From positions 124,001 to 188,000 of the forward strand of contig NZ_ATXG01000006.1 of the NCBI RefSeq assembly GCF_000421565.1: a DNA stretch of 64,000 nt. The letters are read 5' to 3'. Numbering within the stretch: position 1 is the stretch's first letter; each line of letters starts with the position of its first letter. Shown here in pieces: positions 1 to 64,000 of this stretch. The stretch comes from Agromyces subbeticus DSM 16689. GTDB taxonomy: Bacteria; Actinomycetota; Actinomycetes; Actinomycetales; Microbacteriaceae. A program made the position numbers and the translations under genes. The notes beneath the pieces were generated by a model. That model did no database searches. It was not told where the DNA came from and saw only the letters and a program-made list of their open reading frames with translations.

Positions 1-213
1 GTCGAGATCGACGGTGCCGCTCATCTCGTGCTGGTGCGGTGCCACGTCGGCGCCGTCGTCGGAGGCGCCGATCCAGATGCCGTAGAGCTGGGCGATCTTC
101 TCCTCGAGGGTGAGCGCGGCGATCAGGGCAGCGGCGCGCGCATCGGCGGGCAGGGTGCGGTCACGCCACGACTCTTCGGTCGTCGTGGTCAGGGGTGTCT
201 GGGTCGTCGTCAT
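1..213 (-). CDS. Glycoside hydrolase family 3 protein, N-terminal fragment
   Basis: Only the first 71 residues are present; the gene runs off the left edge. The translation starts at the ATG at 213 with a Thr-rich segment and then SWRDRTLPADARAAALIAAL followed by TLEEKIAQLYG, the usual N-terminal signature of GH3 beta-glucosidases/beta-xylosidases, whose catalytic residues would lie outside the window. It is the last visible gene of a minus-strand sugar ABC operon (binding protein, two permeases, hydrolase), which suggests a cytoplasmic enzyme cleaving imported xylo- or gluco-oligosaccharides. The family is fairly secure; the substrate is inferred from context only. Confidence 0.75.
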   Translation of the reverse strand, partial: MTTTQTPLTTTTEESWRDRTLPADARAAALIAALTLEEKIAQLYGIWIGASDDGADVAPHQHEMSGTVDLD

Positions 214-275
214 CGGGTCGGTCTCTCGGTTCGTCGGGTCGGTCGTCGTCTCCGCGGCATCCGTCACCGGCCCGT

Positions 276-1148
276 TCACCCCTTCACCGCCCCGGTCAGT
301 CCGCCGACGATGCGGCGCTCGAAGATGCTGAAGAAGATGAGGGCGGGAATCATCGACAGCGAGGTGAAGGCGAGCACCTTGGCCGTGTCGACGGAGTACT
401 GCGAGGCGAACGCCTGCACGCCGAGCGGCAGGGTGAAGGATGCCTCGTTGTTCAGGATGAACAGCGGCAGGATGTAGCTGTTCCAGCTCGCGATGAAGGC
501 GAGGATGCCGACCGTGATCACGCCGGGCAGCGCCAGCGGCACCACCATCCTCCAGAAGAAGCCGAGGCGCGAGGCTCCGTCGATCGAGGCCGCCTCCTCG
601 ATCTCATCGGGGATGGCGCGCAGGAACGGCACGAGGATGATGATCGTCGCCGGCAGGGCGAAGGCGATCTGGGGCAGGATGATGCCGGCCATCGAGTTCA
701 TCAGGCCGAGGTTGCGCACCACGAGGTAGAGCGGCGTGATCGCCACCGTCATGGGGAACATCAGGCCAGCGGCGAAGACCGCGTAGAGCAGCCCGCGTGC
801 CCGGAACCGGTAGCGGGCGAGCACGTAGCTCGCCATGAGGCCGAGGGCGACGACGCCGAGCGTGGTGACGACCGCGGCGACCGTCGAGTTGGCGACCTCT
901 CCCCAGAAGGTCGTGCTGCCGAGCACCTCGGCGTAGTTCGCCATCACCCACGGCGCCGGCAGCCCGGAGGGGTCGGCGGTGATCTGCGAGTTCGTGCGGA
1001 AGCCGCCGATGATGATGTAGAGGATCGGCGCCAGCATGAGCGTGACGACGACGACGGCGCCGAGGTAGATGGCCGGGCTGCCCCACGGCAGTCGGCCACT
1101 GCCGCGAGGCCGCCTGGCTCGGGGGATGGCGATGGTCGATGCGGTCAT
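276..1148 (-). CDS. Carbohydrate ABC transporter permease (MalG-type)
   Basis: 290-residue inner-membrane permease of the CUT1 sugar importer class. A short basic N-terminus is followed by six hydrophobic segments. The EAA loop that contacts the ATPase is visible around residues 190-205 (EEAASIDGASRLGFFWRMVV). Its ATG overlaps the stop of the upstream permease gene by 4 bases, so the two are translationally coupled. No ATP-binding subunit is encoded nearby, as is usual for actinobacterial CUT1 systems that share a multitask MsiK-like ATPase encoded elsewhere. The sugar cannot be read from sequence; the adjacent GH3 gene suggests an oligosaccharide. Confidence 0.9.
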   Translation of the reverse strand: MTASTIAIPRARRPRGSGRLPWGSPAIYLGAVVVVTLMLAPILYIIIGGFRTNSQITADPSGLPAPWVMANYAEVLGSTTFWGEVANSTVAAVVTTLGVVALGLMASYVLARYRFRARGLLYAVFAAGLMFPMTVAITPLYLVVRNLGLMNSMAGIILPQIAFALPATIIILVPFLRAIPDEIEEAASIDGASRLGFFWRMVVPLALPGVITVGILAFIASWNSYILPLFILNNEASFTLPLGVQAFASQYSVDTAKVLAFTSLSMIPALIFFSIFERRIVGGLTGAVKG

Positions 1149-2185
1149 CGCTCGTTCCGTTCGGTGAGGGCGCCGGCCGTGTCACGGCGCAGCACGTAGC
1201 GCTGGTAGATGAGGGCGACGACGAGTGAGATGACGAACAGCACGACCGCCACGGCGTTGCCGTAGCCGTAGTTGCCGGCGTTGCGCCCGTTGGCGACCAT
1301 GTACGTCGCCATCGTCGAGGTGCCGGCCGTCGAGGCGATGTACTGGCCCCAGATGATGTAGACGAGGTCGAAGAGCTGGAGCGATCCGATGATCGACAGG
1401 AACGCCCAGATGCGCAGCGTCGGGCCGAGCAGCGGCAGCGTGATGCGGCGCTGGATCTGCCAGTAGGAGGCGCCGTCGATCTGGGCGGCCTCGGTGAGCT
1501 CTTGCGGGATGCCCTGCAGGCCGGCCAGGAAGAGGATGACGGCGAAGCCGATGTACTTCCAGGTGATGATGCCGAGCAGGGTCCAGATCGCGAGGTCGGG
1601 GTTCGAGAGCCAATCTTGCGCGAGGCCGTCGAGGCCGAGCTTCTCGAGCAGCCCGTTGAGCGCGCCGTCGCTCTGGAGCATCAAGCTCCAGCCCGTGCCG
1701 ACGACGACCTCGGCGAGCACGTAGGGCACGAAGATGAGTACCCGGATGAGCGACTGCCCGCGCATCGGGCGGTTCAGCAGCAGCGCCAGCAGCAGCGCGA
1801 GCGGCCCCTGCAGCACGAGCGACATCACGACGATGATCGTGTTGTGCCAGAGGGCCTCATGGAAGGTCGGGTCCTGGAGGATCGTCACGTAGTTCTGCAG
1901 CCCGACGAAGTCGGTCGGCAGGCCGTAGCCCTTCCAGCGGAAGAACCCGTAGTACCCGGCCATGACGACCGGGAAGATGACGAAGCCGAGGAAGACGACG
2001 AGAGCCGGGCCGACGAGCACGGTGATCTCGAGGGCCTTGCGCCAGTCGCGCGGGCGTCGAGACGACGGCGAAGGTGACGGCGACGGCTCGGCGCCCGGGC
2101 GGTCCGGAGACGACATGTCGCCTCCGGACCGCCCGGCGTCAGCCGGAGCCCGCCCCGCGGTGGGAGAACTGGTGCGAACGCTCAT
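1145..2185 (-). CDS. Carbohydrate ABC transporter permease (MalF-type)
   Basis: 346 residues at most. The N-terminal 45 residues are a Pro/Ser/Arg-rich cytoplasmic tail followed by membrane segments, and the EAA loop (TEAAQIDGASYWQIQRRITL) sits near residue 235. An internal ATG 23 codons later (2116) is a possible alternative start. It pairs with the MalG-type permease, which it overlaps by 4 bases, and follows the binding-protein gene after a 12-base gap. Expected role: one half of the heterodimeric membrane channel of a CUT1 sugar importer. Confidence 0.9.
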   Translation of the reverse strand: MSVRTSSPTAGRAPADAGRSGGDMSSPDRPGAEPSPSPSPSSRRPRDWRKALEITVLVGPALVVFLGFVIFPVVMAGYYGFFRWKGYGLPTDFVGLQNYVTILQDPTFHEALWHNTIIVVMSLVLQGPLALLLALLLNRPMRGQSLIRVLIFVPYVLAEVVVGTGWSLMLQSDGALNGLLEKLGLDGLAQDWLSNPDLAIWTLLGIITWKYIGFAVILFLAGLQGIPQELTEAAQIDGASYWQIQRRITLPLLGPTLRIWAFLSIIGSLQLFDLVYIIWGQYIASTAGTSTMATYMVANGRNAGNYGYGNAVAVVLFVISLVVALIYQRYVLRRDTAGALTERNER

Positions 2186-2197
2186 GCTGCGAGGGCC

Positions 2198-3496
2198 TCA
2201 GCCCTTCTTGATGGCGTCTTCGACGGCGTCGACGATGCCCTGCGCATCGCCCTTGCCCGCGAGCAGGTCGACGACGCCGACGTTGAGCGCGTTGCCGACG
2301 TTCTGGCCGAGCAGCGTGTCGAGCCACACCGAGACGTAGGGAGCGTCGTTGTACGAGGCGAGCACTTCCTGCAGCGCGGGGTCGGCCACGACGCCCTGTG
2401 CGTCCTTGTTGGCCGGCAGGGTGACGAACGCCTCGGCGTAGGCCTCCTGTTGCTCCTTCTGCGACGCGAACTCGAGGAACTCGGCACACTCCTTCGGCGC
2501 GTCGACGAAGCAGCTGTAGCCGTCGACGCCGCCCATCATGGCGCCGGCGTCACCGTCGCCGCCGTCCACGGCGGGGAACGGGAACCAGCCGAGGTCGGCG
2601 AGGGGCTGCTCGTCGGGCGTGAGCGATGCGATGACTCCGGGGTCCCACGCGCCCATGAGCTCCATGGCCGCCTGGTGGTTGGCCACCAGGCCTGCGGAGG
2701 AGCCGGCGCCCTGCTGGGCGGTGGTGGTGAGGAAGCCGTCGTTGTACGGCTCGGTGGCGGCGAAGTCCGCGAGGTCCTCACCGGCGCGCAGGAAGCACTC
2801 GTCGGAGAAGCTCGGGTCGGACGCGAGCGCGGCCACGACGTCTTGCGAGCACTCGCGGAGCGTGAAGAAGTAGTACCAGTGGGCTGCGGGCCAAGCGTCC
2901 TTCGCACCGAGGGCGATCGGGGCGATGCCTGCGGCCTTGAGCTTGTCGACGCCGTCGCTCAGTTCGTCGAACGTGGTCGGCGTCTCGGTGATGCCGGCCT
3001 GTGCGAACAGGTCCTTGCTGTAGTAGATGCCGCCCGGCAGCACCGACGACGGCACGCCGTAGATCTTGTCGTCGACCGAGAGGGCGGCGAGCGATGCCTC
3101 GCCGAGCGCGGTCTTCGTGTCCTCCGAGATCGCATCGGTGAGGTCTTGCACCTGGCCGGCCTCGACGACGGCGGCGAGCTTGCCGCCGCCGCGTGCCATG
3201 AAGATGTCGGGCGCGTCGCCCGAGTTCAGCGCGGTCTGGAGCTTTCCATCCATGTCCTCGTTCTGGATGGCCTGGATCTCGATCTTCACGCCGGGGTGCT
3301 CGGCCTCGAAGTCGTCGGCCGTCTGCTGCCAGTAGGCCTTGCCGTCGCCGGTGGTGGAGTTGTGCCAGAAGGTCAACTCGACCGAACCGTCGTCGGTCTC
3401 TCCGCCGCCGGCGCTGCACCCGGCGAGGGCGGTGAGCGCCAGTGCGGCCACGGCCCCCAGCGTGACGAGCCGTGTGGTGCTGCGTCTGTTCATCAT
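2198..3496 (-). CDS. Extracellular sugar-binding lipoprotein of ABC importer
   Basis: 432-residue solute-binding protein. It begins with a signal peptide ending in the lipobox LAGC, so it should be lipid-anchored outside the membrane, followed by a Gly/Asp-rich linker and the family-1 binding fold (VELTFWHNSTTG near the N-terminus). Two ATGs are adjacent; the AAGG before them suits the second (3493) slightly better. It is the first gene of the minus-strand sugar operon, directly behind the promoter at 3551-3579 and the palindromic operator at 3513-3532. Ligand unknown; the neighbours suggest an oligosaccharide released from plant polymer. Confidence 0.9.
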   Translation of the reverse strand: MMNRRSTTRLVTLGAVAALALTALAGCSAGGGETDDGSVELTFWHNSTTGDGKAYWQQTADDFEAEHPGVKIEIQAIQNEDMDGKLQTALNSGDAPDIFMARGGGKLAAVVEAGQVQDLTDAISEDTKTALGEASLAALSVDDKIYGVPSSVLPGGIYYSKDLFAQAGITETPTTFDELSDGVDKLKAAGIAPIALGAKDAWPAAHWYYFFTLRECSQDVVAALASDPSFSDECFLRAGEDLADFAATEPYNDGFLTTTAQQGAGSSAGLVANHQAAMELMGAWDPGVIASLTPDEQPLADLGWFPFPAVDGGDGDAGAMMGGVDGYSCFVDAPKECAEFLEFASQKEQQEAYAEAFVTLPANKDAQGVVADPALQEVLASYNDAPYVSVWLDTLLGQNVGNALNVGVVDLLAGKGDAQGIVDAVEDAIKKG

Positions 3497-3512
3497 TGAA
3501 CCTTCTCGAAAG

Positions 3513-3532
3513 TTTCGACGTCAACGTCGAAA
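3513..3532. promoter_or_regulatory. Perfect 20-bp operator, probable ROK repressor site
   Basis: TTTCGACGTCAACGTCGAAA is an inverted repeat of two 9-bp arms with a 2-base centre. A second palindrome, CGAAAGTTTCG, overlaps it at 3507-3517. It lies between the -10 box of the sugar operon promoter and the binding-protein start codon, where a bound repressor would block transcription. The divergent ROK gene next door is the obvious binder; that assignment is inference. Confidence 0.7.
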
Positions 3533-3550
3533 GTAGTCTGGACGTGTCGA

Positions 3551-3579
3551 ATAGTACGTGGGTTCACATTTGGGGTCAA
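3551..3579 (-). promoter_or_regulatory. Sigma-70-like promoter of the sugar ABC operon
   Basis: Read on the minus strand: TTGACC (3579-3574), 17-base spacer, TACTAT (3556-3551). It directs transcription into the binding-protein gene, with the 20-bp palindrome just downstream of the expected start point. Confidence 0.7.
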
Positions 3580-3638
3580 GGGCAACATATTCGGCGCGGG
3601 AGCAGGTCTGGCATCTGCCGCGCCTCTAGAGTGGTCGC

Positions 3639-4835
3639 GTGACAGAACGGGACGGCACCCTCGACGGCGTGCATCGCCGCAATCTCTCCAAACTCCTCGG
3701 CCTCGTGCACCTCGACGGGCCGCTCTCGCGAGCCCGCCTCACCACGCTCACCGGGCTGAATCGATCGACGGTGGCGGCGCTCGCCGGGGAGCTCGTCGAC
3801 CTCGGACTCGTCGTCGAGCGCGCGCCCGACCCCACGAATCGGGTCGGCCGCCCCTCGCCCGTCATCGCCGCCGACCCTCGGGTACTCGCCTTGGCGGTCA
3901 ATCCAGAGGTCGACGCCGTGACCATCGCTGCCGTCGCACTCGACGGCTCGGTCGCCCGGCGCGAGCGCGTCGAGGTCGATCATCTGCTGGCGCCCGACGA
4001 GGTCGCAGCGCTCGTCGCCGCGACGCTCGAACGCTGGCGCTCGAGCCACCTGCAATCGTCCCGGTTCCTGGCCGTCGGGCTCGCCGTGCCCGGTCTCGTG
4101 CGCGCCTCCGACGGCATGGTGCGCCTGGCGCCGCACCTCGGCTGGGCGGATGCCCCGATCCGCACGCTCGTCGAGCAGGCCACGCAGCTGCCCGTCACCG
4201 TCGGCAACGACGCGAGTCTCGGCGCGGTCGCCGAGCACCTCTTCGGCGCCGGCCGCGATGTCGACGACCTCGTCTACCTGAACGGCGGCGCGAGCGGCAT
4301 CGGCGGTGGCATCGTGCTCGGTGGTCGGCTCGTCGGCGGTGCCGGGGGCTACGCGGGGGAGTTCGGCCAGAATCGGCCTGGCATCGCGCTGACTGCCGAC
4401 CGGCGCGCCGACGGCGGTGTGCTCGAAGACGAGGTGAGCCGCGCGCGACTGCTCGAGGTCGCGGGGCTCACCACCGCCGACGAGCCGACGCTCGCCGCGG
4501 CGCTCGCCGACTCGATCCGGCCAGGCGTGGCACAGGAGCTCGCGCGCCAGCGGCGCATCCTCGCGACGGCGCTCGCGAACGCGGTGAACGCGCTGAATCC
4601 CTCGCTCGTCGTGCTCGGCGGGTTCCTCGCGACCGTCGCCGACAGCGATCTGGCCGCCCTCGAGGCCGAAGTCGCCGAGCAGGCCATGCCGGCGGCATTC
4701 GAGCAGCTCGCGATCCGCACTGCTGCGCTCGGTGAAGACCGCCTGATGATCGGCGCCGCGGAGGCGGCGTTCTCATCGCTCCTGGCCGATCCGCTCGCCG
4801 GCCTGCCGATCGGGCCTGTGCACGAGCAGCGTTGA
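3639..4835 (+). CDS. ROK-family transcriptional regulator
   Basis: 398 residues from a GTG start. Residues about 10-75 form a winged helix-turn-helix (LSRARLTTLTGLNRSTVAAL), followed by the ROK sugar-kinase-like fold with the AVGLAVPGLV and NDASLGAVAEH segments. The cysteine cluster that binds zinc in typical ROK proteins (CxCGxxGC) is absent; the corresponding stretch reads GEFGQNRPGI followed by an Asp/Glu-rich loop. It is divergent from the sugar ABC operon and most likely represses it through the palindrome at 3513-3532, released by a sugar ligand. The regulatory role is inferred from position. Confidence 0.88.
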   Translation: MTERDGTLDGVHRRNLSKLLGLVHLDGPLSRARLTTLTGLNRSTVAALAGELVDLGLVVERAPDPTNRVGRPSPVIAADPRVLALAVNPEVDAVTIAAVALDGSVARRERVEVDHLLAPDEVAALVAATLERWRSSHLQSSRFLAVGLAVPGLVRASDGMVRLAPHLGWADAPIRTLVEQATQLPVTVGNDASLGAVAEHLFGAGRDVDDLVYLNGGASGIGGGIVLGGRLVGGAGGYAGEFGQNRPGIALTADRRADGGVLEDEVSRARLLEVAGLTTADEPTLAAALADSIRPGVAQELARQRRILATALANAVNALNPSLVVLGGFLATVADSDLAALEAEVAEQAMPAAFEQLAIRTAALGEDRLMIGAAEAAFSSLLADPLAGLPIGPVHEQR

Positions 4836-4855
4836 ACCGATACACTTGCACCTTG

Positions 4856-4869
4856 TCGAATCGATTCGA
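4856..4869. promoter_or_regulatory. Perfect 14-bp palindrome upstream of efflux gene
   Basis: TCGAATCGATTCGA is self-complementary and lies 120 bases before the start of the Bcr/CflA transporter, just after the ROK gene stop. It could be an operator for the transporter. No recognisable regulator for it lies adjacent, and I could not place a convincing promoter around it. Confidence 0.4.
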
Positions 4870-4988
4870 GAGTGGTGCCGGCCACCTCGAATCCGCACGA
4901 CGGGGTCGCGAGGCGCCTTCGTGCCCTTCTTCGGTGCTCGAGGGCGCGCGCCGTTTCCAACCCACGCACGATCCGCACAGGAACACGC

Positions 4989-6272
4989 ATGTCCTCAACT
5001 GCCTCCATCCCCATCATCCGTCCCGACGACTACGAGCGCTCCGCACGCGCGGCGCACCCGGGCGATCGCCTCACAAGCCGTCAGCGGCTCGTCTACGTGC
5101 TCGTGCTCGGCGCGCTCACGGCACTCGGGCCGTTCACGATCGACCTGTACCTGCCGGCCTTCCCGGTGCTGCAGAGCGAGCTCGGCGTCTCGGCCTCGGC
5201 GGTGCAGCTGACGCTGACCGGCACCATGGTCGGCTTCGGCCTCGGCCAGCTCATCGTCGGCCCGTGGAGTGACAAGGTCGGGCGCCGGCTGCCGCTCATC
5301 CTCGCGACGGCGCTGCACATCGCGGCATCCGTCGCTGCGGCCTTCGCACCCGACATCGTGTGGCTCTCGGTCTTCCGCCTGCTGCAGGGCTTCGGCGCCG
5401 CCGCCGGTGGCGTCGTCGCCATGGCCATGGTGCGCGACCTCTTCGGCGGTAAGCCGCTCGTGCGCATGCTCTCGCGCCTCGCGCTCGTCAACGGCCTCGC
5501 TCCGGTGCTCGCGCCGGTCATCGGGTCGCAATTGCTGCAGGTCATGGACTGGCGCGGCATCTTCGTGGTGCTCGCGATCTACGGTGCGGTCGTCGTCGCT
5601 GCCGTCGCCTTCTTCATCATCGAGACGCTGCCGCCCGAACGACGTCACGTCGCCGGCCACTCCACGCTGCGCGACCGCTACGCCGCGCTCTTCCGCGACC
5701 GCGTGTACCTCGGTGCGGCGATCATCGGCGGCATGACGTTCACGGGACTTTTCGGGTATCTCTCGACCTCGTCGTTCCTCTTCCAAGACATCTACGCGTT
5801 CAACGCGCAGGAGTACGGCCTGCTGTTCGCGGTCAACTCGGTCGGCGTCATCGTCGGCGTGCAGGTGAGCTCGCGGCTCATGCGCGGGCCGGTGCAGCCG
5901 CAGTGGATCCTCGCGATCACCACGGTCGTGCACCTGGCCATGGCGGCGACGATCATGGTGCTCGACAGTTCGGGCGCCGGGTTCTGGGGCACGGCGATCC
6001 CGCTGTGGTTCTACATCCTCGCCTGCGGTTTCTCGTTCCCCGCCGTGCAGGTGCTGGCGCTCGCGCACCACGGTGCAGAGGCGGGCACCGCCGCATCGCT
6101 GCTCGGCGCGCTGAACTTCGGCCTCGCCGGGGTCATCTCGCCGCTCATCGGCCTCATGGGCGTCGGCAGCGCCGTGCCGATGGCGTTCGTCATGGTGCTC
6201 GCGGCGATCGTGGCGATCGCCGCGCTCTGGGGGCTTGTGCGACCCAAGACGGTGCCGCCGCTCAGCGACTGA
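4989..6272 (+). CDS. MFS multidrug efflux transporter, Bcr/CflA type
   Basis: 427 residues. Twelve hydrophobic segments are visible, and the first carries ALTALGPFTIDLYLPAFPVL, typical of the Bcr/CflA (DHA1) subfamily, followed by the loop GPWSDKVGRRLPL. The reading frame is open further upstream to 4872, but the ATG at 4989 is preceded by an AGGA-like site and gives the family N-terminus MSSTASIPII. Role: proton-driven export of drugs or metabolites through the inner membrane; the substrate is not predictable. The upstream palindrome at 4856-4869 may regulate it. It stands alone as a transcription unit. Confidence 0.9.
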   Translation: MSSTASIPIIRPDDYERSARAAHPGDRLTSRQRLVYVLVLGALTALGPFTIDLYLPAFPVLQSELGVSASAVQLTLTGTMVGFGLGQLIVGPWSDKVGRRLPLILATALHIAASVAAAFAPDIVWLSVFRLLQGFGAAAGGVVAMAMVRDLFGGKPLVRMLSRLALVNGLAPVLAPVIGSQLLQVMDWRGIFVVLAIYGAVVVAAVAFFIIETLPPERRHVAGHSTLRDRYAALFRDRVYLGAAIIGGMTFTGLFGYLSTSSFLFQDIYAFNAQEYGLLFAVNSVGVIVGVQVSSRLMRGPVQPQWILAITTVVHLAMAATIMVLDSSGAGFWGTAIPLWFYILACGFSFPAVQVLALAHHGAEAGTAASLLGALNFGLAGVISPLIGLMGVGSAVPMAFVMVLAAIVAIAALWGLVRPKTVPPLSD

Positions 6273-6393
6273 GAGCACGGCGAGCGGATGTCGCGCATGC
6301 GCGCCGCACGGTCGCATCGCCTCGCGGCATCCGTGCCGGGGATACCTCGCCCGGCTGACGCGCATGCCGCAGCGCCGCCGGTAGCGTGAAGGG

Positions 6394-7086
6394 ATGACGT
6401 CCGAGACGACCGAGAAATTCCGGGCCCGGCGAATCGCCCGGCGCGTGCCGTTGATCGCCGGCGGCACGGCCGTGCTCATGGCGGCGCTGCTCGGCATCTT
6501 GCTCACGGTGCGCTCGGGCGCACTGCAGTTCGAGATCGACGAAGAGTGGGCCGAAGAGGTGCTGAGCCTTCGCGGGCCCGTCGGCGACGTCTTCGCCTAC
6601 GCGATGAACGCTCTGGGCGGTGGCATCATCGGCGTCTTCGTCATTCCGATCGGTGCGGCACTGCTGCTCCTGCTGCTGCGGCGCCCTTGGGCTGCACTGT
6701 TCTTCATCGTGGCCTCGGCGGTGAGTGCCGGGGTGGTGCAGTTGTTGAAGGGCGTGTACGCGCGCCCGCGACCCGAAGACATGATCGTCATCTCGGACAC
6801 CGGCTCGTTTCCCTCGGGTCATGTCGCCAATGCGGCGACGATCGCGGTCGTCGTGGGCGTGATCGCGCCGCGGCTCTGGGTCTGGGTGATCGGCGCCGTC
6901 TACACGGTGCTGATGGCGGTGAGTCGCACGTACCTCGGTGCGCACTGGGTGACCGACACGATCGGGGGCGCCCTCGTGGGAGCCGGCGTCGCCCTGCTGC
7001 TCTGGGCGGCGTTCGCCTACCCGCTCGAACGCGAGCGCATCGCGTGGCACGAGCGGCGCGAGGCCGTGCACTCGGCGTCGCCCTGA
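6394..7086 (+). CDS. PAP2-family membrane phosphatase
   Basis: 230 residues with about six membrane segments. The three parts of the acid phosphatase signature are present: KGVYARPRP (K-x6-RP), PSGHVANA and SRTYLGAHWVTD, with the two catalytic histidines in PSGH and GAH. Members dephosphorylate lipid substrates such as undecaprenyl pyrophosphate or phosphatidic acid at the outer face of the membrane. The exact substrate cannot be told from this sequence. The gene lies alone between the efflux pump and the convergent LacI-type regulator. Confidence 0.88.
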   Translation: MTSETTEKFRARRIARRVPLIAGGTAVLMAALLGILLTVRSGALQFEIDEEWAEEVLSLRGPVGDVFAYAMNALGGGIIGVFVIPIGAALLLLLLRRPWAALFFIVASAVSAGVVQLLKGVYARPRPEDMIVISDTGSFPSGHVANAATIAVVVGVIAPRLWVWVIGAVYTVLMAVSRTYLGAHWVTDTIGGALVGAGVALLLWAAFAYPLERERIAWHERREAVHSASP

Positions 7087-7102
7087 GTCGCGTCGCGGCC
7101 CG

Positions 7103-8152
7103 TCAGACCGCGGTGGCGATCGCGGATGCCGCAGCCGGCGCCGACTCCCGCTCGACGATGCGGAACTCGGCGAGCTGCAGCGCAGGCTGCGGCGCATCGG
7201 CTGCGTCGAGGGTGGCAGCGGTGATGCGGGCGAGCAGGGTCTCGACGGCGGTGCGGGCGATCCAGCGCCGCCCGGGGTCGACGGTCGTGAGTGAGGGAAT
7301 CGAGTACTCCGCTTCATCGAGGTCGTCGAAGCCGATGACCGAGACGTCGTGCGGCACGCGCAGACCGGCCTCCTGCAGCACGCGCATGGCGCCGAGGGCG
7401 AGCGTGTCGTTGAGCCCGAAGACCGCGTCGAAGGGCGCCCCGTGCGCGAGCACGTCGCGCATGGCCTGGGCACCACCCGAACGGTGCCACGGTGCCGTGT
7501 AGCCGACGAGGTCGGGGTCGAACTCGAGGCCCGCGGCGTCGAGCGCTTCGCGGTAGCCCTGCAGGCGGAATCCGGCCGAGCCGATGACCTCGCCCTCGTG
7601 CGCGCCCACGACGGCGATGCGGCGGCGGCCCGAGGCGATGAGGAACTCGGTCGCGGCGCGGGCGGCCTCGACGTTGCGCATGCTCACGTGGTCGTGCTCG
7701 GGGTCGAAGACCCGTTCGCCGAGGAGCACGAGCGGGTACGGCACGCGCAGCGCCGGGGCATCCGATTGCTCGATGCCGAGGGGGCTGAAGATCAGGCCAT
7801 CGGTCATGGTGAGCCGGGGGCTGCGCAGCACCTCGAGCTCGCGCGCCGGGTCGCCGCCGGTCTGCTCGACGAGCACGACGATGCCGGCCGCTTCGGCCGC
7901 GGCGATCACGGCGCCGGCGAGCTCGGCGAAGTAGGGAAGGCTGAGGTCGGGCACGGCGAGGGCGATGGCGCCGGCGCGTCCGGAGCGCAGGCTTCGCGCC
8001 GTGAGGTTCGGCTGATAGCCGAGCTCTTCGATGGCCTGCTCGACCTTCGACTTCGTGGCCGGGCGGATGTGCGGATAGTCGTTGATGACGTTCGACACCG
8101 TCTTGATCGACACCCCCGCCACGCGGGCGACGTCGTGCAGCGTCACAGCCAT
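7103..8152 (-). CDS. LacI-family transcriptional repressor
   Basis: 349 residues. The N-terminal helix-turn-helix and hinge are textbook LacI (MAVTLHDVARVAGVSIKTVS, then YQPNLTARSLRSG), followed by a periplasmic-binding-protein-like sensor domain. The start at 8152 is favoured over the frame's earlier codons because GAGGAGG sits about 5 bases upstream and the HTH begins immediately. It is divergent from the arabinose-type ABC operon and probably controls it through the TACAACGTT repeats at 8265-8287; a matching half-site at 8177-8185 just upstream of its own start suggests autoregulation. The effector is likely a pentose or pentoside (inference). Confidence 0.9.
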   Translation of the reverse strand: MAVTLHDVARVAGVSIKTVSNVINDYPHIRPATKSKVEQAIEELGYQPNLTARSLRSGRAGAIALAVPDLSLPYFAELAGAVIAAAEAAGIVVLVEQTGGDPARELEVLRSPRLTMTDGLIFSPLGIEQSDAPALRVPYPLVLLGERVFDPEHDHVSMRNVEAARAATEFLIASGRRRIAVVGAHEGEVIGSAGFRLQGYREALDAAGLEFDPDLVGYTAPWHRSGGAQAMRDVLAHGAPFDAVFGLNDTLALGAMRVLQEAGLRVPHDVSVIGFDDLDEAEYSIPSLTTVDPGRRWIARTAVETLLARITAATLDAADAPQPALQLAEFRIVERESAPAAASAIATAV

Positions 8153-8176
8153 TCGTCCTCCTCGTTGCCGCAACAC

Positions 8177-8185
8177 TACAACGTC
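8177..8185. promoter_or_regulatory. LacI-type half-site next to the lacI-like start
   Basis: TACAACGTC matches 8 of 9 bases of the TACAACGTT repeats found at 8265 and 8279. It lies 25 bases upstream of the regulator's own start codon and could mediate autorepression or looping. A single half-site is weak evidence on its own. Confidence 0.4.
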
Positions 8186-8229
8186 GCTCCACTCGTCTCG
8201 TGGCCTCGCATCAGGCGATTCGGCTCCGC

Positions 8230-8259
8230 TTGACAAGCTGCGGCCACGACGTGCACAAT
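8230..8259 (+). promoter_or_regulatory. Promoter of the arabinoside ABC operon
   Basis: TTGACA at 8230-8235 is separated by 18 bases from CACAAT at 8254-8259. The -35 box is perfect and the -10 matches 4 of 6 bases. The operator repeats begin 5 bases after the -10 box, exactly over the expected transcription start. Confidence 0.6.
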
Positions 8260-8264
8260 GCCTC

Positions 8265-8288
8265 TACAACGTTTACTTTACAACGTTG
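8265..8288. promoter_or_regulatory. Double operator for the LacI-type repressor
   Basis: Two direct copies of TACAACGTT (8265-8273 and 8279-8287), 14 bases apart start to start. The second forms the palindrome CAACGTTG (8281-8288), the central core typical of LacI-family operators. The pair covers the predicted start of transcription of the sugar-binding gene. Confidence 0.65.
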
Positions 8289-8391
8289 GAAAGACTCGGA
8301 CTCGACGCAGAGCACCCACTGTGCGCGGCGGAGACGAGCCCATTCGCCAAGAGACAACGGTGTCCTCAACACCGCGAGAGGAAGCACAGCA

Positions 8392-9720
8392 ATGAAGTCG
8401 AAGCTCCTTGCAGGGGCCGCGGTCACCGCAGTCGCGGCCGTGGCACTCACGGGCTGCTCGGGTGGCGAGCCCGAAGCATCCTGCACCAACAAGATCGTCA
8501 ACGCCGAGGCCACCCAGGTCAGCGTCTGGGCCTGGTACCCCGCGTTCGAAGAGGTCGTCGACCTCTTCAACGAATCCCACGACGACGTGCAGATCTGCTG
8601 GACGAACGCCGGTCAGGGCAATGACGAGTACACGAAGTTCTCGACGGCCATCGAGGCCGGTTCGGGTGCGCCCGACGTGATCATGCTCGAGTCGGAGGTG
8701 CTCTCGAGCTTCTCGATCCGCGACGCGCTCGTCGACCTCACCGAGCACGGCGCCGACGAGGTGGCCGCCGACTACACCGAGGGCGCCTGGAAGGACGTCT
8801 CGAGCGGCGATGCGGTCTACGCCATCCCCGTCGACGGCGGCCCGATGGGCATGCTCTACCGCCAGGACATCCTCGACCAGTACGGCATCGCCGTGCCGAC
8901 CACGTGGGACGAGTTCGCCGCGGCGGCCCAAGCGCTGAAGGATGCCGGTGCGCCCGGCGTGCTCGCCGACTTCCCGACGAACGGCCGCGCCTACAACCAG
9001 GCGCTCTTCGCCCAGGCCGGATCGGTGCCATTCGAGTACGACAACGCGAAGCCGACCGAGATCGGCATCGATGTCAACGACCAGGGCTCCAAAGACGTGC
9101 TCGCCTACTGGGAGGGCCTGGTCGACGGCGGTCTCGTCGCCACGGATGACGCGTTCACGGCCGATTACAACACGAAGCTCGTCGACGGCAGCTACGCGAT
9201 CTACGTCGCGGCGGCGTGGGGCCCCGGCTACCTCGGCGGCCTCTCCGACGCCGACGCCGACGCGGTCTGGAAGGCCGCACCGGTTCCCCAGTGGGATCCG
9301 GCCAACCCCGTGCAGATCAACTGGGGCGGTTCGACCTTCGCGGTGACGAGCCAGTCGAAGAACCCTGAGGCGGCGGCAGTCGTGGCGAAGGAGGTCTTCG
9401 GCACTGAGGAGGCGTGGAAGATCGGCATCGAAGAGGCGGCGCTCTTCCCGCTGTGGAAGCCGATCCTCGACTCCGACTACTTCCGCGATCTCGAGTACCC
9501 GTTCTTCGGCGGCCAGCAGATCAACAAGGACGTCTTCCTCCCGGCGGCATCCGGCTACACCGGCTTCACCTTCAGCCCGTTCCAGAACTACGCCTACGAC
9601 CAGCTCACCGAGCAGCAGTTCGCGATGGTGCAGGGCGAGAAGGACTCGGCCACCGCGCTCGACGACCTGCAGGCCTCGCTCGAGAAGTACGCGACCGAGC
9701 AGGGCTTCACCCTCAAGTAA
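8392..9720 (+). CDS. Extracellular sugar-binding lipoprotein of ABC importer
   Basis: 442 residues starting at the ATG at 8392, which follows AGAGGAAG. A signal peptide ends in the lipobox LTGC near residue 20. The mature part is a family-1 extracellular solute-binding protein (VSVWAWYPAFEEVVDLFNES). It heads an operon with two permeases, a GH51 arabinofuranosidase and a GH43 arabinanase, so L-arabinose oligomers or arabinosides are the likely ligand (inference). Control by the divergent LacI protein is indicated by the operator over its promoter. A strong hairpin follows the gene. Confidence 0.92.
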   Translation: MKSKLLAGAAVTAVAAVALTGCSGGEPEASCTNKIVNAEATQVSVWAWYPAFEEVVDLFNESHDDVQICWTNAGQGNDEYTKFSTAIEAGSGAPDVIMLESEVLSSFSIRDALVDLTEHGADEVAADYTEGAWKDVSSGDAVYAIPVDGGPMGMLYRQDILDQYGIAVPTTWDEFAAAAQALKDAGAPGVLADFPTNGRAYNQALFAQAGSVPFEYDNAKPTEIGIDVNDQGSKDVLAYWEGLVDGGLVATDDAFTADYNTKLVDGSYAIYVAAAWGPGYLGGLSDADADAVWKAAPVPQWDPANPVQINWGGSTFAVTSQSKNPEAAAVVAKEVFGTEEAWKIGIEEAALFPLWKPILDSDYFRDLEYPFFGGQQINKDVFLPAASGYTGFTFSPFQNYAYDQLTEQQFAMVQGEKDSATALDDLQASLEKYATEQGFTLK

Positions 9721-9728
9721 CAGGCGGT

Positions 9729-9773
9729 GAGCGGATGCCTCGTGCCGGCACCTCCGGCACGGGGCATCCGCTC
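9729..9773. terminator. Long stem-loop between binding-protein and permease genes
   Basis: Arms 9729-9748 and 9754-9773 pair over 20 positions with one G-T wobble and a 5-base loop; the outer arms are GAGCGGATGCC/GGCATCCGCTC. It is followed by CCTTCCT rather than a T-run. In sugar ABC operons such a stem commonly stabilises the 5' message or partially terminates transcription so the binding protein is made in excess; that role is inferred here. Confidence 0.6.
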
Positions 9774-9825
9774 CCTTCCTCACCAACCGGCTGAACCGAT
9801 TCGAACTCGACGAAGAGAGCACCAG

Positions 9826-10779
9826 ATGACCACCCAGACCACGACTGCGCCGCCGCCGGCCGCAGTCGGCCGATCCCGGGCTCCGCGATCCGGAGGATCG
9901 ACGCTCGTCCGTCGCCGGCAGCGGTGGGGATGGCTGTTCGTCGTTCCGTTCCTCGTCGTCTTCGCGCTGCTCCTGATCTTCCCGCTCTTCTACGCGTTCG
10001 GTATGAGCCTGTTCACGTCGACGCTCGCCACGGGCACCGACTTCACGGGCCTCGCCAACTACGGCAAGGCCTTCACCGACCCGCTCTTCCTCGAGGGCAT
10101 GCTGCGCGTGCTGGGCTTCGCGGTCGTGATGATCCCGACGCAGCTTCTCGTCGCGCTCGCCGCTGCCCTCGTGCTCGACACCCTGGTCAGCCGGCTGTCG
10201 AAGCTCTCGCGGCTCTTCATCTTCGTGCCCTACGCGATTCCCGGTGTCATCGGCGCCCTGATGTGGAGCTTCCTCTACAGCCCGCGGTTCGGCCCGGGCG
10301 CCACGATCTTCGGGGCGTTCGGCTTGCCGACACCCGAGTTCCTGGCACCCGACAGCATCTTCGGCAGCCTCGTGAACATCGTCACGTGGCAGTGGGCGGG
10401 CTACTACATGGTCGTGATCTACGCCGCGCTGCGCTCGATCGACCCATCGATCTACGAGGCGGCTCGCATCGACGGCGCCAACGGCTGGCAGACGGCCATC
10501 GGCATCAAGGTGCCGATGATCAGCTCGTCGATGGTCATGGTCGTCATGTTCGCGCTCATCGGCACCCTGCAGTTCTTCACCGAACCGGTGGTGCTGCGCA
10601 GCGTCGCCCAAGGCGCGATCGACGCGGCCTACACGCCGAACATGTACGCCTTCTCGCTCGCCTTCTCATACAGCCAGTTCAACTACGCCGCGGCCATCGC
10701 GTTCTCGCTCGGCGCCCTGGTGTTCGCCGGCTCGTTCGTGTTCCTCTTCCTGACGCGCAAGCAGAGCGGACTGAAGTGA
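9826..10779 (+). CDS. Carbohydrate ABC transporter permease (MalF-type)
   Basis: 317 residues from the ATG at 9826, preceded by GAAGAGAG. The frame is open to 9727, but the upstream part translates the intergenic hairpin. Six membrane segments follow a basic N-terminus, and the EAA loop (YEAARIDGANGWQTAIGIKV) lies near residue 220. Its stop overlaps the next start by one base (TGATG). It forms the channel of the arabinoside importer with its downstream partner. Confidence 0.92.
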   Translation: MTTQTTTAPPPAAVGRSRAPRSGGSTLVRRRQRWGWLFVVPFLVVFALLLIFPLFYAFGMSLFTSTLATGTDFTGLANYGKAFTDPLFLEGMLRVLGFAVVMIPTQLLVALAAALVLDTLVSRLSKLSRLFIFVPYAIPGVIGALMWSFLYSPRFGPGATIFGAFGLPTPEFLAPDSIFGSLVNIVTWQWAGYYMVVIYAALRSIDPSIYEAARIDGANGWQTAIGIKVPMISSSMVMVVMFALIGTLQFFTEPVVLRSVAQGAIDAAYTPNMYAFSLAFSYSQFNYAAAIAFSLGALVFAGSFVFLFLTRKQSGLK

Positions 10780-11744
10780 TGTCGATCTTCTCCCCACGCA
10801 CGACCGGCTCGGTGGACCCGGCCGAGCCGCTGACCACCGCCACGGGGCTGCCGTCGCACGTCGATCGCAGCGTGCACCGTGGCGGCCGCCGCGGCCGTCG
10901 CACCGGCAGCCGTCGCATCGGCTCGCACGTCTTCCTGATCATCCTCGCGATCTACTTCATCGTGCCGATCTGGTGGCTCGTCGTCGCCTCGACGAAAGAC
11001 ACCTCGGGCCTGTTCTCGAGCCCGGCGTTCTGGTTCGACGACAACTTCGCCTTCTTCGACAACATCGCGGGGCTCTTCAGCCACCAGGGCGGCATCTACT
11101 GGCGGTGGCTCGGCAACTCGTTCCTCTACGCCTTCGCGGGCGGCATCGGTGCCACGATCCTCGCGGTGCTCGCCGGCTACGGCTTCGCGAAGTACAACTT
11201 CCGGGGGCGCAACGGCGTCTTCACCGTCATCCTCGGCTCGGTCATGGTGCCGCTGACGGCGCTCGTCATTCCGACGTTCATGCTGCTGAGCCAGTACGGC
11301 ATCATCAACACGCCGTGGGCCGTCATCCTGCCGAGCCTGCTGAGCCCGTTCGGCGTGTACCTCATGCGGGTCTACACGCAGGACGCGGTGCCCGACGAGA
11401 TGCTCGAGGCGGCCCGAATCGACGGCGCCGGCGAGCTCCGCACCTTCTTCCAAGTGGCGCTGCCGCTGCTGCGCCCGGCCATCGTCACGGTGCTGCTGTT
11501 GTCGGTCGTCGGCACCTGGAACAACTTCTTCCTGCCGCTCGCCGTGCTCACCGACCCGAACCTGCTGCCGGTCACGGTCGGCCTCAACCGGTGGACTGCG
11601 CTCTCGAACGCCGGCGCAGGCGGCGAGCAGGTCTGGAACCTGATCACCTCGGGCGCCTTCATCTCGGTGCTGCCGCTGATCCTGTCGTTCCTGTTCCTGC
11701 AGCGCTACTGGCAGGGCGGGCTGTCGCTCGGCAGCATCAAGTGA
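10779..11744 (+). CDS. Carbohydrate ABC transporter permease (MalG-type)
   Basis: 321 residues; ATG at 10779 overlaps the upstream stop by one base. The first 45 residues are polar and Arg/Gly-rich, followed by six membrane segments with the EAA loop LEAARIDGAGELRTFFQVAL near residue 205. It completes the CUT1 importer; no ATPase gene is nearby, so a shared ATPase encoded elsewhere is expected. A perfect 26-base palindrome (11746-11771) separates it from the GH51 gene. Confidence 0.92.
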   Translation: MSIFSPRTTGSVDPAEPLTTATGLPSHVDRSVHRGGRRGRRTGSRRIGSHVFLIILAIYFIVPIWWLVVASTKDTSGLFSSPAFWFDDNFAFFDNIAGLFSHQGGIYWRWLGNSFLYAFAGGIGATILAVLAGYGFAKYNFRGRNGVFTVILGSVMVPLTALVIPTFMLLSQYGIINTPWAVILPSLLSPFGVYLMRVYTQDAVPDEMLEAARIDGAGELRTFFQVALPLLRPAIVTVLLLSVVGTWNNFFLPLAVLTDPNLLPVTVGLNRWTALSNAGAGGEQVWNLITSGAFISVLPLILSFLFLQRYWQGGLSLGSIK

Positions 11745-11745
11745 C

Positions 11746-11771
11746 CGAGCGGATGCCGCGGCATCCGCTCG
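11746..11771. repeat. Perfect intergenic palindrome
   Basis: 12-base arms CGAGCGGATGCC and GGCATCCGCTCG around a GC centre, directly after the permease stop. The same core (GGATGCCGCGGCATCC) recurs at 38574-38589 and half of it is scattered over the window. It may act as an mRNA-stabilising stem or a weak terminator; there is no T-run. Confidence 0.6.
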
Positions 11772-11833
11772 CCTGAGACCACGACTTCGGCCGCATCGGC
11801 CGGCTCTTCGAACCACACACAGAAAGCACTGCA

Positions 11834-13345
11834 TTGTCTGCTCACCTCACCATCGACCCGCACTTCACCGTCGGGACCATCGACCGTCGCGTCTTCGGAG
11901 GCTTCGTCGAGCACCTCGGCCGTCACGTCTACGACGGCATCTACGAGCCCGGTCATGAGACCGCCGATGCCGAGGGCTTCCGCCAAGATGTCATCGAGCT
12001 CGTGAAGGAGCTCGGCGTCTCGACCATTCGCTACCCGGGCGGCAACTTCGTGTCGGGCTTCCGCTGGGAGGACTCGGTCGGCCCGAAGGAGGAGCGGCCG
12101 CGCCGGCTCGACCTCGCCTGGCACTCGACCGAGACGAACGAGATCGGCCTGCACGAGTTCTCGTCGTGGCTCGAGAAGGTCGGCAGCGAGCTGATGCTCG
12201 CGGTCAACCTCGGCACGCGCGGCACCCTCGAGGCGCTCGACCTGCTGGAGTACACGAACATCGCCGGCGGCACGGCGCTCTCGCAGCGGCGCATCGACAA
12301 TGGCAGGACCGACGCCTTCGGCGTGAAGATGTGGTGCCTCGGCAACGAGATGGACGGACCCTGGCAGCTGGGCCACCGCAGTGCCTCCGACTACGGCAAG
12401 ATCGCCTCGCAGACCGCGAAGGCGATGCGCCAGCTCGACCCGTCGATCCAGCTCGTGGCGTGCGGCTCATCGAGCGCCCACATGCCGACCTTCGGCGAGT
12501 GGGAGCGGGTCGTGCTCACACACACCTACGACGATGTCGACTACATCTCGTGCCACGCGTACTACGAGGAGAAGAACGGCGACCTCGACTCGTTCCTCGC
12601 CTCGGCGGTCGACATGGACCGCTTCATCGAGACGGTCGTCGCGACGGCCGATCACGTCAAGGCCGTCGTCGGCAGCGAGAAGACGATCGACATCTCGTTC
12701 GACGAGTGGAACGTCTGGTACATCGACCGCTACCACGGCGTCGACAAGATCGAGGGCATCGACAACTGGCCGGTCGCTCCGCGTCTGCTCGAAGACGTGT
12801 ACTCCGTCGTCGACGCCGTCGTCTTCGGCAACCTGATGATCTCGCTGCTGAAGCACGCCGACCGCGTCACGAGCGCCTCGCTCGCACAACTCGTCAACGT
12901 GATCGCGCCGATCATGACCGAGCCGGGCGGCCCGGCCTGGCGCCAGACCACGTTCTTCCCGTTCGCGATCACCTCGCGCCTCGCGAAGGGCGTCGCGCTC
13001 GAGGTCAAGCTCGAGTCGCCGACGCACACGACAGAGGTCTACGGCGTCGTGCCGCAGGTCGACGCCGTGGCGACGCACGACGCCGAAGCCGGCGAGTCGG
13101 CGGTGTTCCTCGTGAACCGCAGCCGCACCGAGGCGATCACCGTGACGATCGACGTGTCGGCGCTCGGCGCCGTGCAGCTGCGCAGCGCCGACACCCTCGC
13201 CGACGACGACGTGTACGCGAAGAACACGCTCGAGGCGCCCGAGCGTGTCGCCCCGGCGGCGAACGCGAGCGCCGCGGTCGAGGCCGGCACGCTCACGATC
13301 GAGCTGCCGCCGGTCTCCTGGACCGCCGTCTCGCTCGGCGCATGA
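11834..13345 (+). CDS. abfA: Alpha-L-arabinofuranosidase, GH51
   Basis: 503 residues from a TTG start, with no signal peptide, so cytoplasmic. It begins HFTVGTIDRRVFGGFVEHLG, the GH51 signature; the acid/base glutamate is in WCLGNEMDGPW and the nucleophile glutamate is expected in the later FDEWNVWY region after the usual spacing. Length is typical for GH51 family retaining enzymes. It removes L-arabinofuranosyl units from imported arabino-oligosaccharides. It sits fifth from the promoter of a dedicated importer and overlaps the following GH43 gene by 4 bases (ATGA). Confidence 0.93.
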   Translation: MSAHLTIDPHFTVGTIDRRVFGGFVEHLGRHVYDGIYEPGHETADAEGFRQDVIELVKELGVSTIRYPGGNFVSGFRWEDSVGPKEERPRRLDLAWHSTETNEIGLHEFSSWLEKVGSELMLAVNLGTRGTLEALDLLEYTNIAGGTALSQRRIDNGRTDAFGVKMWCLGNEMDGPWQLGHRSASDYGKIASQTAKAMRQLDPSIQLVACGSSSAHMPTFGEWERVVLTHTYDDVDYISCHAYYEEKNGDLDSFLASAVDMDRFIETVVATADHVKAVVGSEKTIDISFDEWNVWYIDRYHGVDKIEGIDNWPVAPRLLEDVYSVVDAVVFGNLMISLLKHADRVTSASLAQLVNVIAPIMTEPGGPAWRQTTFFPFAITSRLAKGVALEVKLESPTHTTEVYGVVPQVDAVATHDAEAGESAVFLVNRSRTEAITVTIDVSALGAVQLRSADTLADDDVYAKNTLEAPERVAPAANASAAVEAGTLTIELPPVSWTAVSLGA

Positions 13346-14388
13346 GCCGCGGGGTGCGCCGCCGGCCGTCCATGCCGGCGGCGCATCCTGCCTCCTCCGG
13401 AGCCGGGCGACGGGTCTTAGGTGGGCTCGCATTGCTCGTCGCCGTCACCGCCGCGGTCGGCATGACCGGGTGCGCCTCGGGCGGGGCGCGCGAGCTCACC
13501 GGCGACCTGATGGTGCACGACCCGGCGCTGGCCGAGGAGGATGGCACGAGCTACGTCTACTCGACCGGAAACGCGACCGTTGCCGACGGCAACATCCAGA
13601 TCCGCAGCTCCGACGACGGCCGCAACTGGCAGTACCGCGGCGAGGTGTGGCAGGACAAGCCCGAGTGGCTCGGCGAAGCGGTGCCCGGCGTCTCCAATCT
13701 CTGGGCGCCGGAGCTCATCGAGCACGACGGCACCTGATACCTCTACTACTCGGCGTCGACCTTCGGGTCGAACGCCTCGGTCATCGCACTCGCGACGAAC
13801 GAGACGCTCGACCCCGATTCGCCCGACTACGAGTGGGTCGACGCCGGCCAGGTGATCGCTTCGACGACGGCCGACGACTTCAACGCGATCGACGCCGGCA
13901 TCGTCGTCGACGAGGCGGGGGAGCCGTGGATGTCGTTCGGCTCGTTCTGGAGCGGCATCCGCATGATTCCGCTCGAATGGCCGAACGGCGGTGCAGCGGA
14001 TGCCTCGGAGCCGCTGCGCCTCGCCGATCGGCAGAGCCCGCCGAACGCCATCGAGGCGCCGTACATCGTGGAGCATGACGGCGACTACTTCCTCTTCGTC
14101 TCACGCGATGCATGCTGCCAAGGGCTCGACAGCACCTATAACATCGCGGTCGGCCGTGCCGATGCGGTGACCGGGCCCTACGTCGACCGCAACGGCGTGG
14201 CGCTCCTCGAGGGCGGCGGCACGTCGCTGCTCTCGGCTGCCGGAGACCGCATCGGACCGGGCGGCCAATCGGTTCAGGGCGATACCCTCGCACTGCACTA
14301 CTACGACCGGCGCATGAACGGCTCGTTCCAGCTCGGGCTCGTCGAACTCGATTGGGACGCCGAGGGCTGGCCTGTCGCGCACTGGTAG
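13342..14388 (+). pseudogene. GH43 arabinanase-type lipoprotein, interrupted by in-frame TGA
   Basis: One frame encodes a 348-residue protein split by a single TGA at 13735-13737 (codon 132). Before it: signal peptide with lipobox MTGC (C44) and the catalytic base D60 in LMVHDPALAEED. After it, without a frame change: the pKa-modulating D184 in NAIDAGIV and the acid E238 in AIEAPYIV, then the normal end. The context EHDGT-stop-YLYYSAS shows that the family Trp codon TGG has become TGA. The truncated 131-residue product lacks two of three catalytic residues. Likely role when intact: extracellular endo-1,5-arabinanase or arabinosidase supplying the importer. It may be a recent pseudogene or a sequencing error. 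Confidence 0.85.
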
Positions 14389-14428
14389 CGCGCTTGGAAT
14401 GACACGGCTTGACGACGAGAGGAACCGC

Positions 14429-15703
14429 GTGACCGCGACATCCGCAGGCGCCAACTGGGCCGGCAACCTGAACTACCGCGCATCGCGGGTGGTGCGACCG
14501 ACCTCGATCGACGAACTTCGCGAGGTGCTTGCGGGCGATGGGCCGTTCCGCGTGCTGGGCTCGCGGCACAGCTTCAACGACATCGCCGACACCGAGGGCA
14601 CGCTCATCGAGACGGCGGATCTGCCGGTGACGATCGACGCCTCGAGCGCGCCTGGCGCCGTGCGCATCGAGGGGAGTCCGCGCTACGGCGAGCTCGCCTC
14701 TGCGCTGCACGCAGGCGGCCTCGCGCTCGGCAACCTCGCCTCGCTGCCGCACATCTCGGTGGCGGGCGCCGTCGCGACCGGCACGCACGGGTCGGGCGAC
14801 CGCATCGGCTCGCTCGCGAGCGCCGTGCGCGCCATCGCGTTCATCACGGCAACGGGGGAGTCGCGCACCCTTTCGCGTGGCGATGCCGACTTCGCCGGCG
14901 CCGTCGTGAACCTCGGCGCCCTCGGCGTCGTCACTGCGCTCGAGCTCGACGTCGAGCCCACCTACGACGTCGCGCAGACCGTCTACGAGCGTCCGTCGTG
15001 GGACGCCGTGCTCGCCGAGTACGACGCCGTCACCGCGCTCGGCTCGAGCGTCAGCGTCTTCACGACCTGGGCGAGCACCGACCGCGCCGACCAGCTGTGG
15101 GTCAAGCGGCGGCTGCCGGTCGAGTCGGATGCCGCGGCAGCATCCGCTGCACTCATCGCGAGGCTCGGTGCGACCGAGGCGACGGTTGCCCGACACCCGC
15201 TGCCCGGCATGGTCGCCGACGCCTGCACGGCGCAGCTCGGCGAGCCCGGCCCGTGGCACGAGCGGCTGCCGCACTTCCGGCTCGATTTCACGCCGTCGGC
15301 CGGTGAGGAGCTGCAGTCGGAGTACCTCGTGCCGCGCGCGGATGCGGTTGCAGCACTCGAGGCGATGCGCGGGCTCGCCGCGCACATCGCCCCGCTGCTG
15401 CAGGTCTGCGAGGTGCGATCGGTGCGCGCCGACGACCTGTGGCTGAGCCCTGCCTACGGCACCGACGTCGTCGGCATCCACTTCACGTGGAAGCGGGAGC
15501 AGGCGGCTGTCGAGGCGCTGCTGCCGACGATCGAGGCGGCGCTGCCCGAGACGGCGCGTCCGCACTGGGGCAAGGTCTTCACCGTCGACGCCGATGAGGT
15601 GCGCCGGCGCTACCCGCGCTGGGCGGACTTCGCGGCGCTCCGGGAACGGTTCGATCCCGAGGGGCGATTCCGCAACGCGTATACGGCGCGGCTCGGGCTC
15701 TGA
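14429..15703 (+). CDS. Alditol oxidase (AldO/xylitol oxidase type, covalent FAD)
   Basis: 424 residues from a GTG preceded by GAGAGGA. The frame is open to 14399, but with this start the flavin-linking histidine in GSRHSFND is H47, matching the position known in Streptomyces AldO. An FAD_binding_4 domain with ATGTHGSG is followed by the C-terminal lactone-oxidase-like domain ending in RNAYTARLGL. The family oxidises the terminal hydroxyl of xylitol, sorbitol or related polyols with O2, giving an aldose and H2O2. It follows the arabinan genes closely, so a pentitol is a plausible substrate (inference). Confidence 0.82.
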   Translation: MTATSAGANWAGNLNYRASRVVRPTSIDELREVLAGDGPFRVLGSRHSFNDIADTEGTLIETADLPVTIDASSAPGAVRIEGSPRYGELASALHAGGLALGNLASLPHISVAGAVATGTHGSGDRIGSLASAVRAIAFITATGESRTLSRGDADFAGAVVNLGALGVVTALELDVEPTYDVAQTVYERPSWDAVLAEYDAVTALGSSVSVFTTWASTDRADQLWVKRRLPVESDAAAASAALIARLGATEATVARHPLPGMVADACTAQLGEPGPWHERLPHFRLDFTPSAGEELQSEYLVPRADAVAALEAMRGLAAHIAPLLQVCEVRSVRADDLWLSPAYGTDVVGIHFTWKREQAAVEALLPTIEAALPETARPHWGKVFTVDADEVRRRYPRWADFAALRERFDPEGRFRNAYTARLGL

Positions 15704-15748
15704 GCCGACCGCTTGGGGCGAACGGGCCGGGGGAGCGTTGACCGGCTG

Positions 15749-16186
15749 TCAGTCCTGGGGCGGGCGACGCAGTCGCTTGACGTCGGTGCGCCGCTTCTTC
15801 GCCTCCAAGCGCCGCTTCTTGGCACCGCGAGTCGGACTCGTCGCTCGTCGCATCGGTGACGGTGGCTGCAGCGCTTCGGCGACGACGGCGGCCAGCCGAG
15901 CGAGCGCAGCGTTCCTGTTGCGCAATTGCGCGCGGTGCTCCGATGCCGTGACCGTCAGTACTCCGTCGACGAGGCGACCGCTCAGACGCTCGAGGAGTCG
16001 CTCGCGCTGGAGCGGCGAGAGCGCGGCCGAGCCCGCGACATCCCACACGAGTTCTGCTCGGGAGTCGGCGGTGTTCACGCCTTGCCCGCCGGGGCCGGAT
16101 GACCGCGAGAACCGCCACGACAGCTCAGACTCGGGGATCGTGAGTGCTGAGCCGACCCGAAGACCGGGACGGTGGGGAGCGGGCAT
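15749..16186 (-). CDS. arfB: Peptidyl-tRNA hydrolase ArfB (ribosome rescue)
   Basis: 145 residues. The release-factor catalytic loop is intact (FSRSSGPGGQGVNTADSR, with GGQ near residue 34-36), and the protein ends in a basic tail rich in Lys and Arg that family members insert into the empty mRNA channel of stalled ribosomes. It lacks the codon-recognition domains of RF1/RF2. Role: hydrolysis of peptidyl-tRNA on nonstop ribosomes. It is convergent with the alditol oxidase gene and apparently monocistronic. Confidence 0.92.
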   Translation of the reverse strand: MPAPHRPGLRVGSALTIPESELSWRFSRSSGPGGQGVNTADSRAELVWDVAGSAALSPLQRERLLERLSGRLVDGVLTVTASEHRAQLRNRNAALARLAAVVAEALQPPSPMRRATSPTRGAKKRRLEAKKRRTDVKRLRRPPQD

Positions 16187-16253
16187 GGGTCCATCATCCT
16201 CTTGCGCAAACGGTCGTGCTCTTGCCGATCAGGCGCTCGCCTTGAGTATGTCG

Positions 16254-16469
16254 CTAGACGCTCTTGTCGACCCAACTCACCGGAAGGAACGGGGTGTACA
16301 CATAGACGACCGTGTCTCCCTTGCGGTCGATCTCGATGGTCCCCTTGCCTGCATTCATCGCAGTGATGATCTGGGACCGAACACCCTCCCACGTGGCAGC
16401 GTCGGTGAAGCGGAACTTCGCGTAGTTGGGTGCCGCGCTGCCGATATAGAGAGTGACGTCCGTTGCCAT
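16254..16469 (-). CDS. Small hypothetical protein
   Basis: 71 residues from ATG at 16469 (a GTG three codons earlier at 16478 is possible). I do not recognise the family. The sequence (MATDVTLYIGSAAPNYAKFR, then WEGVRSQIITAMNAGKGTIE and a beta-rich end VVYVYTPFLPVSWV) has alternating polar and hydrophobic residues suggesting a compact alpha/beta fold without signal or membrane segment. Base composition here is a little lower in GC than its neighbours. It lies between arfB and moaB, both on the same strand. Confidence 0.6.
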   Translation of the reverse strand: MATDVTLYIGSAAPNYAKFRFTDAATWEGVRSQIITAMNAGKGTIEIDRKGDTVVYVYTPFLPVSWVDKSV

Positions 16470-16544
16470 GTGACGCACTCTACTGGGGGGCCGCCGGGCA
16501 TCAGAATCAGGACGTGCCCGAGAACAGGCCGACTGCGGGTGAGA

Positions 16545-17048
16545 TCACTCCGCCGACGGGTGATCCCCGCCCGCGAGCTGGTCGATCACGTGCTCGAGTA
16601 CGTCGTCGAGCACGGCGAGTCCGTCACGCACGCCGCCGCTGGAGCCCGGCAGGTTCACGATGAAGGTCGAGCCGGCCACGCCGGCGACCCCGCGCGAGAG
16701 CAGCGCGGTGGGTGTGTTCGCGGCGCCGCGTCGCCGCAGCTCCTCCATGAAGCCGGGCACCTCGCGGTCGAGCAGGGCGTCGGTTGCCTCGGGAGTCGCG
16801 TCACCCGGCGCGAGTCCGGTGCCGCCCGTCGTGACGATCACGGCCGGCGCAGCTGCAAGAGCCTGGCGCAGCGCGCCGCGCACGGGCTTCCCGTCGGCCA
16901 CCACGTCGGGGCCGACAACCGTGAAACCGCGCTCGGCGAACCAGGCGGCGATCACCGGCCCGGTGCGGTCGGTGTAGACGCCGCTCGCCGCGCGGGTCGA
17001 GGCGACGATGACGACGGCGGTTCGCGGCATCCGCTCGGTCGACGTCAT
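16545..17048 (-). CDS. mogA: Molybdopterin adenylyltransferase MoaB/MogA family
   Basis: 167 residues. The MoCF-BD motif is clear: VIVTTGGTGLAPGDATPEAT, plus the NLPGSSGGV segment near the C-terminus. The family adenylates molybdopterin as the step before molybdate insertion by MoeA. Its ATG overlaps the stop of moaC by 4 bases, in a minus-strand moaD-moeA-moaC-mogA cluster. MoaB and MogA are hard to distinguish by sequence alone; in actinobacteria this protein does the MogA job. Confidence 0.9.
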   Translation of the reverse strand: MTSTERMPRTAVVIVASTRAASGVYTDRTGPVIAAWFAERGFTVVGPDVVADGKPVRGALRQALAAAPAVIVTTGGTGLAPGDATPEATDALLDREVPGFMEELRRRGAANTPTALLSRGVAGVAGSTFIVNLPGSSGGVRDGLAVLDDVLEHVIDQLAGGDHPSAE

Positions 17049-17521
17049 TCGCGCGACCAGTCGCCGCTCTTGCCGCCCGCCTTGGCGAGCACCATCACCT
17101 CGCTGATGACCGCACGGTTGTCGACCGCCTTGATCATGTCGTAGAGCGTGAGCGCCGAGACCGTCGCCGCGGTGAGCGCCTCCATCTCGACCCCGGTGAC
17201 ACCCTTCGTGGTGACGGTCGCGACGATGCGCACCCGGTCGCCCTCCGGCGTGATGTCGACATCGAGCTTCGTGAGGGGCAGCGGGTGGCAGAGCGGAATC
17301 AGTGTCGAGGTCTGCTTGGCCGCCATGATGCCGGCGATGCGCGCCGTGCCGATGGCCTCGCCCTTCGGCAGGCTGCCGTCGCTGATCGCGGAGACGACGT
17401 CGGGCCGCGTCACGAGCACCGCTTGCGCGCTCGCGGTGCGCCGGGTCACGGCCTTGTCGGTCACGTCGACCATGTGCGCGGAGCCGTCGCCGCGCAGGTG
17501 GGTGAGTTGCGGGTCAGTCAT
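17045..17521 (-). CDS. moaC: Cyclic pyranopterin monophosphate synthase MoaC
   Basis: 158 residues. Family motifs are present: HMVDVTDKAVTRRTA near the start, KGEAIGTARIAGIMAAKQTS, and LIPLCHPLPLTK, with the later GVTGVEMEALTAATVSALTLYDM and the conserved Lys in IKAVD. MoaC converts the MoaA product 3',8-cyclo-7,8-dihydro-GTP to cyclic pyranopterin monophosphate in the cytoplasm. It overlaps moeA by 8 bases and mogA by 4 bases. Confidence 0.96.
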   Translation of the reverse strand: MTDPQLTHLRGDGSAHMVDVTDKAVTRRTASAQAVLVTRPDVVSAISDGSLPKGEAIGTARIAGIMAAKQTSTLIPLCHPLPLTKLDVDITPEGDRVRIVATVTTKGVTGVEMEALTAATVSALTLYDMIKAVDNRAVISEVMVLAKAGGKSGDWSRE

Positions 17522-18827
17522 CGATTCTCCAGACGTCGACGTTGGCGCCGGCCGGCAGGGCGTCGACTCCCACGGGCAGGTGCACGAGCACGGTCGCGTT
17601 CGCGTAGGCGTGCAGCAGGTGAGAGCTCGGGGCACCGACCTCGACGTCGCCGGTGCCGTCGAGCACACCGCGACGCACCTGGTGCCGGTCGGCCGGCGAG
17701 CTGACCGGGTGGGCGAGGCGGAGGGTCGCGCGCGATCGGTCGGGTGCGAGGCCGACGAGCCTGCGCAGCACCGGCCGGAGGAACAGCTCGAACGAGACGA
17801 GCGCGCTGACCGGGTTGCCCGGGAACGACACCACGGGAACCTCGACGGGCGCGCTTCCGGTGCCCACGTCGATGACCGCAGTGCCGAGGCCCTGCGGCCC
17901 GCCGGGCTGAATAGCGACCTTGACGAACTCGACGCCGAGGGGTGCGAGCGCGTCGCGCACGACCTCGAACGCGCCGGCACTGACCCCGCCGGTGGTCACC
18001 ACCAGATCGACGGGGCGCTGCGCGCTGTGCTCAGCCAGGTGAGGGTGAACGGATGCCGCGACAGCGGCCCGCACGGAAGCGGCGTCGTCAGGGGCGAGGG
18101 CCTCTGCGACCTCGACGCCGCAGGCGCGCAGCGCGGCACCGATCATCGCGGTGTTCGCGTCGTGGATCTGGCCCGGCCGCAGCGGCTGCCCGGGAGGCTG
18201 GAGCTCGTGGCCGGTCGAGAGCAGCAGCACGCGCAGTGGTCGGCGCACGGGCACCTCGGTGACCCCGGCGGCGGCGAGCGCGCCGAGCTGCGCGGGGCCG
18301 AGCCGTTGACCCGCGGGAAGCAGCAGTGCTCCCACCACGATGTCGCTGCCCGCGCGCCGGATGAACGTGCCCGGATCGACGGCCGAAGTGAAGTTCACGA
18401 CCGAGCCGGCGGGGGAGTCGTGATGCTCCGCGCCGAGACCGAGGAACGCGGGCGGGTCGGCGACCTCGATCGGCACGACGGCGTCGGCACCGCGGGGAAT
18501 CCCGGCCCCGGTCATCACGGGGGAGGCGGTGCCCGGTGCGAGGTCGAAGGGGGCATCGCCCGCGGCGCTCGTGCGGCCGACGGCGAGGCGCACCGGAGAC
18601 TCGGGCCGAGCGGTCGCGAGGTCGGCGGCGCGCACGGCGTAGCCGTCCATCTGCGAGTTGTCGAAGCCCGGAAGCTGCACGGGCGCATGCACGTCGTCGG
18701 CGAGCACCCGCGCGTGGGCGTCGCCCGACGCGAGCTCGACTCGCTCCGAGTCATCCGCACCGAGTCGGTCGACGAGCGGATCGAGCAGTGCGTGCACGGC
18801 ACGTTGGTGTTCGGCGAAACTGCGCAT
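17514..18827 (-). CDS. moeA: Molybdopterin molybdotransferase MoeA
   Basis: 437 residues. The N-terminal MoeA domain carries QLPGFDNSQMDGYAVR, whose DNSxMDGYA segment is the family hallmark; the central MoCF domain has VVTTGGVSAGAFEVVRDAL, and the C-terminal beta-barrel domain follows SFPGNPVSALVSFELF. MoeA inserts molybdate into adenylated molybdopterin to give active Moco. It is followed by overlapping moaC and preceded by moaD after 14 bases, consistent with one minus-strand transcript. Confidence 0.95.
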   Translation of the reverse strand: MRSFAEHQRAVHALLDPLVDRLGADDSERVELASGDAHARVLADDVHAPVQLPGFDNSQMDGYAVRAADLATARPESPVRLAVGRTSAAGDAPFDLAPGTASPVMTGAGIPRGADAVVPIEVADPPAFLGLGAEHHDSPAGSVVNFTSAVDPGTFIRRAGSDIVVGALLLPAGQRLGPAQLGALAAAGVTEVPVRRPLRVLLLSTGHELQPPGQPLRPGQIHDANTAMIGAALRACGVEVAEALAPDDAASVRAAVAASVHPHLAEHSAQRPVDLVVTTGGVSAGAFEVVRDALAPLGVEFVKVAIQPGGPQGLGTAVIDVGTGSAPVEVPVVSFPGNPVSALVSFELFLRPVLRRLVGLAPDRSRATLRLAHPVSSPADRHQVRRGVLDGTGDVEVGAPSSHLLHAYANATVLVHLPVGVDALPAGANVDVWRIDD

Positions 18828-18841
18828 GTGGCCTCGGATGC

Positions 18842-19090
18842 TCAGCCGCCGGCGAAGGGCGGGAGGATGTCGACGGCTCCGCCGAGCGGGGTCGCCGGGT
18901 CGCGCTGCACGGTGCCGTCGACGAGGAAGGAACCGCTCGCCAGCACGCGCTGCATGTCGGCGCCGTATCGCGCGGCGAGCTCGTCACGGAGCATGCCGAC
19001 CGTGGCGTCGCCGGGCAGGTCGAGGAACTCCTCCTCGACACCCGCCGCTTCGGCGGCCGCGGCGAAGTACCGCACCGTCACCATCGTCAT
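18842..19090 (-). CDS. moaD: Molybdopterin synthase sulfur carrier subunit MoaD
   Basis: 82 residues from 19090 (a second ATG at 19084 gives 80). It has a ubiquitin-like fold starting VTVRYFAAAAEAAG and ends in the essential Gly-Gly (ILPPFAGG) that is activated by MoeB/MoeZ and thiocarboxylated. It donates sulfur in the MoaD-MoaE synthase. It heads the minus-strand set moaD-moeA-moaC-mogA and is divergent from the moeZ gene that activates it. Confidence 0.9.
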   Translation of the reverse strand: MTMVTVRYFAAAAEAAGVEEEFLDLPGDATVGMLRDELAARYGADMQRVLASGSFLVDGTVQRDPATPLGGAVDILPPFAGG

Positions 19091-19160
19091 GTGCACGATG
19101 CTACCCGAGCGCGGAACCCGGCATCCGTCACGCGGAAACCGCGCGCGTAGACTTGCGGGC

Positions 19161-20321
19161 ATGACCGAGCCGCTCGTCGAACCCGGGCCTCCACTGGCTC
19201 CGGTTCGACTCGCGCGCTTCAGTCGCCAGCTCATGCTGCCGGGCTTCGGCGAACTCGCCCAGCGGCGGCTGCATGCCGCGCGAGTGCTCGTCGTCGGCGC
19301 CGGCGGCCTCGGCAGTGCGGTCGTACCCGCGCTCGCCGGCTCGGGCGTCGGCACCATCGGCATCGCCGACTTCGACACGGTCGAGCTCAGCAACCTGCCG
19401 CGCCAGCTCAGCCACGGCGTGGCCGATCTCGGCCGCAGCAAGGTCGACTCGCTCGCCGAGACCGTGGCCGCGAGCGACCCTGAGTGCCGCATCGTGCGCC
19501 ATCACGAGCGCCTGACCGCGGCGAACCTGCCCGGCATCCTCGAGGCGTACGACCTCGTGGTCGACGGCAGCGACAACTTCCCGACCCGCTACCTCACGAA
19601 CGACGCCGCGCACCTCGCGGGCAAGCCGCTCGTGTGGGGCGCGATCCTGCGCTACCACGGGCAGGTCGGGGTGGCATGGCGCGGCGAGGGCCCGGGCTAC
19701 CGCGATCTCTTCCCCGTGCCGCCCGCACCAGGCGAAGTGCCGTCGTGCGAGCTCGGCGGCGTGCTGCCGAGCCTGTGCCTCGTGATCGGCGCCCTCATGG
19801 CGACCGAGGTCGTGAAGCTCGTCACGGGCGTCGGCCGGCCGCTACTCGGGCGGGTGCTCAGCTACGACGCGCTCATGGCGCGCACGCGCGAGATCCCGTA
19901 CTCCGTCATCGCTGACGCCGACGAGATCACCTCGCTCATCGACTACGAGGCCTTCTGCGGCTTCGACGCGAACGAGACGGATGCCGCGGGCGGCAGTTCG
20001 CTCGCCGTGGCCCCGATCTCGGCAGCCGAGGTGCTGCAGCGCATTCGCGCCGACCAGCCGCTGCGTCTCATCGATGTGCGCGAGCCGACCGAGGCGGCCC
20101 TTCGGCGCATCGACGGAAGCACCCTGCTGCCGCTGGCCGATCTGCTCGGCGGGGCCGAGCCGCCGCCCGGCGAGGGCCCGATCGTCGTGTACTGCGAGGT
20201 CGGCATCCGCTCGCAGCGCGCGGCACGCGAACTGCGGCGCCGAGGTCACACCGAGGTGAGCTCGCTCGACGGCGGCATCGAGCGCTTCGCCGGCGTCGCC
20301 GCCGATCTCATCGCGCGCTGA
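19161..20321 (+). CDS. moeZ: MoeZ-type adenylyltransferase/sulfurtransferase (ThiF plus rhodanese)
   Basis: 386 residues. The ThiF/MoeB E1-like domain (about 10-260) has the ATP loop VLVVGAGGLGSAV and the Cys of PSCELGGVLPSL. The zinc CxxC pair of E. coli MoeB is absent (region reads GPGYRDLFPVPP), as in actinobacterial MoeZ. The C-terminal rhodanese domain (about 290-386) keeps the active-site Cys in VVYCEVGIRS. It adenylates the MoaD C-terminus and transfers sulfur to it. The frame is open far upstream but only the ATG at 19161 gives a normal N-terminus. Confidence 0.9.
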   Translation: MTEPLVEPGPPLAPVRLARFSRQLMLPGFGELAQRRLHAARVLVVGAGGLGSAVVPALAGSGVGTIGIADFDTVELSNLPRQLSHGVADLGRSKVDSLAETVAASDPECRIVRHHERLTAANLPGILEAYDLVVDGSDNFPTRYLTNDAAHLAGKPLVWGAILRYHGQVGVAWRGEGPGYRDLFPVPPAPGEVPSCELGGVLPSLCLVIGALMATEVVKLVTGVGRPLLGRVLSYDALMARTREIPYSVIADADEITSLIDYEAFCGFDANETDAAGGSSLAVAPISAAEVLQRIRADQPLRLIDVREPTEAALRRIDGSTLLPLADLLGGAEPPPGEGPIVVYCEVGIRSQRAARELRRRGHTEVSSLDGGIERFAGVAADLIAR

Positions 20322-20340
20322 GCAGGGTTAGGATCGCCGG

Positions 20341-20754
20341 GTGATCGAACCGTACGCCGTCGTCTCCGACCAACCGCTCGACGAAGTCGCTGTTCGGCGA
20401 GCCGTCGAATCCGATGCCAGCGGCGCCGTGGTCATGTTCTGCGGGGTCGTGCGCGACCATGACGGCGGCCGTGGCGTGCGGTCGCTCGACTACCGGGCGC
20501 ACCCCGACGCCGAACGCTTCCTCGCCGATTGCGTGCGCCGCATCGCCGAGGAGACGGGGTTCGCCGTGGCAGCAGCGCACCGGGTCGGAGACCTCGCCAT
20601 CGGCGACGTCGCCCTGTTCGCGGCAGCCGGCGCGGGGCACCGCGCGCAGGCCTTCGACGCGTGCGAGCGCCTCGTCGAACTCATCAAGCAGGAGGTGCCG
20701 ATCTGGAAGCGGCAGCACTTCGACGACGGCGTCTCGGAGTGGGTCGGGCTCTGA
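20341..20754 (+). CDS. moaE: Molybdopterin synthase catalytic subunit MoaE
   Basis: 137 residues from a GTG, 19 bases after moeZ. Typical motifs: GAVVMFCGVVRDHDGGRGV, LDYRAHPDAE, AAHRVGDLAIGDVA and the C-terminal KQEVPIWKRQHF with the catalytic lysines. It combines with two MoaD to insert the dithiolene sulfurs into cyclic pyranopterin monophosphate. It forms a short plus-strand operon with moeZ and is convergent with moaA. Confidence 0.95.
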   Translation: MIEPYAVVSDQPLDEVAVRRAVESDASGAVVMFCGVVRDHDGGRGVRSLDYRAHPDAERFLADCVRRIAEETGFAVAAAHRVGDLAIGDVALFAAAGAGHRAQAFDACERLVELIKQEVPIWKRQHFDDGVSEWVGL

Positions 20755-20782
20755 CGGCGGGTCGGGCTCCAACCGCCGGCGC

Positions 20783-21898
20783 TCAACCGCCGATGTAGCT
20801 CATCTCGATCTTGCTGCGCGCCGCGCGCAGCTCGGGAGTGAGCGTCGCGCGAACCTCGGAGTAGCGATCGTCGCGTGCGCCCCAGATCGACGCCATCGCC
20901 GCGGCGAGCCCGTCGTCATCGATGCCGCTGCGCAGCAGCGCTCGAAGGTCGTGGCCCTCGCTCGCGAAGAGGCACGTGAACAGCTTGCCCTCGGTCGAGA
21001 TGCGCGCCCGGTTGCAGGTGCCGCAGAACGCGTTCGTCACGCTCGAGATGAGGCCGATCTCGCCGCCGCCGTCGACGTAGCGCCAGCGAGCCGCCGTCTC
21101 GCCGGGTGCGGCCGCCGCGAGCGGCTCCAACGGGAGTTCGGCGCCGATGCGCTGCACGATCTCTGCTGACGAGACGACCTCGTCGAGCTGCCAACCGTTC
21201 GAGGTGCCGACATCCATGTATTCGATGAAGCGCAGCGAGAACGGCGAGCCGTGGAATCGCCTGGCCATCGGCAGGATCTCGTGGTCGTTGAGCCCGCGCT
21301 TGACGACCATGTTGATCTTGATCGGGCCGAGGCCGGCGGCGTGCGCGGCCTCGATGCCGTCGAGCACGCGCGAGACCGGGAACCGCACGTCGTTCATCGA
21401 CTGGAACAGCTCGTCGTCGAGCGAGTCGAGCGAGACGGTGACGCGGGTGAGCCCGGCGGCCTTGAGCGCGGAGGCCTTCACCGCGAGCGCGGAGCCGTTT
21501 GTCGTGAGCGCGATCTCGAGGGGGCGCCCGTCGGGGGTGCGCAGCTCGGCGAGCTGTTCGACGAGGCCCTCGAGGCCGCGGCGCAGCAGCGGCTCGCCGC
21601 CGGTCAACCGCAGCTTCTCGACGCCGTGCGCCGCCGCGATGCGAGAGATGCGCGTGATCTCCTCGAAGCTCAGCAGCTCGTCGCGGTCGAGGAACGCGTA
21701 GTCGCGACCGAACACCGCTTTCGGCATGCAGTAGACGCACCGGAAGTTGCAGCGGTCGGTGATCGAGATGCGCAGATCTCGCATCGGGCGGTCGAGCCGG
21801 TCGGTGAGCGCACCCGTCGACGGCAGTCGGTGCGCCCTTGGGGTCGATGATCCGGCACGTGCGTGCGGCACATCGGCCGTGCTCGCGGTGCTCGTCAT
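20783..21898 (-). CDS. moaA: GTP 3',8-cyclase MoaA (radical SAM)
   Basis: 371 residues from the ATG at 21898, which has GAGGGGG upstream. The radical-SAM cluster cysteines are C50, C54 and C57 ([11 protein letters not shown]), the SAM-binding GGEPLL follows, and the second cluster cysteines are in [21 protein letters not shown] (two plus one). The C-terminus ends in the essential YIGG. It makes the first Moco intermediate from GTP. It is the last gene of the mod operon, 23 bases after modC, linking molybdate uptake to cofactor synthesis. Confidence 0.96.
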
Positions 21899-21921
21899 GT
21901 GCCACCCCCTCGTCGTGGCGT

Positions 21922-23067
21922 CTACGGTAACACCGCGGGGATGGAACGTACTGAGACATCCGACGCCGGAACCTCGAATGCGAGGTGCGAACCCGCCGCG
22001 AGATCGAGCGTGACCGCCGTCGCCGAGGGCACGTCGACGGCCACGTCGGGGTGCTCGTTCGTGACGATGCGCACGCCGCCAGGGGTTGGCTCGAGCTGCG
22101 CGATCGTGCCGACCCAGCGGTTGGGGTCGAGGGTGTCCACCGCTGCGATCCGCTCGCCGCCAGCAGGCGCGACGCGCACCGAGCCGGGGCCGAACACCGC
22201 GGAGGCCGCATTCCCGGCGAGGAGCCCTCCGCCGTTGCCGCGCAGCAGCAATCGGTCGCCCCGTGGTCCCTCGGCCATGACGCTGCCGTCGATGGTGCCG
22301 AGGCCGGTGACGAGGTTCACCCCGGCGAGAGCGGCGACGAACCGCGTCGCCGGGTGGCCGAACACCTCGCCGGGCGTTCCGTGCTGCACGATTCGACCAT
22401 CGTGCAGGATCGCGGCCCGGTCGGCGAGGACGATCGCGTCGAGGGGGTCGTGGGTGACGAGCACCATCGGGATCCGCGTTCCCCATGGTCGGTCGGCGAT
22501 GAGTCGCCGCATCGACTGGGCATTCTGCACGTCGAGCGCGGCGAACGGCTCGTCGAGCAGGAGCAGCACGGGGTCGGCGGCGAGTGCTCGGGCGATCGCG
22601 ACGCGCTGCTGCTGGCCTCCCGAGAGTTCGGTCGGTCGCCGCCCGGCGAGGTCGGCGAGCTCGACCCGTTCGAGCCAGCCCATGGCCGCGGTTCGCGCGG
22701 CGTGGGCCGTCACTCCCTGCGAACGCGGCCCGAACGCCACATTCTCGACGACGCTCAGATGCGGGAAGAGCAGCGGCTGCTGGCCGAGCATCGCGACCCG
22801 ACGGCGCTCGAGCGGCACCTGGATCCCGCGCCCACTCACGGCAGGATCCCGGTGGGTGAGCTGCTGCTCGCCGATCGTCACGAAGCCAGAGTTCGGGGCC
22901 CGGAGCCCCGCGATCGTGGACAGCAGGGTCGACTTGCCGGAACCGTTCGGCCCGAGCACGGCGAGCAGCTCGCCCGACTCGACGCGGACGGCGACCTCGA
23001 GCGTGAACTCGCCGACCACCGTCGTGAACTCGGCGGAGAGTGCACCCGGGGAGGAGTCGGCGATCAC
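21922..23067 (-). CDS. modC: Molybdate ABC transporter ATP-binding protein ModC
   Basis: 381 residues from a GTG that overlaps the modB stop by 4 bases. Walker A is [10 protein letters not shown], the Q-loop and signature are visible ([15 protein letters not shown]), Walker B is [12 protein letters not shown] and the switch His is in LVTHDP. The last 100 residues form a TOBE/molbindin-like domain ([14 protein letters not shown] onward). It energises molybdate import and probably senses intracellular molybdate through the TOBE part. Confidence 0.93.
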
Positions 23068-23906
23068 CGCGGCGCGTCCTCGCGCCAGCTGCGCATGAGC
23101 AGCAGCACCCCGACCGCGACGAGGATGAGCATGAGCGAGAGGGCGATCGCGATGTCCTCGCTCACGCCGGCGCCGTTGAAGGCCGTGTAGATCGCGAGCG
23201 GCATCGTTCGCGTGGTGCCCGCCGCGTTCCCGGCGAAGAGCGCCGTGGCGCCGAACTCGCCGAGAGCGCGGGCGAAGCACAGCACCGTGCCGGCGAGCAG
23301 TCCGGGCGCGACGAGCGGCAGGGTGACACGACGGAAGGTCGTGAAGCGGCCGGCGCCGAGGCCGGCGGAGACCGTCTCGTAGCGGGTGCCGACGCTGCGG
23401 AGCGACCCCTCGACGGCGATCACGAGGAAGGGCAGGGCCACGAATGTCTGTGCGATCACGACCGCGGTCGTTGTGAAGGGAATGCGGATGCCGGCGAGAG
23501 AGAGCGCGCCGCCGACGAGACCGCTGCGGCCGAGCAGGGCGAGCAGTGCGATGCCCCCGACGAGTGGCGGCAGCACGAGCGGCAGTGTCGCGAGCGTGCG
23601 GAGGATCGCGGCGACGCCTCGAGAGCTGCGCGCGATGACGAGGGCGAGCGGCACGCCGAGCAGGACGCACGTCGCCGTGGCGAGCGCAGCCGTGACGAGC
23701 GACAGGGTGAGCGCCTGGATCGCGGCCGGGGACGTGATCGCCGCCGGCACTTGCGCCCAGTCGAGGCGCAGGAGGAGTGCGGCGAGCGGGAGGACGAGCA
23801 CCGCGACCGCGATGCCGGCCGGGAGGTAGAGCCAGAGCGGGAAGCGCACCGCGGCCGGCCCGGAGGCCGGGCCGCGATGCGTCTCCCGGGGCGACACCGT
23901 CGTCAC
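23064..23906 (-). CDS. modB: Molybdate ABC transporter permease ModB
   Basis: 280 residues with about six membrane segments and the permease loop [20 protein letters not shown] near residue 190, followed by the [18 protein letters not shown] stretch that is characteristic of ModB-type permeases. Start and stop overlap modA and modC by 4 bases each. It forms the homodimeric channel for molybdate (and usually tungstate). Confidence 0.95.
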
Positions 23907-24736
23907 GGCGCTCCGAATCCGAACGAGGCCAGCACGCGCTGCCCGGCATCCGAGGCGACGAAGTCGACGAACGCGGCTGACGCCGACGCGTTGGACGATC
24001 CAGCGAGCGACACGATCGGGTACACGTTGGTGGCGGCCTCTGCGCCGTCGATCTCGATGCCGTCGACGTCGCCTGACGCACCTTCGATGTCGGTCACGTA
24101 CACGAGTCCGGCATCGGCCTCGCCGGTGCGCACCTTGGTGAGCACCGCGGAGACGTTCTGCTCCTCGCTGGCCGGAGTGACCATGATGCCGTCGTTCGTG
24201 ATGAGCGTTCGCGCCGCCGCGCCGCAGGGCACCTCGGGGGCGCAGAGGACGACGATGGCAGGCTGGCCGGCGCTCGTGGTGGCTCCATCGGCGAGGTCGT
24301 CGAGGGAGTCGATGCCGAGCGGATTCTCGGGTGCGACGGCGATCTCGAGCACGTTCGTGGCGAAGTCGACGGGCGAGTCGGTCACGAGGTCGGCGTCGAC
24401 GACCTTCGTCATGTTCTTCTCGTCGGCCGAGGCGAAGACGTCGGCATGCGCGCCTTCGATGAGCTGCGTGGCGAGCACGGAGGATCCGTCATAGGAGATC
24501 GGCAGCACATCGACTTCGGGGTGGAGCGTCTCGAACTCGGCGGCGAGCTCGTCGAACGCAGCGCCGAGGGAGGCTGCGGCGAAGATCGTGAGCTCGCCGG
24601 TCAGTTCGGGCGCCGTCTCGGTCGGGGCCGCGGATGAGTCGGTGCCGGTGCCGTCGGCACCGGCGGCGCATCCGCTCAGTGCCAGTGCCGCCAGGGCGGC
24701 GATCGAGAGCAGAGTCCGCGTGGGGTTCTTCGTCAT
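23903..24736 (-). CDS. modA: Molybdate-binding lipoprotein ModA
   Basis: 277 residues. Signal peptide with lipobox LSGC near residue 23, an Asp/Thr/Ser-rich linker, then the oxyanion-binding fold (LTIFAAASLGAAFDELAAEF, SYDGSSVLATQLIEGAHADV, FASADEKNM). Serines in AASLG and DGSS are the usual molybdate ligands. It captures molybdate outside the membrane for ModBC. A short ATGA overlap couples it to the upstream HTH-TOBE gene and to modB. Confidence 0.95.
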   Translation of the reverse strand: MTKNPTRTLLSIAALAALALSGCAAGADGTGTDSSAAPTETAPELTGELTIFAAASLGAAFDELAAEFETLHPEVDVLPISYDGSSVLATQLIEGAHADVFASADEKNMTKVVDADLVTDSPVDFATNVLEIAVAPENPLGIDSLDDLADGATTSAGQPAIVVLCAPEVPCGAAARTLITNDGIMVTPASEEQNVSAVLTKVRTGEADAGLVYVTDIEGASGDVDGIEIDGAEAATNVYPIVSLAGSSNASASAAFVDFVASDAGQRVLASFGFGAP

Positions 24737-25140
24737 GCAGGGGATTCCTTGTCGGTTTCGATGATGACCATGGTGGCTTTGACGACGGCGACGCCGCGCG
24801 AGCCGACCTCGAGCCGGAGTTCGCGTGCGGCCTCGGCCGACATGAGCGAGACGACCCGGTGCGGGCCGCACTGCAGTTCGACCTGCGCCATCAGCCCGTC
24901 GATCTCGATGCGGGTCACGAGCCCGACGAATCGATTGCGGGCGCTGCGGCGCACGGGGGACCGGTCGTCGTTCGCCGTGGCGATCGCCTGAGCGCGCGCG
25001 GCGAGTTCGTCGCCCGGCACCACTTGACGGCCCGAGGCGTCTTTCGAAGCGCTCAGCAGCCCCTCGACAACCCATCTGCGCACGGTGTCATCACTCACAC
25101 CGACGAGGTCTGCGGCTTCACTGATCCGATACTGCGTCAT
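24733..25140 (-). CDS. HTH plus TOBE molybdate-responsive regulator
   Basis: 135 residues. The first 30 are an excisionase/MerR-like helix-turn-helix (YRISEAADLVGVSDDTVRRW); residues about 68-130 form a TOBE/molbindin domain (RNRFVGLVTRIEIDGLMAQV). This is the compact actinobacterial counterpart of ModE and probably controls mod/moa expression according to molybdate; it could alternatively be a molybdate storage protein. It is the first gene of the minus-strand mod operon, overlapping modA by 4 bases, and is divergent from guaD. No strong ribosome binding site is visible before the ATG. Confidence 0.8.
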   Translation of the reverse strand: MTQYRISEAADLVGVSDDTVRRWVVEGLLSASKDASGRQVVPGDELAARAQAIATANDDRSPVRRSARNRFVGLVTRIEIDGLMAQVELQCGPHRVVSLMSAEAARELRLEVGSRGVAVVKATMVIIETDKESPA

Positions 25141-25153
25141 GATATGCACAATA

Positions 25154-25170
25154 CTCCCGCACCTGCGGAG
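25154..25170. promoter_or_regulatory. Short inverted repeat before the mod operon
   Basis: CTCCCGCA and TGCGGAG pair with one bulged C across a CC centre, 14 bases upstream of the HTH-TOBE start. It is a candidate autoregulatory site for that regulator or an mRNA leader hairpin. Nothing else in the divergent region resembles a molybdate operator. Weak. Confidence 0.3.
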
Positions 25171-25184
25171 ATGGAACCAAATGT

Positions 25185-25209
25185 TTCCGTAAATCGGAAT
25201 CGCAATTCC
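25185..25209. promoter_or_regulatory. Composite IclR-type operator before guaD
   Basis: TTCCGTAAATCGGAA at 25185-25199 matches the 15-bp motif shared by six promoters in this window. It runs directly into GGAATCGCAATTCC (25196-25209), an additional inverted repeat. The same arrangement (WTCC, 7 bases, GGAAT, 4 bases, ATTCC) occurs before xdhA. It lies in the divergent region between the mod operon and guaD and could act on either. Confidence 0.65.
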
Positions 25210-25371
25210 GAAAACATCTGGACGGTTGACCCAGTGGCTGCTACCTTCGAACTCGGCCGACGCAGCAACCCTGCCCATCGCTCGGCCGCCCATGAGTCGG
25301 ATCAACGGAGATCCACCCGGTACCCCGGGAAATCCACCGCGCCGGCGATGAACAAGCAAGGAAGCCCTCTC

Positions 25372-25914
25372 ATGGATTCGCTCGGACTCTCAACCGTCAC
25401 AGCTACCGACGGCAAGCCCGCCACCACCCAGCCCGCTCCGACCCCGGCCGAATATCTCGCCCGCGCCGTCGCCATCGCCACCGAGAACGTGCGCAACGCC
25501 GGAGGCCCGTTCGGAGCCATCGTCGTCACCGCCGACGGCCGCGTGTTCGAGGGGGTGAACCGCGTCACCGCGAACCTCGACCCCACCGCCCACGCCGAAG
25601 TCTCGGCGATCCGCGCCGCATGCCAGGGCACCGGCAGCTTCGATCTCTCGGGCGCCACGCTCTACTCGAGCTGCGAGCCGTGCCCGATGTGCCTCGCCTC
25701 CTCGCTCTGGGCGCGCATCGACCGCGTGCACTACGCGGCGACCCGCGACGACGCGGCCGATGCCGGCTTCGACGACGCGGTCTTCTATCGTTACTTCGAG
25801 GGAGTCGACGCCGACCGGGCGATCATGCCGGTCTCAGACATCGAACTGCCCGCCGCCGAACGTGTGGCCCCGTTCACCGAGTGGCAGCACACCGCCACCC
25901 GCACCGAGTACTGA
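25372..25914 (+). CDS. guaD: Guanine deaminase (cytidine deaminase-fold)
   Basis: 180 residues from ATG 25372, which has AAGGAA at good spacing; an ATG at 25348 is a less likely start. Zinc ligands and catalytic Glu are in THAEVSAIRAAC and CEPCPMCLASSLW. This is the GuaD/TadA-like nucleoside deaminase group; C-terminal residues (AVFYRYFEGVDADR) resemble bacterial guanine deaminases. It would turn guanine into xanthine, the substrate of the xanthine dehydrogenase encoded next. It has an IclR-type site upstream and is followed after 14 bases by a purine permease. Confidence 0.82.
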   Translation: MDSLGLSTVTATDGKPATTQPAPTPAEYLARAVAIATENVRNAGGPFGAIVVTADGRVFEGVNRVTANLDPTAHAEVSAIRAACQGTGSFDLSGATLYSSCEPCPMCLASSLWARIDRVHYAATRDDAADAGFDDAVFYRYFEGVDADRAIMPVSDIELPAAERVAPFTEWQHTATRTEY

Positions 25915-25928
25915 GAACGGAAGCGCAC

Positions 25929-27473
25929 ATGTCACAGGACACCAGCACGCGCGGCGCCGACCACGCCGACGAACCACAGAACACCCCGTCGACCGATACT
26001 TTCGCGGTCGCGAGCATTCCGAACCCGCTGCCGACCGGCGCGACGACGACCGTCGACGCCGAGCCCAAGAACGCGTTCGACCGATTCTTCGAGATCACCC
26101 GCCGCGGTTCCACCGTCGCGCGAGAGATTCGCGGCGGCATCGTCACCTTCGTCACGATGGCGTACATCGTGATCCTCAACCCGCTCATCCTCGGGGGCAC
26201 CGACGACGTCGCGGGCAACGCACTCGATGCCGCGCAGATCGGTGCCGCGACGGGACTCACCGCCGGCCTCATGACCATTCTGTTCGGCCTGTTCGCCCGC
26301 CTGCCCTTCGCGCTCGCCGCGGGCCTCGGCATCAACTCCTTCCTGGCAGTCTCGGTCGTCGGGCAGGTGACCTGGCCGGAGGCGATGGGTCTCGTCGTGA
26401 TCAACGGCATCATCATCGTGCTGCTCGGAGCCACCGGCGCCCGCACCGCGATCTTCAAGGCCGTGCCGCAGGCGCTGAAGGCGGCGATCACGGTCGGCAT
26501 CGGCCTGTTCATCGCGTTCATCGGCTTCGTCGACTCGGGCTTCGTCAACCGCACCCCTGGCGGCCCGCCCGTGCAGCTCGGCGATTCGGGATCGATCACC
26601 TCGGTGCCGACGCTCGTGTTCCTCATCACCCTCGTGGTCATCGGCGTGCTCGTGGCGCGGCGCGTGCCCGGCGGCATCCTCATCGGCATCGTGACCGGCA
26701 CGATCATCGCCATCATCGCCCAGTCGATCCTGAAGCTCGGCCCGAGCTTCGAAGACGCGGGCGGCTGGCACATGACGATCCCCGAGCTTCCGAGTTCGCT
26801 CGTGACGATTCCCGACTTCGGCCTCATCGGCCAGTTCGACCTGTTCGGCGCCTTCGGCCGCATCGGCGCGCTGTCGGCGACGATGCTCGTGTTCACCCTC
26901 GTGTTCTCCAACTTCTTCGACGCGATGGGCACGATGACCGGGCTCGCGAAGAACGCGGGGCTCGCCCACAAGGACGGCACCTTCCCGCGCCTGCGTGCCG
27001 CGTTCATCGTCGAGGGCGCCGGCGCCATCGCGGGTGGCGCGACCTCGACCTCGTCGAACACGGTCTACGTCGACAGCGCCTCCGGCATCGGCGAAGGGGC
27101 CCGCACGGGTCTCGCCGCGATCGTCGTCGGCGTGCTGTTCCTCGTTTCGATGTTCCTGACGCCGCTCACGCTCGTGGTGCCGATCGAGGTCGGCTCCGCA
27201 GCGCTCGTGGTGGTCGGTGCGATGATGATGGCGCAGATCCGCGAGATCAAGTTCAGCAATTTCGCGATCGCGTTGCCGGCCTTCCTCACGATCGTGACGA
27301 TGCCGCTGACCTACTCGATCGCGAACGGCATCGGCGTCGGCTTCATCTCGTGGGCGCTCGTGAACGCCCTCTCGGGCCGTGCGCACAAGGTGCACTGGCT
27401 CTTGTGGGTGGTCGCCGCGGGCTTCGCACTGTACTTCGTGCGCGGGCCGATCGAGCTCGCGCTCGCGGGCTAG
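25929..27473 (+). CDS. NCS2 purine permease (AzgA/guanine-hypoxanthine type)
   Basis: 514 residues. After a 50-residue polar N-terminus comes REIRGGIVTFVTMAYIVILN, the AzgA-like hallmark, then about 12-14 membrane segments with AAGLGINSF and FSNFFDAMGTMTG motifs and GGATSTSSNTVYVDSASGI. These residues define the adenine/guanine/hypoxanthine branch rather than the xanthine/urate branch of NCS2. It imports purine bases by proton symport, feeding guaD and xanthine dehydrogenase. A strong terminator follows it. Confidence 0.9.
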   Translation: MSQDTSTRGADHADEPQNTPSTDTFAVASIPNPLPTGATTTVDAEPKNAFDRFFEITRRGSTVAREIRGGIVTFVTMAYIVILNPLILGGTDDVAGNALDAAQIGAATGLTAGLMTILFGLFARLPFALAAGLGINSFLAVSVVGQVTWPEAMGLVVINGIIIVLLGATGARTAIFKAVPQALKAAITVGIGLFIAFIGFVDSGFVNRTPGGPPVQLGDSGSITSVPTLVFLITLVVIGVLVARRVPGGILIGIVTGTIIAIIAQSILKLGPSFEDAGGWHMTIPELPSSLVTIPDFGLIGQFDLFGAFGRIGALSATMLVFTLVFSNFFDAMGTMTGLAKNAGLAHKDGTFPRLRAAFIVEGAGAIAGGATSTSSNTVYVDSASGIGEGARTGLAAIVVGVLFLVSMFLTPLTLVVPIEVGSAALVVVGAMMMAQIREIKFSNFAIALPAFLTIVTMPLTYSIANGIGVGFISWALVNALSGRAHKVHWLLWVVAAGFALYFVRGPIELALAG

Positions 27474-27500
27474 GGTCGCAGACGCCCCGCACGCATCGCG

Positions 27501-27540
27501 CCTGCCCCGGTGCGCACCGCTTGGTGCGCACCGGGGCAGG
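27501..27540. terminator. Strong hairpin terminator after the purine permease
   Basis: Perfect 18-bp stem (27501-27518 with 27523-27540) capped by a GCTT loop, beginning CCTGCCCCGG. There is no real T-run after it, but the position 27 bases after the stop codon fits a transcription end or mRNA 3' stabiliser. Confidence 0.75.
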
Positions 27541-27575
27541 CTGTTGCGCGTGACCGGGCCAGGCCGCGTTCACGG

Positions 27576-27606
27576 CGCGGTTCAGAGAAGACGCGGTTCA
27601 GAGAAG
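27576..27606 (+). repeat. Tandem 16-base duplication before the MFS gene
   Basis: CGCGGTTCAGAGAAG occurs at 27576-27590 and again at 27592-27606, separated by one A. The second copy runs into the GAGAGGAAGG ribosome binding site of the next gene. It could be a regulator-binding direct repeat or simply a local duplication. Confidence 0.6.
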
Positions 27607-27618
27607 AGAGGAAGGCGC

Positions 27619-28872
27619 GTGCCGAAGACGACTCCATCGACGACGGATGCCTCGGACGGCGAGCGCCGTCGCGCTCACGGCCGACGAGGCGACGACGCGC
27701 GATCGGTCTGGCGATCGCCCGGCATGCCGGCGCTGCTCGCGACGACCGCGCTCGGGTTCGCGGGCTACGCCGTGCTCTTGCCGGTCGCGCCGCTCTGGGC
27801 GGTCGAGGGCGGGGTCGATGCCGCTGGCGCGGGCCTCGTCACGGGCATCTTCATGTTCTGCACCGTTCTCGGACAACTGTTCGTTCCGGCGGCCCTGCAC
27901 CGGTTCGGCTGGGGCGCCGTGCTCGTCGTGGGCCTCACCCTGCTCGGGGCGCCCTCCCTCCTGCACCTCGTCTCGGCCGAGCTGCTGCCGGTGCTCGCGA
28001 TCGCCGCCGTTCGCGGTGCCGGGTTCGCGGTGCTGACGGTGGCGGGCTCGAGCGCCGTCGCCGAGCTCGTCGAGCCCGCCCGCCGAGGTCGTGCGATCGG
28101 CGCGTTCGGGCTCGCCATCGCCGGCCCGCAGCTCGTGCTGCTGCCCATGGCGCCGTTGGTCGCCGAGATCGTCGGGTACTGGGCGGTCTTCCTCGCCGGC
28201 GCGCTGCCGCTCATCGCGATCATCCCGGCGGTGCGCCTCGCCCGGCACCTGCACGCCTCGCATCACGACCCCGGCGCGCCAGAGCATGCAGCCGCAGCCA
28301 ACCGGTTCGGCGCGCTGCGCGCGCTCGCACCTCCCGTCGGCGTGCTTCTCGGGGTCACCCTCGCGGGCGGCGCCCTGCTCACCTTCGTGCCGCAGCTGGT
28401 CGACGGCGCTGCTGTCATGGCCGCGCTCGTGTTCGTCACCGCGACGGCCGCCGCCGCCCGCTGGCTCGTCGGCGGGCTGGCCGACCGGGTGGGAACGCAT
28501 CGCCTGCTCTGGCCGTTCGTGCTGGCGACCGTGGCGGGCCTGCTGCTCGTCGCCTGGTCGGTCTCGCCCGGAGCACCGACGACACCGCTGCTGCTCGCCG
28601 GAGCTGCGCTCGTCGGGCTGAGCTACGGGGCCTTGCAGAACCTCACGCTCGGTGAGGCGTTCGCCGTGGTGCCGCGACGCGACTCCGTCTTCGCGAGCAC
28701 CGTGTGGAACATCGGCTTCGACACCGGCACGGGCATCGGCGCCGTGGTCGTCGGCGCGCTCGCGGCCGGGCTCTCGTTCCAGGTGGCGTTCATCGCGGCT
28801 GCGGCGATCGTGCTCGTGACCGTGCCGCTCGCCCTCATGCGCCGCCCGGCGCGGCCTGCGACTCCTCGATGA
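27619..28872 (+). CDS. MFS transporter
   Basis: 417 residues from a GTG preceded by GAGAGGAAGG. A charged 40-residue N-terminus is followed by about 12 membrane segments; PLWAVEGGVDAAGAGLVTGIF and WLVGGLADRVGTHRLLWP are MFS-type loops. The substrate is unknown; its place between the purine permease and xdhC suggests a purine-related metabolite or an exporter, but it may be unrelated. Its last 38 bases overlap the 3' end of the convergent xdhC gene. Confidence 0.8.
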   Translation: MPKTTPSTTDASDGERRRAHGRRGDDARSVWRSPGMPALLATTALGFAGYAVLLPVAPLWAVEGGVDAAGAGLVTGIFMFCTVLGQLFVPAALHRFGWGAVLVVGLTLLGAPSLLHLVSAELLPVLAIAAVRGAGFAVLTVAGSSAVAELVEPARRGRAIGAFGLAIAGPQLVLLPMAPLVAEIVGYWAVFLAGALPLIAIIPAVRLARHLHASHHDPGAPEHAAAANRFGALRALAPPVGVLLGVTLAGGALLTFVPQLVDGAAVMAALVFVTATAAAARWLVGGLADRVGTHRLLWPFVLATVAGLLLVAWSVSPGAPTTPLLLAGAALVGLSYGALQNLTLGEAFAVVPRRDSVFASTVWNIGFDTGTGIGAVVVGALAAGLSFQVAFIAAAAIVLVTVPLALMRRPARPATPR

Positions 28873-29671
28873 GATGCAGGATTCGCGCCGCGACGCTCAC
28901 CGCGATCGTGGCAGGGGCCTTGCCGGCCACCTCCGGCACGCCGATCGGTGTCGTCACCCGCGCGAGGTCGTGCTCGTCGTGCCCCAGCTCGGTGAGCTTC
29001 ACCTGAAACCGCGCCCACTTCGAACGTGAGCCGATGAGCCCGATCGAGCCGAGGTCGTCGCGGCGCAGCGCCGAGTCGGTGACGGCCAGGTCTTCGACGT
29101 GATCGTGCGTCATGATGAGCACGTGCGCCCCGGGCGGGAGCGCCGCGAGGCCGGCCTCGGGCACGGGCTCGTGGTGCACGTGCACCTCCGCGACGGCATC
29201 GGCGAGCACACCTGACCCACCGGGCGTGCCGATGCGTTCGGGCGCGAGCATCTCGGCGCGCGAATCGACGAGGTGAAGCGCGATCTCCTGACGGGCGAGG
29301 ATGCGGGCCAATTCGAGCCCGACATGGCCCAGGCCGAAGATCGCGACCGACGGAACGACCCGGACCGGTTCGAGCATGAGGGTGACCTCTCCTCCGCAGC
29401 ACTGCACGCCGTATTCGGTCGTGGCTTTGTCGCTGAGCTTCAGGGTGAGCAGTTCGGGCTCGGCCGAGCCGCTTGCGAGCAGTTCGCGGGCACGCGTGAT
29501 GGCCGTCGCCTCGAGGTTGCCGCCGCCGACCGTGCCGAAGACCCGGTCGGGGGCGACCACCATCTTGGCCCCGCCGTTGCGCGGAGCGTGCCCCCGCACG
29601 ATCGCGAGCGTGACGATGACCGCCGGCGTGCGCTCCTCGCGAAGCCGTCGCAGTTCGTCGAGCCAGTCCAT
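28835..29671 (-). CDS. xdhC: Xanthine dehydrogenase accessory protein XdhC
   Basis: 278 residues. The N-terminal XdhC/CoxI domain has VTLAIVRGHAPRNGGAKMVV and GTVGGGNLEATAI; the cysteine pair YGVQCCGGEV implicated in Moco sulfuration follows; the C-terminal Rossmann part starts VAIFGLGHVGLELARIL. XdhC binds Moco, helps its sulfuration and inserts it into XDH. It is the last gene of xdhABC, 15 bases after xdhB. Confidence 0.93.
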   Translation of the reverse strand: MDWLDELRRLREERTPAVIVTLAIVRGHAPRNGGAKMVVAPDRVFGTVGGGNLEATAITRARELLASGSAEPELLTLKLSDKATTEYGVQCCGGEVTLMLEPVRVVPSVAIFGLGHVGLELARILARQEIALHLVDSRAEMLAPERIGTPGGSGVLADAVAEVHVHHEPVPEAGLAALPPGAHVLIMTHDHVEDLAVTDSALRRDDLGSIGLIGSRSKWARFQVKLTELGHDEHDLARVTTPIGVPEVAGKAPATIAVSVAARILHLIEESQAAPGGA

Positions 29672-29686
29672 CGGGCGGGGCCCCGC

Positions 29687-32124
29687 TCAGACCTCGGTCG
29701 AGGCGAGTGCGGGCACGTCGGCACCGACCGGCGAGCGGCCGGCCGCGACATCCGCCGTGTTGCGGTTCAAGGTGGCCTCGGATGCCGCGGCCGATGCCGA
29801 CCCCGCCGTTCGCGCCGCCTCGATCGCCCAGAAGACCGCCTCGGGTGTCGCCGGAGATCCGAGCTCGACGCTGTGGCCGACGGGTGCGAACGCGCCGACC
29901 GCCTCGCGGATCGCCTCGCGCGCGCTGAACGCGAGCATGAAGGGCGGCTCGCCCACGGCCTTCGAGCCATAGACGGCGCCGTCTTCGCGGGCGTTCTCGA
30001 AGAGGCGCACGTTGAACTCCTCGGGCATCTCGGAGAAGCTCGGCAGCTTGTAGGTGCTCGCCGACTGCGTCTGCAGCCTGCCCCGGTGCGGCCCGTCGGA
30101 CTCGTCCCAGCGAAGCTCCTCGAGGGTGAGCCAGCCGACGCCCTGCACGTAGGCGCCCTCGATCTGCCCGATGTCGAGCATGGGCGACAGCGAGTCGCCG
30201 ACGTCATGCACGATGTCGACGCGGCGCACCCGGTAGGCCCCGGTTAAACCGTCGACCTCGACCTCGCTGGCAGCGCACCCGTAGGCGAAGTACTTGAAGG
30301 GCGAGCCCTGCATCAGGTCGGGGTTCCAGTGCAGGCCCTCGGTGCGGTAGTAGCCCGCGGCCCAGAGCTGCACTCGCTGGAGGTACGACGCGTTGGCCAC
30401 CTCGGCGAAGGTCAGGCGCTGGTCGAACTTGCCGAGGCCGGTGATGAACCCGCCCTCGAAGCGCACGTCGCGCTCGTCGACGCCGAGCAGCCGGCCGGCG
30501 ACCTTCGCCATGCGGTCGCGAATCTGCTCGCAGGCGTTCTTCACGGCGCCGCCGTTGAGGTCGGCGCCCGAAGAGGCTGCAGTCGCCGAGGTGTTCGGCA
30601 CCTTGTCGGTGCGCGTCGGCGCGAGCCGCACCTGGTCGAGTCGCAGGCCGAGCGCCGTCGCCGCGACCTGCAGCATCTTGGTGTGCAGGCCCTGGCCCAT
30701 CTCGGTGCCGCCGTGATTGATCAGCACCGAGCCGTCTTTGTAGACGTGCACGAGTGCGCCCGCCTGGTTGAAGGCCGCGAAGTTGAACGAGATTCCGAAC
30801 TTGACCGGCGTGATCGAGAGCCCGCGCTTTGTGTCGGGGTTCGCCGCGTTGAACGCGGCGATCTCTGCTCGCCGTGCCGCGAAGTCGCTCTCGTCGACGA
30901 GTTGGCCCCAGATGGCCTCGAGGCGGCCGGCGTCTTTCACGAGCTGCCCGTAGGGCGTGCTCTGGCCGGGGCGATAGAAGTTCTTGCGCCGGATCTCGGC
31001 CGGGTCGATGCCGAGCACGGGAGCGACCCGGCCGAGGATGTCTTCGATGAGGAAGACACCCTGTGGCCCACCGAAGCCGCGGAACGCGGTCTGCGAGGTC
31101 TTGTTCGTCTTCGCGATGCGGCCCTGGGCGTGCACGTTCGGAATCCAGTAGGCGTTGTCGATGTGGCAGAGCGCGCGACCGAGCACGGGCTCGGAGAGGT
31201 CGAGGCTCCAGCCGCCGTCGGCCGTGAGGGTCGCCTCGAGGGCCTGGATCAGGCCGTCGTCGCCGAACCCCGCCTTCCAGCTGATGTGGAACGGGTGGCG
31301 CTTGCCGGTCATCGTGATGTCTTGCGTGCGGTTCAGGCGCAGGCGCACCGGCCGGCCCGTGAGCTTCGCGCCGAGCGCCGCGATCGCGGCGAAGCCGTGC
31401 GGCTGCATCTCTTTGCCGCCGAAGGCGCCGCCCATGCGCAGCGACTGCACGGTGACCTGGCTCGACGAGATTCCGAGCACGTGCGCGATGATCTCCTGCG
31501 TCTCAGACGGATGCTGCGTCGAGCACTGCACGAAGTACTGCCCCTCGGAGTCGAGGATCGCGAGTGAGGCGTGGGTCTCGAGGTAGAAGTGCTCCTGCCC
31601 GCCGAACTCGGTGACGCCCTCGAAGACACGTGGGGCACTCACCATCGCGGCTGCGGCATCGCCTCGGGCGACGGTGCGAGCGATGCCCTGATAGGACTCG
31701 GCGGCGATCGCCTCGCGCACCGTGATGCAGGAGGGGAGCGGTTCGTAGGCGACCTGTACCGCTTCGGCACCGAGTCGCGCGGCCTCTTGCGTCTCGCCGA
31801 GCACCCAGACCAGGGCGTGGCCGTAGAACATCGCCTCGCTCGGGAAGAGCGGCTCGTCGTGCTTGATGCCGGCGTCGTTGATGCCGGGCACGTCGTCGGC
31901 GGTGAGCACGCGCACGACACCGGAAACCTCGTAGGCGGGGGCGACGTCGACGGTGACGCGGGCGTGGGCGTTCGTGGACTGCACCGGCCACGCGGTGAGC
32001 ACGCCTGCCGTCTGCGCGGCGAGGTCGTCGGTGTACATCGCCGCACCGGTCACGTGCAGTGCTGCACTCTCGTGCGGGGCGCGCAGGCCGACGACGGGGT
32101 TCGCGGGGCGATCGGCGAGGCTGC

Positions 32125-32128
<4 letters not shown>
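29687..32128 (-). CDS. xdhB: Xanthine dehydrogenase molybdopterin-binding subunit XdhB
   Basis: 813 residues. Moco-binding and active-site motifs are present in order: CSTQHPSETQEII, RMGGAFGGKEMQPHGFAA, AFRGFGGPQGVF, HGGTEMGQGLHTKMLQVAA and the catalytic glutamate in AVGEPPFMLAFSAREA. Start at 32128 overlaps the xdhA stop by 4 bases. It oxidises hypoxanthine and xanthine to urate at the Mo centre. The last 45 residues are an Ala/Ser-rich tail not usual for the family. This is the only Mo enzyme in the window and the probable client of the neighbouring Moco genes. Confidence 0.95.
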
Positions 32129-33576
<1,448 letters not shown>

Positions 33577-33708
33577 GGGATCTCCTCGGTTCGGCGCCCG
33601 CATGGGCGCCATGGCACCGGGACCCCGATGGCCCCACCTCGCGCCGTGTCCACCCGTGGTAGACACCTCGATACTAGCGCGCCGCGACCGAAAATATCGA
33701 CAAATTCG

Positions 33709-33733
33709 GAATCAGGATTCCACAGAGTGGATA
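33709..33733. promoter_or_regulatory. Composite IclR-type operator before xdhA
   Basis: TTCCACAGAGTGGAT (33719-33733) fits the shared 15-bp motif and abuts GGAATCAGGATTCC (33709-33722). On the minus strand it has the same spacing of TCC/GGAAT/ATTCC elements as the guaD site. It lies 130 bases upstream of xdhA and 10 bases past the end of iclR. I could not place a convincing -35/-10 pair beside it. Confidence 0.65.
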
Positions 33734-33743
33734 TTACGAGGAT

Positions 33744-34499
33744 TCAAGCGGCGGCCGTGACTGTCGCGATCTCCTGCACAACCTCGCGCAGCACGGGAAT
33801 CGCACGATCGGCGAAGCTCTCGTCGACGCGGGCGACCGGGCCCGAGACCGAGACGGCCGTCGGCACCGGTGCTCCGGGAACGGTCATCGCGTAGCAGCGC
33901 ACACCGATCTCCTGCTCGCCGTCGTCGATGGCGTACCCGCGGGCGCGGGTCTCGCGCAGGTCGTCGAGCAGTGCGTCGAGCGAGTCGATCGAGTGCTCCG
34001 TCGACTTCGGCATGCCGGTGCGCGCGATGATGTCGCGCACCGTGGCATCGTCGAGCTGGGCGAGGATCGCCTTGCCCACCCCGGTGCTGTGCAGGTGCGA
34101 TCTCCGGCCGACCTCGGTGAACATGCGCATCGCGTGCGGCGACGGCGCCTGCGAGACGTAGATGACCTGGTCGCCGTCGAGCGTCGCGAGGTTGGCGGTC
34201 TCGCCGAGGCGTTCGACGAGATCTTTGAGCTGCGGCTTGGCCAGCTGGCCGAACTGCCGGTTCGCGACTTCGCCCAGGCGCACCAGGCGCGGGCCGAGCG
34301 CGTAGCGCCGGTTCGCGAGCTGGCGCGCGTAGCCGAGCGCGACGAGCGTGCGCAGCAAGCGGTGGATGGTCGGCAGCGGCAGGTCGGCCATCGTCGAGAG
34401 TTCGCTCAGCGTGACGTCGCCCCCGGCGTCGGCGATGAGCTCGAGCAGGTCGAAGACCCGGGCAACGGATTTGACGCCTTCGGGTGGGCTGTCCGACAT
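33744..34499 (-). CDS. IclR-family regulator of purine/allantoin catabolism (AllR-like)
   Basis: 251 residues. N-terminal winged HTH: SVARVFDLLELIADAGGDVT, LSELSTMADLPLPTIHRLLR; the rest is the IclR effector domain (AHAMRMF-like segment PSPHAMRMFTEVGRRSHLHS, TGVGKAILA, ARGYAIDDGEQEIGVRC). In E. coli and Streptomyces, relatives (AllR) respond to glyoxylate or allantoate. It sits between xdhABC and aceB, and a 15-bp motif occurs before its own gene and five other purine/glyoxylate promoters, so it is the likely master regulator. Effector identity is inference. Confidence 0.88.
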   Translation of the reverse strand: MSDSPPEGVKSVARVFDLLELIADAGGDVTLSELSTMADLPLPTIHRLLRTLVALGYARQLANRRYALGPRLVRLGEVANRQFGQLAKPQLKDLVERLGETANLATLDGDQVIYVSQAPSPHAMRMFTEVGRRSHLHSTGVGKAILAQLDDATVRDIIARTGMPKSTEHSIDSLDALLDDLRETRARGYAIDDGEQEIGVRCYAMTVPGAPVPTAVSVSGPVARVDESFADRAIPVLREVVQEIATVTAAA

Positions 34500-34541
34500 G
34501 CCGCGGTACTCCAGTCGATTCGATCGCGATCGGCAGGGGAA

Positions 34542-34556
34542 ATCCGCATCGCGGAA
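34542..34556. promoter_or_regulatory. IclR-type operator before its own gene
   Basis: ATCCGCATCGCGGAA is the most symmetric copy of the shared motif (6 of 7 arm positions pair: ATCCGCA against TTCCGCG gives two mismatches at the ends of the arm). It lies 43 bases upstream of the iclR start and 19 bases beyond a possible minus-strand -10 (TATCTT, 34581-34576), the same distance seen at hyi and uraD. It suggests autoregulation. Confidence 0.6.
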
Positions 34557-34650
34557 ACCCTGCAGGGTTGCAGCCAAGATACCGCACGGGCCGAAGCGGC
34601 ACGCTTGAATCGGCGCCGCTGACTTGAGTTTCCAGAATGTAGATATTAAC

Positions 34651-34665
34651 ATCCACAATACGAAA
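34651..34665. promoter_or_regulatory. IclR-type operator before aceB
   Basis: ATCCACAATACGAAA, 12 of 15 bases identical to the uraD site. A possible promoter TTGAGT (34624-34629), 17 bases, TAACAT (34647-34652) would overlap it, so binding should block transcription. It lies 45 bases before the aceB start in an AT-rich patch that stands out from the surroundings. Confidence 0.6.
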
Positions 34666-34709
34666 ACATTTTGATTGACGAACGGCTCGTCGCAGGAAAG
34701 AGTGGCACC

Positions 34710-36308
34710 ATGACCATCGAGATCAGCCGGGCGGCAAGCGCCGACGGCGCCGACGAGATCCTCACAGCAGAGGCGCTCGCGTTCGTCGAGCAACTGCACC
34801 ATCGCTTCGATGCGCGTCGGCTCGAGCTGCTCGCCGAGCGGCAGGCCAAGCGCGAACGCATCGCGGCCGGCGGCACGCTCGACTTCCTCCCCGAGACCCG
34901 CGAGATCCGCGAGGGCGACTGGCGCGTGGCATCCGCCCCCGACGCCCTGCTTGACCGACGTGTCGAGATGACCGGCCCGGCCGCTCCGGCCAAGATGGCG
35001 ATCAATGCCCTGAACTCCGAGGCCAGGGTCTGGCTTGCCGACCTCGAAGACGCCTCGAGCCCGCACTGGCACAACGTCGTCGGCGGCGTGAAGAACCTGC
35101 GCGACGCCGCGCTCGGCACCCTCGCCTACACGTCGCCCGCAGGCAAGCCCTATGCCCTGCGCACCGACGTGCGCCGCCCCACGGTGGTGACCCGGCCGCG
35201 CGGCTGGCACCTGCCCGAGCGGCACGTGCTCATCGACGGCGCGCCGGGCTCGGGCTCGCTCGTCGACTTCGGCCTGCACTTCTTCCACACGGCGCAGCTG
35301 CTGATCGACAACGGCCACGGTCCCTACTACTACCTGCCGAAGCTCGAGAGCCACCTCGAGGCCCGCCTCTGGAACGACGTGTTCGTCTTCGCGCAGCAGT
35401 CGCTGGGCATTCAGCAGGGCACGGTGCGGGCGACGGTGCTGATCGAGACGATTCCGGCCGCGTTCGAGATGGACGAGATCCTCTACGAACTGCGCGATCA
35501 TGCCTCGGGCCTCAACGCCGGGCGCTGGGACTACCTGTTCAGCCTGATCAAGGTCTTCCGCGATGCCGGGCCCGCCTTCGTGCTGCCCGATCGCGCCCAG
35601 GTCGCGATGACGGCCCCGTTCATGCGCGCCTACACCGAGCTGCTCGTGAAGACGTGTCATCGTCGCGGCGCCGCCGCGATGGGCGGCATGGCCGCCGTCG
35701 TGCCGAACCGCAACGACCTCGAGGTCACTCGAGCCGCGTTCGACAAGGTGCGCGCCGACAAGACCCGCGAGGCGAACGACGGCTTCGACGGCTCGTGGGT
35801 GGCCCACCCCGATCTCGTTCCCGTCTGCCGCGAGGTGTTCGACGCGGTGCTGGGCGAGCGCCCGAACCAGTTCGACCGCCAGCGACCCGAGGTCGAGGTG
35901 ACGGCGGCCGAACTGCTCGACGTCGCCTCGGCGCCGGGTGACGTCACCGAGGCGGGCCTGCACGCCAATCTCTACGTCGCAGTCGCCTACACCGCCGTCT
36001 GGCTCTCGGGCAACGGCGCCGTCGCGATCCACAACCTCATGGAGGATGCCGCCACGGCCGAGATCTCGCGGTCGCAAGTGTGGCAGCAGCTCAGGAACCA
36101 CGTCGTGTTCGCCGACACCGGCCGCGCGATCACGCCCGAGCTCGTGCGCACGGTGCTCGCCGAGGAAGTCGAACGGCTTCGCGGCGAGGTCGACCCCGAG
36201 CGCTTCGCCGCGTACTACGAACCGGCTGCCGCGCTCATCGCCGACATCTGCCTCTCCGAGGAGTACGTCGACTTCCTGACCCTCCCCGCCTACGAACTGC
36301 TGGACTGA
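34710..36308 (+). CDS. aceB: Malate synthase A
   Basis: 532 residues from ATG 34710, which has AGGAAAGAG upstream (a TTG at 34671 is possible but overlaps nothing useful and would add 13 residues). The family signature RDHASGLNAGRWDYLF is intact, with ETIPAAFEMDEILYEL before it and the LADLEDASSPHW Mg-site region earlier. It condenses glyoxylate with acetyl-CoA to malate. Here it takes glyoxylate from purine degradation into the TCA cycle; no isocitrate lyase is adjacent. Regulated by the IclR-type site upstream. Confidence 0.95.
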   Translation: MTIEISRAASADGADEILTAEALAFVEQLHHRFDARRLELLAERQAKRERIAAGGTLDFLPETREIREGDWRVASAPDALLDRRVEMTGPAAPAKMAINALNSEARVWLADLEDASSPHWHNVVGGVKNLRDAALGTLAYTSPAGKPYALRTDVRRPTVVTRPRGWHLPERHVLIDGAPGSGSLVDFGLHFFHTAQLLIDNGHGPYYYLPKLESHLEARLWNDVFVFAQQSLGIQQGTVRATVLIETIPAAFEMDEILYELRDHASGLNAGRWDYLFSLIKVFRDAGPAFVLPDRAQVAMTAPFMRAYTELLVKTCHRRGAAAMGGMAAVVPNRNDLEVTRAAFDKVRADKTREANDGFDGSWVAHPDLVPVCREVFDAVLGERPNQFDRQRPEVEVTAAELLDVASAPGDVTEAGLHANLYVAVAYTAVWLSGNGAVAIHNLMEDAATAEISRSQVWQQLRNHVVFADTGRAITPELVRTVLAEEVERLRGEVDPERFAAYYEPAAALIADICLSEEYVDFLTLPAYELLD

Positions 36309-36311
36309 ACG

Positions 36312-37577
36312 ATGACCACTTCACGGGGCTCCCTCACCGCCGCCGACCTGGCGCGCGCAGATGCACAGCTGCAGGCGACCGACACGCTGCTGGCCACCGC
36401 ATACCCGGGCGACGACGGCTCGCGCCAGCCCGTGCACACCGTGTACGTGCCGGCCGACCGGTACACCCCCGAGCTGCCGACCGTGTGGGGGCGGGCCGCG
36501 CTCGCCGCCGTCGAGGCGGCCGGGGGACTCGAGGAGATCGCGACCTCGGTGGGGCTCGACAGCGGCATCGCGGCCGCCGTGGCGCCGCGAGTGCGCGACA
36601 AGCTCGAACGCGAGCCGATCGAAGACCTGCGGATCGACTTCGAAGACGGCTACGGCGACCGCGGCGACGACGTCGAGGACGCCGATGCGGTGCGGGCCGC
36701 CAAGCGGGTCGTCGCCGCAGCCGGCGCCGGCTTCGCCCCGCCGTTCATCGGCATCCGCTTCAAGTGCTTCGAAGCATCGACGCGGGCGCGCGGCATCCGC
36801 ACGCTCGACCTGTTCGTCACCGCACTCGTCGAGCACGGCGGACTGCCCGACGGCCTCATGCTGACGCTGCCGAAGGTGTCGACCGTCGCGCAGGTCGAGG
36901 TGATGGCCGATGTCGCGGCCGCCCTCGAACGTGCGCACGGTCTGCCCGACGGCCGGCTCCGTTTCGAGGTGCAGGTCGAGACGCCGCAGCTCGTGCTCGG
37001 CGCCGACGGCCGCTCGCCGGTCGCGCAGCTCGCGCTCGCCGCCCCCGGCCGCGTCAGCGCCCTGCACTACGGCACGTACGACTACAGCGCGTCGCTGCAG
37101 ATCGCCGCCCGCTACCAGTCGATGGAGCATCCGGTCGCCGACCTCGCGAAGGGGATCATGCAGCTCGCGGTCGCGGGCACCGGCATCCGCCTGTCCGACG
37201 GGTCGACGAACATCCTCCCGATCGGGGACCGCGCCGAGGAGGCCTGGGCGCTGCACGCCCGCCTCGTGCGACGTTCGCTCGAGCGCGGCTATTACCAGGG
37301 CTGGGACCTGCACGCCCACCAGCTGCCGACCCGGTACCTCGCGAGCTACGCCTTCTTCCGCGAGGGGTACCCCGAGGCATCCGCCCGCTTGCGCAACTAC
37401 CGCGAGCGCACCGCCGGCGCGGTGCTCGACGAGCCGGCCACGGCGCGCGCGCTCGCCGACTTCGTGCTGCGCGGCGTCGAGTGCGGCGCCGTCGCCGAAG
37501 CAGAGGTCGCCGCCGACATCGGCATCGACCGGCGGGCGCTCACGGTGCTCGCCCATCCGAAACTCGCGAACCGATGA
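36312..37577 (+). CDS. DUF6986 protein, CitE/HpcH-HpaI aldolase-like
   Basis: 421 residues, starting 3 bases after aceB. I recognise it as the actinobacterial DUF6986 group; no experimentally settled function is known to me. It resembles the CitE/HpcH TIM-barrel superfamily: LRIDFEDGYG (CitE LDLEDAV), PPFIGIRFKC (substrate Arg), LTLPKVSTVAQ (PK motif), RFEVQVETPQLVL (metal Glu) and ALHYGTYDYSASL (metal Asp). All metal and substrate positions appear kept, so it is probably an active Mg-dependent C-C lyase, aldolase or thioesterase of a small acid, linked to malate synthase and glyoxylate metabolism. Substrate unknown. Confidence 0.75.
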   Translation: MTTSRGSLTAADLARADAQLQATDTLLATAYPGDDGSRQPVHTVYVPADRYTPELPTVWGRAALAAVEAAGGLEEIATSVGLDSGIAAAVAPRVRDKLEREPIEDLRIDFEDGYGDRGDDVEDADAVRAAKRVVAAAGAGFAPPFIGIRFKCFEASTRARGIRTLDLFVTALVEHGGLPDGLMLTLPKVSTVAQVEVMADVAAALERAHGLPDGRLRFEVQVETPQLVLGADGRSPVAQLALAAPGRVSALHYGTYDYSASLQIAARYQSMEHPVADLAKGIMQLAVAGTGIRLSDGSTNILPIGDRAEEAWALHARLVRRSLERGYYQGWDLHAHQLPTRYLASYAFFREGYPEASARLRNYRERTAGAVLDEPATARALADFVLRGVECGAVAEAEVAADIGIDRRALTVLAHPKLANR

Positions 37578-37617
37578 GCGGATGCCCCGACTCGTCCCCG
37601 ATCCCCGAGGAGCACGC

Positions 37618-38430
37618 ATGAGCTACTTCACCCCCGCCGGCGGCCTGCCCGACCAGACCGAACTCCTCACCGATCGCGCGATCGTGAAGGAGGCGTACAC
37701 GGTCATTCCCAAGGGCGTGCTGCGCGACATCGTCACGAGCAACCTGCCGGGCTTCACGAACACGCGTTCGTGGATCATCGCGCGCCCGATCGCGGGGTTC
37801 GCCACGACCTTCTCGCAGCTCATCGTCGAGATCGCGCCGGGCGGTAGCGCCGCGCGACCCGAGCCCGAGGCGGGCGTCGAGGGCGTCGTGTTCGTGACGG
37901 CGGGCGCGCTCGTGCTGACACTCGAGGGCGAGCGGCACGTGCTCGAGGCGGGCGGCTACGCCTACCTCGCCGCGGGCAGCGACTGGTCGCTCGCGAACGA
38001 GGGCGATGCGGCGACGAGCTTCCAGTGGGTGCGCAAGGCCTACGAGACCGTCGAGGGCATCGCGGCGCCCGGGTCGTTCGTGACACGCGATCAGGATGTC
38101 GCGCCGCGCGAGATGCCCGGCACGAACGGCGCCTGGGCCACCACGCGGTTCGTCGATCCCGACGACCTGGCGCACGACATGCACGTCAACATCGTGACGT
38201 TCCAGCCGGGCGGGTCGATTCCGTTCGCCGAGACGCACGTCATGGAGCACGGCCTCTTCGTGCTCGAGGGCAAGGCGGTCTATCGCCTGAACGACGACTG
38301 GGTCGAGGTCGAGGCCGGCGACTTCATGTGGTTGCGCGCGTTCTGCCCGCAGGCCTGCTACGCGGGCGGCCCGGGGCCGTTCCGGTACCTGCTCTACAAA
38401 GACGTCAACCGGCAGATCCGCCTGACGTAG
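37618..38430 (+). CDS. allE: (S)-ureidoglycine aminohydrolase
   Basis: 270 residues from ATG 37618 with GAGGAG upstream. It is a bicupin: first barrel around LIVEIAPGGSAARPEPEAG, second around MHVNIVTFQPGGSIPFAETH with the metal ligands in the second (H, E, H) and the C-terminal WLRAFCPQACYAGGPGPFRYL typical of AllE/YlbA. It releases ammonia from ureidoglycine to give ureidoglycolate. Last gene of the aceB-DUF6986-allE set and followed by a good terminator. Confidence 0.9.
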   Translation: MSYFTPAGGLPDQTELLTDRAIVKEAYTVIPKGVLRDIVTSNLPGFTNTRSWIIARPIAGFATTFSQLIVEIAPGGSAARPEPEAGVEGVVFVTAGALVLTLEGERHVLEAGGYAYLAAGSDWSLANEGDAATSFQWVRKAYETVEGIAAPGSFVTRDQDVAPREMPGTNGAWATTRFVDPDDLAHDMHVNIVTFQPGGSIPFAETHVMEHGLFVLEGKAVYRLNDDWVEVEAGDFMWLRAFCPQACYAGGPGPFRYLLYKDVNRQIRLT

Positions 38431-38486
38431 TCGATCCCCGCGAGGCGGCACCTCGCGGATCCCGCGTGCTTCGAGAACGCGAGTGC

Positions 38487-38522
38487 AGCGCCCGGCGACC
38501 ACGGTCGTCGCCGGGCGCTTTG
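38487..38522 (+). terminator. Rho-independent terminator after allE
   Basis: Perfect 13-bp stem (38487-38499 with 38507-38519; left arm AGCGCCCGGCGAC), 7-base loop, then TTTG. A smaller hairpin CCGCGAGG/CCTCGCGG lies before it at 38438-38458. It separates the aceB transcript from the hyi promoter. Confidence 0.8.
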
Positions 38523-38572
38523 TGGCGCCCGCGGGCGGTTGCGGCGCTGGTGAGCGGCCGATTCGGGGCGAA

Positions 38573-38590
38573 CGGATGCCGCGGCATCCG
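38573..38590. repeat. GGATGCC palindrome upstream of hyi promoter
   Basis: CGGATGCCGCGGCATCCG is a perfect 18-base palindrome, the same core as at 11750-11767. It is 15 bases upstream of the -35 box of the hyi promoter, so a role as regulator site or insulator is possible, though the word is common in this genome. Confidence 0.5.
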
Positions 38591-38604
38591 CTCGGTTCGA
38601 ATGG

Positions 38605-38633
38605 TTGACGGCGCCGGGGCTCTGACCTACACT
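38605..38633 (+). promoter_or_regulatory. Promoter of the glyoxylate (hyi-glxR-gcl) operon
   Basis: TTGACG (38605-38610), 17-base spacer, TACACT (38628-38633). Near-consensus boxes at ideal spacing, with the IclR-type operator starting 20 bases after the -10 box. Confidence 0.75.
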
Positions 38634-38653
38634 TTCACACAGCAGAAGTTCTC

Positions 38654-38668
38654 TTCCGCATTGCGAAA
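38654..38668. promoter_or_regulatory. IclR-type operator before hyi
   Basis: TTCCGCATTGCGAAA: 6 of 7 arm bases pair around a central T. An extra AATTCC half-element follows (38671-38676). The site lies about 14 bases past the expected transcription start and ends 27 bases before the hyi start codon. Confidence 0.65.
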
Positions 38669-38695
38669 GCAATTCCCGCCACCGAAGGACTGACG

Positions 38696-39508
38696 ATGAC
38701 GTACACGGTGAACTGCTCGATCCTCCTGACCGAGTTGCCCCTGCTCGAGCGCCCGGCCGCGGCGCGTGCCGCCGGCTTCGACGCCGTCGAGTTCTGGTGG
38801 CCGTTCGGCGAGGCCGTGCCGGCCGACCGCGAGGTCGACGCGTTCATCGCGGCGATCCGCGACGCCGGCGTGCAGCTCACCGGCCTCAACTTCTTCGCCG
38901 GCGACATGCCCGCGGGCGACCGCGGCCTCGTCTCGTGGCCGGCCCGCTCGCGCGAGTTCCGCGAGAACCTCCCGGTCGTCGCGGCCATCGGCCAGGCCCT
39001 CGGATGCCGCTCCTTCAACGCCCTCTACGGCAACCGCGTCGACGGCGTGGCCGCCGAGGTGCACGAGGGCGTCGCGGTCGAGAACCTCGTGGCGGCGGCC
39101 GACGCCGTCGGCGCCATCGGCGGCACCGTGCTGCTCGAGCCCGTGAGCGGAGCGCCGTGCTACCCGCTGCGCACCGCGGCCGACGCACTCGGCGTGATCG
39201 ACGCCGTGCGTGACGCTTCCGGCGCCCGCAACGTCAAGCTCCTCGCCGACTTCTACCATCTCGCCGTCAACGGCGACGACGTCACGGCCGTGATCGAGGC
39301 GCACGCCGCCGACTTCGGCCACATCCAGATCGCCGACGACCCGGGCCGAGGGGCGCCCGGCACCGGCGCCCTCCCGCTCGACGTTTGGATCGACCGCAGC
39401 CACGAGCTCGGCTACACCGGCGTCATCGGCCTCGAATACAAGGCCCCCATCGAGACCGCATTCGGCTGGGTCGGCGCGGCACACGCCGCCGACGCCGGCG
39501 CTCGCTGA
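38696..39508 (+). CDS. hyi: Hydroxypyruvate isomerase
   Basis: 270 residues, TIM-barrel of the sugar-phosphate isomerase/epimerase group: begins YTVNCSILLTELPLLERPAA, has AGFDAVEFWWPF, LLEPVSGAPCYPL, KLLADFYHLAVNGDDV and HIQIADDPGRGAPGTG, with metal ligands Glu, Asp, Gln/Glu as in Hyi/Gip. It interconverts hydroxypyruvate and tartronate semialdehyde. First gene of the glyoxylate-to-glycerate operon, preceded by AAGGA at 7 bases. Confidence 0.92.
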   Translation: MTYTVNCSILLTELPLLERPAAARAAGFDAVEFWWPFGEAVPADREVDAFIAAIRDAGVQLTGLNFFAGDMPAGDRGLVSWPARSREFRENLPVVAAIGQALGCRSFNALYGNRVDGVAAEVHEGVAVENLVAAADAVGAIGGTVLLEPVSGAPCYPLRTAADALGVIDAVRDASGARNVKLLADFYHLAVNGDDVTAVIEAHAADFGHIQIADDPGRGAPGTGALPLDVWIDRSHELGYTGVIGLEYKAPIETAFGWVGAAHAADAGAR

Positions 39509-39585
39509 ACCCGGCGGAACGCACTCGTTCTCCTGCTCGCGGCGTTCGCCGCCGCGGGCCACGACACCCCAACGAAGGACACATC

Positions 39586-40464
39586 ATGAGCAACATCACC
39601 GTCATCGGACTCGGCATCATGGGACTGCCCATGGCGAAGAACCTCGTCGAGGCCGGCCACTCGGTCACGGGCTTCAACCTCACCCAAGACCGCATCGACG
39701 CGCTCGTCGCCGCGGGTGGTCGCGGCGCCGGCAGCATCGCCGGGGCCGTCGCGGGCGCCGAGGTCATCATCACGATGGTGCCCGACTCGCCCGACGTCGC
39801 AGCGGCGGTTCGCGGCGACGACGGAATCTTCGCGAACGCCGACGCCGGCGCGCTGTGGATCGACGCGTCCAGCATCCGCCCCGACGTCGCGAAGGAACTC
39901 GCCGACGAGGCGAGGGTCGCCGGCCTCCGACCGATCGACGCGCCCGTCTCGGGCGGCGAGCAGGGCGCCATCGACGCGGTGCTCTCGATCATGGTCGGCG
40001 GCGAGGCGGCCGACTTCGCTGCCGCACTGCCCGTGCTCGAACGGGTCGGCAAGACGATCGTGCACGTCGGTCCCTCGGGCGCAGGCCAGACCGTCAAGGC
40101 CGCCAACCAGCTCATCGTGGCCGTGAACATCCAGGCACTCGCCGAGGCGATCCTCTTCCTCGAGGCGTTCGGCGTCGACACCGAGGCCGCGCTCACGGTG
40201 CTCGGCGGCGGCCTCGCCGGCTCCAAGGTGCTCGACCAGAAGGGGCGCAAGATGCTGAACCGCGACTTCGCGCCCGGGTTCCGCCTCGCCCTGCACAACA
40301 AGGACATGGGCATCATCACCGCCGCCGCCCGCCAGGCCGGCATCACCATCCCCCTCGGCGCCCACGTGGCCCAGCTCGTCGGCTCGACCGTGCAGCAGGG
40401 CGACGGCGGCCTCGATCACTCCGGACTCTTCAAGCTGACCGCAGCGGCCTCCGGCCGCAGCTGA
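39586..40464 (+). CDS. glxR: 2-hydroxy-3-oxopropionate (tartronate semialdehyde) reductase
   Basis: 292 residues of the beta-hydroxyacid dehydrogenase family: NAD(P) loop VIGLGIMGLPMAKNL, substrate loop DAPVSGGEQGA, the catalytic Lys in GQTVKAANQLIV and KDMGI near the C-terminus. It reduces tartronate semialdehyde from Gcl to D-glycerate. Start at 39586 has GAAGGA upstream; 77 bases separate it from hyi and 24 from gcl. Function is strongly supported by neighbours. Confidence 0.93.
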   Translation: MSNITVIGLGIMGLPMAKNLVEAGHSVTGFNLTQDRIDALVAAGGRGAGSIAGAVAGAEVIITMVPDSPDVAAAVRGDDGIFANADAGALWIDASSIRPDVAKELADEARVAGLRPIDAPVSGGEQGAIDAVLSIMVGGEAADFAAALPVLERVGKTIVHVGPSGAGQTVKAANQLIVAVNIQALAEAILFLEAFGVDTEAALTVLGGGLAGSKVLDQKGRKMLNRDFAPGFRLALHNKDMGIITAAARQAGITIPLGAHVAQLVGSTVQQGDGGLDHSGLFKLTAAASGRS

Positions 40465-40488
40465 TCCCGATCCACGCAAGGACATCAA

Positions 40489-42285
<1,797 letters not shown>

Positions 42286-42286
42286 G

Positions 42287-44830
42287 ATGAAGGTCGTCGT
42301 CGCTCCCGACAAGTTCAAGGGGTCGCTGACCGCCCCCGAGGTGGCGCGTGGCGTCGCCTCGGGGCTGGCCGCGTTCGACCCGTCGATCGAGGTCGTCTCG
42401 GTGCCGGTCGCCGACGGCGGCGAGGGAACGCTCGACGCGGCCGTCGCGGCCGGCTACGAGTTGCGCACGGTGACCGTGACCGGGCCGACGGGAGATCCGG
42501 TCGAGGCCGCCTTCGCCATGCGCGGTGACCGCGCTGTCGTCGAGCTGGCTCGAGCATCGGGCCTCGACCTGCTGCCGGGCGGCCGGTTCGAGCCGCTCAC
42601 CGCGACGAGTCGCGGCACCGGGCAACTCGTGCTCGCGGCGCTCGACGCCGGCTGCCGCGAGCTCGTGCTCGGCATCGGCGGCAGCGCGTCGACCGACGGC
42701 GGTACGGGGCTGCTGCGGGCGCTCGGTGCGCGATTGACGGATGCCGCGGGCGACGAGCTGCCCGACGGGGGCGCCGCGCTCGCGCGCTTGGCCGCCGTCG
42801 ACCTGACCACGCTCGACCCCCGCCTCGCCGAGACCGCGATCGTGCTCGCGAGCGATGTCGACAATCCGCTCCTCGGACCCGACGGCGCCGCGGCCGTGTT
42901 CGCTCCGCAGAAGGGCGCGAGCGCCGAAGACGTTCGCACCCTCGACGAGGCACTGGCCCGGTTCGTCGACGTGCTGGGCTCGGGCCGAGCTTCGGGGCCC
43001 GAGTCGGAACCAGTGCCGGGCGGCGAGGCCCGCGACGCATCGCTCGCGCCCGGAGCGGGCGCGGCGGGCGGCGTCGGGTTCGCCGCGATCGCCGTGCTCG
43101 GCGCGCATCGCCGCCCCGGCATCGACGTCGTGCTCGAGCTCACCGGCCTCGCCGCCGCGCTCGACGGGGCCGACGCGGTGATCACGGGTGAAGGCAGCCT
43201 CGACGAGCAGAGCCTCATGGGCAAGACCCCGATCGGCGTCGCTCGCCTCGCGCGGGCCGCCGGGGTTCCCGTCTACGCCGTCTGCGGGCGCACCACGCTC
43301 GATGCCGATCGGCTGCACTCCGCCGGCTTCGCGGGCGTGCGGGCGCTCAGCGACCTGGAGTCCGATCCGGCGCGCAGCATGGCCCACGCCGGCGAACTGC
43401 TCGAGCGCCTCGCCGAGGAGCTTGCGGCAGACATCGTCGCGGGCTCGGCGGCATCCGATGCTGCCGGTATCGCGCCTACCGGTATCGCCGCCGCTGCGGC
43501 CTACGACCTCGTGCTGCGTGGCGGGCGGGTGCTGCTCGACGGCGTGTTCTCGCCGGCCGAGATCGGCGTACAGGGCGGTCGCGTCGCTCGGGTCGCACCG
43601 CTGGGTGCAGGCCTCTCCGCGGCGCGCATCGTCGAACTGGCCCACGACGAGGTGCTCATCCCGGGACTCGTCGACACGCACGTGCACGTCAACGAACCCG
43701 GCCGCACCGAGTGGGAGGGTTTCGCCTCGGCCACCCGGGCCGCGGCGGCCGGCGGGGTCACCACGATCATCGACATGCCGCTCAACAGCATCCCGCCGAC
43801 GACATCGGTGGCGGCGCTCGACGTCAAGCGTCGCGTGGCCATTGGCCAGACTCACGTCGATGTCGGCTTCTGGGGCGGTTACGTGCCGGGCAGCCTCGAC
43901 GAACTCGAGCCGCTCGCCCGCGCGGGCGTCTTCGGATTCAAGTGCTTCCTGCTGCACTCGGGCGTCGACGAGTTCCCGGCCGTGACGGCCGACGAGCTCG
44001 AGGCGGCGATGGAGGTGCTCGCCGGCCTCGACTCGCTGCTGATCGTGCACGCCGAAGACGCGCGCATCATCGACGAGGCCCCGCACCCGCACAGCACCGA
44101 CTACGGCGACTTCCTCGCCTCCCGCCCGCGTGCTGCCGAAGACGCGGCCATCGCCGACGTCATCGAACGGGCCGCCCGCACCGGCGCCCGCGCGCACGTG
44201 CTGCACCTCAGTTCGGCCGACTCGCTCGACCGCATCGCCCGTGCGAAGCGCGACGGCGTCGCCCTCTCGGTCGAGACGTGTCCGCACTACCTCACGCTCA
44301 CCGCCGAAGAGATCCCCGCGGGTGCCACGGCGTTCAAGTGCTGCCCCCCGATCCGCGAGGCGGGCAACCGCGACGCGCTCTGGCGCGGCCTCGACGAGGG
44401 CACGATCGACTTCGTCGTCTCCGACCACTCGCCCGCCACGCCCGAGCTCAAGTACGCCGGCGACGGCGACTTCGCAGAGGCCTGGGGCGGCATCGCCTCG
44501 CTGCAGCTCGGCCTCCCGCTCATGTGGACCGAAGCTCGTCGCCGTGGCATCGCGTTGGAACGCGTCGTGGGCTGGATGTCGACCGCACCGGCCGACCGGG
44601 TCGGCCTCGCGACCAAGGGCCGCATCGCGGTCGGCGCCGCGGCGGACTTCGCGGTCTTCGCTCCCGAGGCGGTCTTCACGGTGGATGCCGCGGCACTCGA
44701 GCACCGGCATCCGGTGACGCCCTACGACGGGCGCGAACTCTCAGGCGTCGTCCGGGCCGCGTTCCTCGCGGGCGAGCCGATCGACCGGGAGCTCGCGCGC
44801 GGCAGGCTGCTGCGGCACGGGGACGCCTAG
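42287..44830 (+). CDS. Glycerate kinase-allantoinase fusion protein
   Basis: 847 residues in one uninterrupted frame. Residues 1-384: type I glycerate kinase (VVAPDKFKGSLTA, LGIGGSASTDGGTGLLRALG, AGAAGGVGFAA, ITGEGSLDEQS), phosphorylating glycerate. Residues about 385-404: Ala/Ser/Gly linker with no usable start codon. Residues 405-847: allantoinase of the dihydroorotase-like amidohydrolases, with metal ligands H465 and H467, carboxylated K552, H588, H640 and D713; DTHVHVNEPGRTEWEGF is typical AllB. All active-site residues of both halves look intact. It starts one base after gcl. The fused enzymes act at opposite ends of the route (allantoin ring opening and glycerate phosphorylation). Confidence 0.93.
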   Translation: MKVVVAPDKFKGSLTAPEVARGVASGLAAFDPSIEVVSVPVADGGEGTLDAAVAAGYELRTVTVTGPTGDPVEAAFAMRGDRAVVELARASGLDLLPGGRFEPLTATSRGTGQLVLAALDAGCRELVLGIGGSASTDGGTGLLRALGARLTDAAGDELPDGGAALARLAAVDLTTLDPRLAETAIVLASDVDNPLLGPDGAAAVFAPQKGASAEDVRTLDEALARFVDVLGSGRASGPESEPVPGGEARDASLAPGAGAAGGVGFAAIAVLGAHRRPGIDVVLELTGLAAALDGADAVITGEGSLDEQSLMGKTPIGVARLARAAGVPVYAVCGRTTLDADRLHSAGFAGVRALSDLESDPARSMAHAGELLERLAEELAADIVAGSAASDAAGIAPTGIAAAAAYDLVLRGGRVLLDGVFSPAEIGVQGGRVARVAPLGAGLSAARIVELAHDEVLIPGLVDTHVHVNEPGRTEWEGFASATRAAAAGGVTTIIDMPLNSIPPTTSVAALDVKRRVAIGQTHVDVGFWGGYVPGSLDELEPLARAGVFGFKCFLLHSGVDEFPAVTADELEAAMEVLAGLDSLLIVHAEDARIIDEAPHPHSTDYGDFLASRPRAAEDAAIADVIERAARTGARAHVLHLSSADSLDRIARAKRDGVALSVETCPHYLTLTAEEIPAGATAFKCCPPIREAGNRDALWRGLDEGTIDFVVSDHSPATPELKYAGDGDFAEAWGGIASLQLGLPLMWTEARRRGIALERVVGWMSTAPADRVGLATKGRIAVGAAADFAVFAPEAVFTVDAAALEHRHPVTPYDGRELSGVVRAAFLAGEPIDRELARGRLLRHGDA

Positions 44831-44991
44831 CCTGCCCTCCCGAGCGGCCGGGCGCGGGGGCGGGTTCTCCGCAGCGCGCCGGGTCGACTGCGCCATCCGG
44901 CACGCCCTCGCATCGCCCATCCCTCGCATCGTCAACGCGTCGCAGCATCCGCTCGACGCTGCACCACCAGAATCCGAACGGAGCACCGCCC

Positions 44992-45468
44992 ATGATCAAC
45001 TCGTCCGACGAACTCGAACTCGGCCAGATCGCCCCCGACTTCGCGCTGCGCGATGCCGCCGGCGCGACCCGCACGCTCGTCGAACATCGCGGCGGCCCGG
45101 TCGTCGTGTACTTCTACCCGGCCGCGTTCACCCCCGGTTGCACGACCGAGGCGTGCGACTTCCGCGACAGTCTCGCCTCCTTCCAGGCCGCGGGATACAC
45201 GGTGCTCGGCATCTCGCCCGACCCGATCGAGCGCCTCGCCGAATTCGCCGCGGCCGAGCAGCTCGCCTTCCCGCTGCTCTCAGACGAGGGTGCCGCGGTC
45301 GCGCGCGCCTGGGGCGCGTGGGGGCAGAAGACCGTCGACGGCGCCACTTTCGACGGTCTGCTGCGCTCGACGGTCGTGGTCGACGCCGATGGCGTGGTCA
45401 CTGAGCTCGAGTACAACGTCGATCCGAACGGGCACGTCGCTCGTCTGCGCGGGCGACTCGGCCTCTGA
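44992..45468 (+). CDS. bcp: Peroxiredoxin of the BCP/PrxQ family
   Basis: 158 residues. The active site is FTPGCTTEACDFRD, with peroxidatic C50 and likely resolving C55, followed by GYTVLGISPDPIERLAEFA and the typical RSTVVVDADG. Reduces H2O2 and organic peroxides with thioredoxin-like donors. It lies between the allantoinase fusion and the uraD operon, where urate oxidase produces H2O2, so a protective role is plausible. GGAG precedes its ATG; 161 bases of leader with no clear promoter lie upstream. Confidence 0.9.
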   Translation: MINSSDELELGQIAPDFALRDAAGATRTLVEHRGGPVVVYFYPAAFTPGCTTEACDFRDSLASFQAAGYTVLGISPDPIERLAEFAAAEQLAFPLLSDEGAAVARAWGAWGQKTVDGATFDGLLRSTVVVDADGVVTELEYNVDPNGHVARLRGRLGL

Positions 45469-45472
45469 GGGC

Positions 45473-45502
45473 TTGCCGCACGCGGCATCCCGATGGTAGA
45501 AT
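45473..45502 (+). promoter_or_regulatory. Promoter of the urate-degradation operon
   Basis: TTGCCG (45473-45478), 18-base spacer, TAGAAT (45497-45502). The boxes lie right after the bcp stop codon and 21 bases before the IclR-type operator, matching the layout at hyi. Confidence 0.65.
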
Positions 45503-45523
45503 TGTCGCATGCTGAAATAACAG

Positions 45524-45538
45524 TTCCACGATACGGAA
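45524..45538. promoter_or_regulatory. IclR-type operator before uraD
   Basis: TTCCACGATACGGAA: TTCC and GGAA arms separated by 7 bases, matching the six-site consensus WTCCRCAnnRCGRAA at all but one position. It lies 21 bases after the -10 box and 62 bases before the chosen uraD start. Confidence 0.65.
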
Positions 45539-45600
45539 GCACGACAACGCCGTATAGACCGACACCGTGGATGCCAGCAGACCAGAGAGTGGATCAAGCG

Positions 45601-46095
45601 ATGCTGCTTGAAGTATTCAACGACGTCGACCGCCAGACGGCGATCGACACGCTCAGACCCTGCGTCGACATCGGCCGCTGGTGCGAGTCGATCGCCGACG
45701 GCCGACCCTATGCCTCGGTCGACGAGCTCGTGACAGCCGCCGATGCCGCTGCGGCTCCGTTCAGCGCCGAGGAGATCGAGGGTGCGCTCGCGCACCATCC
45801 GCGCATCGGCGAGCGGGCTCGCGGCGACACCGCCGAGGCGACGATGTCGCGCAACGAGCAGGCCGGGCTCGACCCCGATGACGCCATCAGGGCGGCACTC
45901 TCGGACGGCAATCTCGCCTACGAGCAGCGGTTCGGGCGGGTGTTCCTGATCCGCGCCGCCGGCAGATCGGCCGGCGAGATGGTCGCGCTGCTCACCGAGC
46001 GCCTCGAACACTCGGCCGAGGAGGAAGACCTCGTCGTCGCCCAGCAGCTCCGTGAGATCGCGGTGCTCCGACTGAAGGGAATCATCTCGCGATGA
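45601..46095 (+). CDS. uraD: OHCU decarboxylase
   Basis: 164 residues from ATG 45601; an ATG at 45571 is possible, but starts further upstream (45493) would precede the promoter. The catalytic His is H66 in AHHPRIGER, followed by SRNEQAGL and the YEQRFGRVFLIRAAGRS segment typical of UraD. It decarboxylates 2-oxo-4-hydroxy-4-carboxy-5-ureidoimidazoline to S-allantoin. It overlaps uraH by 4 bases; first gene of uraD-uraH-uox. Confidence 0.93.
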   Translation: MLLEVFNDVDRQTAIDTLRPCVDIGRWCESIADGRPYASVDELVTAADAAAAPFSAEEIEGALAHHPRIGERARGDTAEATMSRNEQAGLDPDDAIRAALSDGNLAYEQRFGRVFLIRAAGRSAGEMVALLTERLEHSAEEEDLVVAQQLREIAVLRLKGIISR

Positions 46096-46433
46096 GCATC
46101 TCGCAGATCACGACGCACGTGCTCGATGCCATGACGGGCCGGCCCGCCGAAGGGGTGCCGGTCGAGCTGCTCGCCCGCGAGGGCGGGCAATGGACCCTCG
46201 TCGGCGCGGGCGCGACCGACGCCGACGGGCGGGCCAAGCAGCTCGGCCCGAGCTCGGTCGCACCCGGCGAGTACCGCTTGCGGTTCGGCACCGGCGCCTA
46301 TTTCGCCGCTCGCGGCACCGAGACCTTCTTTCCCGAAGTCCTGCTCAGCTTCCTCGTCGCCGAGGAGGGCCGGCACTACCACGTGCCGCTGCTGCTGAGC
46401 CCCTTCGCCTATTCGACGTACAGAGGAAGCTGA
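46092..46433 (+). CDS. uraH: 5-hydroxyisourate hydrolase (transthyretin-like)
   Basis: 113 residues. Starts SQITTHVLDAMTGRPAEGV with the catalytic His in THVLD and ends in the signature YSTYRGS that separates HIU hydrolases from transthyretin. Second step of urate breakdown. Couples to uraD (4-base overlap) and uox (3-base gap). Confidence 0.96.
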   Translation: MSISQITTHVLDAMTGRPAEGVPVELLAREGGQWTLVGAGATDADGRAKQLGPSSVAPGEYRLRFGTGAYFAARGTETFFPEVLLSFLVAEEGRHYHVPLLLSPFAYSTYRGS

Positions 46434-46436
46434 GCA

Positions 46437-47396
46437 ATGACGAACACCCTCATCCACACCATCACCGACGACAGCGCCGCCGGCGGCGGCGCCACGGCTG
46501 CTGCCGGGGGCATCGTGCTCGGCGCGAACCAGTACGGCAAGGCCGAGGTGCGCGTCGTCAAGGTCACCCGCGACACCGACCGCCACGAGATCGAAGACCT
46601 CAATGTCACCTCGCAGCTTCGCGGGGACTTCGCGGGTGCTCACCTCGACGGCGACAACTCGCACGTCGTGGCCACCGACACGCAGAAGAACACGATCTTC
46701 GCGTTCGCCCGTGAGGGGGTCGGCTCGCCCGAGTCGTTCCTGTTGCGCCTCGCCGACCACTTCACCGGCGCGTTCGACTGGGTGAGCGGTGGCCGGTGGG
46801 AGGCCGAGAGCTACGCCTGGCAGCGCATCGAGGCGCACGGGGCGCCGCACGACCACTCCTTCGTGCGCTCGGGCCAAGAGGTGCGCACGGCCGTCGTCGT
46901 CGCCGATGGCGCCGAGCGCCACGTGATCGCGGGCCTCAAGGAACTCACCGTGCTGAAGACCACGCAATCGGGCTTCGAGGGCTTCCCGAGAGACCGGTAC
47001 ACGACGTTGCAGGAGACGAGCGACCGCATCCTCGCCACGGATGTCGCCGCGCGCTGGAGGTACACGGGCGTCGATGTCGACTTCAACGCCGCCTACGAGA
47101 GCGTGCGAGCGCTGCTGCTCGAGGCCTTCACCGAGAAGTACTCGGCGGCGCTGCAGGCCACCCTGTTCGACATGGGCTCGCGCGTGCTCGAGCGCCACCC
47201 CGAGATCGCCGAGATCCGGTTCTCGATGCCGAACAAGCACCACTTCCTCGTCGATCTCGGCCCCTTCGGGCTCGACAACCCGAACGAGGTGTTCTTCGCC
47301 GCCGACCGGCCGTACGGCCTCATCGAGGCGACCGTCACGCGAGAGGGCCTCGACCCGGTGCCGGCCGCCTGGAACGGCATCGCCGGGTTCTGCTGA
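46437..47396 (+). CDS. uox: Urate oxidase (cofactor-free uricase)
   Basis: 319 residues. After a 25-residue Gly/Ala-rich N-terminus comes ANQYGKAEVRVVKVTRD with the catalytic Lys, then NSHVVATDTQKNTIFAFA with the catalytic Thr, FEGFPRDRYTTLQET and the C-terminal IRFSMPNKHHFLVDL with the active-site His. Two T-fold domains per chain. It oxidises urate with O2 to 5-hydroxyisourate and H2O2. Final gene of the operon; only a short 7-bp stem (47451-47469) follows. Confidence 0.96.
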   Translation: MTNTLIHTITDDSAAGGGATAAAGGIVLGANQYGKAEVRVVKVTRDTDRHEIEDLNVTSQLRGDFAGAHLDGDNSHVVATDTQKNTIFAFAREGVGSPESFLLRLADHFTGAFDWVSGGRWEAESYAWQRIEAHGAPHDHSFVRSGQEVRTAVVVADGAERHVIAGLKELTVLKTTQSGFEGFPRDRYTTLQETSDRILATDVAARWRYTGVDVDFNAAYESVRALLLEAFTEKYSAALQATLFDMGSRVLERHPEIAEIRFSMPNKHHFLVDLGPFGLDNPNEVFFAADRPYGLIEATVTREGLDPVPAAWNGIAGFC

Positions 47397-47549
47397 CCGA
47401 GGCCCAGGCGACTCGCCGACGGGCGGGGTGATCGTGCGACGGCGCGATCGGCCCGCCCGTTCGGCGGGCGCGACAGAGCGTCCGGCGAGCGACGGATGAC
47501 CGTACATCCGCCCATCGACTCGCAGCGCCGCCCGCGATAGCGTCGGGGA

Positions 47550-48824
47550 ATGCGCATCCTCCTCGTCGGCGCCGGAGGCGTCGGAGACGCCATCGCCAAG
47601 ATCGCCGCCCGCCGCGACTTCTTCGAACTGCTCGTGATCGCCGACTACGACGAGTTCCGTGCCGAGCGCACGCTCGCGTGGATCCGCGAACGGCACGGCG
47701 ACGACGTCGCGAGCCGCTTCGACACCGCGCAGATCGACGCGAGCGATCCCTATGTCGTCACGGCCGTCGCCCTCGAGTTCGACGCCACGCACGTCATGAA
47801 CGCGGTCGAGCCGAAGTTCGTGCCGTCGATCTTCGCGGGTGCGTTGGCCGCGGGTGCCGACTACCTCGACATGGCGATGAGCCTCTCGGAGCCGCACCCG
47901 TCTGATCCGTACTCGCTCACGGGGGTCAAGCTCGGCGACGACCAGTTCGCGCAGAGCGGTGACTGGGATGCCGCAGGCCGGCTCGCGCTGGTGGGCATGG
48001 GCGTCGAGCCGGGGCTCTCCGACGTGTTCGCCCGCTATGCCGCCGACCACCTCTTCAGCGAGATCGACGAGCTCGGCGTGCGCGACGGCGCGAACCTCGT
48101 GGTCACCGACGAGGCGGGCAACGAGGTCTTCGCCCCGAGCTTCTCGATCTGGACCACGATCGAGGAGTGCCTGAACCCGCCCGTCGTGTGGCAGAAAGAG
48201 GAAGGCTGGTTCACCACGCCGCCGTTCTCGGAGCCCGAGGTCTTCGTCTTCCCCGAGGGCATCGGGCCGGTCGAGTGCGTCAACGTCGAGCACGAAGAGG
48301 TGCTGCTCATGCCGCGCTGGGTCGACGCGAAGCGCGTGACCTTCAAGTACGGCCTCGGTGCCGAGTTCATCAACGTGCTGCAGGTGCTGCACCTGCTCGG
48401 CCTCGACGGGACGAGCCCGGTGCGGGTGCGCAGCGACGACGGTCCGGTGTTCGTGGCACCGCGTGATGTCGTGGCTGCAGCGTTGCCCGATCCCGCGACC
48501 ATCGGTCCCCGCATGACGGGCAAGACGTGCGCCGGACTCTGGGTCACGGGCGTCGGCGTCGACGGGCGGCCGCGTGAGGTGTACCTCTTCCACGTCTCAG
48601 ACAACGAGTGGACCATGGCGGAGTACGAGAGCCAGTGCGTCGTCTGGCAGACCGCGCTGAACCCGGTGATCGCGCTCGAGTTGCTCGCCACCGAGGTGTG
48701 GCAGGGCCGCGGCGTGCTCGGCCCCGAGGCATTCGACGCTGCACCGTTCCTCGAGCTCATGGCCCGCCCCGTCGCCGACGGCGGCTACGGGCAGCCGTGG
48801 GGACTCGAAGACCGTCTCGCGTGA
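47550..48824 (+). CDS. Saccharopine dehydrogenase-like NAD(P)-binding protein
   Basis: 424 residues. N-terminal Rossmann motif MRILLVGAGGVGDAIAKIAA and a saccharopine-dehydrogenase-type second domain (EPGLSDVFARYAADHLFSEI, EVFVFPEGIGPVECVNVEHEE). Family members include saccharopine and carboxynorspermidine dehydrogenases. No lysine- or polyamine-pathway gene is adjacent, so the reaction is unknown; it probably makes or breaks a secondary amine bond of an amino acid. It is coupled through a GTGA overlap to a GNAT gene and then a racemase-type gene. Confidence 0.8.
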   Translation: MRILLVGAGGVGDAIAKIAARRDFFELLVIADYDEFRAERTLAWIRERHGDDVASRFDTAQIDASDPYVVTAVALEFDATHVMNAVEPKFVPSIFAGALAAGADYLDMAMSLSEPHPSDPYSLTGVKLGDDQFAQSGDWDAAGRLALVGMGVEPGLSDVFARYAADHLFSEIDELGVRDGANLVVTDEAGNEVFAPSFSIWTTIEECLNPPVVWQKEEGWFTTPPFSEPEVFVFPEGIGPVECVNVEHEEVLLMPRWVDAKRVTFKYGLGAEFINVLQVLHLLGLDGTSPVRVRSDDGPVFVAPRDVVAAALPDPATIGPRMTGKTCAGLWVTGVGVDGRPREVYLFHVSDNEWTMAEYESQCVVWQTALNPVIALELLATEVWQGRGVLGPEAFDAAPFLELMARPVADGGYGQPWGLEDRLA

Positions 48825-49666
48825 CGCCCATGCAGCCGTCGACGCCGAATCGGGCCCTGCTGCAGCCGGCCACGCCGGTGGTTGTCGAAGCCGACGCGGT
48901 CGCGGATGCCGCCGACCGCCGCGCCGGCGTTCGCACCCGTGCGGCCCGGCCCGATGAGCTCGACGCCGTGCTCGCCCGCTTCGAGGCGACCTGGGGCGTG
49001 GGGCGTGGGCCCGACCACGGCATGCTGCAGGCACTCGAGCACGCGGGCAACACGCTGCTGATTGCGGTCGACGACCGGGTTTCGGATGCCTCGGCCGCGC
49101 CCGCACTCGGAGCGACGCTCGGGTTCCTCGGCTGGTCGGGTGGGCTGCACGTGCACTCGCACATGAACGCGGTCGACCCCGTCGCGCGGGGGCGGGGCAT
49201 CGGAGTCGCACTCAAGCTGCGGCAGCGTGCGATCTGCCTGGCGCATGGCATCGACGAGATGCGCTGGACGTACGACCCGCTCATCCGGCGCAACGCCCAC
49301 CTCAACCTCGTGCGGCTCGGCGCCGAGGTGGCGGCGTTCCGCCCCGACTTCTACGGCGTGCTCGGCGATGCGATCAGCGGCGACGATCACAGCGACCGCT
49401 TCGAGGTGCGCTGGCGCCTCGACTCGCCGCGCACGACCCGGGCACTCGCCGGCCGGCCGGTGCCCGAGTGGCGCGCCGAGGGCGGGCTGGCCCTCGTGGC
49501 CGACTACGAACAGGTGCGAGCGTCGGACTTTCCGCTCGCGTCGCGGCTGAGGGCGGCGTCTCGCGCTGCCTTCGCGCTGCTCTCCGACGATGCCGGGCTC
49601 CGCGTCGAGCTCGACTCGGTCGGCGACTACGTCTTCACTCGCGACGACCCCGACCGGGAGGCCTGA
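48821..49666 (+). CDS. GNAT-family acyltransferase (COG3375-like)
   Basis: 281 residues from a GTG overlapping the upstream stop (GTGA); ATG 48830 is a near alternative. Residues about 35-200 hold an atypical GNAT fold with HMNAVDPVARGRGIGVALKLRQRA as the acyl-CoA loop, followed by a C-terminal extension (LDSPRTTRALAGRPVPEW). This group is often encoded beside MenC-like racemases, as here. A role in N-acylating amino acids is possible (inference). Confidence 0.75.
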   Translation: MTPMQPSTPNRALLQPATPVVVEADAVADAADRRAGVRTRAARPDELDAVLARFEATWGVGRGPDHGMLQALEHAGNTLLIAVDDRVSDASAAPALGATLGFLGWSGGLHVHSHMNAVDPVARGRGIGVALKLRQRAICLAHGIDEMRWTYDPLIRRNAHLNLVRLGAEVAAFRPDFYGVLGDAISGDDHSDRFEVRWRLDSPRTTRALAGRPVPEWRAEGGLALVADYEQVRASDFPLASRLRAASRAAFALLSDDAGLRVELDSVGDYVFTRDDPDREA

Positions 49667-50877
49667 TGAACGACCCCGTCATCGAACGCATCGAGCTGCA
49701 CCGTCTCGAGGTGCCGCTCGTGCGGCCGTTCGAGACCTCGTTCGGCCGCGAGACCGTGCGCGAGGTGCTGCTCGTGCACGTCGTGACCGACTCGGGCGAA
49801 GGGTGGGGCGAGTGCGTGGCGGGCCGCGACCCGTTCTACTCCGGCGAGTACGTCGACGGTGCGGCATCGGTGATCGAGCGCTACCTGGGGCCAGCGCTCA
49901 TTGCCGAGCGCGGTCGCGCGGCGACCGAGCACGGGTCGACGGATGCCGCGAGCTGGGCGACGACCGACGGGCCGGGTTCGCGCGGGGCATCCGTGCCGCT
50001 CGCGGCATCCGTCGCCTCGACGCTCGCCTTCGTCGCCGGCCACCGCATGGCCAAGGGCGCGCTCGAAGCGGCCGTGCTCGACGCCGAACTCCGCGCGCAG
50101 GGCCGCTCGATGGGCGAGGCATTCGGCGCTACGCGCGACTGGGTCGACTGCGGTGTCTCGGTCGGCATCGCGCCAACCCTCGACGAGCTGCTCGACGAGG
50201 TCGCCGGCTATGTCGAAGAGGGGTACCGGCGCATCAAGCTCAAGATCAAGCCCGGCTGGGACCTCGTGCCGGTGGGCGCCGTGCGCGAGCTGCTCGGCCC
50301 CGACGGCCTGCTGCAGGTCGACGCCAACACCGCCTACTCGGCCGACGACATCCCGCTGCTCGCGAGCCTCGACGCGTTCGGCCTGCTGCTCATCGAGCAG
50401 CCGTTCGCCGAAGAAGACCTCGCCACCCACGTGCGGCTCGCCGAGGCGTGCGAGACGCCCGTGTGCCTCGACGAGTCGATCCTCGACGTCATGACCGCGA
50501 TCGACGCGATCGACCGCGGCGCGACGAGCGTAGTGAACATCAAGCCCGGCCGCATGGGCGGCTACCTCGAGGCGCTGCGCGTGCACGACGCCTGCCGAGC
50601 GCTCGATGTGCCCGTGTGGTGCGGCGGCATGCTCGAGACGGGCATCGGGCGCGCGGCCAACGTCGCCCTCGCGGCGCTGCCCGGGTTCACGCTGCCGGGC
50701 GACACCTCGGCCTCTGGCCGCTACTTCGCCGAAGACGTTACCGAGCCGTTCATGCTCGGCTCGGGGGCGCACCGCGGCCAGCTCGAGGTGCCGGCCACGC
50801 CGGGCACCGGTGTCACCGTGCGCGAGCAGCTCGTGCGCGAGTGGGCCGGCCGGCCACCGGTCGTGCTGACGCGGTGA
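49666..50877 (+). CDS. menC: O-succinylbenzoate synthase / N-acylamino acid racemase
   Basis: 403 residues of the enolase superfamily. Catalytic K191/K193 (RIKLKIKPGWD), metal ligands D219 (LQVDANTAY), E244 (LIEQPF) and D269 (CLDES), and catalytic K293 (NIKPGRMGG) are all present. Its ATG overlaps the GNAT stop by one base. No menaquinone gene is near, so N-succinyl/N-acylamino acid racemase activity is more likely than OSB synthase; sequence alone does not separate them. A Ser/Ala/Gly-rich insertion at about 85-118 is unusual. Confidence 0.8.
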   Translation: MNDPVIERIELHRLEVPLVRPFETSFGRETVREVLLVHVVTDSGEGWGECVAGRDPFYSGEYVDGAASVIERYLGPALIAERGRAATEHGSTDAASWATTDGPGSRGASVPLAASVASTLAFVAGHRMAKGALEAAVLDAELRAQGRSMGEAFGATRDWVDCGVSVGIAPTLDELLDEVAGYVEEGYRRIKLKIKPGWDLVPVGAVRELLGPDGLLQVDANTAYSADDIPLLASLDAFGLLLIEQPFAEEDLATHVRLAEACETPVCLDESILDVMTAIDAIDRGATSVVNIKPGRMGGYLEALRVHDACRALDVPVWCGGMLETGIGRAANVALAALPGFTLPGDTSASGRYFAEDVTEPFMLGSGAHRGQLEVPATPGTGVTVREQLVREWAGRPPVVLTR

Positions 50878-50898
50878 GCGCGCGTCGGGGGTGACTGC

Positions 50899-51744
50899 TC
50901 ACTGCAGCGTGAGAGCTCGCTCGCCGATCGCCGCAACCGAATCGGCCCGCGCGGGGTCGTCGTCGATGGCGAACCACGTCGACGAGAGTGCGCACCACGC
51001 GACGAGCCACCGTGCGAGCCTCGGCGCGTCGAGCGACGTGGCATCGATGACCACCCCGAACTGGCGCTCGAGCCGGCCCGGCTCGAGCGCGCGGGCATGC
51101 GAAGGATTGCACAGCAGGTTGCAGTAGTCGAACGCCCGCTCGCCGACGAGTCCCTTCGGGTCGATCGCGAGCCAGCCGCGCTCGCCGAAGTCGAGCACGT
51201 TGCCGTGGTGCACGTCGCCGTGCAGCACCACCTCGTCGAGCGGGTCATCGAGCAATTCGCGCGCGAAGTCGGCGCCGCGACGGTGCAGTGGGCCGAGCTG
51301 GTCGGCGCGGGCGAACAGCTCGCGGAACCATGTCGGCAGGTCGACGAGCGGCGATGGCGCGACCAACAGTGGGTCGAGGGGTGCACGGTGAATGCGGTCG
51401 GCGGCCCCGCAGAGCGCGCGTGTGGCGTCGTCATCGTGCCCGGCCTCGACCATCTGCACGAGGTCTCGCGCTCCCATGGCCCGTTCGAGCAGCACCGCCG
51501 GCCCGAATCGGCGCAGCACCCGGGCGACGCCCGTGCCGTTCAATCGATCGAGCAGCTCGCCGCCGCGTTCCTCTTCATCGATGTGCGCGATCTTCAGCAT
51601 CGCAGGCGTGCCGTCGGCCGTGCGCACGGGCATGAGCGTGCTCGATGCGGTGGTGCGCTGCTCGCCGTCGGGGCGCAGGAGCCAGCGGTCGAGCCACGCG
51701 ACATCCGCTCGATGCCCAGGGCTGACGGGCCCCAGGTCGCTCAC
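50899..51744 (-). CDS. Aminoglycoside/hydroxyurea phosphotransferase-like kinase
   Basis: 281 residues from a GTG overlapping the upstream stop by 4 bases. Kinase-like APH fold: ATP-site lysine in PAMLKIAHIDEE, Brenner motif VVLHGDVHHGNVLDF and metal Asp in WLAIDPKGLVGE. It is closest in pattern to the streptomycin 6-kinase (APH(6)/Hur) group. It could phosphorylate an aminoglycoside or a metabolite; many genomic members have no proven resistance role. Encoded after a LigD-type polymerase. Confidence 0.82.
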   Translation of the reverse strand: MSDLGPVSPGHRADVAWLDRWLLRPDGEQRTTASSTLMPVRTADGTPAMLKIAHIDEEERGGELLDRLNGTGVARVLRRFGPAVLLERAMGARDLVQMVEAGHDDDATRALCGAADRIHRAPLDPLLVAPSPLVDLPTWFRELFARADQLGPLHRRGADFARELLDDPLDEVVLHGDVHHGNVLDFGERGWLAIDPKGLVGERAFDYCNLLCNPSHARALEPGRLERQFGVVIDATSLDAPRLARWLVAWCALSSTWFAIDDDPARADSVAAIGERALTLQ

Positions 51745-53030
51745 TTCGAGGGTCGATCGTCGCTGCGTCCCGCCCACGGGTCGTAGTCGGCCTCGAGCGG
51801 CGCCTGTTGCGGGCGTTGCGCCTCTGGCACGTGCTGCAGGTTCACCCGGATGCGGTACCAGAGCGAGCTCGAGCCGCGCATGCCGTCGACCATCACGTCG
51901 GCGGGTTCGAGCAGCGGTACGACCTCGGGATGCTTCGACTTCCACCGCTCGAGGGCGTCGAGGGCCTCGGGCTTCGTCTTCGTGCGCGCGATCTCGATGA
52001 GCGGCATCGTCGATGCGCGTCGTCCGGAGCCATCGCCGCGGGGCGGCGGTTTCTCGGCGGGCCCGAGCTCTTCGGCTCGGCGCAGCAGTGCGTCGAGGCT
52101 TCCGGCGGCATCGTCGATGCCGGCCGCGACATCGCCGAGCTCGGCGAAGCGCTCGAGCACGGTCGACACCGTGAAGCGTTCGGGGCGGCTGTCTCGTACC
52201 TCGTTCCAGGTGAGCGGCGTCGAGACCCGGGCATCGGGCAGGGCACGCACAGAGTAGGCGGATGCCACGGTGCGATCCTTCGCGTTCTGGTTGAAGTCGA
52301 CGAAGACGCTCTCGCCGCGCTCCTCCTTCCACCAGCGCGCACTCGCGAGGCCGGGTGCCCGCAGCTCGACCTCGCGTGCGATCGTCTCGGCGGCGAGGCG
52401 AACGTCGTGGTAGTCCCACCGCGGTTCGATGCGCACCGAGATGTGCATGCCACGCGAACCGGAAGTCTTCGGCCAACCGACCAGGCCGTGGTCGGCGAGC
52501 ACCTCTCGCGCGATCATCGCCACGTCGACGATCTGCGCCCAGTCGACCCCCGGCATCGGGTCGAGGTCGACCCGCAGCTCGTCGGGATGATCGAGGTCTT
52601 CGGCGCGAACCGGGTGCGGGTTCAGGTCGATGCAGCCGAGGTTCACGACCCACGCGAGCGCCGCAGCGTCACGAATCACGACCTCTTCGGCCGAGTTGCC
52701 CGAGGCGTAGTGCAGGGTGGCCGTCTCGATCCACTCGGGCCGCTTCTCGGGGGCTCGCTTCTGGAAGAAGGCCTCTTCGTCGATGCCCTTCACGAATCGC
52801 TTCAGCACCATCGGTCGCCCGCCGGCGCCGCGCAGCGCGCCGTCGGCCACAGCGAGGTAGTAGCGCACGAGGTCGAGCTTGGTGAGGCCGGCTTCAGGGA
52901 AGACGACCTTCTCGGGGCTCGAGATGCGCACCTCTCGCTCGCCGATCTCCAGGAGTTCAGCCGTGCTCGACTTCGGACTCACGTTCCCCACCATAGGTCG
53001 GCCGATGGTCGAAGCGGAACCCCTTGCCAC
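51741..53030 (-). CDS. LigD-type DNA polymerase (primase-polymerase) domain protein
   Basis: Up to 429 residues; a start at 52994 (MVGNVSPKSS) is equally plausible. Polymerase motifs: ELRVDLDPMPG with the metal Asp pair, SGSRGMHISVRI, and VFVDFNQNAKDRTVASAYSV with the third Asp. It matches the stand-alone PolDom of bacterial non-homologous end joining; a C-terminal 100 residues (TMPLIEIARTKTKPEALDAL) is an additional actinobacterial tail. No Ku or ligase gene is in the window. It sits 3 bases after the AraC gene on the same strand. Confidence 0.88.
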   Translation of the reverse strand: MARGSASTIGRPMVGNVSPKSSTAELLEIGEREVRISSPEKVVFPEAGLTKLDLVRYYLAVADGALRGAGGRPMVLKRFVKGIDEEAFFQKRAPEKRPEWIETATLHYASGNSAEEVVIRDAAALAWVVNLGCIDLNPHPVRAEDLDHPDELRVDLDPMPGVDWAQIVDVAMIAREVLADHGLVGWPKTSGSRGMHISVRIEPRWDYHDVRLAAETIAREVELRAPGLASARWWKEERGESVFVDFNQNAKDRTVASAYSVRALPDARVSTPLTWNEVRDSRPERFTVSTVLERFAELGDVAAGIDDAAGSLDALLRRAEELGPAEKPPPRGDGSGRRASTMPLIEIARTKTKPEALDALERWKSKHPEVVPLLEPADVMVDGMRGSSSLWYRIRVNLQHVPEAQRPQQAPLEADYDPWAGRSDDRPSK

Positions 53031-53033
53031 GGC

Positions 53034-53939
53034 TCAGCGAAGCAGCCGAGCGGATGCCGCGGCGTGCGCGTAGCGCCGCGGCGACTCGCCGATCACGGCA
53101 CTGAACTGCCGGGTGAAGTGCGCCTGGTCGGCGAAACCGAGGCTCGTCGCGAGCTCCGCGAGCGGCGGCGGTGCCGAGGTCGCGAGCACCTGCGCGGCCT
53201 CTTGCATGCGGTGCCGGCCGATGAGCCACTTCGGCGTCAGGCCGACGTACTCGCGCACCAGCCGCTCGAGCGAGCGCAGGCTGAGGTCGACCGCTGCGGC
53301 GAGATCGTCGGCGCGCAGGATGGAGCGGTCGGACTCGGCGAGTTCGACGACCCGCCGCACGAGGGTGGCGTCGGCATCGAGCTCGATGCGCTGGCCCGCC
53401 AGCCACGCTTCGAACGCGGCGACGGCGGCTGCGTCGTCGCCGCCCGCGACGGCGCGGCGCACGGAGGCCGCGAGCTCCGAGGCATCCGTCACCCGAAGCT
53501 CGTCGAGCGGCACCGATGCTCCGACGAGCGAGCGCATGGCGCCCCGCACGAGCCGGTGCGCGACGCCCGGCTGCAGCAGCACGCCGAACGCCCACCCCTC
53601 GCCCTCGAGCCGCTGGTGGCCGCGGCCGAGCTCGGGGCCGTAGAGCGCGGCGGTGTCGTCATCGATGACGAGGTTCGCCGACGGGTACTCGAGCACGCCC
53701 TGCTCGACGACGGCCCCAGCTGGCAGGCGCCAGCGGGGCACCCAGATGTGGCGCACGAGCGTCGCGAACTCGGGGCCGGCCGAATAGCGGGCGAGACGCA
53801 CGGGCGCCTCAGGGGAGCGCGCCTGCTCGGCGGCGTCGCCGGCGAGTGGCGCGATGCCGGGGGAGCCCGGCTGCGGCGCGAGCACGCCCTTCGTCGCCGC
53901 GCCGGCGCGCGAGCGCCAGTAGTCATCGGCGGGAGTCAT
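53034..53939 (-). CDS. AraC-family transcriptional regulator
   Basis: 301 residues from ATG 53939. The first 190 residues form a sensor domain (DUF6597-like: FATLVRHIWVPRWRLPAGAV, LEYPSANLVIDDDTAALYGP). The C-terminal HTH_18 is clear: ADDLAAAVDLSLRSLERLVR and ATSLGFADQAHFTRQFSAVI GESPRRY. It is divergent from the SRPBCC gene, its possible target; the ligand is unknown. Confidence 0.87.
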   Translation of the reverse strand: MTPADDYWRSRAGAATKGVLAPQPGSPGIAPLAGDAAEQARSPEAPVRLARYSAGPEFATLVRHIWVPRWRLPAGAVVEQGVLEYPSANLVIDDDTAALYGPELGRGHQRLEGEGWAFGVLLQPGVAHRLVRGAMRSLVGASVPLDELRVTDASELAASVRRAVAGGDDAAAVAAFEAWLAGQRIELDADATLVRRVVELAESDRSILRADDLAAAVDLSLRSLERLVREYVGLTPKWLIGRHRMQEAAQVLATSAPPPLAELATSLGFADQAHFTRQFSAVIGESPRRYAHAAASARLLR

Positions 53940-54101
53940 GTCACCAGTATGTCCACCGCCTCCGACCGTCGACCGTTCCCGGCGGCCGTCTGCGCCGGAA
54001 TCGTGGCGCGCGGGCGTCAGTCGCGTTTGTGCAAGACGCGGGCCACGAGGCATCCGTAGCGTCGATCGCGTACCCGGTTCCGTTCAACACGAGGAGACCC
54101 C

Positions 54102-54557
54102 ATGCCCGACTTCGAGATGACCATCTACCTCGCTGCCGACCCGCAGCGCGTCTGGCACGCGATCACGGGCGACGAGGGCAGCCGAGCCGTCATGTGGGGG
54201 TCGGTGCTGCGCGGTGACCTCACGGCCGGTTCGCGATACGAGTACGTCGGCCCCGGTCAAGACGGCGACGAGACCGTGCACGTCTACGGCGAGGTGCTCG
54301 CCGTCGAGCCCGGCCGGCTGCTGCAGCTCTCGGAGCACCCCGGCCCGACCTACCGCGAGAACCACGCCGAACTGCGCAGCCGCATGACCTGGCGCCTCGA
54401 AGCGGACGGCGACGACCTCACGAAGCTCACCTTCACGAACGACGAGTGGAGCGAGGCGCATCCGGCCGAGGCTGAGACGGCCGGCACCTGGCCACTCGTG
54501 CTCTCGAGCCTCAAATCGTGGGTCGAGACGGGCCGCGCCCTGCCCTTCGCCGCGTAG
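54102..54557 (+). CDS. SRPBCC-family protein (AHSA1-like)
   Basis: 151 residues with a START/Bet v1-like fold: IYLAADPQRVWHAITGDEGS at the N-terminus, LLQLSEHPGPT in the middle and AGTWPLVLSSLKSWVETG as the C-terminal helix. Such proteins bind hydrophobic ligands or act as co-chaperone-like factors; no specific function can be given. GAGGAG precedes the ATG. It is divergent from the AraC regulator, which may control it. Confidence 0.85.
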   Translation: MPDFEMTIYLAADPQRVWHAITGDEGSRAVMWGSVLRGDLTAGSRYEYVGPGQDGDETVHVYGEVLAVEPGRLLQLSEHPGPTYRENHAELRSRMTWRLEADGDDLTKLTFTNDEWSEAHPAEAETAGTWPLVLSSLKSWVETGRALPFAA

Positions 54558-54647
54558 CGCGCGAGCGTCGTCGCAGTCGCTCGATGCGGTCGGGCTCGGT
54601 GCAGTAGGTTTGCTCCACCACCGTCGGGCGAACGAGAGTTGGAGCGC

Positions 54648-55124
54648 ATGCGGCGCATTCTGGATCTTCGGATCGTTCGCTGGCAGTTCAAGCTCGTCTA
54701 CGCCGTCGGCGTGCTCGCCGCTGGATTCGCCTTCGGCTGGCTGATACGTGCCGTGGGCGCTCCCGAACTCGTCGCCGTGCCGCTGACGTTCGTCCTCGAT
54801 CTCGCGGCCGTGCTGCTCGGTGCCCGCATCTTCCGCGGCAGCGGCGAGGCGATCGAGCCGCCGCGGGCGTGGTGGCGCATGACGGCACGGCCGCCGCTCA
54901 GCCGCAACCTGGGCGTGATCCTGCTCGTGTTCTTGGTGATGAGTGTGATCTCGGTCGTCTTCCGGCTCGGGGCGAGTGAAGTCAGAGACCTCGAGGTGGT
55001 CGTGACGGCCGAGGTCGCCGTGTTCGCGGCCCTGTACCTGAACTCGGCGATCCGGCTTACACGTCTCGGCGTTCCGCCGAAGCCCCCGAAGCCGCTGAAG
55101 TTCCGCCCCGCGCTCAAGCTCTAG
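54648..55124 (+). CDS. Small integral membrane protein, unknown function
   Basis: 158 residues from ATG 54648 (GGAG upstream; TTG 54639 is less likely). Four hydrophobic segments: about 12-32, 40-58, 85-105 and 118-135, with a C-terminal basic, Pro-rich tail (PPKPPKPLKF). I recognise no family. It is followed by a perfect 20-bp hairpin. Confidence 0.65.
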   Translation: MRRILDLRIVRWQFKLVYAVGVLAAGFAFGWLIRAVGAPELVAVPLTFVLDLAAVLLGARIFRGSGEAIEPPRAWWRMTARPPLSRNLGVILLVFLVMSVISVVFRLGASEVRDLEVVVTAEVAVFAALYLNSAIRLTRLGVPPKPPKPLKFRPALKL

Positions 55125-55137
55125 GCACCGCTCGCGC

Positions 55138-55192
55138 GAAGTGACGCGAATCGACCGTTGCTCGGCTCCGGGCGGTCGATTCGCGTCACTTC
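55138..55192. terminator. Perfect 20-bp intergenic hairpin
   Basis: Arms 55138-55157 (GAAGTGACGCGAATCGACCG) and 55173-55192 are exact reverse complements around a 15-base loop. It starts 13 bases after the membrane protein stop and ends 41 bases before the HerA-like start. No T-run follows; it may terminate transcription or be a dispersed palindromic element. Confidence 0.65.
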
Positions 55193-55232
55193 ACCCCGGT
55201 CGCCGGTGCACGCGCTCGGTAGGATCTCGAGC

Positions 55233-57104
55233 ATGGCCGATGACCCGGTGAAGCAAGCGCAAGATGCCGCCGCGGCGGCGGCCGAGGCGGCGGAGGAACT
55301 GCAGGCGCAAGCCGCCGAAGCCGTCAGGAAGGCCGAAGAGGCGGCGGCGCTCGCGAAAGCCGCGGCCGAGTCCGCAGCAGCAGCGGATGCCGCGGCTGAC
55401 GCCGCACCCACATCGCCCGGGCCACCCGCTGCCGACGCTGCACCCGCAGCCGCGGCATCCGCCGGCCCGCTCGACCAGGCCGGGGTCGACGCCATTCGCG
55501 CGGGGTACGCCATCGAGGGTCGAGCCCTCGAGATCGGTGCGCTCGTCAACGGCGAGGCACTGCCCGACGTGCCCGTGCGCATTCCGCTCGCGATGACGAA
55601 CCGCCACGGGCTCGTCGCCGGCGCGACCGGCACGGGCAAGACCCGCACCCTGCAAGTGCTGGCCGAGCAGCTCTCGGCGCACGGCGTCGCGGTGTTCGCG
55701 GCCGACATCAAGGGCGATCTCTCGGGCATCGCGACGCCCGGAGAGGGCAACGAGAAGCTGCTCGCGCGCACCCAGGGCATCGGGCAGGAGTGGACCCCCG
55801 CGAGCTTCCCGACCGAGTTCTTCTCGCTCGGTGGCGTCGGTCGGGGAGTGCCGATTCGCGCGACCATCTCGGGCTTCGGCCCGCTGCTGCTCGCCAAGGC
55901 GCTCGGCCTGAACGAGACGCAGGAGTCGAGCCTCGGCCTCGTCTTCCACTACGCGAACGCGAACAACCTCGCCCTGCTCGATCTCGACGACCTGCGCGCC
56001 GTGCTCGCCTACCTCGTGAGCGATGAGGGCAAGCCCGAGCTCGAGGGGCTCGGCGGGCTGTCGAAGGCGACCGTCGGGGTGATCCTCCGCGAGCTCATCA
56101 CCTTCGCCGACCAGGGCGCCGACGTGTTCTTCGGCGAACCCGAGATCGACACGGCCGAGTTCCTGCGCGTGGCATCCGACGGCCGTGGCGTCATCAGCCT
56201 GCTCGAAGTGCCGGGCGTGGCCGACAAGCCGGCGCTCTACTCGACGTTCCTGATGTGGCTGCTCGCCGACCTCTTCACCGATCTTCCCGAGGTCGGCGAC
56301 CTCGAGCAGCCGAAGCTCGTGTTCTTCTTCGACGAGGCGCACCTGCTCTTCACGGATGCCTCGAAGGACTTCCTCGCGCAGATCACGCAGACCGTGCGGC
56401 TCATCCGCTCGAAGGGCGTCGGCGTCTTCTTCGTCACGCAGACGCCGAAAGACGTGCCCGCCGACGTGCTCGCCCAGCTCGGCTCGCGCATTCAGCACCA
56501 GTTGCGCGCCTTCACGCCTGACGATGCGAAGGCGTTGCGCGCGACCGTCTCGACGTATCCGCGATCGGGGTACGACCTCGAAGAGACCCTCACGATGCTC
56601 GGCACGGGCGAGGCGATCGTCACGGTGATGAACGAGAAGGGCGCGCCGAGCCCCGTCGCGTGGACGCGGCTGCGCGCCCCGCAGGCCTCGATGTCGCCGT
56701 CGCCGGATGCCGCGATCGACGCAGCCGTGGCAGCATCGCCACTGCTCGCCAAGTACGGCACCGGCATCGACCGCGAGTCGGCGCACGAGATCCTCACGAC
56801 GAAACTCGCGGATGCCGCGGCGAAGGTCGACGCCGAAGAGGCTGCCGCCGCGAAGGCGAAGGCCGACGCCGAGTTCGAGAAGATGCGGGCGAAGATCCAG
56901 GCGGATGCCGCGAAGGCCGACCGGAAGGCGCAGGCCGAGTACGACCGGCTGATGAAGCAGACGTCGGGCACCTCGCGGTCGCGCTCCCGCTCGTCGCAGT
57001 CGAAGGAGCGGTCGGCGCTCGAGCAGGTGCTCGGCTCGAAGTCGACGCAGCGGGTGCTGACGAACGTCATCACCGGCATCTTCGGCATGGCCAAGCGCCG
57101 CTGA
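55233..57104 (+). CDS. HerA-like ATPase/helicase (DUF853)
   Basis: 623 residues from ATG 55233. The first 80 residues are an Ala/Glu-rich predicted coiled coil (AAAAAEAAEELQAQAAEAVR), followed by ATPase motifs: Walker A VAGATGTGKTRTLQ, Walker B LVFFFDEAHLLF, sensor FFVTQTPKDVP. A C-terminal coiled coil rich in Ala/Lys/Glu (AAKVDAEEAAAAKAKADAEF) ends in a basic tail. DUF853 proteins are hexameric HerA/FtsK-like DNA-translocase relatives of unknown function. It carries at least six copies of the GGATGCC word. Confidence 0.88.
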   Translation: MADDPVKQAQDAAAAAAEAAEELQAQAAEAVRKAEEAAALAKAAAESAAAADAAADAAPTSPGPPAADAAPAAAASAGPLDQAGVDAIRAGYAIEGRALEIGALVNGEALPDVPVRIPLAMTNRHGLVAGATGTGKTRTLQVLAEQLSAHGVAVFAADIKGDLSGIATPGEGNEKLLARTQGIGQEWTPASFPTEFFSLGGVGRGVPIRATISGFGPLLLAKALGLNETQESSLGLVFHYANANNLALLDLDDLRAVLAYLVSDEGKPELEGLGGLSKATVGVILRELITFADQGADVFFGEPEIDTAEFLRVASDGRGVISLLEVPGVADKPALYSTFLMWLLADLFTDLPEVGDLEQPKLVFFFDEAHLLFTDASKDFLAQITQTVRLIRSKGVGVFFVTQTPKDVPADVLAQLGSRIQHQLRAFTPDDAKALRATVSTYPRSGYDLEETLTMLGTGEAIVTVMNEKGAPSPVAWTRLRAPQASMSPSPDAAIDAAVAASPLLAKYGTGIDRESAHEILTTKLADAAAKVDAEEAAAAKAKADAEFEKMRAKIQADAAKADRKAQAEYDRLMKQTSGTSRSRSRSSQSKERSALEQVLGSKSTQRVLTNVITGIFGMAKRR

Positions 57105-57177
57105 CGTTCCTTGGCTGGTGAGGAGGCGCGCCAGCGCCGTCTCGAAACCCGCGCCGAGCATGCGCGAGGATGGTCGA

Positions 57178-57828
57178 GTGCCAGACATCCGCCCATATCG
57201 CCCGGCCGACCGTGACCAGGTCGCCCGCATCTGCCTGTTGACCGCGGCCGGTGGCGGGGATGCCACGGGCGTCTACTCCGATGACACGCTGATGCCCGAG
57301 GTCTTCGCCCTGCCGTACGTCGACTACGCGCCGGAGCTCGCCTTCGTCGTGGCCGATGGCGAGCGGGTGCTCGGCTACGTCATCGGCGTGGCCGACACGG
57401 CCGCCTTCGTCGAGTGGTGGAGACGCGAGTGGTCGCCGGGCTTCGCCGCGCGGCATCCGTCGCCTGGCGCGCCGACCGGGCGCAACCCGGCGTTCACCGA
57501 GGCCGAACTCGTCGAGGCCGGCACCTCTCCCGAGCGCATGCTCATCGACGAGCTCGGTGACTACCCGGCGCACCTGCACATCGACCTGCTGCCCGAGTTG
57601 CAGGGGCAGGGCTTCGGCCGGCGCCTCATCGACACGCTTCGCGCTGCGCTCGCGGCTCGCGGCGTGCCCGCCGTGCACCTCGGCATGGACGCCGCGAACA
57701 CCGGGGCACGGGCATTCTATGACCGGCTCGGGTTCCACGAACTGCCCTCGAGCACACTTCGTTCGCCGTTGCTCGGCATCGCGACGGATGCGCCGAGTGC
57801 GGCCGGCTCGACCGACCTCAGAAGCTGA
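57178..57828 (+). CDS. GNAT-family N-acetyltransferase
   Basis: 216 residues from a GTG with GAGGA 7 bases upstream. Typical GNAT motifs: DIRPYRPADRDQVARICLLT, the acetyl-CoA loop LPELQGQGFGRRLIDTLRAA, and the C-terminal VHLGMDAANTGARAFYDRLGF. An insertion of about 25 residues around EWWRREWSPGF is typical of O-GlcNAcase-associated acetyltransferase-like members. Substrate unknown. Its 3' end overlaps the convergent membrane-protein gene by 11 bases. Confidence 0.85.
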   Translation: MPDIRPYRPADRDQVARICLLTAAGGGDATGVYSDDTLMPEVFALPYVDYAPELAFVVADGERVLGYVIGVADTAAFVEWWRREWSPGFAARHPSPGAPTGRNPAFTEAELVEAGTSPERMLIDELGDYPAHLHIDLLPELQGQGFGRRLIDTLRAALAARGVPAVHLGMDAANTGARAFYDRLGFHELPSSTLRSPLLGIATDAPSAAGSTDLRS

Positions 57829-58426
57829 GCGAGCGCCGCTCGAACCAGTAGAGCAGACGCGGGTTGGCCTCGCGGAGCTCTGACAGCGTCATCGGCTCGG
57901 CTCCGACCGTCTCCTCGACGCCGAGCACTTCGGCGACCTGATCCATCGTCGGTTCGTCCCAGAACCGGCCGCGCATGCGGAAGGCGCCGCGACCGGTGCG
58001 TTCGACGACGAAGAGCTCCTGGGTCGTGTCGAGACTGTTCGACCGGTAGAGGTTCACCCGCAGCACGCCGGCGACATCGCGCGAGGCGACCGTCGAGACG
58101 CCACCGAAGAATCCACGCTCGACGATGCCGTAGCGGCTGATCGATGCGCGCGAGCGCCGATAGCCGATCCAGGCGGCGAGAATCAACAACGTGATGGCTG
58201 CGCCCGTCGCCGCGACGATCGGCCAGGCGTCGCGAGTGCCGAGCAGCCAGAGTTCCGCGGCCAGCAACGGCAGGGCGAGCGTCGCGACGGGGAGACCGAT
58301 GCTCCACCCGAGGGTGCGACGGGGCCTCAGGGTCTGCACCCTGAGGCCGTCGCCCCTTACTGCCGCCGCTCCGATGGAGGAGCCCCCTGCGTCCCCACTC
58401 CTCTTTTCCATCGCCGCCGCTGACAT
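57818..58426 (-). CDS. Membrane protein with PH-like domain
   Basis: 202 residues (start at 58411 also possible). Two membrane segments at about 40-60 and 68-88 are followed by a soluble part beginning ASISRYGIVERGFFGGVSTV that resembles bacterial PH (bPH2) domains, with an acidic C-terminus. No specific function recognised. It overlaps the convergent GNAT gene by 11 bases. Confidence 0.6.
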   Translation of the reverse strand: MSAAAMEKRSGDAGGSSIGAAAVRGDGLRVQTLRPRRTLGWSIGLPVATLALPLLAAELWLLGTRDAWPIVAATGAAITLLILAAWIGYRRSRASISRYGIVERGFFGGVSTVASRDVAGVLRVNLYRSNSLDTTQELFVVERTGRGAFRMRGRFWDEPTMDQVAEVLGVEETVGAEPMTLSELREANPRLLYWFERRSLSF

Positions 58427-58518
58427 CTCTCACATCATGGGTTGCGAGCCGACATATGCGCTATTCCGCATTAATGAGGACATGCGCCAGAACCGCAGAG
58501 CGGATAGGCGCAAACACG

Positions 58519-58545
58519 AACGGCCCCGGTGAGACCGGGGCCGTT
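58519..58545 (-). terminator. Terminator of tRNA-Ser
   Basis: Perfect 11-bp stem AACGGCCCCGG/CCGGGGCCGTT with a 5-base loop, located 8 bases past the tRNA 3' end in the direction of transcription and followed on the minus strand by TTCGTGTTTG. Confidence 0.8.
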
Positions 58546-58553
58546 CATACCTG

Positions 58554-58638
58554 CGGAGGATGGGGGATTCGAACCCCCGAGGGCTTGCACCCAACACGCT
58601 TTCCAAGCGTGCGCCATAGGCCACTAGGCGAATCCTCC
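58554..58638 (-). tRNA. tRNA-Ser (anticodon GGA)
   Basis: 85 bases. On the minus strand the acceptor stem GGAGGAT pairs with ATCCTCC, discriminator G73; the anticodon loop TTGGAAA carries GGA (58604-58602) on the stem ACGC/GCGT; a long variable arm (GGGTGCAAGCCC) and the T-arm GGGGGTTCGAATCCCCC mark a class II serine tRNA. The CCA end is not encoded. Reads UCC/UCU codons. Confidence 0.97.
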
Positions 58639-58642
58639 CGGG

Positions 58643-58731
58643 GACTCCTCACGCACCCGCCAGAGCCCGGTTACCCTTGCTGCGTTTCCGCCCTGGGGGA
58701 GTTGGCCTGGATGGCGCCACGTGAGGAGCCG
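58643..58731 (-). ncRNA. ffs: Signal recognition particle RNA, small bacterial type (4.5S)
   Basis: Minus-strand hairpin with closing stem CTCCTCACG (58728-58720) / CGTGAGGAG (58653-58645) and the conserved domain IV apex CAGGGCGGAAACGCAGCA (GGAA tetraloop and AGCA asymmetric loop that bind Ffh). It lies 5 bases upstream of tRNA-Ser on the same strand, an arrangement common in Micrococcales. Ends are approximate by a few bases. Confidence 0.88.
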
Positions 58732-58829
58732 GAGACAGTCTACCCGAGCCCGAGCGGCCTCTCGGACCGCGGCGCCTTCGAGGCCGGATGCCGCGGCGTC
58801 ATGGCTTTGCGTGGCTCGAACGCGTACGG

Positions 58830-58903
58830 AACTCCGGAGATCCGGCGCGCCACGCCGGGGACCGGATGCCATGTGCGGCGTGTCGCGCCGAATCTCCGGA
58901 GTT
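58830..58903. terminator. 27-bp near-perfect inverted repeat after the epimerase gene
   Basis: Arms 58830-58856 and 58877-58903 pair at 25 of 27 positions (outer part AACTCCGGAGAT/ATCTCCGGAGTT) around a 20-base loop containing GGATGCC. It is 17 bases past the end of the minus-strand epimerase gene, fitting a terminator without T-run or a dispersed palindromic element. Confidence 0.6.
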
Positions 58904-58919
58904 GTGCACGCAGATGGGC

Positions 58920-59873
58920 TCAGGTTGCCCCGGCGGCGCGCGCCGCGAGGTACGCGTCGAAGGCCTCGCGGCTCGTCATGGCCGGCGTGTACCCCAGCAC
59001 CGACTTCAGCCGGGTGTTGTCGAGCACAGGCCGGTATCGCAGAAACGCGACGCGCTCGGGACCGTGCACTGTGAGCCTCAGCGCATGACCGATGCGCAGG
59101 GCGAAGGTCAGCAGCGACGGCGCGACGGTGAGCGTGCGCTTGCCGAGCGCGTCGGCGATCTCGTGTACGGTCACGCGGCCGTCGCCGGCCACATTGAACG
59201 CCCCGGTCACGTCGCCGGTTGCGCCGCGCACGATCACGCCGACGACGTCGTCGACCCAGATGAAGACGAACGGGCTCTCGGAGCCTCGGATCGCGAGGAT
59301 GCGCGGGCCGTTCCAGAGCGCCGTGATCTGATTCGCGACCGTCGGCCCCAGAATCGTGCCGATGCGCAGCACGACTTGCCCGAGGGCGGGATGGGCGACG
59401 CGATAGCCCGCGAGCATCTCTTCGACGAGGCGCTTGTGCCGCGAGTAGCTGAACTCCTCGTTGCCGCGAATGATATCGGTCTCGATGAGCCACTCGGGGT
59501 TGTCGGCGTGATAGCCGTATGCCGCGCCAGACGACGACACGACGATGCGGGTCACGCCGAAGGCGACGGCCGCGTCGAGCACGTTGCGCGTCCCCTCGAC
59601 ATCGACCCGGTACTCGAGCTCTTCGCTCAGGCCGCCGGGGTTCACGATGGCCGCGAGGTGCACGATCGTGTCGATGCGGTGGCGGCCGACGATCGCGGCG
59701 ACGGCGCCGGCATCGGTGACGTCGCACGGTTCGAGCACGACGCCCGCGGGCACGGATGCCGGTGCACGCACGTCTGCCGACACGACGACGTCGACCTCGG
59801 GGTGCCGGGCGAGCGCACGCACTGCGCTGGATCCGAGGAAACCGGCTCCGCCCGTGACGAGCACGCGCCTCAT
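58920..59873 (-). CDS. NAD-dependent epimerase/dehydratase (extended SDR)
   Basis: 317 residues. NAD loop VLVTGGAGFLGSSAVRAL, HLAAIVNPGG, and the active-site Tyr-x3-Lys in FSYSRHKRLVEEM. It has SSSGAAYG as the catalytic Ser segment. Extended SDRs act on nucleotide sugars or on small aldehydes/ketones; the substrate is unknown. Its ATG overlaps the BASS transporter stop by 4 bases; it is third in a minus-strand FMO-BASS-SDR operon, so oxidation of an imported compound is plausible. Confidence 0.87.
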   Translation of the reverse strand: MRRVLVTGGAGFLGSSAVRALARHPEVDVVVSADVRAPASVPAGVVLEPCDVTDAGAVAAIVGRHRIDTIVHLAAIVNPGGLSEELEYRVDVEGTRNVLDAAVAFGVTRIVVSSSGAAYGYHADNPEWLIETDIIRGNEEFSYSRHKRLVEEMLAGYRVAHPALGQVVLRIGTILGPTVANQITALWNGPRILAIRGSESPFVFIWVDDVVGVIVRGATGDVTGAFNVAGDGRVTVHEIADALGKRTLTVAPSLLTFALRIGHALRLTVHGPERVAFLRYRPVLDNTRLKSVLGYTPAMTSREAFDAYLAARAAGAT

Positions 59874-60856
59874 GCGACGGGCCCGGGCTTGCTCGCAGCC
59901 GCTCCACCGGGAGCCGCCGGAGCTGCGGCCGCCGGCGAGTTCGCCGTCGTCGCGGCATCCGCTCGCTTGGAATGCCTCGCCCAGAGCGTCGCGAGGGTGA
60001 GCCCGGCGATGATGTCCCAGATGCCCCACCAGCCGGCGACGATCGCCATGCCGCCGAGCCCGCCGAAGAACGCGAAGACGAGCCCGAGCCCGAGGCCCGC
60101 ATTTCGGATGCCGACCTCGAACGTGATGGCCTTGCGGTCGCGCACCCCGAGGCCGCCGACGCGCGCGCTCGCGTAGCCGAGCCCGAGGGCGACGGCATCG
60201 TGCAGGAACACCGCGAGCAGCACGACCCCGATGAACGCCATGAAGATCGCCCAGTTGCCGATGAGCGCCGCGGCGATGAACCCGACGAGGCCGATGAGGC
60301 TCACCCAGCGCGCGTACGGCTGCACGCGCGACGCGAACCTCGGCCAGCGGGCTCGAATGAGAAGGCCGGCGAAGAACGGCAGCCCGATGATGAGGAAGAT
60401 CTCGAGCAGCATCTGCCAGCCGTCGAGGCTCACGGCGCGCACGAGGTCGCCCGCAGTCGGGTGCAACCCGCCCCAGAACGCCAGGCTCAGCGGCAGCAGG
60501 AAGATGTAGATGACGTTCGCCACCGCCGTCATCGAGACCGACAGCGCGACGTTGCCGCCGGAGCGGTAGGTGAGCACTTGCGAGATGTTGCCGGGCGGGC
60601 AGCACGCCACGAGGATCATGCCGAGCGCGATCGACGCCTGCACGTTCAAGAGCAGTGTGAGCCCGAAGGTGACCGCGGGCAGCAACAGGATCTGCGCCGC
60701 CAGGGCGATGAGCATCGCCTTCGGCGCTCTCGCCACGGCCCTGAAGTCGGATGGCGCGGTGTCGAGCGCGATGCCGAACATGATGAGCCCGAGCACCACG
60801 TTCAGGGCGATCAGCGAGCCGGGGGTGAAGTTGAGCACGACCTCGTCGATGTTCAC
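59870..60856 (-). CDS. Bile acid:sodium symporter family (BASS) transporter
   Basis: 328 residues from a GTG that overlaps the FMO stop by 4 bases. About nine or ten membrane segments; family motifs GIALDTAPSDFRAVARAPKA, LVACCPPGNISQVLTYRSGG and FEVGIRNAGLGLGLVFAFFGG. Family members carry bile acids, organic acids or pyruvate-type compounds with sodium. A 30-residue Ala/Pro-rich C-terminal tail is extra. Confidence 0.87.
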   Translation of the reverse strand: MNIDEVVLNFTPGSLIALNVVLGLIMFGIALDTAPSDFRAVARAPKAMLIALAAQILLLPAVTFGLTLLLNVQASIALGMILVACCPPGNISQVLTYRSGGNVALSVSMTAVANVIYIFLLPLSLAFWGGLHPTAGDLVRAVSLDGWQMLLEIFLIIGLPFFAGLLIRARWPRFASRVQPYARWVSLIGLVGFIAAALIGNWAIFMAFIGVVLLAVFLHDAVALGLGYASARVGGLGVRDRKAITFEVGIRNAGLGLGLVFAFFGGLGGMAIVAGWWGIWDIIAGLTLATLWARHSKRADAATTANSPAAAAPAAPGGAAASKPGPVA

Positions 60857-62262
60857 GCGCGGCCGCCTTCGTCGGGAGTCGAGGTTGCCGCCGGTGTCGA
60901 GGAGACGAGTGCGGCGGATGAGGCGCGGGAGGCGGTGCCCTGCCCTGCGGCCGCCGGCAGCGTGGCGAGCAGCCGCTTCATCGTGCGCCGATAGGCGTCT
61001 TTGTTCACGTAGTACGACATGCGGTCGAGCCCGAGGTAGCGGTAGCCGCCGGTCAGGTCGGGCCACGGGTCATCCGCTCGCCGTCTGAAGCGAGTGGCGT
61101 GCTCGGGTGCTTCGGCGTCGGCGGCGAGGTAGGCGGCGATGAGCTCGGCCTGCTCGTAGCGGCCCTGCCAGCCGATGCCGGAGGCCTCGATCATGCCGAG
61201 CACGTAGAGGCCGTTGAACGACGGCGGGAAGATGTTGAGGAAGAGCCGGGGCGAGGCCGTCGTCCAGTTCAGGTGGGCCCGGTCGACGAAGGGATAGTCG
61301 AGCGTGTACCCGGTGGCGAGCATGATCAGGTCGTAGGCGCCCGACGAGCCGTCTGCGAAGTGCACGGTCGACCCATCGAAGCGATCGATGTCGGGCACGA
61401 CCCGCAGGTCGCCCTGGCCGAGGTGGTTCAGCACCATCGTGTTCACGATCGGGTGCGACTCGTAGATTCTGTAGTCGGGCTTCGGGAACCCGAACCTCAC
61501 GGGGTCGCCCGTGAACGCCCGCAGCACGCGCGCGTCGATGAACTGCTTGATGCGCGCCGGCAGCGGCCGCCCCTGGTTCAGGGTGTCCGACGGCCGGCCG
61601 AACAGGTAGCGGGGCACGAAGTAGTAGCCGCGCCGCACGCTGAGGTCGACGGATGCCGCGTGGTGCACGGCATCGACGGCGATGTCACATCCGGAGTTGC
61701 CGGCGCCGATCACCAGCACCCGCTTGCCGTCGAACACCTTCGCCGACTTGTAGGCGCTCGTGTGCATGATCTCGCCCGTGAAGGTGCCGCGGAAGCTCGG
61801 CACCTTCGGCTCGGCGAGTGTGCCGTTCGCAAGGATCACGCCCGAGTAGTCGCTCGTGGTGGTCTCGCCGTCGGCCGTGACGACGGTCACCCGCCAACCG
61901 GGCGCTCGCGAGCCGTCGCCACCCTTGCCGGGCAACGGCGAGACATCCGTCACCCTCGTCTCCAAGCGGAACCGCTCACGCAGGCCGAAGGCGTCGGCGT
62001 ACGCGCGGAAGTAGTCGAGCAGCTCGCGGTGACTCGGGTAGTCGGCGGTCGAGGTCATCGGGAACTCGGCGAACTCGGTCGTCGTGCGGCTCGAGATGAG
62101 GTGCGCCGACTCGTACATCGTCGATCGCGGGTTGTCGATGTTCCAGAGGCCGCCGACGTCGGGGCCGGCTTCGAAGCCGTCGAAGGGGATGCCCGCGAGG
62201 CTGAGCGCTCGCGCGCCGGCGAGTCCTGACGGGCCCGCTCCGATGAGGGCGATGCGATTCAC
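60853..62262 (-). CDS. Flavin-containing monooxygenase (FMO)
   Basis: 469 residues from a GTG with AGGAG 5 bases upstream. FAD loop IALIGAGPSGLAGARAL, the FMO identifying motif FTGEIMHTSAY, the NADPH loop VLVIGAGNSGCDIAVDA, and LMLATGYTLDYPF. It inserts one oxygen from O2 into N, S or carbonyl groups of a small substrate. First gene of an operon with a transporter and an SDR enzyme, both translationally coupled. Confidence 0.9.
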   Translation of the reverse strand: MNRIALIGAGPSGLAGARALSLAGIPFDGFEAGPDVGGLWNIDNPRSTMYESAHLISSRTTTEFAEFPMTSTADYPSHRELLDYFRAYADAFGLRERFRLETRVTDVSPLPGKGGDGSRAPGWRVTVVTADGETTTSDYSGVILANGTLAEPKVPSFRGTFTGEIMHTSAYKSAKVFDGKRVLVIGAGNSGCDIAVDAVHHAASVDLSVRRGYYFVPRYLFGRPSDTLNQGRPLPARIKQFIDARVLRAFTGDPVRFGFPKPDYRIYESHPIVNTMVLNHLGQGDLRVVPDIDRFDGSTVHFADGSSGAYDLIMLATGYTLDYPFVDRAHLNWTTASPRLFLNIFPPSFNGLYVLGMIEASGIGWQGRYEQAELIAAYLAADAEAPEHATRFRRRADDPWPDLTGGYRYLGLDRMSYYVNKDAYRRTMKRLLATLPAAAGQGTASRASSAALVSSTPAATSTPDEGGRA

Positions 62263-62376
62263 AGATGCTCCTGGGTGGGGAGATCGCACCGGAAGGGAGT
62301 CGGCGCGGCACGGCGATGTGCCCGATCAGCATAAGCGTCGATGGCAGGAACGGTCGTGTGTTCCTAACATGGGACG

Positions 62377-63099
62377 GTGCCCCGCCTCCTCGCGCTCGCC
62401 GCCTCGCCCCGATCGACGTGGCTGCGTCACCCAGCAGCTACCGCGCTTCGCCTCATGGGCGCCAGCCTCGTGCTGCTCGCACTCGGCATGATGTGGGCCT
62501 CCCGCATCGTCTACCGCGGTGATACGTACGTGAGCGGCCTGGGCGCCGAGGGCGAGGTCACGGCGCTCGCCTTCAACGTCTCGCTCGGCCTGGTGGCCTT
62601 CGGGGGAGCGGCCTCGGCGTTCGGCCTCTGGGGCCTGCGCAGCGGCCGAGGGCTCTTCGGGGCGTGGGCGTTGAGCTCGAGCCTGCTGGCCGCGAGCGTC
62701 ATGTTCGCGGTGGGCGCCGCGGTGCCCTGCAGCTCGGGATGCCCGATTCCGTTCACCGGCGGGTCGACCCCGCAGGACTACGTGCACACGGCGGCCGCGG
62801 TGCTGGGCTTCGCGTTCGCCGGAATCGGCATCGTGCAGAGCGTCGGGCTCGGCCGGGTCTATGCGATGCTCGCCGCGCCGAGCATTCTGTTCGTCATCGC
62901 GGCATCCGCGGCCGGCGGCATCCTGTCGATCGCCGAAGTCGCCACCGGGCTCGGCGGATGGCTCGAACTCATCGCCACCACGGCGGCGCTGCTCTGGCTC
63001 GTCGCCCTCTCGTGGACCACCCAGCACCGGCTCATGATGCCCGCGATCGCCGCCGATCGAGGGGCGATTCCCAGACCGCGCACGATGGCCGCCCAATAG
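62377..63099 (+). CDS. DUF998-type membrane protein
   Basis: 240 residues from a GTG. About six membrane segments; pattern LRLMGASLVLLALGMMW, SGCPIPFTGGSTPQDYVHTAAAVLGFAFAG is typical for DUF998. Function unknown. It is divergent from the FMO gene and followed 9 bases later by pta, with no sign of a functional link. Confidence 0.75.
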   Translation: MPRLLALAASPRSTWLRHPAATALRLMGASLVLLALGMMWASRIVYRGDTYVSGLGAEGEVTALAFNVSLGLVAFGGAASAFGLWGLRSGRGLFGAWALSSSLLAASVMFAVGAAVPCSSGCPIPFTGGSTPQDYVHTAAAVLGFAFAGIGIVQSVGLGRVYAMLAAPSILFVIAASAAGGILSIAEVATGLGGWLELIATTAALLWLVALSWTTQHRLMMPAIAADRGAIPRPRTMAAQ

Positions 63100-63108
63100 G
63101 CTTGAGGC

Positions 63109-64000
63109 GTGGCGCACCGCATCTACATCTGCTCGGCTGAAGGCAACACGGGCAAGTCGACCGTGGCGCTCGGCGCACTCGACACCCTGACCCGCCGGGC
63201 GACTCGGGTCGGCGTGTTCCGCCCGATCGCGCGATCGACGGCCGAACGCGACTACGTGCTCGAGCTGCTGCTCGCTCACGAGGGCGTCGTGCCGATTCCC
63301 TACGACGACGCAGTGGGCGTGCGGTACGACGACGTGCACGCCGACCCCGAGGGGGCGCTCGCAACGATCGTGCGCCGGTTCAAGGCCGTCGAAGACCGCT
63401 GCGACGCGGTCGTCATCATCGGTTCCGACTTCACGGATGTCGGCAGCCCCACCGAGCTCGCCTACAACGCGCGCATCGCCGCGAACCTCGGCGCGCCCGT
63501 GCTGCTCGTGCTCGGCGGCCGCGTCGGACAGGGTCAGGGGCGCAGCCGAACGGAGCGCCTCGGCTATTCCGACGCGCGCAGCGCCGACGAGTTGGCCCAG
63601 CTCACCGAGCTCGCGGTCGAGGAGCTCGAGCGCGAGCACGCGACGCTGCTCGGCATCGTCGCCAACCGCGCCGACCCTGAGCGCCTGCTCGAGATCGTCG
63701 AGGCAGTCGCGGCCGCGGCCGGGCCCAACGCGGTGGCCGCCGCGGGCGCCCCTGCAGCCGTTCCCATCGCCACGTGGGCGATTCCCGAAGATCCCTACCT
63801 CGTCGCGCCCTCGATGCTCGCCATCATGGGGGCGGTCGACGGCACGCTGCACGTCGGCGATCCCGAGCTGCTGAACCGCGAAGCCCTCGGCGTCGTCATC
63901 GCCGCGATGTCGATGGAGAACGTGCTCACTCACCTCACCGAGGGTGCCGTCGTGGTCGTGCCCGGCGATCGCAGCGAGGTGCTGCTCGGGGTGCTCACGG
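63109..64000 (+). CDS. pta: Phosphate acetyltransferase, N-terminal part
   Basis: 297 residues are visible from a GTG (TTGAGGC upstream); the gene continues past the right edge. The P-loop-like start HRIYICSAEGNTGKSTVALG begins an AAA_26 (BioD-like) domain, and the DRTGG domain lies around residues 225-297 (LNREALGVVIAAMSMENVLT). The catalytic PTA_PTB domain is outside the window. It converts acetyl-CoA and phosphate to acetyl phosphate; ackA would be expected next. Confidence 0.93.
   Translation, partial: MAHRIYICSAEGNTGKSTVALGALDTLTRRATRVGVFRPIARSTAERDYVLELLLAHEGVVPIPYDDAVGVRYDDVHADPEGALATIVRRFKAVEDRCDAVVIIGSDFTDVGSPTELAYNARIAANLGAPVLLVLGGRVGQGQGRSRTERLGYSDARSADELAQLTELAVEELEREHATLLGIVANRADPERLLEIVEAVAAAAGPNAVAAAGAPAAVPIATWAIPEDPYLVAPSMLAIMGAVDGTLHVGDPELLNREALGVVIAAMSMENVLTHLTEGAVVVVPGDRSEVLLGVLT

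Follow-up and report, generated by a model that had tools for sequence, protein, structure and literature searches.

A single reading frame joining glycerate kinase and allantoinase in a purine catabolic locus of Agromyces

In Agromyces subbeticus DSM 16689 the glycerate kinase GlxK and the allantoinase AllB, which are normally separate enzymes, are encoded by one gene. The window that we analysed, a stretch of 64,000 nucleotides, contains at 42287..44830 on the plus strand an uninterrupted ATG-to-stop frame of 847 codons that carries both enzymes, identified by the open frame and by Pfam and NCBIfam matches. The calculated mass of its 847-residue product is 86.3 kDa. The glycerate kinase domain (42293..43432, plus strand) is matched by the Pfam family PF02595, Gly_kinase, over residues 3-382 with 432 bits against a cut-off of 23.3, and by the NCBIfam model TIGR00045 over residues 2-381 with 378 bits against a cut-off of 168.45. 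It is followed by an Ala/Gly-rich linker (residues 383-405; 43433..43501, plus strand), delimited by alignment and an AlphaFold model, and then by the allantoinase domain (43505..44791, plus strand). The latter is matched over residues 407-835 by the NCBIfam AllB model TIGR03178 (568 bits, cut-off 357.85) and over residues 456-800 by Amidohydro_1 of Pfam. Structural alignment was used in assigning both domains.

In the tests made, both domains behave as ordinary family members. The six metal ligands of AllB (H465, H467, K552, H588, H640 and D713) are all in place in the window's protein, lie where it aligns with allantoinases of solved structure and do not vary among the 14 fused proteins examined. 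They correspond to what we take to be the binuclear ligand set of AllB, namely four histidines, one carboxylated lysine and one aspartate. The kinase motifs DKFKGSL, DGGEGT, GGSA, SDVD and TGEGSLD, to all of which we presume a catalytic role, are likewise kept in 14 of 14, with small changes around the last three. Models for glycerate 2-kinase and glycerate 3-kinase both score far under their cut-offs (299 of 686 and 293 of 625 bits), and in a profile search of the whole genome the fused gene was the sole PF02595 kinase found. The preliminary description of this DNA had proposed a single frame joining two enzymes with intact catalytic residues, and the frame, both domains, the conserved ligands and motifs and the recurrence of the fusion in relatives bear this out. 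From the sequence we infer that both activities reside in one polypeptide.

The explanation that we favour, tentatively, is that this protein is a bifunctional GlxK-AllB fusion in which the tethered kinase activates AllB, as has been reported for the two proteins of E. coli. For these, Rodionova et al. 2023 (PMC10163214) reported binding by co-IP and native gel, and activation of AllB by GlxK in the presence of glyoxylate: the Km of AllB-Zn fell from >15 mM to 2.8 mM with GlxK and 1 mM glyoxylate. For Mn-AllB, Table 2 of that paper gives a modest decrease in Km from 5.8 to 3.8 mM, whereas its text states a change of over threefold; Vmax/Km rises from 42 to 122. The authors proposed GlxK as a glyoxylate sensor; they also found their proposed interface to be poorly conserved and doubted the generality of the contact. 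In E. coli allB and glxK belong to one operon and are non-adjacent, with ybbY between them, and the word "fusion" is absent from the main text of the paper.

The fused protein is pictured as two folded beads, an intact kinase and an intact AllB, connected by some 24 flexible residues. The gene glxK, as the last member of a hyi-glxR-gcl-glxK cassette leading from glyoxylate to phosphoglycerate, would have lain directly upstream of allB until the intervening stop was lost. If the E. coli behaviour is carried over to Agromyces, the join would hold GlxK permanently beside AllB in a constant 1:1 proportion, the glyoxylate-dependent activation would become intramolecular, and purine breakdown would be driven forward where a glycerate outlet exists and glyoxylate accumulates. 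Because E. coli GlxK is reported to activate AllB, the fusion may be viewed as a "Rosetta stone" for this regulatory pair, and the joining of exactly GlxK and AllB suggests that their association matters beyond E. coli. Regulation of AllB by the tethered kinase, for which we argue by analogy, is less certain than bifunctionality or the loss of the stop.

Two kinds of observation may be set on the side of regulation: the fusion joins the very pair reported to interact in E. coli, and the cassette and the fusion coincide in 29 of the 29 Agromyces loci that are compared below. On the other side stand the GlxK lysines 2, 11 and 18 singled out by the predicted E. coli docking model, which puts the kinase at the cleft between subunits of the AllB tetramer. 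K11 is found in 14 of the 14 fused proteins; K18 is found in none, and K2 is kept only in the window's protein, being replaced by R in the others. Nor is any contact between the domains fixed in the monomer model. It had earlier been suggested that the fusion fixes stoichiometry rather than channelling an intermediate. Simple substrate channelling was indeed set aside, since allantoinase and glycerate kinase are the entry and exit enzymes of the route and their reactions are not consecutive. A fixed ratio is trivially true of any fusion and nothing marks it as a selected property; the suggestion was also incomplete, in that it overlooked the reported binding and activation of AllB by GlxK in E. 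coli (PMC10163214).

The origin of the fusion may be approached from its unfused relatives. There, glxK often directly precedes allB among the fetched loci. Among 68 unfused tandem glxK-allB pairs, which were gathered by similarity, include many close relatives and therefore present a pattern of non-independent cases and not a census, an SD-preceded allB start was found in 66, and in 53 of these allB overlaps glxK, by 8 nt in 41 and by 4 nt in 12. In ten loci (L036, L064, L065, L068-L071, L113, L258 and L259) glxK and allB share a frame that is interrupted by exactly one stop, and therefore a single change could fuse them. We infer that stop loss between adjacent genes was the route to fusion. 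Mapped onto a tree of 93 AllB rows, the fused label takes 3 changes. Thirteen fused halves and one unfused sequence (G027) form a clade of 14 with support 100/93, and the fourteenth fusion, G128, lies elsewhere, beside its unfused relative G123. A single origin of all 14 fused AllB halves was considered, and their placement in one clade was rejected (AU p 3.7e-43, 43 rows); once G128 is left out, a clade of the remaining 13 is not rejected in the same 43 rows (AU p 0.073). In the kinase tree (49 rows) the 13 group together with support 100/99, and the joining of G128 to them is not rejected (p 0.455). On the AllB evidence, the fusion arose at least twice. The second fusion, G128, belongs to another genus of the family; its linker is unrelated and its AllB half comes from a different lineage. 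Its linker (L192, between 5415 and 5546) contains an 18-base core of an interspersed repeat, now in open frame, with 26 exact copies in the G128 genome, 17 in the window's genome and 0 for the reversed control. G123 has the order allE-allB-bcp without the cassette; in G128 hyi-glxR-gcl-glxK stands ahead of allB.

Almost as likely as the regulatory reading is a plain, selectively quiet operon fusion. Chance would have removed the stop between translationally coupled neighbours, and the joined gene would have been kept as harmless or for the sake of co-expression, with no regulatory contact between its halves. The frequency of overlapping tandem genes (53 of the 68 pairs) and the ten loci with a single stop between genes in the same frame are what such an accident would draw upon, and the unconserved linker, the low pTM of the predicted structure and the accidental look of the repeat in the G128 linker point the same way. 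This explanation fits less well with the persistence of a single frame while divergence among the fused proteins has reached 65% identity in the kinase and 68% in AllB, with the two or more origins indicated by AllB, and with the fact that the partners are exactly the pair reported to interact in E. coli.

In the window's protein about 24 residues join the kinase to AllB. Among the 13 fused proteins of Agromyces and Microbacterium, mean pairwise identity is 0.16 in the linker, 0.71 in the kinase and 0.77 in AllB; their linkers vary in length from 7 to 26 residues and many are rich in Ala, Gly, Pro or Thr, while that of G128 has 44 residues. AlphaFold, supplied with a 39-row alignment, returned a mean pLDDT of 88.4 and a pTM of 0.58, with pLDDT <50 at residues 394-403. 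Because the whole-chain pTM is only 0.58 against this mean pLDDT, the domains are not confidently placed relative to one another, and the monomer model predicts two confident domains with a disordered linker and no fixed mutual orientation.

The linker was also said in the preliminary description to lack a usable restart codon. For the window this is correct: no in-frame ATG, GTG or TTG occurs among the 30 codons that precede residue 406, and the first in-frame GTGs, at residues 409 and 415, belong to the first strand of AllB and have no SD-like motif. It does not hold for every relative, because the fusion of M. aurantiacum has two linker ATGs at most 9 codons ahead of the AllB domain. These ATGs, together with in-frame starts preceded by an SD-like motif in 6 of the 14 fused loci (five of these starts lie inside the end of the kinase and one inside AllB), are what can be said for a leaky fusion, in which an internal start also yields free AllB so that cells contain both forms. 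We consider this improbable. From -30 to 0 the window lacks a start, the GTGs at +3 and +9 being the only ones nearby, and starts are rarer in fused loci. An in-frame start at -30 to +1 is present in 169 of 177 unfused loci (a set that includes some genomes twice) versus 9 of 14 fused ones, and an SD-preceded start at -30 to +10 in 140 of 177 versus 6 of 14. Within Agromyces the SD-like motif test discriminates poorly, the unfused loci L015-L033 having such a motif in 9 of 19 cases and a start codon in 18 of 19. Less probable still is a cut by a protease in the linker that would turn the whole fusion into two ordinary enzymes; the linker is predicted to be disordered at 394-403 and evolves fast, but the aligned linkers, inspected by eye, contain no common motif.

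Chance, or a sequencing, assembly or base-calling error that removed a real stop, found no support and can be ruled out for all practical purposes, because the same single frame is present in at least 11 of 60 Agromyces genomes and in two Microbacterium species. The latter are represented by M. aurantiacum Sa12 and M. murale CCM 7640, and with these the search of relatives for the same fusion, which had been put forward as a check, gave a positive answer. Wider draws of genomes overlap one another and fusions returned as partial matches could escape the count; with this reservation, single-frame fusions were found in at least 3 of 398 genomes of the family (G000, which is the window's genome, G016 and G128), in at least 2 of 396 of the order (G000 and G016, plus the ambiguous L163) and, at E up to 1e-190, in 1 of 394 of the class and 1 of 396 of the phylum, each time the window's own. 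L258 and L259, near full-length matches in the class draw, were rejected since one in-frame stop lies between their genes. A hidden wide spread was also considered and rejected on the basis of 34 fetched loci, 31 of them chosen for long open frames or ambiguous matches and 3 (G128, G123 and G027) for context; all 34, together with L141-L164, gave only G128 again and L163. In L163 (G579, minus strand, 1501-4296) the kinase and AllB share one frame at a distance of 118 residues, and because this stretch holds an ATG the locus was left out of the count. As far as our searches of the open-licence literature go, the kinase-allantoinase combination is new; among the papers listed there, no title or start of an abstract describes such a fusion.

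The fusion lies within a catabolic island. Upstream of it in the window are genes for an IclR-type regulator (33744..34499, minus strand, start codon chosen by eye), malate synthase A (aceB; 34671..36308, plus strand, from its NCBIfam profile), a DUF6986 protein (PF22484 of Pfam; 36312..37577, plus strand) between aceB and allE, and an allE-like double-cupin protein (37618..38430, plus strand, by domain match), which we take from its context to be (S)-ureidoglycine aminohydrolase. The DUF6986 gene adjoins allE in 28 of the 29 Agromyces loci compared, the exception being G043, and is also found beside allE in Mycobacterium (L087), Cryobacterium (L125) and Leucobacter (L071). The cassette then begins with a hyi-like gene (38696..39508, plus strand), for which the best model, hydroxypyruvate isomerase, gives 243 bits and is under its cut-off of 353. 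It continues with a reductase gene (39586..40464, plus strand) recognised by NAD_binding_2 and NAD_binding_11, to which we assign the name glxR from context, and with gcl, identified by profile as glyoxylate carboligase (40489..42285, plus strand). One base separates the gcl stop from the fusion ATG, and AAGG is found upstream of this ATG. Beyond the fusion come a peroxiredoxin gene of the AhpC/TSA family, called bcp (44992..45468, plus strand, domain match), and, both by profile, uraD for OHCU decarboxylase (45493..46095, plus strand, start codon provisional) and the urate oxidase gene (46437..47396, plus strand). The sole AllC (TIGR03176) match in the genome is on another contig (C20:54455-55642, L256), with 181 bits against a cut-off of 598, too low for the allantoate step to be assigned to it. 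Between about 20783 and 33666 the window presumably contains, as judged from translations, moaA-, modABC-, guanine-deaminase-, purine permease- and xanthine-dehydrogenase-like genes. Because moaA/modABC-like, guanine-deaminase- and xanthine-dehydrogenase-like genes adjoin the island, molybdenum supply and urate formation appear to be clustered with it. No ureidoglycolate lyase (PF04115) was found in the window's genome, despite the presence of uricase, OHCU decarboxylase, AllB and AllE-like genes, and the uncharacterised DUF6986 protein could supply a missing step.

Within Agromyces we compared 29 loci, comprising all 11 fused loci found and, among the matches listed, 18 of 23 unfused loci with AllB at least 68% identical. 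The hyi-glxR-gcl cassette is present in 11 of 11 fused versus 0 of 18 unfused loci, as is the peroxiredoxin gene after the fusion or beside allB, and an IclR gene beside aceB is present in 10 of 11 versus 0 of 18. Upstream, 10 of the 11 fused loci also possess four further genes, those for the IclR regulator, malate synthase and the DUF6986 protein and allE; in the 10 kb fetched for the eleventh, G043, none of these four was found. The 18 unfused loci contain no cassette, IclR or peroxiredoxin gene in the 11-17 kb fetched. In them the DUF6986 gene, allE and allB follow directly in this order, after malate synthase in 14 of 18, and since all 18 carry AllB without a neighbouring kinase, AllB need not have an adjoining kinase in this genus. 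Going by known pathways, both haplotypes could in principle handle glyoxylate, either through malate synthase or through the glycerate route. When the fused label is mapped onto an rpoB tree of these 29 genomes, it needs 8 changes, 7 of them forced by well-supported branches; shuffled labels needed 9.0 on average, with 162 of 500 shuffles as low as 8. With G128 as outgroup, an earlier tree likewise required 8 changes (93 of 500 shuffles). Vertical inheritance of one fused Agromyces lineage was considered, and a single rpoB clade was rejected (AU p 3.4e-71). On trees of the locus genes the label needs 1 change for aceB and for the DUF6986 gene, with moderate support (76/97 and 68/70, respectively), 2 for allB, allE and uox, and 4 for uraD and the enolase-like gene; the figure for allE excludes an off-target G043 row (33% identity), with which it is 3. 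The xdhA tree has fused rows for only 3 of 21, too few for the label. Because the label requires a nearly random 8 changes on rpoB and few on the locus genes, the block appears to move between species. Alternatively, two old haplotypes may have been retained with many losses. The metabolic locus has two apparently interchangeable haplotypes, of which only one includes the glycerate outlet. An extended form of the regulatory reading, which we regard as rather unlikely, is that the fusion is a glyoxylate-gated, self-contained allantoinase, with a kinase half that senses product and activates the entry enzyme, travelling between species in a haplotype that couples the release of purine nitrogen to the glycerate outlet.

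If the tethered kinase does activate AllB, the GlxK-AllB contact of E. coli would be old or convergent and not a recent local invention. A natural fusion of GlxK and AllB in a distant phylum, with two or more origins as judged from AllB, is independent, circumstantial support for the reported contact, and it provides one purifiable protein for a direct test of the activation of AllB by GlxK.

Each half of the protein has solved counterparts. The AllB half aligns along most of its length, also by fold, with the allantoinases 3hm7, 8hfd and 3e74, and the kinase half does so with the glycerate kinases 3cwc and 1to6; in the rows shown each of these chains matches one half only, whereas the window's protein has both. 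Micrococcales loci such as those of Arthrobacter (L086) and Pseudarthrobacter (L108) possess the same genes in the same order, hyi-glxR-gcl-glxK-allB, with glxK directly upstream of allB, but they differ from the window in that the two genes occupy separate frames. The E. coli system described in PMC10163214 involves the same two enzyme families and the same pathway, and direct binding with an effect on AllB is reported there. In that case two separate proteins bind in the presence of glyoxylate or allantoin, whereas in Agromyces they are predicted to be covalently joined. Finally, the fusion may be compared with the Rosetta-stone metabolic fusions treated in PMC4921024, the main text of which contains neither "allantoin" nor "glycerate kinase". 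Like these, it unites in one polypeptide, as judged from the open frame, functionally linked products that are encoded by separate genes elsewhere. The usual metabolic fusions in that account join consecutive steps, which it names first, or the subunits of a complex, whereas the Agromyces fusion joins the first and the last enzyme of the route from allantoin to phosphoglycerate.
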